A DNA stretch of 64,000 nt from Punica granatum (lineage: Eukaryota; Streptophyta; Magnoliopsida; Myrtales; Lythraceae): positions 41,987,885-42,051,884 of the forward strand of contig NC_045128.1 of NCBI RefSeq assembly GCF_007655135.1, written 5' to 3'. Positions 1-64,000 of this stretch are shown here, piece after piece. Below the pieces are notes generated by a model. The model saw only the letters and a program-made list of their open reading frames with translations. It was not told where the DNA came from and did not search any database. The translations under genes and the position numbers were made by a program. Each line of letters begins with the position of its first letter. Within the stretch, counting starts at the first letter, position 1.

Positions 1-81
1 TAAGCAAAGTGTTGGGTGTTCGCTGGTTTAGATTACATGTCAATCTTCACTTTAATGATCTTTTTCTGTGAATTCCTGCAG

Positions 82-3000
82 GTCACATTGAGGCGGGATA
101 CACTAGATATTAGAGAAGAAGATTATTATGTATCATTGTATAATGAGAGCCAGTCACAGTTTAATACGTAAGTCCAATTCTACTTTCTTCTTTCTAATTC
201 TAAGTGCTTGACTGGATCTCATGTGCTACTTGGGGTCATAACTATCTTTTCTTCTGTGGATATCAAGATAAATAATTGCTAGTTAACATACTTTTATTCC
301 CAAGTGGGCGACTCTTTTTCCCAACATGTCCCCCTTTGAGGTTGCTATTTTTTTCTTTCTTTGGTTGATCTGTGGTCTTTGCTTGGTGCAAATTTATTGC
401 TGAGAGATTTCAGCGATACCTAATTGGCAATCTTACCTTAAATGAGTGATTATGTAGTCAAATCAGTTGCATTTGGAGTGGAAAAGAACAAGGTTGCTGC
501 ATTTGTTGATATCAGAATTTCATAGCATGCACAACCAGTTCATTATAAATGTTACAGATGTTTTTTTTTTTACGAAGGATCTGATACTGCCTAGTCATAC
601 TTACAAGGATAGAGGCTTTACAACACATTCTATGGCTGCAGATATGTTCAGGCAGGAACAGTGATGAACAACTATGCTCATATATTTGACCTCCTTACGC
701 GCTTGCGGCAGGTAGTTGATAGGCCTTGTTCTTTCTGATATATCTGGTCTCTATGTCTCTCTGACTCTTTCCCTCTCTTGCGGGAAGGAGGACCAAAATG
801 AATATAATTTGCAGTCTATGGTAGAGTTGTTGAGTCAGAATTAGTACCGTGAATCATGGCATCCATTGTATGGATCTAGATCTTAAAATTGATAGCTGCT
901 ACTACTGATTATGGTGGTTCCTCAGTAGGTTGATATCTGAGTTGGATAAAATTTTGGCTTCTTATTTTTTATTTTCTGATGCTTGACCTTTCCTATGAAT
1001 TTACAGGCAGTCGATCATCCTTATCTCGTAGTTTATTCAGCAACTGCTGCCCTGAGAAGTGAGAATAGTGTTATCACTGAGAATGGTGAACAAGTATGTG
1101 GCATTTGCCATGATCCTGTTGAAGATCCTGTGGTAGGTTCCCTCCTATTATTACCTCATATTAGAGGGTCTTTATTTGTGGGTGGGAAGGATCTTGTAGC
1201 ATTTTGATGTTACAAAATACCTTAAGCAGGAAACATTAAGGTTGTGTTTGGTTTTAGAGTTAAGTGGAGTTGAGTTTTGGTTTTAATTGGTTTGTAATGA
1301 TTGTGTTGTTGAATTATGATAAAAAGTGTGAAAAAGTATGAATAGTTGAGAAAAGTAATGATTGTAATGTTAAATTGTGGAAAAAGTAATGAATAGTTGA
1401 GAGAATTTAGTATTAAAAATTGAATTGAAGAAAAAGGGAAAAATAATAATTGTTTTGTTGAATTTAAGATAAATGGAGTTAAGTGGAGTAGAGTTAAAAA
1501 ATTTTGAATGTTCGAATGCTTTTCATCTGTCCAACATATTCCATTGGGTATTCATGAAATGAATTAGAAGCTCTTGCGTTAACTGAAAGTCAAAGTTTTA
1601 AAGAATACTGTAGGAAATCGGGTCAACAGCATGGTCCTAAAGAACCGTAGCAAAATGTAGCAGGTATTTATCCTTACTGGAGGGGAGAGGGAAAATTGCT
1701 AGAACAGTTCCTTGCCACAGCACATTTAATACCAAAAATATGCATCACCTATTAGTTTTTGGCTAAGGGATCATTTTCACAGCCATTCATCAATCAATTT
1801 ATATAAACAAATTGAGGGAAAGCTATTGACAGTCTGTATGATAACACTCCGTCGAAGTACTATTTTTTTTTTTTTTTTAAAATTGGCCACATCGAAGTAC
1901 TTAATTGAATATCTGACAAATTCATCATTCTGTCTCAATATGTCTGATTGTGCAAAGTGCTGCAGTGCTAATCATTCTTCACTGAATACTCAAAATATGG
2001 GAATACTCTTGTTACTGGAACATGCTCCAACTAGTCTCATTGAGTTTTGTATTGATCCCATATTCTAAAGCTGTGTTTCTTCTGCTGCTTCAGGTCACCT
2101 CTTGTATGCATTCATTCTGTAAAACTTGCTTGATTGATTTCTCCGCATCTGTGGGGCAAGTTTCTTGCCCTCAATGTTCTAAACCTATTACAGTGGATTT
2201 GAGTACAAGATCAGATGTTGAAGATCAGCCCAAGAAAACAACTATCAGGGGATTTAAAGCCTCAAGTATTCTAAACAGGATACGGCTCGATGAGTTCCAA
2301 ACAAGCACAAAAATAGAGGCTTTGGTATATAATATTGCCTTTCTTATTTTTCTTTTGGTGGAAGCATTTGTATTTAGTGTTGGAACTCATATAACTTTAG
2401 GAGGTCATAAGTATGACTGACTAGTTTGATTCGAAAGAGAAAGTAAAATGAAAAGAAATGATTGATGGGCATATGGTATAAATTTTATTAATTAATGTTA
2501 AGGACATATTAAGAATCAACAAAAGAATGCATACACAAGGATAGCAACCCGAATGTCCTTCCATTTGTATCTCAATTCTTCATTTAATTTTATCCATCAC
2601 CTCGGTCGTGTATGGTCCTGGCATTCTGCTTGCGTCTTGTTCACTTCTTAATAAATTGTTGTATTTGAAATGTGGTAGAGGGAAGAAATCATGTTCATGA
2701 TTGAAAGGGATGGTTCTGCGAAAGGAATTGTCTTCAGCCAGTTCACATCATTTCTGGATCTCATCAACTACTCCCTGCAAAAGGTAAACTAAAGAAGTCA
2801 TTTATTTTTTCTTCTTTTACGGTCCTTACCTATGAACCGGAGTAGAGAATGAAATGAATCGATGAACCTTTTCGCAGTCGAGCATCAGCTGTGTTCAACT
2901 GGTGGGAGACATGTCAATATCCGCAAGAGATGCATCCATCAAGAAATTTACGGAGGACCCCGATTGCAAGATCTTCCTTGTAAGCCTGAAAGCTGGAGGA

Positions 3001-3724
3001 GTGGCTCTAAATCTTACGGTCGCATCACATGTGAGTGGGCTCTCCTCTCTAAAAGGGTGGCAGTTATTCCTATTGAATTATTTTGAAGTCAGTGCACTAG
3101 GATGTTATTTGTATCGTGTGAATTCTAGTTGATGTCCCAGGGATCTATCTACTTAGGTCAACTATTTTTTCTTGAGGAATTTCCACAACTAGACTACAAT
3201 GAAGATACCACTGATATGCTTACCTCCATTTCTTTTCTAAGAGCTGCTGCTATTACTCGGTTCCTGATAGTTTCCTGACAAGTATACATCTAGGTCTTTG
3301 TGATGGACCCATGGTGGAACCCAGCAGTGGAGCGGCAAGCCCAGGATAGAATACACCGAATAGGACAGTACAAACCAATCAGGTACATCTTCCTCGGGCT
3401 TACTACAAAGTACTAAGTGATAATCCCCAGTTATTCGTCTTCAGCAAACTGAGTCTTATTCGTGTTTTTCTCAGGATTGTGAGGTTTGTCATTGAGAACA
3501 CTATCGAAGAAAGGATTCTGAAGTTGCAGGAAAAGAAGGAACTAGTCTTTGAAGGGTAAGTGTTAATATTATGCTAAGAAAATTGGCCCGACTTTGTGCA
3601 AAGTATGATGGGTCGGATATTCGCTTATAACTGGTTTGGATCCCATTTCAGGACTGTTGGAGGTTCATCAGAGGCTTTGGGAAAGTTAACAGAAGCGGAC
3701 CTGAGGTTCCTATTTGTCACCTAA
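82..3724 (+). CDS. RAD16-like SNF2/RING helicase, 3' part of gene
   Basis: This is the C-terminal part of a RAD16-type SWI2/SNF2 ATPase with an embedded RING finger, a nuclear family linked to global-genome nucleotide excision repair. The 5' part lies outside the window. Exons read from the sequence: 82-167, 642-711, 1007-1132, 2094-2324, 2679-2783, 2878-3030, 3294-3382, 3475-3555, 3652-3724; all have GT/AG borders and phases that join. The first exon reads [15 protein letters not shown]. Exons 3-4 hold a C3HC4 RING (CGIC, then CMHSFCKTC, then CPQC). Exons 5-8 hold the helicase C-terminal domain: [26 protein letters not shown] (motif V) and QDRIHRIGQ (motif VI). The stop TAA follows ADLRFLFVT, the usual end of this family. 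The RING is split by intron 3, which carries a MITE-like insert. Family assignment is firm; the choice between RAD16 and a close paralogue is inferred. Confidence 0.93.
1238..1506 (+). mobile_element. MITE-like insert in RAD16 intron 3
   Basis: An AT-rich block starts with a GTTTGGTTTTAGAGTTAAG-type end and closes with GAGTTAAGTGGAGTAGAGTTAAAA. Inside are repeats of TAATGAATAGTTGAGA and AAGTAATGATTGTAATG. A GTTTGGTTT terminus facing an AGTTAAAA end matches the termini of the block at 14565-14722 read on the other strand, which suggests one nonautonomous family. I see no clean target duplication, and the 3' terminal repeat is eroded. The call rests on internal organisation and similarity to the second copy. 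Confidence 0.5.
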
Positions 3725-5167
3725 TAATTGTTCGTTTCAGGCAACTCAGTTATTTTTGGTGAAAGAATATTTCTGCTCCCGATCTGAAGCTCGTCTCGTT
3801 TTGTTCTGTAAATTTGAATCGATCTTGTCGGGCAGAAGCTACTGATGCATAAGATAACTTATCCTGTGCAGTGGATCTGTCAGAACTGAAACATTAGTTC
3901 TAGCAGTAACAAACTATGGCTTTGTTTAGGCCGACCCCTTGACATGGAGGCAAAGTCTGGGGGCTCTGGGTTGGGTTGGCGTAGTGTGGGAAAGAAAATT
4001 AACGGGACTGAGTCGCCGACTATATGTGCTCATTTGGAGCTTCGATGACTATGCACAACAATGCCGGACAATTACGAATTCTGACTTTGGTTTTCAACAA
4101 CCCAAGAGGCAGGCATCGGGGCTGGGTTGTTGGTTTGTCATCTCTTTGCTACAAAAAGAATTTTGATCGCGGTAGTTGGTCAAATAACTCTTAGGGTCAA
4201 GTTGCTTTTTTTCTGTGCATCAACTCCCAATTCCACATATCTGGATTAAGTTAGTATTTTGCTACCGTGAGAATTGATTTTGTAACGCGGTATCTGAAGT
4301 TTCACTACCGTTAGAATCGGAGATGACATTCCCAATTCAACAGTGACATGGCCCATAGAAACTTTTGCGCATATGCAAAATATTTCCTTTAACCCAAGCA
4401 AAGAATATTTCCAAATTCCGTCTCGACGGACCTTTTCCTCTCACCAATTCAGGTCGTTGCGGGATTATATCGGAGTATTACCTGCTGATGTAGGCTTCGA
4501 GTTGAGACTTTTTATTTATTTATTTATTTATTTTGTCGGTGGTTTTGAGTTGTTACTTGTTATGGCTGTTATATTTTGATTATGAATGATCAATCTTTTT
4601 GAGTATCGTGATGATATGAAATAAACGGAGATGGTTTTCGGCGGGGAGTCCTGAACAACTTTTGACATGGACGATCTTTGACATCTTGATCGGTTCTTTA
4701 CTGAATCTTTCGATGGAGGCCTCATGTGCCGACCCATTTTGTTGGGTCTTTCTATAATCTGAGCAGGTTATATTTCAAATCAAATCGGGCATATGGCCTC
4801 TTTGCTGCTTACAAATGCAAATCTCGGTGGGGTCCCCTTCATCCTCTTTTATCTTGAAACTCATTGGACATGAGTTGAGTATGATGGAGATGATCGGTTT
4901 ACATTGAAAACTCGGAAACTACTAATCCTAATGCCATGCATGAGACCAGGATAAAACTTCGTAGCAAAACATTTTTATCAGCGGTGCAATTACTACGAGG
5001 AGTGAATCACCAATCTTCAAGTAAAATGACTTAAAATATGGACTTAATTTGTAAAAATTAAATTGAAAAAGGATATGCCACGCCCACCTACCAAAAGACG
5101 ATCTCCTCTTCGAAAAATCTAGCAATAAGACAGTCAACAGCCAAGAAAATTGGGGGCTCATGTATCC
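3725..5167. other. Spacer between RAD16-like and dirigent genes
   Basis: No coding exon is recognisable. The first part should contain the 3' UTR and polyadenylation region of the RAD16-like gene. A (TTTA)n stretch lies near 4510-4530. The last few hundred bases are the upstream region of the dirigent gene. Short ORFs here show no family resemblance. Confidence 0.6.
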
Positions 5168-5175
5168 TATAAATA
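5168..5175 (+). promoter_or_regulatory. TATA box of the dirigent gene
   Basis: TATAAATA lies 74 bases upstream of the dirigent ATG, leaving a short 5' UTR of about 45 bases, a normal plant distance. The bases after it (CACACAACTTACAACTC) look like a plant leader. Confidence 0.65.
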
Positions 5176-5248
5176 TGGACTCTTTTCACCTCTTGCCAAT
5201 GCACACAACTTACAACTCTACACACTCAAAATCCTTCACTCTTAACAT

Positions 5249-5788
5249 ATGGCATCAAATGCACTCTTGAAGCTCTCCTTGCTAATCCTCCTAGCCATAA
5301 TATTCTTGGCTTCCTCGGAGCCCATGCTCGACCGCAAAATGAAAGAAACCAAACTCGTCTTCTACATGGACGACTGGGGGACTGGCGCGGATGCCACCGC
5401 TTTCATGGTTGGGGGCATCCCTAAGAAGCAGTGGGGGGTCCTCCAGTTCGGGACCGTCTATGCCACGGATGACAAGCTGACCGAATCCTACGACCGGAAC
5501 TCGACCGAGGTGGGACGAGCGCAGGGGCTGTATGTGAACTCGGCACTCGACGGCTCAGATTTGCACCTGGTCATGTCGCTCGTGTTCACCAGCGGGGAGT
5601 TCAATGGCAGTACCCTCGAGATACAGGGTGCCGATAGGTTCTATCTGAAGTACCGGGAGGTGTCCGTGGTGTCTGGGACCGGAAAGTTCCGGCTTGCCAG
5701 GGGATATATCGTTCTGGAAACCGTTTTCATCGACATAAAGAACTCAAATGCCATTATCCGTTGCAACGTCACAGTTTACCACCACTAA
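5249..5788 (+). CDS. Dirigent protein, secreted
   Basis: An intronless gene for 179 residues, the normal size of dirigent proteins. These proteins act in the cell wall as beta-barrel trimers that steer the coupling of phenoxy radicals into lignans or related products. Residues 1-23 form a hydrophobic signal peptide (LLKLSLLILLAIIFLAS). The dirigent domain runs from about residue 34 (LVFYMDDW) to the end. It includes FGTVYATDDKLTE, the SxxVGRAQGLYV region, SGEFNGSTLEIQGADRF and GTGKFRLARGYIVLET. N-glycosylation sites lie at NST, NGST and NVT. The first strand has MDDW where many family members have an MHD-type motif, so catalytic behaviour may differ; similar DW variants exist in the family. 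The ATG is in good context and follows a TATA box and short leader. The product specificity cannot be read from the sequence. Confidence 0.93.
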   Translation: MASNALLKLSLLILLAIIFLASSEPMLDRKMKETKLVFYMDDWGTGADATAFMVGGIPKKQWGVLQFGTVYATDDKLTESYDRNSTEVGRAQGLYVNSALDGSDLHLVMSLVFTSGEFNGSTLEIQGADRFYLKYREVSVVSGTGKFRLARGYIVLETVFIDIKNSNAIIRCNVTVYHH

Positions 5789-8482
5789 GTCACATGTTGA
5801 GTACTATTTAGCTCAAAAATAAAAGTGGGATAATGGGTTTCTTTCGGTTTTTCATAGGCAGATATGTAATAAGGCGAACATTGCCTTTCTTTTTTTCCCT
5901 TTTCTTTATTCCGCGTGTACCCTAATATTAAGAAGGTCATTGAATTCCAAATTATCCAGTTCGAACTAGGTCACCCTTCTCTTGTATTTAATTTACTCAT
6001 TTTATTTCAGCAAAAAAAAAAATTACTGATCTTTTTTTGTTATTATTTGAACTTTTCACTCGTGGAAAAAGAGGGTTGGGATGTGGGCTGTGGCTACCAT
6101 ATGGGCCGCATGAGCTTGGGATGTGGGCGTGGCCCGAAGAGAAATAGAAATCGGCCTAATGGACACCGGTTCGTGGGCCTCATATGGGCCTTGGCCGATA
6201 TTCCCCTTTCTCGATGATTGACAGGCGGCTCTGTTATGGCCCTATTATTCGATTGGTTCATGGCATTCCTCTCTGCTGGTACAACACATACTGTAATCTG
6301 ATATTGACTTTTATAAATGTAGCCAACCGCTATTATGTTCTTTTAGAGCTCACCTAAAATTATGTTCGTTTAGACCTCAATTTCAACGTCGTATATACAG
6401 CTTTAGTATAAAGGGAGTACCTTGCAAAATATCCAACCTGACCGAACCCTGTAACCATAAAGTATTAATTACCTGTGGTCTAGGCGATAATAATCCTCGT
6501 CAATGCTATTCCCCGATTACACTGGCTATGTTATGATAAACACCATGAAACAGACACCATCTGATCATCCCACAAAAAGAAAAAAAAAAAAAAGTGAATT
6601 TTGCGTTGCTAATGGCAAATAGAACTCACGACCCATGTCAAGACACAAAACATGGAACGGTTCGAGGGAAGATTTCGGGTCCGATCTTCTGAAGAACTTA
6701 TCTATGTAAAGCTTACTCATTTGTAAAATTTAAGTTAATATATTGTTACAGGTCCTCAATGGTCAATGGTAGGTTCTTCCTTTAGGAACAAGCTGGTCAC
6801 ACATCAATTTATTTTTTCTTTTTTTAGGTCTAAACTATTGGTATCTGAAACTCCACGTTAGTATTCTCTTGGTAAATAAGGTTGGCGCATTAACTTGGGT
6901 ATAATTAATTTGATTTGGCATGTCATTACCCTGTGACTTGGGGAATTAACGTGGCCACTAGTCATAATCCCCGTACACGTATATTCGGATGGCATGTACA
7001 GCATCATGCAGTCCTAGTTAATATTCCTATTCCTTTGGACCAAGGGATTTAGAAGAAGAGAATTCACGGGTTAATTGAAAAGTTACTATCCATGCGAGTT
7101 TTCGAATGAAATCTAATTAAACTTGAGGCCTCACTGAGAAATACAAACTCTCTTGTTGTCCGACCTAACTCTTTTGACATGGAGAGGAATACAAACTCTC
7201 TTGACATATCATTAGAAGAAGCGAGTATTGATTTTTTACTTCGACAAGATAAGGATATATCCCGATTAAAATGAAAGGAGGAGATGGATGTATAACATTA
7301 ACACTTTAAATCCCGCCAAACAGAGTGGTTAACTTATTAATTAATTTCGGCCACAAATTACAACCTTCATTAAAGCGAAGGGAGACGCGCTTCAGACGAC
7401 ATGCTTTTCTAATTTTGGGGCATCAGAAAAGGAGAGCCAAAAAAGGCTTTTTTTTTCCATTAATCCGATCGGCCAAAAAAATCAATAAATCATCACTTAT
7501 TTTAAAAAAAAAATAGAAATTACTATTTATTAATTGAAAAGATAAATGTGTATTACTCTTTATGGGATTGATCGCGTGTGAGTGTTTGTAGGATTCAAAG
7601 AAAAAGAGCAATATGGAAAGTGGAACCCACATCTTCTTTTATTTTATTTATTTTCATTTTTGGGGGGTGGGGGGGAAGGGGGTCCTTTTCTCCTATCTTT
7701 CGATTAATGAAATTGAAATTTCACAAAAAAGTGCTTTAGTTTCACCGGTAAATTAAATAATTTGTTAAGAAAAAAGAAGAAAGAAACAACAATTTTTTTT
7801 TGTTTGGTCTTTAGCAACAAAGAATGAACACGTCATCACACTTCGAGTTCGTCTGCCTTTGATCTTTAATGCCGAAACCTAATTGGCCCAGAATCATCTG
7901 CCAGATTCCGTGTGATGCATGATATATAGACAATGACATTATATGAACACGTTCATGTAATGTATGTATAGTATTGATGTAAAAGATATGTTTCAATTGG
8001 AGATCAAGATTAATAAGGCCCCCCTTTTCTTTTATATTATCCTTAATTAAGTTTCTTCCTTGCAATGAGAACAATGTGACCTTAATTTGAGTTAGTGCGT
8101 CACTTAGCTAAAAGATAAAGGATATGTAGGAAGATTTATTTCGAGCTAGTGCAAAAAATTAAAGTCCGTTCCTTATCCTTGGAAATATATTTCTAAACAT
8201 GTATTATAGCACGTGAGGCAATAGATTTTACCGGCAAATTAGTAATGGATTCCCGATGAACCGCCCTTTACATAATATGGGGTCTAGCCGGAGCAAGTAC
8301 AAGTTTAAACTGACTCGACAACCTTCGGATATAGGTCCGGTCAATATCCTATATGAGACATCCAACGTCATTTTACAGGCTGTCAGGATTGCCTTTTGGA
8401 ATTGGTGTGGATATAGACGTTTTTACGTGCATGCCACCTTTCGACAGAATAGTAAGTACTACGGCAGCTTCTCCAAATATGC

Positions 8483-8486
<4 letters not shown>

Positions 8487-8516
<30 letters not shown>
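8487..8516. repeat. (TA)15 microsatellite
   Basis: An uninterrupted run of 15 TA units. Comparable (AT)n tracts of 9-12 units occur at 13163-13187, 27243-27262, 29483-29505, 35721-35740, 37919-37938 and 52382-52403. Confidence 0.95.
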
Positions 8517-8518
<2 letters not shown>

Positions 8519-9454
8519 TATGTAATTGGTATAAATGTCTACCTGCATTATAATGATTAATGAAATAAAACAAAGAAAGAGTAAAGATAATTCTATTTAT
8601 AAGGATGTGAACAAATTAACCTGGCATATTTTTCATCATATAAATAGATATAGCATCATAATTTGATATAAGACAAAATGAAATAGGCATGGAGTATGGT
8701 CTAAAGGCAAAGGGTTAGATATCTTTCAAATCACAATCCAATTTTGTGCATTACACTGTAACAAATCTTTTTTTTTTTTTTTCGATTATAAGGGAAACTT
8801 TAGTGAATACGTTAATTCTATGGTAATCAACTAAACGCCCAAAACAGGACAACATTAACCAGTAATGTAATTACAGGTGATGTTTCTATCTTAAGTGCTC
8901 TTTCATCCGATCTCGCTTTTTTTCTCTTCCTTTTTCTTGGTGGGATCCAATCCCCCCTGTACCCATTTAATTTAATAAATAGGCCTTAATTATCCCTTAG
9001 AATTAATGAATGAACGAGCAAAAAGGTATTAATTTTTTTTATAACAAGAGTGTTCAAGTTTCTGACTAATCACATAATCCACGTGAATACTCTGCAAGCA
9101 ACGGGATATTTAAATTTTTAAATGCCTTGCCAAAATAAAAAGGAATGTGAAAAACAAAAAAATTACACGCTTTCAATTTTGTCCTATCTTGTAATTGTAG
9201 CATTCTTGATTAACCCACCTTGATGCTATGGGCACACAAAGAAAGACATTGATTCCTATCTTTGTCATCGTTTTACTATATCTTGGTGCAGATAATGAAA
9301 AGCATTGCCACAATAGAGAATGCCGCATCTGAAAATAATTAAAGAGAGGAGGAGGAGGTATTCAAAAACATCTCTTTGTTAGGGTGAAACGTTGTAATTT
9401 AATTTAATTATTTAGTAATTCAATTTAAATATTTAGTAGTTTATTAAAAAGGGT

Positions 9455-9610
9455 ATAATATAGTGGTGTACGTTTTTCATCTAGAGACTAAGAGGTCTCA
9501 AATTCAATACTCGTTATGAAAATATCCGTGCCCTTTATTAGGATATTGTAATTTTTATTTCATTATACTTTGTACATTGACTTCTCTTATAAACGAAAAA
9601 AAATATTTAG
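9455..9610 (+). mobile_element. SINE-like element, family B, copy 1
   Basis: The block begins near GTATAATATAGTGGTGTACG. It contains a tRNA B-box-like segment (GGTCTCAAATTCAATAC) and continues through CCGTGCCCTTTATTAGGATATTG to an A-rich tail (AAACGAAAAAAAA). The order and several short words match a second block at 28200-28340 (GTGTACG, then the CCCTTTATT word, TATA(A/C)TTC-like words and an A tail). A Pol III-type head with an A tail and dispersed copies points to a SINE. No target duplication was resolved. Confidence 0.45.
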
Positions 9611-10799
9611 TAGTCTACTATTTACGATGGACTGTATAAGAACTAAATACTTCTACTAAAACACTAAATAATTCAACTGAAAGTAAAAATAATACACTCG
9701 TATTAATCGCAAATAATAATAGTATTAAACACTTAAATTGAATTATTAAATACTTAAAATTAAAAGTACCACATGTATTTCTGTAATAAAGTGTCACATC
9801 AGATGGATTCATTAAAAATTATATAACATATACATATACAAATATGTACATGTATTCAAAGAGGAAGCAAGTGGACGAAGAGGATACTAGTGGCGAGGTG
9901 GAAAAATAGTACGAGGGATAAAGGACCATGACCGTGACCATGATGTGAGAAAATATTAAATGAGTAATGTACAATTAAGTTTGCGTAAAATTTTATCCTC
10001 GAATACCACGAATACCACGTCTAAAGTAACAAAGAGAGAGATTTTCAATGAAATATTTGACAATGTAATTTTATACAATCATATTATTTACCTAATATTT
10101 TCTCCGGTGATGTGAGAGCCAAAGGAATAGAGACACAATTTCGAGTTAGAAAAGTTACAACCCTACAAAATGGCCTACGGAATCCCGTACGATCCCTTCC
10201 CCCAACAAAGCAACCCCTTTGCTTTTTATTAGCTAGTTCCACCTTTTTCTTTTTCTTTTTTGTCCTTTTTTTTTTAATCACAAAATATTCTTAATCTATT
10301 AATCAAAATTATGAGTTATACTCGAGTATTATTTTAGCTTTGTCGAAGTAAGTTTCAAATCCTGCGCCGCAAGTAACATTGGTCCGATTAAAACACAAAG
10401 CTGACCACCTGTATTATAACTAGTAGTTGGTTTCTGACCTTTTTTTTTTTTGGTGAACGGTTTCCGACATATTAAAATGGTGGAGAATAGAATATATCCA
10501 CTCAACCATGACATCATAAGCTGATCGATTCATGTCCACAGTTGCACTTTCTGATCTAAAATTCTATTTTGTTTCTTTTCTTTTCCCAGGTAAATTCAAT
10601 TGCGAAGCTTGTATATATTCCGACTGAATAAATTCAACTTTAATAATTTTGTTAGACCTATAACAGAGCTTTTTTGATTTGTGTATCGAAAAAGTCGACA
10701 CATAGAATATTAGTGAATGGTTGGGAAAATATTCAACCTGAAACTTGTAACCATATAAGCATTGCATTAATTATGGCATCTCATGCCGATATGAGTATA

Positions 10800-10935
10800 T
10801 CCAAATGATTTGATAACTTTTTTTCTTTTATAAAATTTTGAATTCGGATATTGTGGACGAATAAAATTCATACGATTGTAAGAGTTTTACCTTTTAGTTA
10901 CTCAAATTAAATTAATCGGGGACATTAAATTTGAG
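10800..10935 (+). mobile_element. SINE-like element, family A, degenerate copy
   Basis: Contains the word series ATATTGTGGACGAATAAAATTCATACGATTGTAAGAGTTTTACC, here quoted as words: ATATTGTGGACGAATAAAAT then GATTGTAAGAGTTTTACC. It parallels the blocks at 11525-11700 and 28730-28912. Ends are too decayed to place. Confidence 0.35.
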
Positions 10936-11524
10936 GCTACATACTTGGTGCAGACAAAAAAATAAAAATAAAATCATAGCACGTACGATTTTGGTGCAGC
11001 ATATTCATGCATATTTGTCTCAAGATATCACATGGAAAGCACGGTTGAAATTCTCTATGGAAAAAAAAATGTCTCAGCAGGCTTGAGTCTATGCATGCAC
11101 GCATTCAGATTATGTACATGCATTAATTTAAAACTCATACATGCCGAAGGTAGTTTGACGGAACACTCAGAACCTTATGACATGACTACCTTGTATGTGA
11201 TTATGGAACATCCCAATTGGTCAACATATATTTGCTGGATTTGTCTTTCTTTTTTTTTTTTCTTTTTCTTTGGGCTGGACAAATTTGTATATACGTACTC
11301 ATATACAACACAAATTAAATTACTAGAAAAACAGGGGCATTCACTGGGACCCCCGACGCACCGTTCCAAGTTGTAAAGAGTTGAAAACAATTCATATTAC
11401 ATAGCGACATTGCTATATAGTCCAAAATGGCTACTCCCTCGAAATCAGCCGCCCCCTAATCCATTTAGATCTAACCCCACACGTTCACTTTTAACTTCCA
11501 CGATAAAACAAAATTCCTAATTAA

Positions 11525-11700
11525 ATCACCAAGGTGGATTTTTTTTTTTCAAATGTGGTTCGACATATGTTCAAAGTATTGGATTTGAATATTGTGAATG
11601 AAGAAAATTTATGATTATGAGAGTTTTACTGTTTGATGGATTGACGTCACAACTTGAATTTGGATTAGTTAGAACCCATCATATGCTTTCAAATATCAAG
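11525..11700 (+). mobile_element. SINE-like element, family A, copy 2
   Basis: Words such as GAATATTGTGAATGAAGAAA, TTATGAGAGTTTTACTG and TTTGGATTAGTTAGAA occur in the same order as in the better copy at 28730-28912. The head and tail are weak here. It lies only about 140 bases upstream of the TATA box of the anion channel gene. Confidence 0.4.
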
Positions 11701-11836
11701 TGAAACGCACTAAATAAAAATCCTAATTAATTCACCTACTAGAACGAGAGATGTTGACAACCTTTTTCTCGCCACATGACATCGCCCTCCTCTCTACATA
11801 AGTTCCACCCCATGCAAATCCCATTTGTGACACTTC

Positions 11837-11845
11837 TATATATAT
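11837..11845 (+). promoter_or_regulatory. TATA box of the SLAH gene
   Basis: TATATATAT lies about 100 bases upstream of the start ATG and is followed by a C/T-rich stretch and an ATT-rich leader. Position and context fit a core promoter. Confidence 0.6.
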
Positions 11846-11936
11846 CCCCCTTATATTGCACATTTCCTCGACCACTCTATTGAACTAATACGAAGGGTAT
11901 TAGCATCTCTATTGATCGTATTCGTTTCATTCAAAA

Positions 11937-13960
11937 ATGATGTCTGCCAAAGAGGGCAAGTTGGGGTCTCAGCAAGCTCACATTGAGCTCGTAATCGAGG
12001 TTGTATCACCCAATATTGGTGCTACTCATGATGGGCTGCAACATTCTAATAATAATGCATTTCTACACTTCATGAAGCAGACTCTAACCCCAACCTTAAC
12101 AAAGTTCCATGCGGGCTACTTCAGAATAAGCCTCTCCCTTTGCAGTCAAGCCTTGCTATGGAAAACCCTGGGGGAGCCGGCCGATGGGAACCACTTGTTC
12201 CGCCGGGTCTTCAGGCTCATGCCCTCCACTGCCTTCAAGATCCTGTGGTCCTTGGCCCTACTCACGCTCGTGGCGCTCTCCGTGGTCTACCTACTCCGCT
12301 GCCTGTTCCACTTCGACAAGGTCAAGTCCGAGTTCCTGCACCACATTGGGGTGAACTACCTCTTTGCTCCATGGATCTCGTGGCTCCTCCTGCTCCAGTC
12401 CTCGCCATTCATTGGCTCCGGGACGGATTGCTATACTGCCTTGTGGTGGATCTTCATGGTGCCAGTGATGGTCCTTGACGTAAAGATCTATGGTCAGTGG
12501 TTCACCAAGGGGAAGAGGTTCCTCTCTACCGTCGCCAATCCTAGCAGCCAGTTGTCAGTGATCGGGAACCTGGTGGGAGCCCAGGCAGCTGCCCTGATGG
12601 GGTGGAGGGAAAGCGCAATATGCATGTTCTCTCTTGGCATGACGCATTACCTCGTGATATTCGTCACGCTGTACCAGAGGATCTCGGGATGCCAGTGCCT
12701 GCCAGTGATGCTACGTCCGGTTTTCTTTCTCTTCATTGCAGCCCCAAGCATGGCAAGTCTGGCTTGGGACTCGATCTCGGGAAGCTTCGACAGCTCGTCG
12801 AAAATGCTGTTCTATCTGTCCACGTTCCTTTTCATGTCATTGGTAAGCTTTCCACTTCTCCTGTTCCGGCCAGTATAAAGGCTAGAATCTTTCCCAATAT
12901 ATATGCTGTATTCATTTCTTAGTGCCTCACACCTCCCCCAAACCACCCCCCCCCCCCCAAAAAAAAAAAACAACAGAGAGAAAACCACCCGACCCCGTCA
13001 AATCGTTGACGGTGCTGAGTTTATTCTCGTGGTATTCAGTCGCACAAAGTCAAAATTCATGCATGCTTCAGAATAGGGACCTGGCCGGGACCAATGCTTC
13101 GCTTTTTCTCCGAAGCAGAAAAAAATATGATATATGCATGCCTAACATTATAAAATTAAGCAATATATATATATATATATATATATAACTGTTTGTACAA
13201 AAAGTCACGCAAAGATGTGATGCATGCTTGCTTGAACTCTGTTGGACCAAAACGTCTTGGGTTGACAGACCTTCGAGACAGCCAATCTCCAATATATATC
13301 AATTAATATCTTTCATAATTATTTTTCGTCAATATTTGTGTCCGATTGCATTTGGGAGAATAAGAAAGTCGTTGTCATTTATTTTGAACCATATAAATCT
13401 CATATTGGTATGAACAATATTGACAGTAGGTACAGTTTCATTATTACCAATTCAAGTTGCACCGATTAATCTGCGCTGAAGAAATTAAAAGAGATTGGTA
13501 AGCATATATAGATTAAATGAAATGCCCCTGAATCAAACCCCACACATTTATCTTAATCTTTCTGCATTAATTAATCGATCGCCTCTCCTCGAATATAATT
13601 TATTAGTGTGCTGCCGAACCCTACCTCTATGCATATTTCTATTCTGATGTATACCAATACGTATATATGACATTCAATTTCTTCGCGTTGGAAAAAAAAA
13701 AAAGCAGGTATCGAGACCGAATTTATTCAAGAAGTCAATGAGAAAGTTTGACGTGGCATGGTGGGCTTACTCATTCCCGTTGACCGCCCTGGCTTTGGCT
13801 TCGGTGGAGTACGCCCAAGAGGTGAAGGGAGGTGTGGCCCACGTGCTCATGGTCTTCTTCTCCACCCTATCAGTCCTCGTCTCCTTCCTCCTCATGGTCT
13901 CCACAGCTCTCCACAGCAGTGCCATGTTCGCTATACCCTCAGCACAACAACAAGCTACTG

Positions 13961-13994
<34 letters not shown>

Positions 13995-14058
13995 TGATGA
14001 GGAGGAGGAGGATATTAATGGAAGAAGATCAGAACCAGCAGATGGAATCATCAGCTAG
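11937..14058 (+). CDS. S-type anion channel, SLAC1-homologue (SLAH) type
   Basis: Two exons, 11937-12842 and 13708-14058, join in phase 0 across a GT-AG intron and encode 418 residues. The family (TDT/SLAC1) consists of plasma-membrane channels with ten transmembrane helices that carry nitrate and chloride. Visible features are a hydrophilic N terminus (1-55); FHAGYFRISLSLCSQALLWKTL, the first helix, quoted in part as FHAGYFRISLSLC; a series of hydrophobic helices; and FLFIAAPSMASLAW near residue 275, the helix that carries the gating Phe in SLAC1. Exon 2 supplies VSRPNLFKKSMRKFDVAWWAY and the last two helices. The short N terminus fits the SLAH1/SLAH4 group rather than SLAC1 or SLAH2/3, which have long regulated N termini. 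The C-terminal tail is odd: ten Asn encoded by (AAT)10, then an acidic run. Function as a root or guard-cell channel is inferred from the family only. Confidence 0.93.
12946..13187. repeat. C13 tract and (AT)12 microsatellite in the SLAH intron
   Basis: The single intron (12843-13707) contains a run of 13 C followed directly by A12 (from 12946) and an (AT)12 run at 13163-13187. The intron shows no other structure. Confidence 0.85.
13963..13992 (+). repeat. (AAT)10 coding microsatellite in SLAH
   Basis: Ten uninterrupted AAT codons encode poly-Asn. They are followed by GAT GAT and four GAG codons. The repeat is in frame and sits in the cytosolic tail after the last predicted helix, so length changes by whole units would alter only the tail. 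Confidence 0.95.
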
Positions 14059-14564
14059 CTAGCACGCATGACCCTTTGATTGTAACTCACATGTGCAGCA
14101 GTTCCGTTACATTGATTTGATTATAGCTCGCCCGGATGTTCTCCGTATGTGCGGTCGTGCTAACACTAACCTATAAATATTGAACCTATATGCATATATT
14201 AGATATATGTATATATGGCATTGTATACAATGATGCAAATGATGGGGCTTGGCCATGGCCGGTAGCTTGTATTCTATTTCTTGCATGTCCTATGAACCCC
14301 AGTTTATATCGAAATTTTCCAGGCAGAGAGTGATCGGAATGGATCATTGTCATGTTCCAAGCCTTTTCCTGAGGGAATGGGTCCAACCAAATAATGAACA
14401 TGACAAGGGAGGTCCGTGGGCTCAGTATAATGAAATAAAAATTCTAATATCTAATCAAAGGGCATGAATAGTACCACTTTATATCGAACATGAAATCTCT
14501 TGATTATCAGACGAGAGCGTGCACCACTGCCCTGCATTTTTTTTTTTAACATTATGATCTTTTA

Positions 14565-14722
14565 GAATCATGATTTTGATTTTAACTCTACTCACTACAC
14601 AACAAAAATACACGTTTCCCAAGTCAAATTTATAATACCATCTCATTTGTCATTTTTCACAATCAAAATCAAAATCAAAATCAAAGTTACTTTAACTTTG
14701 AAACCAAACGGGCCCTTAGGTT
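14565..14722 (-). mobile_element. MITE-like insert
   Basis: Read on the minus strand, it opens with GGGCCCGTTTGGTTTCAAAG and closes with GTAGAGTTAAAATCAAAATC. An internal (ATTTTG)n-like repeat is present (ATCAAAATCAAAATC on the plus strand). Its termini resemble those of the insert at 1238-1506. No target duplication is clear. Confidence 0.4.
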
Positions 14723-14899
14723 TAGTTGATATTAGATCATGTGATTCAATTCATGGGCTTTCTTTGGGTCAATTCATGGGCTTTTAAGCCCATACAAGAT
14801 TGACCCTGGACCGATCTGAGAAGCAATTAGGCTAGACTTTATGTCAAAAATATACAGTCTCGGCCATTTATCCTTCTTTCTTCAGCTTGTCTCTATCAA

Positions 14900-15500
14900 A
14901 ATCTGAGCCCAATTCATGGTTTACCGAATTGGCCACTTGTCTCCGGGGTGGGTTGTTGGCTCCTATGGTCTTGGAGGAACGAGGATATTTTTGACCCGAG
15001 CTTTAGTCGGCCTGCTGAGGAGTAGGCCGAATTAGCAAGTTGGCCGAGAGCTTCAAGTTGGCATCGGAGTCCATTGCACGTTTTCTGCGTAAACGACCAA
15101 GGCAATGGCAATGGATCCGGTCAAACAAACCTCCTAATGGTTGGGTGAAGCTGAATATGGATGGTGCTTCCTGAGGTAATCCAGGACCGGCGGGTGCACG
15201 TAGACCATCAGAGATGAAGACGGCCGATGGTTAGGAGGTTTTGCTCATAACATCGGTCATGCATGCTTCAGCAGCTGTTCCTGAGCTTTGGGGATTCAAG
15301 TCGGGGATGGACCTTGCATGGGCTTTGGGTTCATTTCGTTCACATTTTTCGGGAGGGCATGTTCCGACTAATTTCCTCGATAATCTCTTGATCTTTAATA
15401 GGATCTTTATGTATTTCATTTTCTTCCGGAGGGTATCCAAACCCTCCTCATTGATGATATTTCCAGAGCTTACATACCCCGCCTTTGTGTAATTAACTTT
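14900..15500 (+). pseudogene. LINE RNase H domain remnant
   Basis: Decayed coding sequence of the RNase H (RVT_3) domain found at the 3' end of plant L1-type retrotransposons. Recognisable pieces on the plus strand in shifting frames are LLWSWRNEDIFDPSF (near 14955), RQWQWIRSNKPPNGWVKLNM followed by DGAS, a stop, then GNPGPAGA (about 15095-15200), PELWGFKSGMDLAWALG (about 15280-15330) and DDISRAYIPRLC near 15450. The stop between DGAS and GNPGPAG and several frame changes make it non-functional. No reverse transcriptase or endonuclease domain is present, so this is a 5'-truncated fragment. Confidence 0.75.
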
Positions 15501-15825
15501 TCTTTGTTTCTTCGGGCTCTTCTTTACTACCTAAAAACATAAAGAAAACATCTAAAAGGGCAAAGAAAAAAGAAAAAAGAAAAAGGAATGGGATCTTCTT
15601 TGATGCTCTTAAGATATTCTGATAGTTCAAGAAGAACATGTAGAAGGAGATTTCCACGGGAGGCGGCAGGTGGCTATCTTTTATTCTCTCAATTCGCCGA
15701 AATCTAATCAGATAGCTACAGCTCAAGGTAGCACCAGCTGTTGCGACTTCACATCCATCTAACCACACGAGCCACCACTCTCGACCTAGTTCCGAAATTC
15801 AGAACTACATATTATAAGATTTCTC

Positions 15826-16016
15826 GATATTTGTCGAGTGAAATCGACACGCGAGTAACTGCTTCGGAGAGTAAAGAGAAAACTTTTTAGGTTAGGCTCT
15901 TAAGAAATATACTAGTCTTGATATATTTATCGAGTGAAATGGACATGGGAGTAAATGTCTAGCATAGTAAAAAGCAAACTTTTGTGGTAGCTGCCTAAGA
16001 AGATTGACTAGTCCTT
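15826..16016. repeat. Two-copy tandem repeat, period about 94 bp
   Basis: Two neighbouring units share GATAT-TT-TCGAGTGAAAT, GACA-G-GAGTAA, the AGCA/GAGAGTAAA segment and ACTAGTCTTGAT. The second unit starts at 15920. The units differ at roughly one base in four to five, so the duplication is old. Confidence 0.65.
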
Positions 16017-16724
16017 GATTGAGAAGTGCACACGCTCATTACCTGAACCTGATTGCCGAGTGGCCCGTAAACAGAAAGTCCTGGAAATTTTCGACACAAT
16101 CTGCATCATCATTTCTAATTTTTCTTCTTTGATCGATCTACCCGTACCCGTCCGTCCGTCCTTTGATGGACATTCTGCCAAGTGTTGAAGTGATTTTTTT
16201 TAAAAAAAAAAGCCATAAGACCCTCGACGTGGCACTAAACCAGTCTGGTACTGATTAAAAAGTCTCACTTCAAAATTCAAACACAAAAAAAAAAAATGAG
16301 CTTCATCAGTTCTTTCCCAGCCACATGTCCATATGCCATTGATCCTTTCCCCGTCGCTGTCACCATCTGCTAACCTACAATTTTTGCTTAGTTGGCCGGC
16401 CAGCCAGGCCCCCCTTCGAGCGAGTGATTTGAGCATTTGATCCAGAGCATGTAATAAGTCAACTGACTACATATATGTCCGCTAATTTGGTCGTTACGTC
16501 TCTCCCCCTCCATTTTTACGGTTCGCGGCGCAGTTTTACGTCCAAGTTCTTATAGAGTAATCGACACAAATATAGCATATGATGGAATATCGAGTTATAT
16601 TTAACGATTTACATCAAAATTGAGGGATTTACAGCAGTGACCCAACTTTCGGCGGAACCTGACCTAAGCTTAAGCTAAAGCTCCTCTCGGCTTGTTCTTG
16701 AGCTAAGGATACTCCCACCTAACA
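16017..16724. other. Spacer downstream of the MAPKKK gene
   Basis: No gene seen. It should hold the 3' UTR of the kinase gene, which is transcribed leftward. A (CCGT)n-like run lies near 16147 and A/T homopolymers lie near 16200 and 16288. Confidence 0.6.
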
Positions 16725-17867
16725 TTATCTAACTTCTTGTTCTTTGCTACCGACAGGACCAATTCCCACCTCTTCGACTTCGACCGAACCCGCATTTCCA
16801 TGTTTTTCATCATTATCACCCCCATCACGATCTCCTCCTCCACCGAAATTTCCCCTCACCGTGACCCAATCCACGTCATTGCCGGCCCAACCGGGCCACC
16901 GCCCCGAGGGGCCCGCCAGCTGCCCGATCCTGTTGGCAGCCGATGGTGATACTTCCTCTTCACATGACTGCGTGAACTGGCTAGAACTTTTGGTGATCTC
17001 CGATTCCGTCTCGACCGAGTTCCAAAATCCTAGATCGAGTATGCTAGTCGGAGAGCTCGAACTCGAGTCCGAGGCTCGGTTCGGGCTCGAACAAGTGGTC
17101 GGGTCCACCAGAAATGGATGATTGAGCAATTGACTAGTGGTCCACCTGTCTTCTGGGTTTCTTCTCAGGCACTTCTCCAAGAAATCCTTTGCTTCTTCGG
17201 AGAGACTTCCCGGGATCTCCGCCGACGCGTCGGAGAACCCAATTCTGTACAAAACCGAGAGCGGATCGCCGCCGTCACCGCCCCACAGCGACCTCCCAGT
17301 GGCCATCTCGATGACGGTGCACCCGAAGGCCCAGATGTCGGCGGGCTTGCCCTGCTCTTCTCCACGCGCCACCTCGGGCGCCATGAATGCCGGCGTGCCA
17401 CAACATGATCCCACCTCGTCTGCCGACTTCGCGCACCCGAAGTCGGCTATCTTAGCTCCATCCTCCCCGATTAGAATGTTCCGGCCCTTGATGTCGCAAT
17501 GCACTAATCCTCGGGAGTGCAAGTAATCGATGCCTCGCGCAATCTGGCGGCTGTAGCGCGTGATCCTCGGCTCGTCGAGCTTGCCTCCGCGCTTCCGGAT
17601 TTCGTCGGTGAGCGTGCCCCGGGGTAGATACTCCATGAAGAGATTGTACACGCGCTTGCCGCTTTCACTAGTAATGTCATAGCCCTTATAGGTGACTATG
17701 TGAGGGCAGTCAAGGGATGATAGGATCCTCTGCTCATGTTGCAAGGGCTCGGCCCGACGAAGGTCGGCCGACTTAACGGCCAAGATATCGCAGGACTTGT
17801 GGAAGGCTGCGACCGACACGGCGGCAGAGGAGCCGTGGCCAATTCTTGGGCCTCTAGTCCACTCCAT
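16725..17867 (-). CDS. MAPKKK17/18-like serine/threonine kinase
   Basis: An intronless gene for a 380-residue MEKK-class MAP kinase kinase kinase. The kinase domain starts almost at the N terminus (about residues 3-256): glycine loop IGHGSSAAV, AVK with K32, alpha-C Glu E45, catalytic HCDIKGRN (D125), DFG at 142-144, and GTPAFMAPEVARG in the activation segment. The sequence GKPADIWAFGCTVIEMATG is typical of this plant group. The C-terminal 120 residues are Ser-rich and then Gly/Asp-rich with no known domain. In Arabidopsis, MAPKKK17/18 act in an abscisic-acid cascade through MKK3 to group C MAPKs; whether this copy does so is inferred from similarity. A TATA box lies about 105 bases upstream, and a T23 tract (A-tract in the transcript) falls in the 5' UTR. 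GC content is clearly higher than in the flanks, usual for such intronless kinases. Confidence 0.93.
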   Translation of the reverse strand: MEWTRGPRIGHGSSAAVSVAAFHKSCDILAVKSADLRRAEPLQHEQRILSSLDCPHIVTYKGYDITSESGKRVYNLFMEYLPRGTLTDEIRKRGGKLDEPRITRYSRQIARGIDYLHSRGLVHCDIKGRNILIGEDGAKIADFGCAKSADEVGSCCGTPAFMAPEVARGEEQGKPADIWAFGCTVIEMATGRSLWGGDGGDPLSVLYRIGFSDASAEIPGSLSEEAKDFLEKCLRRNPEDRWTTSQLLNHPFLVDPTTCSSPNRASDSSSSSPTSILDLGFWNSVETESEITKSSSQFTQSCEEEVSPSAANRIGQLAGPSGRWPGWAGNDVDWVTVRGNFGGGGDRDGGDNDEKHGNAGSVEVEEVGIGPVGSKEQEVR

Positions 17868-17970
17868 CTGTGGGGGAGAGATGAAGTGGGAGGCGTATTT
17901 TTTTTTTTTTTTTTTTTTTCTTGGTTTGGTGGGTTATTGTAATTTGGGGAAGTAAGTGAAGCTATTGCCT

Positions 17971-17978
17971 TTATATAA
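17971..17978 (-). promoter_or_regulatory. TATA box of the MAPKKK gene
   Basis: TTATATAA, symmetrical on both strands, is placed correctly for leftward transcription of the kinase gene. Confidence 0.55.
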
Positions 17979-18067
17979 GGTGGGGAGTTTTTGAAAGCTC
18001 GAGTTATTAAAATTAATTGAGTTTGCTTGGGTGGGTTGACAAAATTCCTCTAAAGGGAAGAGACCGA

Positions 18068-18088
18068 GGGGGGGGGGGGGGGGGGGGG
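18068..18088. repeat. G21 homopolymer
   Basis: Twenty-one consecutive G lie about 200 bases upstream of the kinase ATG, following GAGACCGA. Long G runs are rare in AT-rich plant spacers; a second, longer one is at 36585-36619. Confidence 0.95.
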
Positions 18089-21000
18089 AGTCCACACGTG
18101 TCAAAGTTTTGGGTGGATTAGATGGATTCCAACACTTGGAGGAGGGCGTTGGTTCGAGAGAGCGACTCGTGCACCGGTCGAGGTCGGATTATCAGAGTAT
18201 CTAGAACGAAAAGAATTATAAAATAATGTTTCAATTCTCGATATAAATTTCATAAAATTTTGTGAGACGACTGAGCTGGATAATATCAACATTATCATTA
18301 TGGAGACGGATAAAATTATACTCGGGACGGAAGGCGAAGAGTGTGTGAACTGATCGAAGTTCGGGTTTGGTGTGGACGGGGGAGGTTGCCAAAGGGTGGT
18401 TTGAATGGACAATCCTTCACCAACAAGAGGGTTGGATTCTTTGGGTTGTTTGTGAGTGGACTTTGAAGGATAAAGAGGAATTGGAGTGGGTCGAACAAAC
18501 CGAAAATGGTTGAGTTTTGGTATAATTTTGTTTTTGGGGGGTTGAATTCGGTTCAGAGTCGAAGTCTTTTGGGTGTATAAGGGGAAAGAAAAACCAATGT
18601 GAAACTCTTGAAGGATAGGCTTTTTGCCAAGAGTCAAAAAACAACATTTGGAACATTTTTATTTTGCATTTCTTTTCTTTTCTTCTTCTTCTTCTTTTTT
18701 TTTTTTGGGTTTTATAGTTGTTGCATTTGGAGAAATTAATATGAGCTACCCAACAAAACAAACATTGGAAAAATAATATTTTTCTCGACGTCAAATGTTC
18801 AAATTAGAGAAAAACCAGGGCACCTGATCAATGAGAAAGGAAAATGTGTTTCCTATTAGGAATTTCAAAAACACATGGCTGTTATAAAAATCTCACCACA
18901 TGGCACACGCTTATATTTTAGCAAAAACCGAGGAAATTCGCCGCATGGTCATTCTTTTATCTTATTTTTATTTTTTTTAAATTTGGGTGATCGCGATAAT
19001 ATGAATCGTTTTAGGGTAGTAATCTGTTACCGTAAAATTGTCAGCTCTATTGGTCAAAGCACAGGCAGATTGGTTTACGTCCACACCAAACGAAAGATCT
19101 CCGTGGATTATGTTTGCAATTGGAGGAAGGTATCCAAACTCGTACCAAATTAATTCAAAAGATACCGTGAAGAAAGCAATAAATTGAAATACTCTATTAT
19201 TTTCGAATACGGCGGATCAAACCCCCCCGAGTATCAAATAAAAATTATGAAGGGCAGAGGTCGGGGGAAAGAGAACCCTCCAACATCTCCGAGTAACAAA
19301 GTGGCTAGGATGAAAGGACAATGGCTGCGCCCATGAACACGACAAAACGAATGGTTCACCGCACGATAATAGACGTGTTAAACATGGACCTCTCTCGATC
19401 TCACTATATGAACTAATTATATATTAATAGATCGTTGTTCGATGACAGGCAGTTCAGTTCTTACTGTTAGCACATTTAGTAATAGTTCAGATCGTTGTAC
19501 GTGTGAACGTGCTTAAAAGGTTGGGAGAGGACCCGCCTAAATGTAGGAGATTGAGCATTTTTGGTATGATGGAAAAAAAAGAGAGAGAGAGAGAGAAAAG
19601 GGGGAGCCAGGTCAGGTGCAGTGTAGCCTCTATTCTCTTACTTGCTACGTCTCAATTGCTTGATAACATTCGCTTTGGATACTGAGAGTAAAGCTAACGT
19701 TATTCCTTGCCCTTTTTTCCCCGGTATGACGGCTCTCGACGCTACTATATACTTTATCGTGTATTCATAATTAGAAATCATGATGTATTGTAAATTAACA
19801 CATATGGACAGATCGATTCCACAAACATATATAAAGCTCTTATATCCCACTTATAAATGGAAAAAATCGTGATTGGATTCCCAACACTCGATTTATTAAG
19901 AGCGCGCTCAATAAGAAGGCAAAATATGATTATCCACATTCGTTTTTCATTTGCAGCCACTCTTTAATTATATTCTTACATTGGCAAATGTAATACAATA
20001 TGATATTAATTAATTTGATGATGTGGAGGGGATCGAATTTGGTGGAAGAAGCTTCGAAAGAAAAGAAGAAAAGGGAACATTTGGTTTGGGGGCGAAGTTA
20101 AAGAGGGGAATCATTTGGCTAAATAGGGTTAAGGAAAGTGCTAAGTTGCGCAATTATATTTTTTGAACGACTAACTACACCTTAAAACAAGAGAGCAAAG
20201 GTAGAGGGTTTAGTTTTGATTTTGAAGTAAAGTCCCCTCCAACCGCCCCTCCTTTGATTTGATTTCCTTTTTCCTTTTTATGATCAAACAGCTAACCTAG
20301 CAATCGCCTGGAAGAACAAGTACCTAATCAACGTGGAATGATTCGAGTGCGTCTGCGCTTAATTGGCTGATCTGAATCAACCCGAATTAGTTTAGGCTTA
20401 TTATATTTTTGGATATCAGAGCGCACATCGGAAAAAAAAAAGAGAGTAAAAGTATCCACATGCAAAATCGTAAAAATTTGATCCGTCATGGATATTCTTT
20501 CACGGGCTGAAGTATATTATGGAACTGAAAAATGATGACAAGCTGTAGTATGATAACATGCATGTTATTCTCCTCTCACATTCACACCAAATATGCATTA
20601 ACAGTAGGATTCACGAGGCTAGGCCTGTTCATGGTGGTCGGTACGCAAAGTTCTGGGGTCTCTCTCACGTCATATGTACTAAGAAGGTGATGAGATGCTA
20701 ATGATGCATTATTAGTTTTGTTTGGGGAGTTAGTTGGGCTAAGCTAACGGAGTAGACTAATGGCTGTCAATGCCCAATGAGGGATTAGATGAGAGACATT
20801 GCGATCCGATGCGTGAATTAGAAGGCGACAAATGATTAAGGCTTCTGTGAAACGCAACTCACGTGGAGCCTCCGTCGTCGTTTTCCCCCCCTTTCATTTC
20901 CCCGTTGCGTATATGAGCAAGAAAGTTCGCTGCCACGTGGAACAACCACCACCTGCCTAATTTTAAACCGTCGAAAATTGCACGTTTATGATGTGCTTTT

Positions 21001-21470
21001 TTTTTTTCCCCTCCACTTTCGTTTGTTGTCTTTTCTTTTTTCACTATTTGTTGTTTTTCGAGAATTTCTAGGTGGCCTGTCCAGACATTAATAGAACCAT
21101 TTATGGCTCCCTTATTATTAGGCATAGATATATACTTTAGCCAAATTAATATTTAATTAGGCAGTAATTTAGAAGATTGACAAAAAATACTTTTGTAATC
21201 GTCCTTTCTTTCCTTTATATGATGCAGAGCTTATATTTCATTACACTACATGATAGCTTCGCGTCGGCGTTTCTGAACTTACCTTGCACGTGATTGGTGC
21301 AACATTTTATTGAGTTTTTCTGATAATGCAAAAGGGCGATAACTACAGCGGCCACATCGAACGCCCGTTAATCGATCGTACCCAAAGAAATGTACTTCGA
21401 GCTCAGGGCATTTGAGAAATACCAATTCTGCCATAATTTTAAGCTTTTGAATCTGGATAACACTGTACAG

Positions 21471-21930
21471 AATGTGATAAATTGACCTATTTTAACTAAA
21501 TTATCCGTCTTGTATTGTTGTTATCCAAATATTTGAAATTGTGATCATGCTAGAAGAAAATTTGATAATCAGGCCAATTTCAACTAAGTTACCACTTCTT
21601 ATACTGGTATTAATGAAAACAATCGATTTTCGATAACTCCAGTACAAAATGTGATAAGTTCACCATTTTATACTAGTGTTATTAGAAAACTTTAGAGTTT
21701 CGAAATTTCAACTCAAAAAATGATAAGTTGACCAATTTGAAGTAATTTACTTCTTCTTGTACTTTTGTTATCGAAAAACTTTCGGTTCTGCAAAAGAACG
21801 AGTATAAATTGTGATAAGTTCACCAATTTTAATAAGTTACCGTATCTTGTACTGGTGTTATCGCAAATTTTTAATGTTATAGTAACCGCTGCTCGACATG
21901 TGATAACCACTCAATTTCGATATCGCAAAA
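21471..21930 (+). repeat. Degenerate minisatellite, about 90-bp period
   Basis: Six diverged units each start with a TGATAA(G/A)TT(G/C)ACC-like word, at 21474, 21563, 21652, 21721, 21812 and 21901. Spacings are 89, 89, 69, 91 and 89. Inside each unit come AATTT-AA-TAAGTTACC, CTTGTACTGGTGTTATCG and a TTTCGA(T/A) segment. One unit has lost about 20 bases. The order of words is conserved although single bases have drifted. Confidence 0.8.
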
Positions 21931-22258
21931 TGTAAAACATATTCGTGTTTCATTTTTTTAAATGCAACATAATAATTTTTTATTTTATTTTTTGCAGTAT
22001 TTATTCTTATTATTCCTTAAAAAAGCTTTTTTTTTTAAAATTTTCTATATCACTCTTTAATATTATTGTTCAAAAGCCAAAAAAAGTAAATGTAGTTCGA
22101 TAGGCAATGATTTCTTTTCGATTTTGGGGTTTCATTTTAAGTGATGATAAAGTTATGAAAAGAAATTCAAAAAGTTAATAATTAGGTCTTACCATCGATC
22201 AATTGTATGCGTATGAAATGAATGGTCCCTGGATTAATGATGGGCCCCCCACCGACTC

Positions 22259-22288
22259 TTTTATTTATTTATTTATTTATTTATTTAT
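22259..22288. repeat. (TTTA)7 microsatellite
   Basis: Seven TTTA units in a row. Confidence 0.9.
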
Positions 22289-23266
22289 AGGAAATTTTTT
22301 TTTGTATCTTTCTGAGAGGGAATGAGTGCTCACTCTCGTTGCTTTGCCGTAATTAGTTCGTCAGCCCGCAGTAAAGACTAAAGAGAGAGACAAAATAAAA
22401 TAAAACAATTAAAGAAAAAGGAGAAAAGAGATATATTTCGTTAGCCGGCATTTTAATGACGTGACATTTAATTCCTTGCTTTCAATAACCGTTATTGCTA
22501 GTAACTGGTGTGACGGCTCTTCGGGTCATAAATTTCATATTTTATTATGCCGCTTGAACGGAATTATTTTCAATTGGGATGATATCATCAAAAGAATGGA
22601 GCACGATAAATATTGATTAAAAAATGAGAATGAACTATCAATAGAACGTACCATCCATGACAAACTCGAAATCAATTAGATCCAATTATGACCCTTACGT
22701 GCAGTCGAGTTATCGTAGCACTTGATGGTAATGCAGACGGGTTAGCAAAGGTTTAACCAACTCTTTCATGGTAAGATTCCAGAAGGAAATGAAGGGTACA
22801 GCGATTAAGCTATTGGTGCATATGTATTATTGAGATTATATAGTTCCATTCACACGATCGATGAATTCAACCTCGAGTTATCGATCAACTCAACCTCAGG
22901 TTCAACTGCCGTCCATGGATCTAAACAAAGCAGCCCCTCTTCGGTAACCGAAACACCGAGTGGATGCCCCATTTGAAAATGGTCAGGTCATTTTCTTTTC
23001 ATAGGATGAAAGCGGAACTTCAATAGTTCTATCAAAAGGCAGTGAATAGCAAATACACGCACAGAGTAACGTTAAAGGTTGGCCCTTACATATATCCGGA
23101 AATAAAGATCGAAAGTGTGCATCCTTTTCGGAACACTTGCACTGAGTAAAGAGTAGCTCTCATGAAAGAAACATGCAGAGAGCACTTCATTCCACAATAT
23201 TTACATAAACAGGTCTCTGTCTGCTTTAGGCCGTGGCCTATATGATAGGTTAAGCACCAGTCAATT

Positions 23267-27600
<4,334 letters not shown>

Positions 27601-27934
27601 ATCAACGTCATCAAAAACCAGAATAAAAGGAATGTAAGAACGGGGGTTGGAGGGATACGCTGTGCCAAATCTACGTGCTCCCGGAAGTAGCGGCCGTTGA
27701 TTAGCAGAAAGGGTCGTATCATCTGACGGTCTGCGATCTAGCACGGGCACGTGGCGGAATTTGATTGGACTGAGCGTCTTGATTGCAACGCTTTCTGGTG
27801 GATCTGATTAGGTTTTGACCGCTGGTGGCCAGCTCAACTACCAGTCCCGAGTCTACTTGGAACGAGACAGATGAGAAGAGCGTGAAAGCGGGATCTCCGG
27901 GGTTTCGTGAAATCGAGCAAGTAGGCCCAATCTT

Positions 27935-28020
27935 TAACCCAAATTTCCGGCCCATATAAAATGGGCTTGGCTACTTGAGGTCGACTTGCCTGCCTAACCC
28001 AAAATTCCGGCCCATATAAA
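27935..28020 (+). repeat. Direct repeat with exact 60-bp spacing
   Basis: TAACCCAAATTTCCGGCCCA followed by TATAAA (27935-27960) recurs 60 bases later with one base changed (27995-28020). It lies 330-520 bases upstream of the inferred proteinase leader exon. Confidence 0.7.
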
Positions 28021-28199
28021 AACTCCGTTTCCACGCCTGCCTAAGCTTTCTTTTTGTGAGGGGATACGGAAAGTAAGCGGTGAATGAGAATCAAACTTTG
28101 GTGTTTTTTTTCCCCCCAAGTAATAATGGGGCCGGAGCCCTAAACAGAAATTAAATTACAAAAGAGTGGGGTAAAGAAATCTCGATAATAATCAAAGAA

Positions 28200-28340
28200 A
28201 GCGTAGAGTAATGGTGTACGCTCTCGCATAAAAATCAAGAGATTCCATCATTTGGACTACTTATGTCCCTTTATTTAGTAATGAGTACTTATAATTCATT
28301 GTTCTATATACATGGACCCTCCTTGTAAAAAAAAAAAAAT
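28200..28340 (+). mobile_element. SINE-like element, family B, copy 2
   Basis: Starts near AGTAATGGTGTACGCTC, runs through CCCTTTATTTAGTAATGAG and TATATACATGGACCCTCC, and ends in A13. It shares order and words with 9455-9610. Confidence 0.5.
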
Positions 28341-28729
28341 CAATATCGCCTCGGATAAGATGATTAATGCCCTCCAGACGTGAACTGAAGAAATGAATGC
28401 TCCATGACAGATGCAATAACTTGCGAGTTAGACAATCAGCACATAGTTTGCCTCCCGATAAGTGTGAGTAACCTGAACTCCAAACCAGATACTCTATACC
28501 AATGTTTAGTGCCAAGCCATTAATCCTCAAACTTAGAATATTTGAGTTTCAGATTGAGATATGAGATTGAATGGCACTGTAGTGGAACCTTTTCTTAGCT
28601 TCTCGTGTTTCTTAAAGTGGGTTCTTGACGGCCCTCCCAGCTATAAGTGCTAGTAAAATTTCGCCTCTTGATGTGTCTTCTAATGATAAATCGTGACTAT
28701 ACTAAAATATCTTCTAGTTAATCAAGGTG

Positions 28730-28912
28730 GATTGGTTTAAGCGGTTCGGTATTTATTCCGCTTAAGTAAGGTCTCGGGTTCTAGTCCTTGTGAATACAGA
28801 AAATCCACGCTATGAGAGCTTTACCATTAATGGGCTGACCCGATTTAACTGGATTAGTCGAAATCCAATTAGACTTCCGAATATCATAGTTCACACCGGA
28901 AAAAAAAAAATC
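28730..28912 (+). mobile_element. SINE-like element, family A, best copy
   Basis: The head GGTTTAAGCGGTTCGGTA resembles a tRNA-derived A-box region. GGTCTCGGGTTCTAGTCC is a good B-box. The body has CTATGAGAGCTTTACC, GGATTAGTCGAAATCC and GAATATCATAG, and the end is an A10 tail after CACCGG. Two poorer copies lie at 10800-10935 and 11525-11700. Confidence 0.6.
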
Positions 28913-29640
28913 TTCTAGATTCCTTGTAAAGAGCGGAAAATCTTCTTCGTAGGTTCCACTTTTCGAAAATATGTAGAATGAATCAATATGATAATAAATG
29001 GATACTGAACGTGGAGGGACCATTAGTAGAGCAATATTAAATCAAATCATATAGGGTTAAATTCGAATTCAAATGAGACAAGCAATGAGTTTCCTTTCGA
29101 TACGTCTCAACCAAATCCCAAACCTTTTCCTTGAACTTTTTCTTCCTTGCGATGGTTTTCTTTGACCCCTCCCTTGACTGCCAAGCAACTAATGGAATCG
29201 TTTAGGTCCAACAAAGCACGATGCCCCCATTTTGTTCTTTCTCCACTTTGGCTCCATTCAATCCATAGACACGTACAAAGAGAATTGATGAAAAGAATAA
29301 TGACATGAAATTAAACCAACCCCTTGCATTAATTTTTCCGTATACATACAAAACAATGGAAACAAAAGAAACAACGAACTCAATCTCTCTCGATTTCATC
29401 TATACTTTTCGCACCCTTTCTTTTTTCTCTTTTTTTATTTGTATTCACATGCAATAATGCACGAATATTATTCTAACAAGAAATATATATATATATATAT
29501 ATATAATCCCATGACTTAAATTTTTAATCCCCTCTAATGGAAAAAACCGAAGAAAAGAATAATTAACTATTATTCTCTATTCTATTACTTATAATAATTA
29601 AAAAGGGAAAAAATTAGAAAATTAAAGAAGCCGTCCCTTA

Positions 29641-32434
29641 TTAGTTGCTGGAGTTATTGCTGATCTTATTGTTGCCGCTCGGTATGCTGTTGCCGGAAGG
29701 CGCGTGGCCTGGGATGCTGTTACTAGTGCTGTTGCCGGCGTGAGACGAGCTGCCACCAATGAGGGATGAGATGGCGGCAGCTAAGGCGGCGGTGAAGTTC
29801 GGGTCGGATGTCAGGGCAGCCGTTAGGGTGTCGTTGATCCCCTGGTGGTCCGACGATTGAGCTGCTTTTACATCCTGAGACGTTTGAAGCCCGGAGAACT
29901 TTGACTGGTTGTATAAGGCCTGTCCAAAGATCTGGGGCAACAATGCAGCGGAAGAGCTGGGGAAGTTTTGAGTAGGGTTAAGGAAGGGCACTTGCAGTTG
30001 GCTTGGCGGGGATTGCAAGAGGGAGCTTGAGTTCGGATTTTGAGTTAGGTCGAGGGTGACAGTCGGGAATGGGGCTGAGGCGGAGATAGTTGCCATGCTC
30101 GAAGAGCAGGGCAGGAGTGTCCTTGTAAGGAAGTTTGTGTTCATCAAGCCGTCAGAGCTGGACATCGAACCGGATAGCAACATCCTAGCTGCTGATGAGG
30201 TCGTTGATGCCATTGCCATTGCTGCCGGTGGCAATGGATGGTTGTGGTTACCCTCATACGTAGTTATAAGTATCGTACGATCCTCTGCACATCTTTGTAC
30301 CTGTTCGATAAGGGGATGTAAATAATATGTTAGTAGGACATTCGATATGTAAACACAACCTTGAAATGACGATGAGAGCAATCTAATTTATATGGAAAAC
30401 AAAAGCTAAGCAACAACAATCGCAATTTTGCTCGGCAATCAAATGCCTAAGATATATCTTGGTGCATAAGGTGAACTTGATCATGATCACCAAAGCAACC
30501 ATTTCAATAACTAGTCGATATTAGCTATCACTTTATCAGACTATGGTGATTGATATATAACTCAAAGGCTTATAAATTAACTAGCATGGAGGGGAAAAAA
30601 AAAAGCGAAAAAGACAAATGGAAATTTACCTGTTTCCTAACGGGGCAGCCCGCAGCCATGGTGCATCGATAGTAAGCTCGAGGACACGGGTTTCCTTTCG
30701 CCATCTTCTGTCCATACTTTCTCCATTGGCATCCATCCGTTACCTGAGAACATGCTGACTTTCATTAATAATGAAAAGAACTTAATGAAAACCGAAATGG
30801 TTATCGGTCAAGCATACTCCATGAATCTGGTTTGTCTAAAATATGTACCATTGCTGCCTCGGATCGAGCTCGGACTGAAACCCGAGCCTTCCTCATCGTA
30901 GCCTCCGTCTGGTCAACATTACTATTCTTTGGTGGACTGAACCTTTGAACTTTGTTTGGGCTCCACCCTCGGGTTGATACGTGCTGATTGGGACTAACCT
31001 CTCTTCTACTTCTCTTACCGTACTCCTTATTGCTCCTATCTTGATCCATTGAAACACCCCTTGATGCCACCTCAGAGTTATTCACCGGAGATCCAGATCG
31101 GTCGGCGCTCCGCTCTTCTGATGAGGTCGGGGAATGATCATCCGTGTTAGGATCCTCCGTGGATGCAAGACCAAGATCCATGAACTGCCTTGGCACCACA
31201 GGCCGGCCGTTGAGGGTGTCATGTCTCTTCTCATTCGGGTCTGGCTCGGAACCGTTCTTGGCCTTCTGCTCTTTCATAAGCGTGGATAGATGCACCTGGA
31301 GAGAATTGTAATTGCTCGTCACCTGGCTTAGCATGTTCCTCAACCTTTGGTTCTCTGCGCTCATCCTCTCAACCTCAGCTTGAAGCACTGCCAACTGACA
31401 ACAAAAAATGAAAATAAATAAAAGTTTAGAAGAAGAATTAAAGCAACCAATGACACAGTAAAACCTTAAATCGATCAGCTGTGTCTGCAGTGAAAAATTT
31501 AAAGGAAAAGAACAAAGGTACTATAAGTACCTAGTGAAATTAATTTGGACGACCGACTTTAAACTATTAATTACCAGCTAGCTAGTAAAAAGAGCAATTG
31601 TAACTATTTTTCTATAAAGTTATGACTTGTACCTCGCTCCGAGCTCTTTTATCTTCGGCGTTAGGAGAAATCCCGTCATCAACCGTAGACTGATCGCTGC
31701 TCGAATTTACTGTCAGGAGATTCAGACCAGTCTGCACAACAAGGAATTAATCAATCGGATATCAGTAACAAAGTTGAATGTATTCGCTAAACTTTGTACA
31801 TATTTTTTGGAGTTGATCAATGCGAGGTTCCACCACGGTTCCGAAAAAACAAACAAAGTCGTTGAATATAACCGATCCCCCATCCATTGCCAAGTGTAGT
31901 ACGTAAAATTCGAGCTCAAGAAAATGGAGTCATCATAGGGCTTACATTCACGTTGAGCTCTATCCGGGCTGGTGATCGGATGTCCGATGTCCTTTCACGG
32001 TCATCGTCCCCGCCGTGTGAGATGCCGTGGTGATCGGGCTGGTGATGATGACCGTCGTGGCTGGCTCTGGTGGTGTTACTGATAGCAAAGAAGTCCATCT
32101 CGTCGATGACCTTGTTGCCGATGACACCTTTCTGATCGGACGGGGCAGGAGAGTCGTCGTCCTCATGGGCGCAGGAGGAGCTGAGGCTCATGGGGAACTG
32201 GTGGTGGCGGTGGTCCATCGAGGAGAGGCTGCGGGACGTTATTGGTTTAACGGAGTAATTAAGGCGGTTGTTGGTGGCAGTGGCGAGGTCCGAGGGAGAA
32301 GACGACGACGATGGTGTCGAATCCGGGAAGGAGTTGAAGACAGTGGGGTGGTGATGGCGAAGGAAAGACACCGGAAATGGATCTGAATCAAAGGAGAGTC
32401 CACCTCCTCCTCCTCCTCCTGCTGCTTTCGCCAT
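29641..32434 (-). CDS. WRKY transcription factor, group IIb
   Basis: Five exons (coding order 32434-31946, 31731-31633, 31394-30849, 30743-30630, 30300-29641) give 635 residues. Nuclear factors of this group bind W-boxes (TTGAC); relatives in Arabidopsis include WRKY6, 31 and 42. The start is [20 protein letters not shown] with a His-rich, Ser-rich exon 1. Exon 3 opens with a leucine-zipper-like coiled coil ([20 protein letters not shown]). The WRKY domain has WRKYGQK at 385-391 and a zinc finger C405-x5-C411-x23-H435-x-H437. The intron after VRKQ is the V-type intron found in groups IIa and IIb. Downstream, VTLDLTQNP is a short LxL motif usual in this group. The C terminus is Ser/Asn-rich. 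Exon 1 low-complexity tracts coincide with GGA and GTG repeats in the DNA. A GA run (32467-32484) lies in the 5' UTR. Confidence 0.95.
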
Positions 32435-35400
32435 TAGAGAGAGATCAAGAAAAGATATAGTCGTCTCAGAGAGAGAGAGAGAGCAAATGACTCGGCAATA
32501 AAAGGGGTTAGACTGTGGAACACTATAAGCACAAGCTACAGTTTTTTTTTTTGGGTGTTTTATTGGGGTTTTGCCTTTCTTTCTTCTTCTATTTTCTTTT
32601 CTTTTCTTTTTCAAAATTTTTAAAAAAATAATAATAATAATTCTTTTTTTGTTTGGTCAATGGATCGAGCTGTCTAGATCCCTCTCACACGGTCATGCTC
32701 CTTAGCTAAGACTCGAGGTATAAGGTTTGGAAGATGCGTACAAAACCATATTGAATTTCGTTCGTCTGATTTTGAAAATTTTCTACATCACGTAAATTGA
32801 CTATCGATTGATTATCTACCCATCTATCATACCAAAATGAGATAGTGACTCCTATCTTTACACTAATCTCTTGAAATGAATTTACCAATTTCAATTACGA
32901 CGACCACTGTATTATTTAAACAACTGTGTTACCAGTTAAAATAGTGATAAAACGTTTCATAATTTAACTTGTCTGAAATATATCGTCTATGCGTGTTAAA
33001 CCTCCACAACTATATAGAGTCAAACGGTAGAAATACCATAGAACACTTGCGTATAATGTATGCCTAAATTTATTTATACATATATGTATCGACCTGAATT
33101 AAAACAATTATTGATTGTCATGGTAAATGGGAGTTAAAAGAATCACAAATTGTTATTAACGATTTCTAAGAATTCTGAGTCAATAAAAGTTTCGTCTATT
33201 TATAGATTTGGATGTGCTTAGATGACTGATTCGCTGGAATTTCTTGTTTGAGTTTGTTAGTCCATGTTTTCTTTTTTTAATTTACTATTTCCTTCCGGTA
33301 TGTCAGTTTATATTCTATGTGCTTGTGTCATTGAATTTGACTTGAAAGAGTAAGAACATGTAATGATCAAGGGGAATGAACACCGCCAAGTGGCAAAATC
33401 ACAGCATAGTATGCTAAATCGTGATTTGTTAGATAATGTTAATATTCTTTTTTTTTTCCTTTTGAAATCATCATTTATTGAGCACCACATGCCAACGTTA
33501 ATTGCTTAGATCTATATTTCTTCACCAGATCAATTTCTATAAAAAAGAAAAAAAAAAAGAACAGAGAAAGATTTGTTAATTGAGATCTGAAAACAGATGA
33601 GACCTATAAGGTCGGCCACAAAATAATATAGCGTGGAAAAAGATTCATCATTGAATATTAGATTGAAAACTCAATTCTCATTTTTAATCATTTCCCGTGT
33701 TATTTTCATTTTAATTTTTCTTTGGAATTGCAGTCTTATGACTAATAGAAGAATGGAAAAGTCATTTACCACGTGTAAAGAACATATCAAGAAAGAACTA
33801 AGAACTAAATTTCAGTTTGTTTTCAACACATTTAAGTCACTATGAAATTTTCACATATATAACCTGATAAATGAAGCTAAATTGATTGTAAATCATATTG
33901 TAATCCATTTGGACGTCCGCACATTTGATTCGTTGTAAGAGATAAAATTATTCTTTTGTATTTTGAGCAGTCAAATCATATATATAAGTGCGATACGCGT
34001 CCAAGGATTATTAAACGATCGATAAGTATTAGAAGAGAATTTGTTGCGCGATTTACGTTCAAAATGACGGTTTATTTAGCGATATTTGTGCAGATTTACT
34101 AATTCGATGATAAAGATCACTCTTCTCTCTCTCTCTCTCTCTCTAACTGGTCAGGAAATAGTCAAAGTATCACCGAAAATTTTGTATTTCATATCGGACA
34201 GTAACGAGAAAGAATTTAAGGTAAAATCCAAAAAAAAAAAATTTGTCTTGTAATGTGCAATAATTAATTAATTAATTAATTATTTTGTACCAAATATTTT
34301 AACTACAAAAAAAAAGGCAAATGAAATGAAGACGAAAAGAGTGTCAAGGCTGGGACGAACGGGATGGGGAGGTCCCCCTTCGAAAAGTGACAGTGGGCCC
34401 TACTGATAAAACCAGCGGGCCCCACACAAGGCACTATTTTACATTTTTGTCGTTTTATTATTATTATTATTTTAATAATAGACTCCCCCGGGATGAAGCG
34501 TGGGGTTTGTGATGGGGTGCGGATTTAATATTGACGCGTTTCAAGAAATCCACCGTCCCGATTGGTCAGCCAAAAGGGCAGTCCAAGTCAACGGTTTTGA
34601 TGGGTTTGGGTAGGATTGGGCCCTACTATGTGACTGACTAGGCCGAAGCTTGGCCCCAGATCTGGAGGATTTGACCTAGGCACGTAACAGAGGATGATGG
34701 CCTGGTTCGGACCGAGAGTAACGGGTTGACTGCGTCCTTTCACCCTGTGTGGACCGAATCCCTCGCCTCCCTTTAGTAAACTGTCTTTGAAGTTGACACA
34801 TTTTTTGAATTGTTTATTTATTTATTTTTTAATCATAGTTATTATTATTATTATCGCTCTCTTCTCCCTTCTATTCCCTTCATCTCACTTATTTTCTTTT
34901 TCTTAATCACAAAAAACATAGTTATTATTGCCTTAATATCTCCGGATATGTACGTGTGGAAAAACTCATCCAACACATTCCCTCACTGGAGTATGAACAC
35001 TATGTCTGGCAATAAAATGTTGAAATATAATTACTGACAAATAAATATTAATTTCAGAACAAGTTAAAGTGTCTAGAAAGTAACGATCTGACGCTACTGA
35101 AATTAAAATTAAAACTTAAATTAGAGAATTAACATAAACAGTTTTCGTAAACACCTATTAACATACTAAAAAAATCAATCTCTAAAATGCACAAAATCAT
35201 TTTCTTTTTTCAACAAACAAAACCATGTATTTGAAATAGTTCACTACACACGACTTCTACTTAACAATCAGCAAAAAAAAAAACACACTTATGCACCCAC
35301 CATTGCACTCCCAAACGAAAGCATAATGTCTCCTATTTAACCTATATATAACACATTCTCTTTATAAGTGTTTTGTCAATTACATTTTTATTTAGAAAAC

Positions 35401-36418
35401 GGAGGTGTAGCAGTAATAAAAGTTCTCATCCATTAACTATAAGGTTAAAATTCTCGTAATGAATCTCCTTTGTAACTAAAAAAAAATTCTTACTTTTTGT
35501 TTCTCTATTGTCGATTTCGTGGTGTACGCAACCGGCAACTTGGCACTCACCATATGGCTTGTTAAGCAAGAAATCCGGTTTTCTTTCGTGAATATTAACA
35601 TATATAGCATCAGGAAATACTTTAATTGGTGTAAAAAGTCTCATATTGATCAGAAATTTCTTACATGTCGCAATGGTTATATTTGATATAAACCCAAAAA
35701 AATTAATAAAATAATAAACATATATATATATATATATATAATTATTCAGTGACAAAAATATTGCTCTTGAATGAACATGAAACTTTGCATCAATGGCAGG
35801 TCAGAACCGAGTGAAAGGGTGTGAGCCGCTTTCTTTGAAGGGTCAGTCAACAAGAAGGGAAGCGAAGTAGGTGTCTTTTTGGTCATCTTTTTCCCTTTTC
35901 TTTTTGGGTCATCTTTTCCCCTTACTTTGCTTTTCTAGACCGTTGATGTTATTAATTAATAAATCAGTCCTAATTAACCGAAAACGATCGAGTTCATAGC
36001 ATGTGTAAAGTACTTTGCTATTGCCCACATCTCAACTCAGGATGGCAACGTGCCTTACCCGCAAGAAGAATATTTGTCGCTTTGGGTACTTTAGATCGAT
36101 CATTCATCGGGTTCAAAAGAGAATTCAAAATTGTCTCTTAACAAAACTTATGTCACTCCTAATTAATTTATCGTAAATTAATCGGATACATAGAGACATA
36201 AACATTTTCAACTGAAGTTGCATTCATTGGATTCAAATGAGAATAATTTTCTTTCTCCTTCTAGACTTTCGGAGTCTATTTATACGACTATTCGGTGGCT
36301 TACCAATTTCAAACATGTATTTAATTTTCCTCCAAAGATGATTTTTGTTCAAGGGGCGCGTTGGAATGATGGACAACACCCTAGCTATTGACACATTAAA
36401 CATAATCAAGCATACAAG

Positions 36419-36485
36419 GTTAATGTGCGATATATAAACCTAATTATTTAACTTAAATAATTAGGTTTATATATCGCACATTAAC
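36419..36485. repeat. Perfect 67-bp palindrome
   Basis: Two 33-base arms, beginning GTTAATGTGCGATATATAAA on the left and ending with its exact reverse complement on the right, meet at a single central C (36452). I checked pairing base by base; the next flanking pair (36418/36486) fails. It could extrude as a cruciform or be transcribed as a hairpin with almost no loop. Confidence 0.95.
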
Positions 36486-36583
36486 TAATAAGAAAATTCG
36501 ATGAAATTAATTTAATTAGTTTGTATATATGAGCATACGATATTTTGCACGAGGAGGACATGATTAAAACGTGGCAGAATTAA

Positions 36584-36584
<1 letters not shown>

Positions 36585-36619
<35 letters not shown>
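36585..36619. repeat. G35 homopolymer
   Basis: Thirty-five consecutive G between TTAAC and CTTCCC. It lies 100 bases from the palindrome. Confidence 0.95.
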
Positions 36620-38493
36620 CTTCCCTTTTCTTGTCCCCCTGCAAGATCTAATAAAGAAACTAGAAGCTTTTCCTTTTGTAGTACTTTAGATTAGAACCAG
36701 CTTTCGTGCTTTAGACATATATCAAAGGAGAAAGCCACTTTATAATTTAAGAAATATATATTTTTCCTTGAGACACGATAGATGAATTCATGCTTTTTTG
36801 TCACGTTCTTTTTTTTTTTCTCTCCTTTCTATTGTTACAAGATAAAGAAGGAAACCTAATCATACACGAAGAGTTTTACTGGTCAGGGACATTTCTTCTA
36901 TGGAAATGATTGATCATCAAATTTGGGACGCTGTTATATGAGGGCCATAGTCCTTCTTATAGAGCTTAATTAAAATGATGGAACTAAAATACATATATGA
37001 CACAGCGCAGAGACTGACAGACCCCAACTTGTGTCGAAGATTGGATTAAATACTGGGAAATAATCTAGTCTTGATGGAGATACATATGTGCCGGTATATA
37101 TTATTTGCTAAAAATTACCCGAAATCTGCAATATTCTAAAATATAATAGTGACTTATATTATCGTGGTAGTTACTGAAGCATACCACGGATAATTTTGAT
37201 CTTTGGTAAATAGTAAATGAAGGGATCCCATTCCTATAGATAAGTTCACTGGATTTGGTCATAGAGGTCTTTGCAAAAGATAATGATAGGTGTGGATGTG
37301 GAGAGATCATCATTTATTGATTCTAATCTTGACAAATGTTTTCAAAAAAAAAAATTATTATCTTGACAAACGCATTGAAATAATTATTTCCAAAATGTAG
37401 CATTATTTATCTATCCATTTGCGGCACATGAAGATATTTTTTACGCTTAAAAACATTATAGTAATCTGAGCCATAAAAGAAAAAAATGAGGCGAACACCA
37501 TAAAGATATTAAAATTATTAGGGTTTAAAAGGGAAGTGAGATTATGATGACATATGCTTGCACGATCGAATCAAGTCCAACAAATATTAAACACCTTAGG
37601 GAAAGGTTGAAATTAGAAGACATTATTAAATGGACCGACAAAATGAGACGTGACCAGATTTTATTAAAGACAAAGGGCAGAAATATAATGACTTTGATTA
37701 ATAATTTTAGTCCTCCTGAAACTTTTTCTTCCAAAAAAAAAAAATTCAACAGCATTGAGTTGTTGGTCGCCTCTGATTTTAATTCTTCAAGTCTATTTGC
37801 AGATATGTTTGACCTGATAATTTTTCAAGACATGACAAAGTAAAGATTATTGAATTACGATCGACCCAACTTATCAATTATACGTTTAATAAAGAAAATA
37901 TAAATTTAGAGTTCGGGAATATATATATATATATATATCATTACACGAAAGAGCGATCGAGATTCTTTTCAGACTGATCTGAATTCCATTTCATAAACAA
38001 TGTGTCGACCGACCTGTATGCTTTTTTATGATCAAGCATGGTTTTCAACACAAATAATAAAACTATGGCTCATTATTATTATTATTATTTTGGTGAAAGC
38101 AAGATGGTCAACAACAGTAGAATACGAGATTTTTTTGTCCGACTTTTCTGGTGAGGATTATATATGCCTGCCGCTTGGATGAATGTACAGAAAATCAAAA
38201 GTACAGCTAGAAAGAAAAATATTAATGTGAAATCTGTAGTTTCCCAGAAAAATTAAAACACGCTTTATGGAGTTAGATTAGATATGATCTCTTGCTCTTT
38301 TCTTTTAGGATATATATATATATATATTATCTTGGCATTAAGAAGACAGGAAATTGAGACCCCATTATTCATTGCCGACCAAACTGTGAACCTGTCCTTC
38401 CTTCCTCTTCCCGTCTCCCACAATGTCAGCCTTGTCGTCAGGAAATCGAACCAATTTTAGCACAGTTGTATTTTGTCCCGGAATCTAACTTTC

Positions 38494-38564
38494 CAATTTT
38501 AGCAATCTTTTCGGTAAGCAATTTTAGCAATCTTTTCGGTAAGCAATTTTAGCAATCTTTACTA
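38494..38564 (+). repeat. 25-bp tandem repeat, about 2.7 copies
   Basis: The unit CAATTTTAGCAATCTTTTCG plus GTAAG repeats from 38494, 38519 and 38544. The copies are identical where complete, so the expansion is recent. Confidence 0.9.
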
Positions 38565-39981
38565 ATATAGCCCCTCTAATCCAGCCATGGTCGTAGTTGT
38601 GGGACGTTCATCACATATGGGTGCGTATAATATATCTACATACATTGTATGACATGGTCCGACATCTCTCTTTTTAGGACCAGTGAGACCGATGATATTC
38701 GGTGATACTTCGTTTTGAGCGAGAGCGGACCGGATTTGAATGAGATTGGGGGGAACATTGACTTGGAAGTGATGGAAGGGTTAAGAGGTTGGACCCTACT
38801 CAAAGCGTAGGAAGAGGCTAGTGAATGAAGTGAGAAGTCCGCAAGATTAGTTGAGAAGATTTGACTCTCTACGCTGCACACCTCAATGAGTTCTCCTCAC
38901 CCTCATGTAAAATTATTTCATGAGATCTTTTGCTTTCGCACCAGTTCACAACAACTACTCGATATCTGCCGTTGTAAGGATGATAGCTCTTGACGCCGGG
39001 TGTGGCCTCGTTGATCCTTAGACATCGAGTACTTGACGGATCAGGGCTTCTAAAAAGAGGTCATAATCCGATATCATGTAAAAGTACGAGCGACGGGAGA
39101 GCTAGCTACAAACAACAATAAATTTTGCGGACGAATTCAGGGAAATAAGAAACGGTGGTTACAAGATATTAAAGCGCTTCGTAGAATTTCTTGGCAGCAC
39201 CACCTGCTGTGGAGATGTTTCCTCTTATTTCCTCTTCCCTAAAACTCTATACACTAATATACGCTCCCAATCAAGACAACGAGCTCCACGACAGTTTCCC
39301 GAGTTTCTTATCCAGATAATGAAATTCCCCGAGACAGAGCGATGTCCATCCATGTCAAACTCAGCATAATGAAGTTTCTGTCCAAATCAACGGTTTTTGT
39401 GTTCAGACTTCCGGTCAGCGCACGAGAAAGGAAAATTTTCTGAATGCCATTACTCAAACGGGAAGATATGTCGGTCCCCACTGGCCAAAAGCAGCACAAT
39501 AAGTTCCAAACGTACCGAAATGGCCCATCCAATAAATCCTATAGCGTGCAGCAGTGATCAACTACCTCAAACCTGCTACCCAACCCGGGATATAGAGCCG
39601 GGATTCCAATCAAGCAGGTCCAATTCTCGGGGATTTGGAACGGATAAAGTTATGGTGCTAATAGCAAATCAGATCAAAACCAAAGAGGAAAAGATTATCG
39701 CGGATAACCACATAGCGGAGGGTGCTGCATGCCCTACTCCCAGCAAACTAGAACTCAAATTCGACAATAGCAGACGGGCAATGACCAAAGTAGGCATTTC
39801 CACTCGGTGAAGCATTACCACACGATGTCAAAAGGCACAGCAGAAAGATACTACTAGTAAAGCATCGCCACAATTCCTACTATATTAACGGATCACACCG
39901 AGGCCCAACTTGCCAACTTGTAAGATGGGACAGTGGGCTGTTATTTAGTGCACATAGACTTCAAGAGAAGCGGCTAAATTT

Positions 39982-42900
39982 TTAAGGAGAAAGGTAACGG
40001 GTCATCCATGAAGTGAAGCGGGACCATGCCAGCTGTACAGCGGCTTCATCTTCATCCTCCATCCCCATGCTCTTCCTTCTCTTCACTCCCTCTGGAGATC
40101 TGTTCATGAAAGCATGTCCAATTCCAGGGTAAATGTGCACCTCATAAGGGACTCCTGATGCCTTCAGTTTCTCCTCCAAAGCCTTTGCAGCCTGATAAAG
40201 TAAAAAAGGATATCAAATATTGTTATCTACAAGCAGGGACGGACCCAGGATTTCAATTGCTGGGGGGGTGGGGGGGTGCGAACTCTTTGAGTGGGGGCAT
40301 AGAATAATAATGCTTCCGATTTAGGGGAGGCGAACATAAGGATTTTCATAAAAAAATGGACCATATATAATATATAAATTTCCTTATAACGTCAAAATTT
40401 TAGGGGAGCAACTACCGCCCTTAGTCCCCTCCTCAGTCCATCCCTGTCTACCAGCATGTAAGGGAATTAATATTAAAGTCACATCCTCATTCGACATCTT
40501 TGTGATGAATGCTATCTACTATATCAACGATATGATACTGCTAGTTCTAAGCAAATGTTGAAGCACTCCCAGAAGGTTCTTTTGATGATAAGCAACTCAC
40601 TACGGAGCCAACCTTCTCCTATGCCATGAACAGCCCATAACCCCAAATTACAGTTTCTAATAAATTTGGGCCAACTTCATGCAGCTGATGAAGAGATGCC
40701 AAAAGCGTAAAACAATGGCACAAAGAGCCACCTTAAAATCCGTCTAAGTCCACGTCTTTCACCAATCAACAAAGTCACGCGATTAATGAAAGTATAATCT
40801 CAGTTAAGCAGAGTTCCATATTTAATCAACTTAAATCAAGTTCATTCAATAAGTTGGTCAGTGTAATATATAGAAAGAGAAAGAATAGGCTCCCATCGGT
40901 ACCCAAAATGCAGCTTGAACGAAGACTGAAGTGATCATACCGTAACATCTGAAAAGCCAACAAAGTTATCACGCTCCCCAAAATGAGCCTGCACTGGTGC
41001 CTTAGCCTTGGCAGGATCAGCGAGCTCTGATGATGGCACTCCATAGAAAGCAACAACAGCATCAACCTCAGGGACTAAAACTGAGCTTGCGATAGAAAGA
41101 GCACCTCCCATGCAAAAGCCAGTGACACCAACCTGTTGGACAGATGAGAGATTACTTCTCTAGAGACAAAAGGGGATAAAAGCTTCTTGGGTCAGAAAAT
41201 TCAAAATGACGAGAACATATACATTGAGCCAAAAGGATTTGGTTGTTTTTGTACGCGGATTATAAACAAGATAAACAGGATTAAAAATCAAACAAGAATA
41301 CCTCAAGGGTACTCAGATAGACTTCTTATTATGCATATCCAAACGAAAATACACAGAATGATAGTTTGCAAAAGTGCAAAAGGAATACTGGAAACAGCAA
41401 TCAGAAAGGCGATTAACAGAATCATACTACGAACCAACCCAAATGGTCGTTCCAGACTATACAAGGTTTGCATTCATCACAGACTTTCGCAGTTTTGACT
41501 CCTAATTTCTTTCTTTCTTCGATTCCTCTAAGAATATAAAGCTTCTCATTATCAGAATGCTTCTTCAGATGAATGGTTCCTTCAAAGAGTACTTCTATGA
41601 GCTCTATCCTTCTCATATGGGGAATAGTTTGAATGATTCTTTGATAGCTCTGAAACTGGGCTTCAGTCCTAATATCCAGATTATTTTCTTCAAGGGCTCT
41701 CTTCCTAGATTCCACTGGGTTCATTCTAGCTTTTTTCCTAGATCCTTCTGGATTCATCTATAATCAAACCAAAAGAATTTTCAGAATGCTTTCCCTGGAT
41801 TATCGCACCAAGATATGTGAGTATGCTTCACTGGATTTAGAGGGCCGAGGGCACGCTACCAGCATCGAGAGGCCTTGCAGGATCAATTGGAATATTGGTT
41901 CCAGAACTCGGGTAGTTAACCTGAGCTTGTCAAGCTTTCTTAGATTCTTCTAGAGAGATCCTTAGTGAGAATACTAAATTCGTTAACCTGCTTCTTGATT
42001 TCATTAATATCTTCCTTATGGGGTAAGACTATTACTTCGGGAGCTTTCTCCAGAATTTCTTCCTGAATACTAGATGTACTTCCTACAGAGATTATATTTT
42101 TACGACTGGGTAACAGACTCATGAGACCTTTTCTAGATTTCTTTTTGATAGTGATGACTCCATTCTTTTCTACCTCAGAGATTCTAGCATCTTCTATCAG
42201 AATATCAGTAGAATAATTACCAAGTTCATCACGCAAAGACACAACAGAGTATAGATCATCCATGAGTACTAACCTGTGCTTTTCTCTTCAGGGTTGCTTG
42301 CCTGAGTCTTCTTCTGATTATATCAAGAGTGCTTCAAGAATTATATCAGAGACTAAGCGTATAAAGTAACACATGATTTCATAAACAAACATATATGATT
42401 GAACATGGAACATACTCAGAATATGAATAATTTGATCTTTATTCTCAGTCAAATGCTTGAGTTTCTAAAGATAAGGATAGACACTAGTTTTCGCTCTCCG
42501 GCTACAGAGAGGACCTGACGCATACAAAAACCATAAGCTCCAGAGGCTACCGTACCTGTGGCTCTGCCTGCGGCCTCCTGCCTGTGGCTCTGCCGGTGGT
42601 CGAGCACTCAACTTAGAGGGTAATTGCGCTATTCAAGGTGCCTTACAATGAAGAAGGCAACTCCCTTATATAGAGGGGGTCGACGCATCCAGACCATCGA
42701 TAAGCGACGGTCTAGATTCAGATCTAGAAAAAGGTAGCAAGTGGCCTGACAAAAGGCGCACTAACCAAAAAGTAATGGATGACAGCTAACAAAGTGCCAG
42801 AGTCATAAAGTAAAAGACAACGGACACATGGCCAAGTGGCCGACACAAACAGCTAAGACATAGCTGTAAGATTCCTTGGTGACGTCATGGGGGACGTCAG

Positions 42901-45900
42901 TCTTCAATCAGCTCCAACTCGGGATCCGAGGCGACTTCTGGGCTGGACTCCTTCTGTTGGGCTTCTTCGGGCTTAGGACTGCAATGTTGGCATTTGTGGT
43001 TGCCAATCCATTCTCCTTTGAGGCCGGAGAGTTCTGCACAGAGCTCTTGCTGAGACCTGGGCTTGCATACTTCAAGATCCATGATGGGTCTTTCGAATGC
43101 TCTTAAAACCCTTTCTTGAGCAGGGTTCATCTTGAATTTTGGGTTAGGCGGATGAGACACAAGCAGAGTGGTGGCTGACTTGTATCTGACTGCTGTCTGT
43201 TCTTGCATATTTTGAAGGCGCTTGCATAAACCAACATAATTGACTATGTAGAATCCATCACGCTGGTCTTGCCTGAGAGCCTCCATGGGACATGAATCAA
43301 TCGGGGGATAGTTGAGATTGCTCTTGCCAACGACCATAAGAATACGGGCGTCGATTGCTTTCTCTTCAATATCCTCCCCCTTGGGAAAAAATCCTGGGTA
43401 GGTAGAATAACACTTGAGGAACATTGGGTTTCCCTCAAGAACTCGAATACAGAAAGTCCCGATTGCTTCCTGTAGCCTGCTTGGAAATAGCTTGAACTGC
43501 GACACCAAAGATTTGCCATCGCAGTAGATTGTATCAACCAGTCCACTCATGAAAAATTCGTAGACTGTATCGGCAGTAGCTTCTGGAAGAATAATGGCCT
43601 TAGGACCATAGGCGTTCCTCCAGATGGGGTAGAATCCTTGCATTTTGTAGGACTCCTTATATTCCACCAAAGACGTGAATCTCTGACGGAACTGCTCAAC
43701 TGTGAAGCTTTTAGATTCCTCGAATTCCTTTCTGGTAGGAATGGTTGAGATTGTTAGTGGTGCGTTGCTAGAACTGGGAGCTCCAGGGAAACGACCTAGA
43801 CTTCTTAGGCGGTTGATTCCATCTTGCTGCGGGGGCGGCGATGCAGCTTTAGCAGCGAATGTCTCGCTACTCTTCTTGAATGCTTCTTTAGCCTGGTCCA
43901 AAGTCTTGAAACTTTGGTGAGTAATTCCAGGCTTGCCTTGGACGTGACAAGCGAAATTATGCCACTCATCGTAGATTCCTTTCATCGGACCATTGAAGAT
44001 TACATAGAACTTCTTTGAAGACCTCCATTGTGGCTCCAAAGAGACTGCTGGAAGGACGGCGATTGAGGATTTGGCCTCAACCACTGCTGTGCTGGCTTCT
44101 GGGAGCTTGGACCCAGGAGCTGACTCTTCAATGCGGACAGAGGAGAGCTCGGACTCCTCTGCTTCTGAATCTTCATCTACTCTATCAGCCCATAATTTCT
44201 TAACAGGCTGCTCAGATTGCTCAATTCTCCTTCTTTCAGCGGAGAGACGAATATACTCAGGCTCTTTAGTCTCAGCTGGGAGAGACTCCTTCTTGTCTTC
44301 GAGACCAAGAATCTTCTTTAGCTGCTCTTTTTGCAGCTGAATACTTTCGATTTCTTTCATGATGGCTTCAACAGTAGCCATCTTAGAATCCACAATGTCG
44401 TCGAGAGCTTTCAGGGCTTACATTCTCGCGTAAGAGTGTCCGGGAGGTAGTTCTGACTTCCCTTGATGTGCTGTTCCTTGAATGAATACGGCTCCAACTC
44501 GAGTTGCCAACGGATTAATCTTCCTTGACTGTAGCCTTGTTTGAATCCTTTCAAATGCCTAAAACGAGTGACGTAACTGCTGTCAGTTCTCAGAATAAAC
44601 CTGCGAGGAAGTAGTTCTACGCGCCACTTCTTTAAGGTTTTTATGACTGCAAGCAATTCACGTTCATGAGTAGTATAATTCTGTTCAGCTTTAGAGAATG
44701 AACCACAGACATATTTACACAGACGTTCCTGCAAAAGAGTAGATACATTAGCATAAAAGGGCACCGAAGTGTCCAGATTTTTAAGGCTTCTTTTATGGCC
44801 CTCGGCTTTTGCCGGGATAAGGCGGGTACAAGACCGGGCCCTATCGCTACCACAGGGATTAGTGGTAGCACGAGTGCTAGTTGTACATTTAACGCAATGT
44901 ACGTGCGGAGTACTATCGTCGCGTTGAACACGCGGACTATGACTTAGCCTAGACGGAAATAAGCCATAGAATTTCTCATCCGAAGATGGGGTGTACGCCG
45001 AAGCGAAGAATAATTCATCATCCTCAAAAGAGGGACCATGCCTCATAAGAGACAGGAATTCTTTACCGTCAATTTCACTGGCTTTACCAATGACCGCAGT
45101 CATGGTACCAGACCAAGTGTCACCACTTGCATCTGTAGAAATAATAATCAAATCTTCATCAGAAGGATTATAAAGTGATGGGAGATTTTTACAAATAGAT
45201 TTCAAATATCTCACATTTTCTGAATCCTTTTCATTCCAAGACCAGACTCTTTTTTCTGAAAGTTTTTCTTGAAGACTCTTTCGAGCCTTTGAAAGATCCT
45301 TTAACCATCCCTGGTCAGAAATATAATTAAGACTACCAAGAAAACGTTGAAGTTGTTTCTTGTCTTCCATTTGATCTGGAAAAAAAATTAAATTTTTCAA
45401 GAATATGAGGTTGCAAACAAAAGTCTCCATTTTGCTTGATTGTAAGACCAAGAAAATCTATTTCTTTCTTACAGAGGATTGCTTTCTTTTTTGAAATAAT
45501 GATTCCTTTATCAAAACATCTTTTCAAGACTATTTTCAAATGCTTCTTATGGTTTTCCAAATATCCCTTTGAAAATATGATTATATCATCTATATAAGCA
45601 AGACAGAAAGAATCCAAACCTGAAAAATTTTCATCCATGAATCTCTGATAGATTGATGGAGCTTGTTTTAACCCGAATGGTAAAACATTGAATTCATACT
45701 GCTTCTGAGGAGGGCATGTGAATGCAGTTAACTCCTTAGTAGATTCCTCCAAACGAATCTGCCAATAACCAGACTTGGCATCCAGAGTGCTAAACCATTG
45801 ACATCCTTTGAGCTTAGCAAGAATATAATCCTTTCTAGGAAGACTATAAGCATCACCAAAAGTGGCTTCATTCATTTTCTTATAGTTTATAACCATACGC

Positions 45901-48900
45901 CTCTTTCCTCTCTTCAGCTCATTGTGATTCTCTACATAGAATGCTGGGGCAGAATGACGACTCTTGCTGGCTCTAATGACTCCTAGTTCTAGAAGGGTTT
46001 TACACTCTTCCTTGAATTCTTCTACATCCTTGATGGTATAAGGAATATTATTGGGAACCTTGACTTCTTTAAGGGGATCCTTAACCTTAATCTCGACTAG
46101 CATCTTGTTTCTATTCTTAGCTTGATCTAAGGGATTGTCGCTAGTGATAAAATCCAAAAGTCTTTCTATTTCAGCAGTATCTATTTCAGCTTCTATATCT
46201 TGGATGGACCTAGATATGTAGGCAAGGAGCCTAAGCTGTTTGACTCTATTGCTGTGATGGATTGGGATATGGACTATTTTCTTTTTCTGATTATCTAACT
46301 CAGGGCAAGTGAGTTCTATGAATCTAGTTCTCTGAACAAAAGGTTCGTAGAGTCTAAGGAAGTTATTTCCTATAATCATATCCATTCCAGAATCATGCTT
46401 ATAAATGCTAGGTATGGGAAACCTGATTCCTTCTATGACTAAGGTCATGAATTCTGCTCTATGATGAATCCTAAGGACAGACTTATCAGCAATGGCTATC
46501 TCTAAAGGATACTCCATAGTTTTCCAATACTTACTTGGTAGAAGACTAGGCTTTCCAAAGCATACACTGGCACCTGTATCAATATAAGCCATGATTGTTT
46601 TGTTAAGAATCTTAACCTGAATAAAAGTGGCATTAGGGTTTTCCCTAGGCATCACTAGAATAATCTGAATCCGAATACTCCGAATCTGTAACCAACTCAT
46701 AATAAGACTCATCACTATCATAGTCAGAATCCTCTATAGGCTCGTAATTCTTAGACATGATTCCTAAGAACATTTGGGCTCTATTGTTGCTACTATAAGA
46801 AAATGAATGAAGCCACTTTTGGTGATGCTTATAGTCTTTCTAGAAAGGATTATATTCTTGCTAAGCTCAAAGGATGTCAATGGTTTAGCACTCTGGATGC
46901 CAAGTCTGGTTATTGGCAGATTCGTTTGGAGGAATCTACTAAGGAGTTAACTGCATTCACATGCCCTCCTCAGAAGCAGTATGAATTCAATGTTTTACCA
47001 TTCGGGTTAAAACAAGCTCCATCAATCTATCAGAGATTCATGGATGAAAATCTTTCAGGTTTGGATTCTTTCTGTCTTGCTTATATAGATGATATAATCA
47101 TATTTTCAAAGGGATATTTGGAAAACCATAAGAAGCATTTGAAAATAGTCTTGAAAAGATGTTTTGATAAAGGAATCATTATTTCAAAAAAGAAAGCAAT
47201 CCTCTGTAAGAAAGAAATAGATTTTCTTGGTCTTACAATCAAACAAAATGGAGACTTTGTTTGCAACCTCATATTCTTGAAAAATTTAATTTTTTTTCCA
47301 GATCAAATGGAAGACAAGAAACAACTTCAACGTTTTCTTGGTAGTCTTAATTATATTTCTGACCAGGGATGGTTAAAGGATCTTTCAAAGGCTCGAAAGA
47401 GTCTTCAAGAAAAACTTTCAGAAAAAAGAGTCTGGTCTTGGAATGAAAAGGATTCAGAAAATGTGAGATATTTGAAATCTATTTGTAAAAATCTCCCATC
47501 ACTTTATAATCCTTCTGATGAAGATTTGATTATTATTTCTACAGATGCAAGTGGTGACACTTGGTCTGGTACCATGACTGCGGTCATTGGTAAAGCCAGT
47601 GAAATTGACGGTAAAGAATTCCTGTCTCTTATGAGGCATGGTCCCTCTTTTGAGGATGATGAATTATTCTTCGCTTCGGCGTACACCCCATCTTCGGATG
47701 AGAAATTCTATGGCTTATTTCCGTCTAGGCTAAGTCATAGTCCGCGTGTTCAACGCGACGATAGTATCCGCACGTACATTGCGTTAAATGTACAACTAGC
47801 ACTCGTGCTACCACTAATCCCTGTGGTAGCGATAGGGCCCGGTCTTGTACCCGCCTTATCCCGGCAAAAGCCGAGGGCCATAAAAGAAGCCTTAAAAATC
47901 TGGACACTTCGGTGCCCTTTTATGCTAATGTATCTACTCTTTTGCAGGAACGTCTGTGTAAATATGTCTGTAGTTCATTCTCTAAAGCTGAACAGAATTA
48001 TACTACTCATGAACGTGAATTGCTTGCAGTCATAAAAACCTTAAAGAAGTGGCGCGTAGAACTACTTCCTCGCAGGTTTATTCTGAGAACTGACAGCAGT
48101 TACGTCACTCGTTTTAGGCATTTGAAAGGATTCAAACAAGGCTACAGTCAAGGAAGATTAATCCGTTGGCAACTCGAGTTAGAGCCGTATTCATTCAAGG
48201 AACAGCACATCAAGGGAAGTCAGAACTATCTCCCCGACACTCTTACGCGAGAATGGAAGCCCTGAAAGCTCTCGACAACATTGTGGATTCTAAGATGGCT
48301 ACTGTTGAGGCCATCATGAAGGAAATCGAAAGCATTCAGCTGCAAAAAGAGCAGTTAAAAAAGATTCTAGGTCTTGAAGACAAGAAGGAGTCTCTCCCAG
48401 CTGAGACTAAGGTTCCTGATTACATTCGGGAATCTGCTGAGAGAAGAACTATTGAGCAGTCTGTGCAGCCTATTAAGAAATCATGGGCTGACAAAGCTGA
48501 AGAAGAGTCAGAAGCAGAAGAGTCCGAGCTCTCTCCTGCCCGCATTGAAGAGTCAGCTGTTGGGTCCAAGCTCCCAATAGCCAGCACAGCAGTGGTTGAG
48601 GCCAAATCCTCAATTGCCGTCCTTCCAGCAGTCCCTTTGGAGCCACAATGGAGGTCTTAAAAGAAGTTCTATGTAATCTTCAATGGTCCGATGAAAGGAA
48701 TCTACGATGAGTGGCATAAGGTCGCTTGTCACGTCCAAGGCAAGCCTGGAATCACTCACCAAAGTTTCAAGACTTTGGACCAGGCTAAAGAAGCATTCAA
48801 AAAGAGTAGCGAAACATTCGCTGCTAAAGCTGCATCGCCACCGCCGCAGCATGATGGAATCAACCGCTTAAGAAGTCTGGGTCGTTTCCCTGGAGCTCCC

Positions 48901-51900
48901 AGCTCTAGCAACGCCCCACCAACAATCTCAACCATTCCTACCAGAAAGGAATTCGAGGAGTCTAAAAGCTTTACAGTTGAGCAGTTCCGTCAGAGATTCA
49001 CATCTTTGGTGGAATATAAGGAGTCTTACAAAATGCAAGGATTCTACCCCATCTGGAGGAACGCCTATGGTCCTAAAGCCATTATTCTTCCAGAAGCTAC
49101 TGCCGATACAGTCTACGAATTTTTCATGAGTGGACTGGTTGATACAATCTACTGCGATGGCAAATCTTTGGTGTCGCAGTTCAAGCTATTTCCAAGCAGG
49201 CTACAGGAAGCAATCAGGACTTTCTGTATTCGAGTTCTTGAGGGAAACCCAATGTTCCTCAAGTGTTATTCTACCTACCCAGGATTTTTTCCGAAGGGGG
49301 AGGATATTGAAGAGAAAGCAATCGACGCCCGTATTCTTATGGTCGTTGGCAAAAGCAATCTCAACTATCCCCCGATTGATTCATGTCCCATGGAGGCTCT
49401 CAGGCAAGACCAGCGTGATGGATTCTACATAGTCAATTATGTTGGTTTATGCAAGCGCCTTCAAAATATGCAAGAACAGACAGCAGTCAGATACAAGTCA
49501 GCCACCACTCTGCTTGTGTCTCATCCGCCTAATCCAAGATTCAAGATGAACCCTGCTCAAGAAAGGGTTTTAAGAGCATTCGAAAGACCCGTCATGGATC
49601 TTGAAGTATGCAAGCCCAGGTCTCAACAAGAGCTCTGTGCAGAACTCTCCGGCCTCAAAGGAAAATGGATTGGCAACCACAAATGCCAACATTGCAGTCC
49701 TAAGCCCGAAGAAGCCCAACAGAAGGAGTCCAGCCCAGAAGTCGCCTCGGATCCCGAGTTGGAGCTGATTGAAGACTGACGTCCCCCATGACGTCACCAA
49801 GGAATCTTACAGCTATGTCTTAGCTGTTTGTGTTGGCCACTTGGCCATGTGTCCGTTGTCTTTTACTTTATGGCTCTGGCACTTTGTTAGCTGTCATCCA
49901 TTACTTTTTGGTTAGTGCGCCTTTTGTCAGGCCACTTGCTACCTTTTTCTAGATCTGAATCTAGACCGTCGCTTATCGATGGTCTGGATGCGTCGACCCC
50001 CTCTATATAAGGGAGTTGCCTTCTTCATTGTAAGGCACCTTAAATAGCGCAATTACCCTCTAAGTTGAGTGCTCGACCACCGGCAGAGCCACAGGCAGGA
50101 GGCCGCAGGCAGAGCCACAGGTACGGTAGCCTCTGGAGCTTATGGTTTTTGTATGCGTCAGGTCCTCTCTGTAGCCGGAGAGCGAAAACTAGTGTCTATC
50201 CTTATCTTTAGAAACTCAAGCATTTGACTGAGAATAAAGATCAAATTATTCATATTCTGAGTATGTTCCATGTTCAATCATATATGTTTGTTTATGAAAT
50301 CATGTGTTACTTTATACGCTTAATCTCTGATATAATTCTTGAAGCACTCTTGATATAATCAGAAGAAGACTCAGGCAAGCAACCCTGAAGAGAAAAGTAC
50401 AGGTTAGTACTCATGGATGATCTATACTCTGTTGTGTCTTTGCGTGATGAACTTGGTAATTATTCTACTGATATTCTGATAGAAGATGCTAGAATCTCTG
50501 AGGTAGAAAAGAATGGAGTCATCACTATCAAAAAGAAATCTAGAAAAGGTCTCATGAGTCTGTTACCCAGTCGTAAAAATATAATCTCTGTAGGAAGTAC
50601 ATCTAGTATTCAGGAAGAAATTCTGGAGAAAGCTCCCGAAGTAATAGTCTTACCCCATAAGGAAGATATTAATGAAATCAAGAAGCAGGTTAACGAACTT
50701 AGTATTCTCACTAAGGATCTCTCTAGAAGAATCTAAGAAAGCTTGACAAGCTCAGGTTAACTACCCGAGTTCTGGAACCAATATTCCAATTGATCCTGCA
50801 AGGCCTCTCGATGCTGGTAGCGTGCCCTCGGCCCTCTAAATCCAGTGAAGCATACTCACATATCTTGGTGCGATAATCCAGGGAAAGCATTCTGAAAATT
50901 CTTTTGGTTTGATTATAGATGAATCCAGAAGGATCTAGGAAAAAAGCTAGGATGAACCCAGTGGAATCTAGGAAGAGAGCCCTTGAAGAAAATAATCTGG
51001 ATATTAGGACTGAAGCCCAGTTTCAGAGCTATCAAAGAATCATTCAAACTATTCCCCATATGAGAAGGATAGAGCTCATAGAAGTACTCTTTGAAGGAAC
51101 CATTCATCTGAAGAAGCATTCTGATAATGAGAAGCTTTATATTCTTAGAGGAATCGAAGAAAGAAAGAAATTAGGAGTCAAAACTGCGAAAGTCTGTGAT
51201 GAATGCAAACCTTGTATAGTCTGGAACGACCATTTGGGTTGGTTCGTAGTATGATTCTGTTAATCGCCTTTCTGATTGCTGTTTCCAGTATTCCTTTTGC
51301 ACTTTTGCAAACTATCATTCTGTGTATTTTCGTTTGGATATGCATAATAAGAAGTCTATCTGAGTACCCTTGAGGTATTCTTGTTTGATTTTTAATCCTG
51401 TTTATCTTGTTTATAATCCGCGTATAAACCTAGTTACATATTATAAAAGTTAGATGCAGAAAAGACATTTAAGACTTGTAGAGGAAAAAGGACCTTCTTG
51501 GAGCCATTTGCCTTGAGCCAGTTCACCGAAGCATGGATGTCCTTCACGGCACCTTGCCAATCCAGACCATCCATCAAGTGTTGTGCTTCTGCAACATCCA
51601 AACCTACCTTTCCTCGATACAAGCTACAAGGAGTAGAAAAAAAAAAAGAGTCAAAAGGTGATTGTGTGACTGAGCATTTCATTAAGTATATCTCGGTTTG
51701 AGGGCAGAATATACATACTCTGGAATCAGTGCCTTGAAACCAGGTTCCAGCTGTGAGATTTTCTGGGCGTGGTTCTTGATCTCGAAATCCACACCCCACC
51801 ACTCCTGAAGAACGACAATCCCTGGAGCATCTTCTTTGCCGATCACATAGGCGTCAAACGCCTAAACAGGGGTTGTGAAAAAATGAATCATATACATTTT

Positions 51901-52630
51901 CTGTGGCAGCTTTACTAGTGATCAGCAGGAGTGTGTGTAGAGCATGATTGATAAATCGAACATGTGATCAGCGACATAGCCGTTCAACAATCAAAGAAAA
52001 TCAGAAACACTGATAAATAGAACTTGTTATCACTAATGTTAGCCGGTCAATAATCAGACAACGAAAATAAACCAATCAACAGGAATAGTTGGGTCTGTAC
52101 ATTTTTTAAGGAAGTTCACGAATTTATTTTGGCCACTGGCAGTTCACCATTTCTACTGCAAATTTCAGTCACAACATTCTCACGCACTGACCAAACGAAA
52201 CCCCCAATCATGTGCTAGGGACGTGTATTTTGATTGTGCTAGGAAAAATTGGTTCTTGAAATGGCTAATTTTGACAGAGCATTGAGCTCCAAGCAAAGAC
52301 AATATGCACAGTGCCAGAAAAGAAACAAAGGAGCAAAAGCAAAACAAAACCCATAAACTAAATCCGACTCAAAAAAAATAAATATATATATATATATATA
52401 TATCCATCAACGATTGAAGAGAAGGATCTCACGGTGTTCTCTCTCTGGATTTGGATTTTCTTGAAAGGGGCGGAGTCGGCCATTGAGCGGATCGGAGAAC
52501 GGCGGAAGGCTGGGGAGAGTGGCCGTGCGAGGGAAGAGGGTACTAAGCTCCCGCTGAGTGCTCTGCCGATGATTCTCGAAGACAGTGATGCTGCTGCTGC
52601 TGATGACTGTGATACCAGAGCTGCCACCAT
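39982..52630 (-). CDS. Dienelactone hydrolase family protein, split by a 10.4-kb virus-bearing intron
   Basis: Five exons in coding order 52630-52433, 51861-51719, 51623-51494, 41132-40941, 40191-39982 encode 290 residues with all phases closing. The protein is an alpha/beta-hydrolase of the carboxymethylenebutenolidase family. The triad is C164 (GFCMGG), D212 (FGERDNF) and H247 (PGIGHAF); EWWGV in exon 2 is also a family signature. Residues 1-50 are Ser/Arg-rich with few acidic residues before MADSAPF, which suggests an organelle transit peptide; a second start at M50 would give the cytosolic form. The native substrate of plant members is not settled. Intron 3 (41133-51493) contains an inverted pair of endogenous pararetrovirus copies, yet the exons and splice sites on both sides are intact, so the gene may still be expressed. 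The start codon is 156 bases from that of the divergent PPR gene. Confidence 0.93.
40234..40446. mobile_element. hAT-type MITE in DLH intron 4
   Basis: A 213-bp element with terminal inverted repeats CAGGGACGGAC and GTCCATCCCTG (one mismatch, ending at 40446) is flanked by an 8-bp target duplication, TCTACAAG (40226-40233) and TCTACCAG (40447-40454), one mismatch. The 8-bp duplication and CAGGG ends are those of hAT elements. It contains G-rich runs and no ORF. Confidence 0.85.
41422..41757 (-). CDS. Viral small ORF, 111 residues, unknown (left arm)
   Basis: An open frame of 111 residues, last before the outer edge of the arm. It starts [14 protein letters not shown] and is strongly basic at the N terminus. 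The middle is likely helical ([17 protein letters not shown]). Near the C terminus is a CDECKPC cluster that could bind a metal. I do not recognise a family. In a circular caulimovirid map it would lie between the leader and the missing movement-protein region. The same ORF is intact in the right arm. Confidence 0.6.
   Translation of the reverse strand: MNPEGSRKKARMNPVESRKRALEENNLDIRTEAQFQSYQRIIQTIPHMRRIELIEVLFEGTIHLKKHSDNEKLYILRGIEERKKLGVKTAKVCDECKPCIVWNDHLGWFVV
41940..42263 (-). CDS. Viral small ORF, 107 residues, unknown (left arm)
   Basis: First ORF of useful length after the viral leader, 107 residues, starting [15 protein letters not shown]. It has a Lys/Arg-rich centre (IKKKSRKG) and a C-terminal heptad-like segment ([16 protein letters not shown]) that may form a coiled coil. 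No family is recognised. The right-arm copy is also open; one residue differs in the C-terminal segment (NEF here, NEL there). Confidence 0.6.
   Translation of the reverse strand: MDDLYSVVSLRDELGNYSTDILIEDARISEVEKNGVITIKKKSRKGLMSLLPSRKNIISVGSTSSIQEEILEKAPEVIVLPHKEDINEIKKQVNEFSILTKDLSRRI
42438..42443 (-). terminator. Viral poly(A) signal, left arm
   Basis: AATAAA on the minus strand, about 200 bases after the expected transcript start. Caulimovirids place the signal in the leader so that transcripts are terminally redundant. Confidence 0.6.
42666..42899 (-). promoter_or_regulatory. Viral pregenomic-RNA promoter, left arm
   Basis: TATATAA (complement of 42666-42672) followed by GGGAGTTGCCTTCTTCATTG resembles the core of caulimovirus large-transcript promoters. 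At 42880-42899 are two TGACG motifs 12 bases apart, the spacing of the as-1 element. They overlap the stop codon of the transactivator ORF. The promoter points toward DLH exons 4 and 5, in the sense direction. Confidence 0.7.
42897..44381 (-). CDS. Viroplasmin/translation transactivator (ORF VI type), left arm, open
   Basis: An open frame of 494 residues from [11 protein letters not shown]. The N terminus is a charged helix followed by acidic stretches. A viroplasmin (Cauli_VI) domain covers about residues 125-180, with [16 protein letters not shown] and [14 protein letters not shown]; this fold resembles the N-terminal module of RNase H1. The middle should match the transactivator region of caulimovirus P6, which lets ribosomes reinitiate on polycistronic RNA and forms inclusion bodies. 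The C terminus has [10 protein letters not shown] followed by a Glu-rich tail. It lies 30 bases after the RT stop codon, the expected place. The frame is complete, unlike the right-arm copy. Whether it is ever expressed is unknown; its own promoter is not evident. Confidence 0.85.
   Translation of the reverse strand: MATVEAIMKEIESIQLQKEQLKKILGLEDKKESLPAETKEPEYIRLSAERRRIEQSEQPVKKLWADRVDEDSEAEESELSSVRIEESAPGSKLPEASTAVVEAKSSIAVLPAVSLEPQWRSSKKFYVIFNGPMKGIYDEWHNFACHVQGKPGITHQSFKTLDQAKEAFKKSSETFAAKAASPPPQQDGINRLRSLGRFPGAPSSSNAPLTISTIPTRKEFEESKSFTVEQFRQRFTSLVEYKESYKMQGFYPIWRNAYGPKAIILPEATADTVYEFFMSGLVDTIYCDGKSLVSQFKLFPSRLQEAIGTFCIRVLEGNPMFLKCYSTYPGFFPKGEDIEEKAIDARILMVVGKSNLNYPPIDSCPMEALRQDQRDGFYIVNYVGLCKRLQNMQEQTAVRYKSATTLLVSHPPNPKFKMNPAQERVLRAFERPIMDLEVCKPRSQQELCAELSGLKGEWIGNHKCQHCSPKPEEAQQKESSPEVASDPELELIED
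44411..46652 (-). pseudogene. Pararetroviral protease/reverse transcriptase/RNase H, frameshifted (left copy)
   Basis: The polyprotein starts at 46652 (MPRENPN), overlapping the stop of the preceding acidic ORF. An aspartic protease motif YIDTGAS is at about 46585, the RT palm motif YIDDI near 45590, and an RNase H part follows ([10 protein letters not shown]; later ERELLAVIK and LRTDSSYVT). The frame is broken around the A9 run at 45380-45388 (plus strand): the upstream frame runs on to a stop at 45333 while the downstream frame is open to 44411. The stretch between RT and RNase H (44800-44960) looks unlike a normal connection. The part 45887-46652 has no counterpart in the right arm. Confidence 0.85.
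45887..46791 (-). other. Unique spacer (loop) between the viral arms
   Basis: A 905-bp viral sequence present once. It encodes, leftward, the end of an acidic coat-protein-like ORF, the whole protease and the start of RT, and is continuous with the left arm. It would form the loop if the intron RNA folded through the two arms. Confidence 0.9.
46645..46790 (-). pseudogene. C-terminal end of a coat-protein-like ORF
   Basis: A short frame rich in Asp, Glu, Ser and Tyr ([20 protein letters not shown] at 46758 leftward) ends at TAG 46645, overlapping the protease ATG. Acidic Ser-rich tails end caulimovirus coat proteins, and the coat gene lies just before the RT gene. The rest is missing because the right arm begins at 46792. 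Confidence 0.55.
46792..48265 (+). pseudogene. Pararetroviral RT/RNase H, truncated and frameshifted (right copy)
   Basis: It begins in the RT domain without protease. RT motif YIDDI is near 47080. Two homopolymers differ by one base each from the left copy (T-run near 47255 and T8 at 47290-47297), so the frame stays open here over a stretch of altered residues. A one-base loss near 47765 then breaks the frame, which resumes for RNase H (about 47912-48265). Confidence 0.85.
48295..49779 (+). pseudogene. Viroplasmin/transactivator, premature stop (right copy)
   Basis: It corresponds to the open left-arm frame. A single C-to-A change relative to the left arm creates TAA at 48658-48660, right at the start of the viroplasmin domain. 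Downstream the frame is open again from 48661 to 49779. Further small substitutions distinguish the arms in the acidic N-terminal part. Confidence 0.9.
49777..50010 (+). promoter_or_regulatory. Viral pregenomic-RNA promoter, right arm
   Basis: TGACG motifs at 49777 and 49789 (12-base spacing, as-1-like) lie about 210 bases upstream of TATATAA at 50004-50010. Transcription would run rightward, antisense to DLH exons 3 to 1 and toward the PPR gene. In cauliflower mosaic virus as-1 is much closer to the TATA box, so activity cannot be assumed. Confidence 0.7.
50233..50238 (+). terminator. Viral poly(A) signal, right arm
   Basis: AATAAA about 225 bases after the TATA box, mirroring the left-arm signal. 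Confidence 0.6.
50413..50736 (+). CDS. Viral small ORF, 107 residues, unknown (right arm)
   Basis: The same ORF as 41940-42263: N terminus [15 protein letters not shown], basic centre, heptad-like C terminus. It is open, with one residue different from its twin. Function is not recognised. Confidence 0.6.
   Translation: MDDLYSVVSLRDELGNYSTDILIEDARISEVEKNGVITIKKKSRKGLMSLLPSRKNIISVGSTSSIQEEILEKAPEVIVLPHKEDINEIKKQVNELSILTKDLSRRI
50919..51254 (+). CDS. Viral small ORF, 111 residues, unknown (right arm)
   Basis: The same ORF as 41422-41757, with the CDECKPC cluster near its end. It is open and its translation is identical to that of the twin. Function is not recognised. Confidence 0.6.
   Translation: MNPEGSRKKARMNPVESRKRALEENNLDIRTEAQFQSYQRIIQTIPHMRRIELIEVLFEGTIHLKKHSDNEKLYILRGIEERKKLGVKTAKVCDECKPCIVWNDHLGWFVV
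52382..52403. repeat. (AT)11 microsatellite in DLH intron 1
   Basis: Eleven AT units, 30 bases from the exon 1 donor site. Confidence 0.95.
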
Positions 52631-52786
52631 CGCGATGTTCCTTCCCGACCGGTCTTACTTTATTCTCCTGACAGCATAAAGCCTCTCGACGGGCTCGATA
52701 ATAATTTTTGCAGCTACGACGTCGTCTTGCTTTACTGTTTTATCTTGTAGATGGGCTGAGGCTGGGCCAGGCCAGAGTGAGAGCAC
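52631..52786. promoter_or_regulatory. Shared divergent promoter region of DLH and PPR genes
   Basis: Only 156 bases separate the two start codons. The stretch includes GACGTCGTC and ATGGGCTGAGGCTGGGCC, a GGGCC-type motif like the site II elements common upstream of housekeeping and organelle-protein genes. No clear TATA box serves either side. Confidence 0.6.
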
Positions 52787-54190
52787 ATGCAAACCTCCGC
52801 CGAGGGCCACCTCCGACTCCTCCAGCGCTTCGTTGACCAACCGGCCCAAGTCAAACAGATACACTCCCGCCTCGTCATCACCGGCCACCTCCTCCTCAAT
52901 TCCGCCGCCGCCCCCCCACCGTCGCCGGCGACCTCGACATGGCTCCCCACTCTCTTATACAACGCCCTCGTGAGGTCCTACTCCCGCTCCGGCCAACCCC
53001 ACGAGGCCCTCGTCCTCTTCACCCACATGCTCGCCCACCGGGCACCGCCCAACTCCCTCACATTCCCTCCCCTCGTAAAATCCTCTGTCCTTCTCCCCAG
53101 TTGGGGCCGACCCCTCCATGCCCAGGCTATCCGGCGCGGTGTTTCGTGGGACCCGTTCATCAAGACCTCGTTCATCAACTTCTACGCCCGTATAGGTCGA
53201 CTAGCTGATGCCCTCCAAGTGTTCGATGAAATTCCTAACCCGTGCCTCGTTGCATGGAACGCGAAACTCGATGCGCTGTGCAGGAATGAGGCGATGGGAT
53301 CTGCTCTCTCGGTGTTCAATTCCATGCCGGAGCTTGACGTGGTGTCGTGGACGAGTCTGATTAGTGGGCTTAGTAGCAACGGGAACTTCCATGAGGCCAT
53401 TGACATCTTCAGGAAGATGAATTTGAGACCGAACGAGGCCACTTATGTGAGTGTGCTCTCTTCTTGTGCCCATTTGCAGGGAGGAGGTGGACTGCGTAAA
53501 GGAAAGCAAATTCATGGGCATTTAATCCGGTGCGAATCCGAATTATCCGTCTTCGTCGGGACAGCCATTGTAGACCTCTACGGTAAAACAGGTTGCTTGA
53601 GAAATGCGGAGAAAGTTTTCGACCGAATGGGTGTGAGAAAGGTCTTTACGTGGAATGCGATGATATCTTCACTTGCTTGTAACGGTGAAGAGAGGCAGGG
53701 CCTCGGCATGTTTGGCGAGATGTTATCAAATGGTCTGAAGCCGAATGCTCTCACTTTCATTTCAGTTCTTACGGCCTGTGCTCGTGGGCAGTTCGTGGAG
53801 TCAGGTCTCGAACTGTATCGGTCTATGACAAAAGACTTTGGATTGGAGCCGTTAATGGAGCATTACGGGTGTATAGTTGATCTGTTGGGCAGGGCAGGGC
53901 TACTGAGCGAGGCATCAGAGTTCATAGAGAGCATGCCGTTTGAGCCTGATGCATCGGTTCTTGGGGCTCTACTGGGTGCTTGTAAGATTCATGGCGCGAT
54001 TGATCTTGGGAACAGAGTGGGAAGGAAGTTGCTTGAGATTCAGCACGGTCAACGTTGTGGACGAACCATAGCGTTATGGAACATTCTTGCTGAGTCAAAC
54101 GAGTGGAACAGTGCTGCTAATTTGAGGAAGGCAATTGTGGAGTCGGGCATCGAGAAAATCCCAGGATTCAGTTTTCTCGACTCTCTCTAG
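52787..54190 (+). CDS. Pentatricopeptide repeat protein (PLS/E-type), intronless
   Basis: Encodes 467 residues. PPR proteins bind organelle RNA, each 35-residue repeat contacting one base, and are usually imported into mitochondria or plastids. Repeats are recognisable from about residue 60 (YNALVRSYSRSGQPHEALVL) and include AWNAKLDALCRNEAMGSALS, VVSWTSLISGLSSNGNFHEA, FTWNAMISSLACNGEERQG and YGCIVDLLGRAGLLSEASEF. An E-type end follows (MPFEPDASVLGALLGACKIH to IEKIPGFSFLDSL). There is no DYW domain, so the protein cannot deaminate by itself. QVKQIHSRLVITG near the N terminus is typical of plant PLS-class members. Lack of introns is normal for the family. It is head-to-head with DLH. The target RNA is unknown. 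Confidence 0.94.
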   Translation: MQTSAEGHLRLLQRFVDQPAQVKQIHSRLVITGHLLLNSAAAPPPSPATSTWLPTLLYNALVRSYSRSGQPHEALVLFTHMLAHRAPPNSLTFPPLVKSSVLLPSWGRPLHAQAIRRGVSWDPFIKTSFINFYARIGRLADALQVFDEIPNPCLVAWNAKLDALCRNEAMGSALSVFNSMPELDVVSWTSLISGLSSNGNFHEAIDIFRKMNLRPNEATYVSVLSSCAHLQGGGGLRKGKQIHGHLIRCESELSVFVGTAIVDLYGKTGCLRNAEKVFDRMGVRKVFTWNAMISSLACNGEERQGLGMFGEMLSNGLKPNALTFISVLTACARGQFVESGLELYRSMTKDFGLEPLMEHYGCIVDLLGRAGLLSEASEFIESMPFEPDASVLGALLGACKIHGAIDLGNRVGRKLLEIQHGQRCGRTIALWNILAESNEWNSAANLRKAIVESGIEKIPGFSFLDSL

Positions 54191-54720
54191 AGATTTGGGC
54201 TAGCCGAATCGCTTCATTGCTAAGTGTCAATTAGGGATCAACAACTTATGATTAGGTCAGGAGTATGTCCTGATCTCGATAGGACATGTCCTCTGCTGCC
54301 TCTTTTAAGGTTCCCATAGATATTATATATTTATTATTCAATAATTCGATGCGGAGTGTAAAACCATAATTGCTGGAATTGTCTCAATTGATATTGGCCC
54401 TAAACACAGCCACCTTATTTCACAATTTTGAGATATCCTATATCAATATTTCACGATCTATTTCTGCTGTAATATGTTGGAAGTGTCTAGCATAATCAGT
54501 GAATGAGTTGATCTGCAATTAGGAGAGAAATCTTGAATGAATGATTGATCCTACTCCAAGTTCGCACAGTTGACAAAGTGATGCGATGTGACCCGTACCT
54601 CCAATGCTTATTTACTTATTTATGTAGTCACGTTGGTACTATTTGATGCGTATGTGCAGTTTGGTGAAATGCGTGTGCTTTTGTTGTCAATTTAGTTGGT
54701 GGAAGGAGACTACCGCTTTG
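54191..54720. other. 3' flank of the PPR gene
   Basis: AT-rich sequence with AATAATTC-like signals near 54340. No gene seen. Confidence 0.55.
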
Positions 54721-54939
54721 GTCCAAATAGGAAATGGCGGGCGGAGTAAGGAACCGAGAATATTCCGCTGTTCGATTCGATTTAACTCCGTCCAGAAATT
54801 TGGAGGAAGCATCGGAGAACCTCTCTTGCTATGCTAATAGTCAGCTAGCCGCTCAAGAAACCTCTTCTTCCGATCAGACTACAGGGGTCAAAATTATTTA
54901 TTTCATTCACGTCTTATTCTTATTTATATCTATATTTTG

Positions 54940-55088
54940 AAATTTAGCCATCTTCCATAAAGGAGCCGAATGAAACCAAAGTTTCATGTTCGGTTTTGAA
55001 TTAGAGACGTTAAAAATGATGAATCAATATCGACTATAACCCTTAGCCTTCCAAGCAAACGATGCGGGTTCAATTCCTACTACCCACT
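54940..55088 (+). pseudogene. trnG-UCC: Plastid trnG-UCC remnant: intron end and 3' exon
   Basis: A group II intron domain V-like hairpin (GAGCCGAATGAAACC pairing across to GTTTCATGTTCGGTTT) is followed by the 3' tRNA half with anticodon arm CCTTCCAAG and T arm GATGCGGGTTCAATTCC, ending near 55088. CTTCCAA gives anticodon UCC. The T stem and acceptor carry changes (TTCAATTCCTACTACCCACT), and the 5' exon is absent, so no tRNA can be made. Confidence 0.75.
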
Positions 55089-55786
55089 ATATTAGAATCT
55101 ATTTAATAGAAATATTCTATTATATATTATTAATCATTGAATTGAATAAGCAATTCCCCTTTTGACACAATAATGCGGTTTTAATCAGTATTGAAATGAA
55201 GTATTGAAGAATTTCTTTATTCTTTTCTTGTTGCTTGTTGATGTAGAATCATGCATGTACCATTCAATATTAATTTATCAAATTTCTCTAGTATAAGATT
55301 TCTTTCTCTCCGTTATTGGCATCGGACTAGAAAACTTAAGATATGATAAAATGTGAATTGAATCCAACGAGTTGCTTTCTAATAATTCATAAAGGAGATT
55401 TTTACATTTCGATAATTTAATTAGATGCGAAATTAAAAAATTTACTTTTTTTTTGCGTAGAAGTTTTTGTTGCGTTGGATCCACAGTTCATCCTATGGAT
55501 CTTTAGCATTTGTCTATTCTTTTCTATTCTTTAGTTTTGGATCATGGGCACGTATCCCAACTTCTTTCTACCCATAATGTATATTGTCCTTTTCGTTCCT
55601 TTGTTGGAATAGTAATTTATTCCATTAGTAATCGACGAGATTTTACGAAAAAATTATTCATACCGTAAGAGAGAATAGGTCACGGGGTCCAACTGTTAAG
55701 TAGGAATCATAGTTACTATTTTTTTGTGATCTATTTCATATATTCCGTGCTCCGAATACTAGAATGAATATCCGACGAGGAAAAAC

Positions 55787-56140
55787 CATCTCTAGCAGAA
55801 GAAGAATTAGTAGCGGGTTATCTAACCGAATATTCAAGTATCAAATTCGGCTTATTTTAACGTTGCTTCCTATCTAAATCTATTAGTTTCTTCATTATTT
55901 GTAACAGTTCTTTACTTGGACGGTTGGAATATCTCTATTCCGTACATATTCGTCCTGAGCTACTTGAAATAAATAAAGTAGGTAGAGTTTTTGGAAGGAC
56001 AATTGGTAATTTTATTACATTAGCTAAAACTATTTGTTTTTGTTCATTTCTATCACAACAAGATGGACTTTACCTAGGCTAAGAATGGACCAATGACTAA
56101 TCTTGCATGGAAATTCCTTTTACCCGTTTCCCTACTCCCA
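55787..56140 (+). pseudogene. ndhA: Plastid ndhA fragment
   Basis: Pieces of the C-terminal part of NAD(P)H dehydrogenase subunit 1 can be read in changing frames: [39 protein letters not shown] and WKFLLPVSL. Stops and frame changes occur after FGLF and near the end. It is a non-functional copy of the second exon. Confidence 0.85.
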
Positions 56141-57429
56141 TCAAGAAATAGAATTGACTAATCCGAAGACAAAGGGTCGAGAAACTCAACACCACTATTC
56201 CCCTATTCTTGAACAAATTGGAGATGAGCCTTTGTTTCACACTATTATGAATAGGAAAATAATGGAAAAAATTAGATTCAATTGTCAACTGCTCCTAGCG
56301 AAAATAGAATAATTCGAGCCATAGCATATGGTTTCATAAAACTGTATGATTTTCTCAATCTAAATCAAGTAGATTTTACATGAAGAAGATTTGGCTCAGC
56401 ATGTTCTATTTGATACAAGTAGGAAAAGAACCTATATCGGTATTCTTAAAAAAATAAAGAAATCAGAACCAAGTCATGATGATACAGATCAACGTCGCGC
56501 CAAAGATCTTACCATTTTCAAAGGAACTGGGGTTACATTTCTTTTCCATTTCCATTCAAGAGTTCTTATGTGTTTCCAAGCCTTTGAGACCTCGAAAAAT
56601 GAATAAATTCCTTTTAAGGGTCAACCAAGTCGATATTATTTATCTTGATATGGTTGTAGTATAAATATATATAATATAATAAAGTCAAAACCTATTGGAA
56701 GATCCCGAATTAAACCAATGGAAATTTGTTTGCTATATGTTATAGCATTTTTGAATTGATCACGTCCTTTAATAATTTTTATTTTTCTTTCTTGTGAGTA
56801 ATAACTTAATCCTTCATAAAATACTCCTTCTAGAAATATCAATAGATAGTTCAAACCATCCTTTTTTATTACGAAAAAAAAATACATTATATCGTTTCAT
56901 GAATCATGACACGCTATCTCTATGAATGTGTGAAACAATAAAAAGATCTTATTTTTCGTTCCTTTTTCTCCTTAAAAGGGGATTAAAAAAGGATTATTTC
57001 ATTCCTAATAGTCATCTTTTTTAATATGTGGATAAGAGCATGCTCTGGATTGGAATCGTGAGGAGTACTGCTTGATCATTTCTACCAACCTAAAGCCCCA
57101 GTTAGTATTCTTTTATGCTATGAGAAATACCCTTTTTTATAATTTACATAAAAAATCTCCACTACTAATCTTTTATGTATTTTGGTGTTCCAAAACTCAA
57201 TAGAATTTGATTAATCCTTTTTTCTGTCGTCAAAGTGAAAAACTGAACCAAGAATTCTCGTTCTTTATCATCAATAGAATAACTATTTGCGACCCAGGAT
57301 TCTGTTTTATCATCAATCCAATTCCCATTCACATTTTTTTTAATTTTCTTTAATTAATTCCATTTTGATTTGGAGGACTTATATTGAATTTTAATATGTC
57401 TCACAATCCGAAAGAATTTGTGGGAGGGG

Positions 57430-57649
57430 TCATTTCATTTTTTAATTTGATACGAATAGGTTTAAGAAATGAGAGAATTAAGGATCCCAACAGAAAGACT
57501 AATCCAATCCATAATAATATACCAGAAAATACAACATTTTTGTTACTTGACCAACGGTTTGGCGAAGCAAATACAGTAGGTGCACTAATTAGTAAGATTG
57601 ATGAAGTAGCAATTAATGCAAAAACCGCCAATTGGAAAGCAATAGTCAT
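57430..57649 (-). pseudogene. psbZ: Plastid psbZ (ycf9) copy
   Basis: [20 protein letters not shown] at 57649 leftward is the start of the photosystem II protein PsbZ, normally 62 residues. The copy continues as [18 protein letters not shown] and then WIGLVFLLG, after which the frame changes and runs on to 57401. The second transmembrane span is partly altered. Confidence 0.88.
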
Positions 57650-57805
57650 CTTTCTAATCCTCCAAGTTACCAACAAAACAAAAGAATTATACCATTCGAT
57701 CCCCAAATTAGCCAAAAAATTCTAATAAACATGCATTATATCATAGACGGATTTTACCATGAATCCATGGATTTGGCCACGGAAACGTTCCGATGTAATG
57801 ATTTT

Positions 57806-58797
57806 TCATAAGGATATTGAATAGTTACAGGTAAACGGTTTGCATGGGATGGGGTAATCATGAACCCATGACCAAAGATAAGAATATTGACTCTCTTTTT
57901 TCTTAATAATCATTCCTATCAAAGATATGAAATTCATTATGTAAGGTATGATTATAAAAGGAGGATGAAGTCGAGCTACAAGAAAAATTCCCGCGGCTAC
58001 CATAGTAGCAGCATGGATAAGAGCCGAAATAGGAGTAGGGCCTTCCATGGCATCAGGTAACCATACATGAAGGAGGGATTGTGTAGATCTGGCAACTGCA
58101 CTTGTAAATAAAAGAAAGTAACACAAAGTAACAAATAGAAAATTAACTTCATTATTATAAATCATGTTATTGAATATTTCAAACAAATCCGGAAATTCAA
58201 GACTACTCATTATCCAATAAAGTCCTAAAATTCCTAATAATAAACCAAAATTTCCTACACGACAGTTACAAATGCTTTTTGACAAGCAGTTGCCGCAACA
58301 GGTCGGGTGAACCAAAAACCTATTAAAGTAAGAACACATTCCGACTAATTCCCAAAATATAATTTGTATCAAATTAGAACTAGTAACTAATCCCAAAATT
58401 AAAGTATGAAAAAACTCAGATAAGCAAAAAAATTCAAATATCCTTGATCATGAGACATATAATTATCACTATAAAAAAGAACCAAATTCCAACTGCAGTA
58501 ATTAATATTAACATAATAGAAGTAAGTGGATCGATTAAGTAAACGAATTCTAAAGAAAAATCATTATTAATGGTCCAAGACCGTACATATAAATAAATAG
58601 AACTTCTACTTATTTGTTGAACATATAGACTGAAAGAATCATAACTATACTTAACAATAAAATACTAGGAAAAGCCCACACACGAAGAAGATTTTTTGTT
58701 GTCGTTTAAAAAAAGTAAAAGTCCCACTCCTATTAACATAGTAACTGGTAGTGGAATGCAAGGTATAATCCATGAATATCGATATGGATATTCATAT
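57806..58797 (-). pseudogene. ndhF: Plastid ndhF 5' part
   Basis: The N-terminal part of NAD(P)H dehydrogenase subunit 5, from the equivalent of the start near 58797 ([15 protein letters not shown] is readable) through [31 protein letters not shown] and [17 protein letters not shown] sequence (here [20 protein letters not shown]). Several frameshifts occur near 58260-58330 and 58600-58700. The C-terminal half of the gene is absent. Confidence 0.9.
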
Positions 58798-58881
58798 TAA
58801 AAACCTTTTTATTCTTGTTTCATTCTTAATTAGTTGTTTATGATTCACCGGCTTTAATCCAAATTACCAAGGAGCTGGTCA

Positions 58882-59187
58882 ATGATACTCGAACATGTAC
58901 TTGTTTTGAGTGCCTATTTGTTTTCTATCGATATCTATGGATTGATCACAAGTCGAAATATGGTTAGGGCCCTCATGTGTCTTGAACTTATACTGAATGC
59001 AGTTAATATAAATTTCGTAAAATTTTTGGAATTTTTTTATAGTAGACAATTAAAAGAAGATATTTTTTCAATTTTTGTTATAGCTCTTGTAGACACCAAA
59101 GCCGCTATTGGGTTAGCTATTATTTTGTCAATTTATTGTAACAGAAAATCAACCCGTATCAATCAATCGAATTTATTGAATAAATAA
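58882..59187 (+). pseudogene. ndhE: Plastid ndhE copy, frame still open
   Basis: A full-length open frame of 101 residues matches NAD(P)H dehydrogenase subunit 4[21 protein letters not shown] through [15 protein letters not shown] to [15 protein letters not shown]. Conserved-looking positions have changed (for example [11 protein letters not shown] where the plastid protein has an Ala-rich segment). It is placed in nuclear DNA among broken plastid genes and lacks a transit peptide, so it is treated as a non-functional transfer despite the open frame. Confidence 0.85.
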
Positions 59188-59477
59188 AATGAATAAATTA
59201 AGTAATATCCATTATAGAAATTAGACTATTCATCAATTTAAATTATCATCAACTTCAATTAGTATGAATTGAAATCAGCATAGCATGTATGGTACGTAGA
59301 ATTGAGAAAAAAAAGTACAAAATCAAAGTATCTTGGCCCAATCTCATGAGTCGACCCAGAATTAGATTGATTGGAAAAATTATAGTAAAATCATTGATTC
59401 ATCTGGTGTCTAAATATACTATTCATTTATAAGTTTTCTAGATCTAAATATATGGCATTCAAAAAGTTATAGATCCA

Positions 59478-59590
59478 ATGTCACATTCAGTGAAGATTTA
59501 TGATACATGTATAGAATGTACTCAATGTGTCCGAACCTGCCCAACATATGTGTTAAAAATGATACCTTGGGATGGATGTAATTTGCTTAA
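59478..59590 (+). pseudogene. psaC: Plastid psaC 5' fragment
   Basis: [20 protein letters not shown] followed by [14 protein letters not shown] is the first iron-sulfur half of photosystem I subunit PsaC. The first cluster motif C-x2-C-x2-C-x3-C is retained. Homology stops near 59590, so the second cluster is lost. The distance from ndhE is as in plastid genomes. Confidence 0.85.
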
Positions 59591-59978
59591 GTATCATTTA
59601 ACCGCCGTACATTTCCATTGGTTACAAATAAAATAAAAAAAAAAGAATAGAAGCCAAATAGAGAAGGAGTTAAGTACTTTTTTTGATGATCTAATTTTTG
59701 TGGGGGGAAAAAAACAAATAAGTATGATAAACATAAGTACAAGGGATAAAAACAGATCAAATACTCTATTAAAATCACTATTTTAGAATTTTTCTTTTTG
59801 CGGAAGTACCCTTTTTTTATTAAAAAAAAGATTATTCATCCCCCTCTCTAAGAGAGGTTGTGATCTTTATTTCATTAATATACTCTTTATTTGGATTCAT
59901 AATGGGACGCTTATATCAAAAGATGAGTGTTCAATTTGAAGGAGATAAACTGTTTCCAATTGAAACTAGTAATTGAAG

Positions 59979-60410
59979 TTACACAAACTCGGAACCAGAA
60001 AAGGAAAAAATTTGAATTGTACTTCCTTTTAGTCGAGCCTCTTGGTCTGTCATTATACCTCGAGAAGTAGAAAGAACTACAATTCCCATCCCGCCTAGAA
60101 TTCTAGGAATTCGTTGATAGTTAGAATAAATTCGTAGACCAGGTCTATTACTCCGTTTTAAATTTAAAATAATTCTAGACTGTCCTTTCCTATTCCTTCT
60201 ATGTCGTAGGGTTAAAACCAAAAGGTCTCTATTGTTTTCCCGATGTTTTCTCACGTTTTCGATAAAACCTTCTCGTAAAAGTATTTTAACAATGTTTTTA
60301 GTGATGTTAGTAGATGCTAGTCGAACCATCTGTTTTCTATTCATGTCGGAATTTCATATAGAAGTTATTGTGTTAGCAATAGTGTTTGATAGTCTCTTAC
60401 ACTCAGGCGG
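59979..60410 (-). pseudogene. rps8: Plastid rps8 copy
   Basis: Ribosomal protein S8: readable from about 60410 (DTIAN-ITSI, with an in-frame stop) and then open from 60344 as [57 protein letters not shown] and [16 protein letters not shown]. The last residues are frameshifted ([14 protein letters not shown]). The early stop and altered end make it a pseudogene. Confidence 0.88.
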
Positions 60411-60657
60411 CTCAGATCCGTTGTAAAACTGAGACAATATATTTGTCTTGAATATTCATCAACACTTACCCATAATACTGCCGATATTGTATGCCTCTGG
60501 TTTCTTTGACTTGTTTGGTAGGCGGTAGCGGACAGTACTGTGTTACTTCATGGATGTTTATATGCATGCAACCGCTGCAATTCAATGGATGGGATATATG
60601 TTGAAGAGTAGTCTTTGCCGTCCGGTTGACGGCTGCGTTGGAATACCTAGAGGGTAA

Positions 60658-63470
60658 TGTCACGACCCGAAATCTCGACAGAACTTTCCCTAAGATTCCT
60701 CGATATTCATTATCACATGAACTATTAACATAAAAACCTACTTTCCATAATTTCCAAAAACATATAACCAATCCAGCAAGCTCTCTCACACACGCGCGTG
60801 CGCGCGCACACACATATATTCCAGCAGAACTACATCACTAAACCAACTAAATAAAGATTCAGATCGTAACATTTTCAATATATTCTATACAAAAAGAATA
60901 TTTAACTAATAACTAAGGTTCCTACCTAGTCCTCCAAGCTGATCCCCGATGTCCAAAAAGTTCTCTTGTGTTGCTAGTATAGCTCCTAACCCATCTGGAA
61001 AAATATATGCAGGGTGTGAGCTGCATCTCAGTGAATATTAAATTTCAGAGTAAAATGAAACTATATGAAGTAATAAATATATTTTTAAACGACCAAGTGT
61101 TCATATAGATAATACTAGCATTCCCAAGTCAGTCATTTAATTTGCCAACAAAGCGTATTATAAAATACATACAAATAACTACTAAATACATTCTTAAATA
61201 ATCAATTATCTTTATAACCATATAACAATATTATAATTAACCATTAACTCATCACCACTCAACACTCATACACTGACTCAATCAAGCTCTAACAATAACA
61301 CGGCTTTCATCGAATACCTTCAGACAATCTCAACAATCATCACATTTATAGCAATCAGATCATGCAAACAACATACAGCACAATCAATCAATATAATCAT
61401 AGGGTTGCATTTCTTCGCAACAGAGTTATGACGGTACCGTGACCTCGTACTCATATCCATAAATTTCTCATTTCATGTCTCATAAGCGGGGGCTGCCCAT
61501 TATCCTCCGGCAGTAAGAGTCTAGGCATCCATTTTATATCCCGCCGGATCAGCGGTCTAGGCGTCCCTTTTTGTATCCCGCTAGATCAGCAGTCTATGCG
61601 TCTTATTTATATACCGCCGGATCAGCGGTCCCATAGCTATAAATGATCAAACAATATCAGTATACACAAGCACAATCCTTACAGATTACTTCATATTATC
61701 ATCACATATGTTATACATGATCAGCATGCACAATCACATCACATATCTCAAGCCAAAATGAAACATAAGAGGGCAAATCCTTTCACACAACATAGCAAAA
61801 CCGATTTCTTAATCTATATCTATCACAATATTCTTCTTAAATAATACTCCATATAATTTGTATTCATATAATATATATATATATATGTATATCATTTCAC
61901 AAAAAAATAGAGCATTTACCAAACTTCCAATATACTATTTAAGAAAGACGAGCTTTCAGAATGCAAAGTTCCAGTCTCTTCAACTCCTATAAATCATAGG
62001 CATAAAAAGAAAAACAATTTATAAAACATACTAATTTCATCAATAGGTATCACATTGCCAAATCACACCCCTACCAAAAATATTTCCTCCTTCACAAGAC
62101 CCTTGCACAAGATTATATCATAGATCATATCTACAGATCAATTTTCAGAAACCCAAGATGTCGCAAGCAAGATAATTACGCTTCTTAATTCTACAAGAAA
62201 TATAGTACATATATTTTGAAATGTGATTAACCACCTTAGCAGACAAAATACGTAGCTCATGGACTTCAATTGCTAAATTACTCAATGACAAGTAACCTCG
62301 ACAATCCAATATGAACAGGATTATACTATTACAAAAAGAGAAACAAAAAAAAAACCTAAATTACTCACACGAACCCTCAATCATACTTAGAGAAACTCAA
62401 CGAAGATAATGAATGTATAATACACGAATCTAATGCTCATTACACCTTACCAATGTTAACGAACCTTGCAATCTAAACGAGCCTCCAATTGCAGTACCTC
62501 TATACAACTTCCAAGAAGCTCTCCCATATTTGTTCTTGCATATCATAGCGCTTTTAAATCATATTAATTAAACAATCCAATTAATTGTTAATTCTAGATT
62601 CACAACATAACAACCCAATTGGATGATAGAATGTGGAAGAAAAGAATCAAGTACCAACCTAAACATGCCTATACTTGGCTCCAACTTGAACTCTAGCATA
62701 ATTCCCTAGTTCTTCACTCCCAATTCATAATCCCACTAACCAAATACTCTTACTTTCACTAGAACGCAATCAGATAAATTAAGCTTAAGCAAGGAAAATC
62801 AACAATATCAATTCTTCTCAACTTAATTTGCCAACGATTAAGAAAGTTCGTGGCCTCAAGTCGTATTACTAAGTTATCTAATTCAATAAATTAACCCCAT
62901 GCCACCAAGGTAACAAGAACACAATCAACTGAAAGCTTCAATAATCAAAATCACCACATAGAAACTAATCGAGAGCAACCAAACCTCATCCGTGAGCTCC
63001 ATCTCAAGCTCTCCAACTCTCAGTCTCTCTCTCTCTTTCTCTCAACCTCTGTTTCTTCTTCAACTTCCCGCAGCAGATTAGAAGATTGGAAGAAAAAGAA
63101 AGCAGCAAAACAGAACAAGAAAGATAAAGAAAAAGTAAATTGCGGGCCCACGTTTTTGCTCTTTTCTTCCCCCATCTCTCTCTCTCTGTCTCCCTCTCTA
63201 TCTCCCCCTCTGTTCTTCCTCCACAAAACAGAACGAAAAAGAAAAAAAAAAAGAAAAGAAAACAATGGAAGAAGATAGAGGAAAGGCTAAGGCGGTGGAA
63301 GGTTGCTCAGAGGAAAATTTGAGCCCAAGTGGAGCCATGCTCCCTTTTCATTTTTATTTTTTATTTTTAATTGCTCCAGCACATGCATATAATATATGCA
63401 TACATATAAGTATGTAAGTGTACGTATATATATAGGCTATTTGAAATAAAAGAAATATTAGGTCTCACAG
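60658..63470. mobile_element. Possible nonautonomous element with TGTCACGACC-type ends
   Basis: TGTCACGACCCGAAATCTCG at 60658 and GGTCTCACA ending near 63470 form an imperfect inverted pair (TGTCACGACC against TGTGAGACC). The interval has a uniform A/C-rich plus-strand composition unlike both flanks. No coding sequence and no clear target duplication, so the class is open. Confidence 0.3.
61504..61637 (+). repeat. 36-bp tandem repeat, about 4 copies
   Basis: Units begin CC(T/G)CCGG- or CCGCTAG-like at 61504, 61540, 61577 and 61613. Each has GATCAGCGGTCTAGGCGTCC or a variant, followed by a T-rich link with TATAT. It is the only GC-rich stretch in the spacer. Confidence 0.8.
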
Positions 63471-64000
63471 GTAGTCGCCAAGGCACTTATATATTACAAA
63501 CTATACGAACTTCCGCAACATTGAGTAGCGACCACAATCGAGAGTATGAATTATGATAAATAGTTATATGCTTATTATAGTACAGATTGAAAAAGAGGTA
63601 TAGTGTATGGTGACACAGATTGAGATTTTAAATTCGATTCTCGTGGACTTTCCAATTATAAGCCGTAGGTCTCTTGCTTGCCAAATCACTTTCCTAGACC
63701 GGTCCATGGAGCATGTTTCCCTCTCAATGATCTGGGGGGACCCTCACGCAGCTTTCACGATCCAACCTTTGTATCATTCCTGTAACTTGCAAATCGATCA
63801 CGACTTCTTTCCAGTAGTCCAAAATGGACCTCACGGGTCATTATCAAAATTATTCGGAATATGAAATTACTAGTCGATCGAAAATGTATCTTTTAGTCAA
63901 ATTATGGTTACTTGAGTTTAAAAGCTCTCTTCGAGTTTACCTTGATATTACTTATCGACAACTGTTGTTCATCACAAAGAATGTTGTCCATCCAGTTGCT

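Follow-up and report, generated by a model that had tools for sequence, protein, structure and literature searches.

The origin of hairpin-forming viral loci in plants is an open question that underlies the idea of heritable RNA-based immunity. Hairpin DNAs of cauliflower mosaic virus are reportedly made by reverse transcription in vivo, with one end at the minus-strand start, as Covey and Turner are said to have described in 1986, and we know of no demonstration that such a molecule has integrated into a chromosome. Inverted-repeat caulimovirids have already been published as a source of hairpin siRNAs in tomato (PMC10377300), where rearranged endogenous copies with inverted repeats ('TSAs', Valli et al. 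2023) give rise to 22-nt siRNAs (PMC10377300, PMC12904150). In a case published in 2004, the points where virus meets host DNA are concentrated at discontinuities and in the intergenic region, and integration after reverse transcription was proposed (PMC526188). Endogenous florendoviruses overlap genes at 9% of the grapevine loci, nearly all of these overlaps being in introns, and capture during break repair has been proposed for them (PMC4241990).

Here we describe an endogenous soymovirus-like pararetrovirus in a 64,000-nt stretch of the Punica granatum genome (the window; contig NC_045128.1, positions 41,987,885 to 42,051,884), which was probably integrated as an inverted pair of joined reverse-transcription products and lies in an intron whose RNA may form a hairpin. 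The cauliflower mosaic virus hairpin DNAs, as reported, correspond to the precursor that we would predict, differing in that they are extrachromosomal. With the tomato TSAs this locus has in common a caulimovirid inverted repeat able to form hairpin RNA, whereas it is soymovirus-like, sits in an intron of an intact gene and appears to end at the minus-strand gap. Compared with the case in PMC526188, the two segments are here an inverted pair and both outer ends apparently coincide with the minus-strand gap, an arrangement seen at two loci. The intron position is shared with some florendoviruses, but these are another virus group, and the main text of PMC4241990 never uses the word 'inverted'. 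Searches of an open-access library turned up no account of inverted pairs whose two ends both lie at the minus-strand gap. By its ends, the repeat points to a concrete origin, the joining of reverse-transcription products, and its place in the intron would put the predicted hairpin under a host promoter.

An inverted repeat within an intron of DLH

The host gene is an intact minus-strand dienelactone hydrolase gene (DLH). Its exons, all on the minus strand, lie at 52433..52630 (coding part of exon 1), 51719..51861 (exon 2), 51494..51623 (exon 3), 40941..41132 (exon 4, containing the FCMGG motif) and 39982..40191 (exon 5 to the stop codon, the end being counted from the predicted frame). The spliced frame comprises 290 aa with GT/AG borders at 4/4 introns, and its product matches PF01738 (E=7e-60).

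Self-comparison of the window revealed a left arm at 41248..45886, with viral sense on the minus strand, and a right arm at 46792..51428, with viral sense on the plus strand, which align over 4639 columns with 98.125% identity, 85 mismatches and 2 gaps. This is far above chance. Apart from it, only a 67-bp palindrome passed E<=1e-20 when the window was compared with itself. The two viral segments stand head to head with viral sense outward, their inner ends sharing 2 bp (GT), and the outermost 4 bp of the arms are ambiguous, with one mismatch within them. Between the arms lies a loop of 905 bp (45887..46791, minus strand), which runs on from the left arm, the border being crossed by an open frame. 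The whole repeat is contained in intron 3 (41133..51493, minus strand; 10,361 bp), leaving 180 bp of the intron outside it, and an integrase-type target duplication is absent at both borders, where only an ambiguous TA was read by eye. The 4.6-kb inverted repeat reported in a preliminary description is thus real and its span of 41252-51424 correct to 4 bp, as are its location wholly within intron 3 of an intact DLH and the exon borders at 51494 and 41132. The arms had also been called almost identical, which agrees with their overall identity, with the qualifier that their differences show strong clustering.

Assembly errors are known to include inverted duplications, and a fold-back read or a misjoined repeat would be the artefact to consider here. 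We regard this as highly improbable in view of the 85 arm differences, the unique 905-bp loop, and outer ends that coincide with a viral landmark while their flanking sequences differ.

Viral content and affiliation

The insert carries protease-RT-RNase H, transactivator, promoter and leader sequences of a soymovirus-like virus, and these viral domains support the caulimovirid origin suggested earlier for the arms. The left arm holds partial RT, RNase H, TAV, promoter/leader and small ORFs, and the loop holds the end of the coat-protein frame, identified by eye in a comparison with a relative on C1, together with the protease and the RT start. Matches to PF02160, PF00078 and PF17917 lie in adjoining, overlapping frames that constitute one polyprotein gene, broken in each arm. 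Its first piece is an open frame with Peptidase_A3 and RVT_1 (45333..46733, minus strand) and its second an open frame with RT_RNaseH (44411..45457, minus strand), the frame being broken in the left arm, and the RVT_1 frame of the right arm (46761..48035, plus strand) has its stop-to-stop start within the loop and is followed by a break in the pol frame further on. The transactivator gene (Cauli_VI, PF01693) is separate and downstream of pol in both arms; it is open over 506 aa in the left arm (42897..44417, minus strand) and cut by an upstream stop in the right arm (48661..49779, plus strand).

The pol product matches soybean chlorotic mottle virus at 57%. In a tree of 24 pol proteins, the window sequence shares one branch (support 97/96) with 8/8 proteins labelled soymovirus and 5 unlabelled ones, and 7/7 labelled caulimovirus fall outside it, these labels being our own assignments. 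The window pol groups with the soymoviruses, with no finer placement within that side, and a tblastn search of a viral contig collection with the pol piece returned no relative. Movement and coat protein genes gave no Pfam match in the insert frames scanned, and the sole coat-protein remnant is a 48-aa tail, read by eye, that continues a zinc-knuckle-like frame of the C1 relative. The insert is a viral fragment and not a genome.

Outer ends of the repeat

Minus-strand DNA starts at the tRNA-Met primer site. Both outer ends of the repeat stop at one viral site, marked by the motif TTTATAATCCGCG (left, 41254..41266, minus strand; right, 51410..51422, plus strand), and 8 related copies, located on C4, C7 and C8, carry this motif or a near form 7-12 nt ahead of their primer site. 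The insert contains no primer site with 0-1 mismatch; in these relatives the site is found beside the shared motif. Both outer ends therefore appear to lie at the minus-strand start, a site whose place in the window virus is taken from relatives that are ~65% identical in the leader and carry ~250 nt there that the window lacks. By alignment, the arms had seemed to stop ~250 nt before reaching the primer site, a reading that was overturned by the motif search.

Of 20 motif places read, partly duplicates, 12 end at the motif and 8 run through. Match ends of a probe across the site were counted in 31/38 rows, the seven left out being the self match and six short ones of 66-117 bp. At >=98% identity, 6/8 match ends lie at most 15 nt from the primer site (expected 0.36), and at >=80% identity 13/18 lie at most 45 nt from it (expected 2.0), although many C4 copies are near-duplicates and the end counts are not independent. 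Without an identity limit, 14/34 match ends are more than 45 nt away, as with the C1 left arm, which ends at probe position 763, and C4, at position 452. Random breaks are an unlikely source of the outer ends given the shared motif and the pile-up of match ends. At the other end of the arms, a purine tract at 45900-45915 is situated 13 nt from the right arm's inner end, and for one C1 copy the distance between tract and end is 29 nt; the tract is a possible plus-strand start, which we note as a lead only.

Arm divergence and origin of the inverted pair

Most of the substitutions between the arms (63/85) fall within a single 798-bp tract (left arm, 43650..44447, minus strand; right arm, 48229..49026, plus strand), giving a best-segment score of 68, whereas 200 shuffles never scored above 12.8. 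Divergence is 7.9% in the tract and 0.6% elsewhere, and the TAV differences in the tract are biased towards third codon positions (38/60, p=2e-6). The amino acid is altered in 22/53 differing tract codons, so purifying selection was only moderate. The arms appear to derive from two viral variants that were joined together. Gene conversion from a surviving copy was considered and rejected for want of a donor: among 33 genome matches to the tract, no other one longer than 54 bp is more than 79% identical, compared with 92% between the arms, and the best of these others have 79% identity across 179 bp and 85% across 54 bp. The two-variant reading draws on one tract, and conversion by a since-lost copy would look alike. 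A rough age of ~0.4 million years, on which we do not rely, corresponds to 22 substitutions in the 3841 bp outside the tract at an assumed rate of 7e-9 per site per year.

In the Punica granatum genome, this virus family often occurs as inverted pairs. The same layout occurs at C2:3334176-3353392, with ~9.6-kb arms that are at least 99.86% alike, both outer ends at the motif and primer site, and a centre just past the primer site with a loop of 15 nt. An inverted repeat on C1 (49337622-49341049 / 49341410-49344791), from a virus 96% related, reaches the primer site at one outer end but not at the other. Besides the C2 locus, inverted joins of the family are found on C1, C4 and C5. The C2 palindrome fits a snap-back in cis, in which a single minus strand folds back and copies itself, giving arms identical at birth and coinciding outer ends automatically. 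For the window we consider this route unlikely, since the third-codon-biased tract excludes a plain self-copy unless conversion later altered one arm.

We favour instead two reverse-transcription products, from two viral variants, which would have been open at the minus-strand gap because both outer ends stop at the motif that lies beside the primer site in relatives. The products may have been joined at their other ends, via end joining or by a growing minus strand switching onto another minus strand, and the inverted dimer would then have been captured when a break in a DLH intron of otherwise ~180 bp was repaired by end joining. The coincidence of both ends with the start of DNA copying suggests how hairpin loci are born. 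As a tentative extension, which we raise as a possibility and not as an expectation, inverted dimers that arise in reverse transcription and are open at the minus-strand gap could be a regular integrating form in this virus group, so that hairpin siRNA loci would be born ready-made from a replication by-product with no later chromosomal rearrangement.

Potential for hairpin RNA and effects on the host gene

Transcription of DLH would cross the antisense right arm, the loop and then the sense left arm, and the intron RNA could fold into a ~4.6-kb stem, probably feeding Dicer-like enzymes at some level. The predicted stem of 4639 columns contains 4552 Watson-Crick pairs, 34 G-U pairs and 53 mismatch or gap columns, with a longest perfect run of 511 bp and 3467/4618 22-mers perfectly paired; a multi-kb stem is possible, but it is not exactly the perfect one that had been envisaged. 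Judged from the sequence, hairpin RNA via gene read-through is plausible, and its likeliest effect would be silencing of the insert and its close kin, perhaps also of the parent virus.

Each arm contains a TGACG-N7-TGACG element, which we take to be as-1-like (left, 42883..42899, minus strand; right, 49777..49793, plus strand), followed by a TATA box and an AATAAA signal. The TATA box of the left arm (CTATATAAGG, 42664..42673, minus strand) is directed to DLH exon 4 in sense, and that of the right arm (50003..50012, plus strand) runs antisense into exons 3 to 1, so that the TATA and as-1-like elements of both arms face out into DLH, away from the loop. AATAAA is present at 42438..42443 in the left arm (minus strand), in the sense path of DLH read-through, and at 50233..50238 in the right arm (plus strand). 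The DLH intron had been proposed as a constitutive hairpin source; a multi-kb hairpin is possible in principle given the paired 22-mers, but the viral poly(A) signal and the outward promoters complicate the idea of a constitutive immune source.

If the insert had been selected as an antiviral hairpin, DLH expression would give constant siRNAs against the parent virus, as proposed in tomato (PMC10377300). This precedent, the long and largely paired stem and the intact host gene agree with such a role, which we nevertheless deem quite unlikely: the viral AATAAA stands in the sense path, and stem 21-mers common to the other endogenous copies read are sparse (162/5733 for the C1 and 205/5733 for the C4 loci). 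It is also somewhat unlikely that the insert burdens DLH, with outward promoters acting antisense over exons 3-1 and in sense over exons 4-5 and the poly(A) signal cutting the pre-mRNA, in a locus that would otherwise be silenced chromatin. The coding frame and splice sites of DLH are intact despite the TATA box, as-1-like element and AATAAA in both arms that could impose such a burden. Substitutions outside the divergent tract are transitions in 21/22 cases, as expected of decaying methylated DNA, but only 4 of those 21 are at CG or CHG sites.

Structure and affiliation of the inserted virus

Self-comparison of the window revealed a single large inverted repeat, with a left arm at 41248-45886 (minus strand) and a right arm at 46792-51428 (plus strand) that align over 4639 columns at 98.1% identity, with 85 mismatches and 2 gaps. 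The 905-bp loop between them (45887-46791, minus strand) runs on unbroken from the left arm. The dienelactone hydrolase gene (DLH), on the minus strand, has five exons with GT/AG borders and a 290-aa spliced product with an FCMGG motif that matches PF01738 (E=7e-60); the repeat takes up all but 180 bp of its 10,361-bp intron 3 (41133-51493). The preliminary description, which had reported near-identical head-to-head arms around a 905-bp loop within intron 3 of an intact DLH gene, is thus confirmed on both points.

The Pfam domains Peptidase_A3, RVT_1, RT_RNaseH and Cauli_VI occur in the expected order. Those of the left arm and loop lie on the minus strand, and those of the right arm, which is without the protease domain, on the plus strand. 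Past the Cauli_VI frame (transactivator), each arm carries an as-1-like element, a TATA box, an AATAAA 230 nt downstream of the TATA box start, and two small frames with no significant Pfam match (best E=0.049). Based on the domain strands and promoter elements, the viral sense and the viral promoters therefore face outward. The pol frame has one break per arm, at differing positions, the transactivator frame of the right arm is interrupted by a stop, and the insert frames scanned gave no Pfam match to a movement or coat protein. The loop starts with a 48-aa tail, which by eye continues a zinc-knuckle-like frame in C1, one of the other places in the P. granatum genome (C1, C2, C4, C5, C7 and C8) with related endogenous viral copies. 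A purine tract in the reverse transcriptase (RT) gene (GAAGAGAGGAAAGAGG, 45900-45915) lies close to the right arm's inner end and to the point where one C1 copy stops; it is a possible plus-strand start.

The window pol is 57% identical to that of soybean chlorotic mottle virus, and an RT entry under the name Punica granatum covers 42% of the query at 94%. A tree built from 24 proteins has a branch (support 97/96) that comprises the window, the Punica record, all soymovirus-labelled rows (8/8) and four others, with the seven caulimovirus-labelled rows falling outside; labels were taken from the pol search, and for some rows the genus was assigned by us.

Origin of the inverted pair

Differences between the arms are unevenly distributed, since 63 of the 85 substitutions are concentrated in a 798-bp tract (43650-44447 in the left arm, 48229-49026 in the right), with a best-segment score of 68 vs a maximum of 12.8 in 200 shuffles (0/200 as high). 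Within this tract, 39/63 substitutions are transitions, 38 of the 60 differences in the transactivator fall on third codon positions (p=2e-6), and the amino acid is unchanged in 31 of 53 differing codons. The third-codon bias and kept amino acids thus suggest that these differences arose while the virus was under selection; the arms are not plain copies of each other. The 22 differences in the remaining 3841 bp (0.57%; 21 transitions; 7 of 14 coding differences at third positions) look like later decay. The simplest reading of these sequences is that the arms derive from two viral variants, one probably recombinant. Among at least 33 matches to the tract in a genome search (320,430,517 bp, 474 contigs), no other match longer than 54 bp was above 79% identity; the closest, apart from one of 54 bp, was 79% over 179 bp.

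The last bases shared by both arms are GTTTATAATCCGCGTA, beyond which the flanks differ. The 13-mer TTTATAATCCGCG occurs nine times in the genome, namely in the two window arms, five times on C4 and at two apparently unrelated places (control with the reversed pattern, 5 matches). The tRNA-Met primer site, at which minus-strand DNA starts in the Caulimoviridae, lies 7-8 nt further on in four of the five C4 copies, and near forms of the 13-mer are found 9 nt (C8) and 12 nt (C7) ahead of it. At 12 of 20 places with this motif of the minus-strand discontinuity (gap) in the loci read, the copy ends there (window 2, C2:3.33 Mb 2, C4 8), and at eight it continues to the primer site (C4 4, C8 1, C7 3), the C4 and C7 copies being partly duplicates. 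Separately, about 250 nt that separate a small hydrophobic frame from the gap motif in the C4 relatives are missing from the window virus in both arms (41248-41330).

A 1001-bp probe spanning the site gave 38 genome matches, whose ends concentrate at the primer site from both sides. Ends within 15 nt of it numbered 6/8 at ≥98% identity (expected 0.36), 8/18 at ≥80% (0.82) and 8/34 at any identity (1.55), and those within 45 nt 7/8, 13/18 and 20/34, respectively, although low-identity ends may reflect alignment limits. An array with a period of ~745 bp (C1:34657464-34733953), probably of 5S rRNA genes, contains a chance match to the primer-site pattern.

The inner join (46791/46792) has, by eye, a 2-bp overlap without filler, and the host borders have no target duplication except an ambiguous TA. 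We consider it reasonably likely that the inverted pair represents joined reverse-transcription products captured by end joining. Two products with a common minus-strand start would have been linked through ends left unfinished or broken, and end joining would then have captured the joined product. Reverse transcription of CaMV reportedly forms hairpin DNA. For rice, PMC526188 reports copy ends clustering at discontinuities, whereas in the window pair both outer ends lie at the minus-strand gap.

At C2:3334176-3353392, a related virus forms an almost perfect inverted repeat of 19.2 kb. Its arms measure about 9.6 kb each (99.95% identical in a first comparison of 7825 bp, 99.86% in the central stretch), the centre loop has 15 nt, and both outer ends lie at CCGCGTGAGTAA with differing flanks. 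The centre maps to probe position 558, just beyond the primer site at 516-527; given these ends and this centre, each arm appears to correspond to a single round of the circular viral genome, opened at the gap. The 3.4-kb arms (97.7%) of the inverted repeat at C1:49337622-49344791 belong to a virus 96% identical to that of the window, and a 17-nt stretch is repeated near the inner join, resembling templated filler. An inverted join is also present at C5:22.236-22.241 Mb. At C4:9745000-9875000, where many soymovirus-like copies of either orientation are clustered, inverted joins occur as well, among them a palindrome at the gap (GTTTATA/TAAAC). With inverted joins at C1, C2, C4 and C5, inverted pairs are thus frequent for this virus family here, not singular. 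Four loop-probe matches at C7:15750690-15772504 have a common orientation and a period near 7.0 kb, with the primer-site motif nearby in the opposite sense, and this ~7.0-kb unit may itself contain an inversion. As far as our searches of the open-access literature show, no inverted pair whose outer ends both lie at the minus-strand gap had been described before the two loci seen here, one of them inside an intact gene.

Predicted hairpin RNA

DLH read-through RNA would contain, in order, the antisense right arm, the loop and the sense left arm. The predicted stem has 4552 Watson-Crick and 34 G-U pairs over 4639 columns, such that the very long perfect stem proposed earlier stands as to length but not perfection: 3503/4619 21-mers and 3467/4618 22-mers are perfectly paired, and the longest run is 511 bp. 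Since the stem would leave the splice sites no more than ~180 nt apart, splicing may suffer little. Two points speak against a constitutive supply of hairpin RNA, namely the AATAAA that the left arm presents in sense and possible silencing of the insert. Of 5733 stem 21-mers, 162 are shared with C1, 54 with C2:3.33 Mb, 205 with C4, 57 with C7, 11 with C8, and none (0/5733) with two loci lacking a viral match. Few are therefore common to the other copies read, and any putative protection would have a narrow range across the viruses encountered here.

For tomato and soybean, caulimovirids in inverted-repeat form that give 22-nt siRNAs are described in the review PMC10377300. The intronic location is shared with grapevine caulimovirid copies (PMC4241990).

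Neighbouring features

A PPR gene (52781-54190, plus strand) is divergent from DLH, with a short upstream region in common. A near-perfect 67-bp palindrome (98.5%) is located at 36419-36485. A group II intron match (54961-55040) and a Proton_antipo_M (NADH dehydrogenase-like) frame (57809-58447) perhaps represent an organelle DNA insertion.
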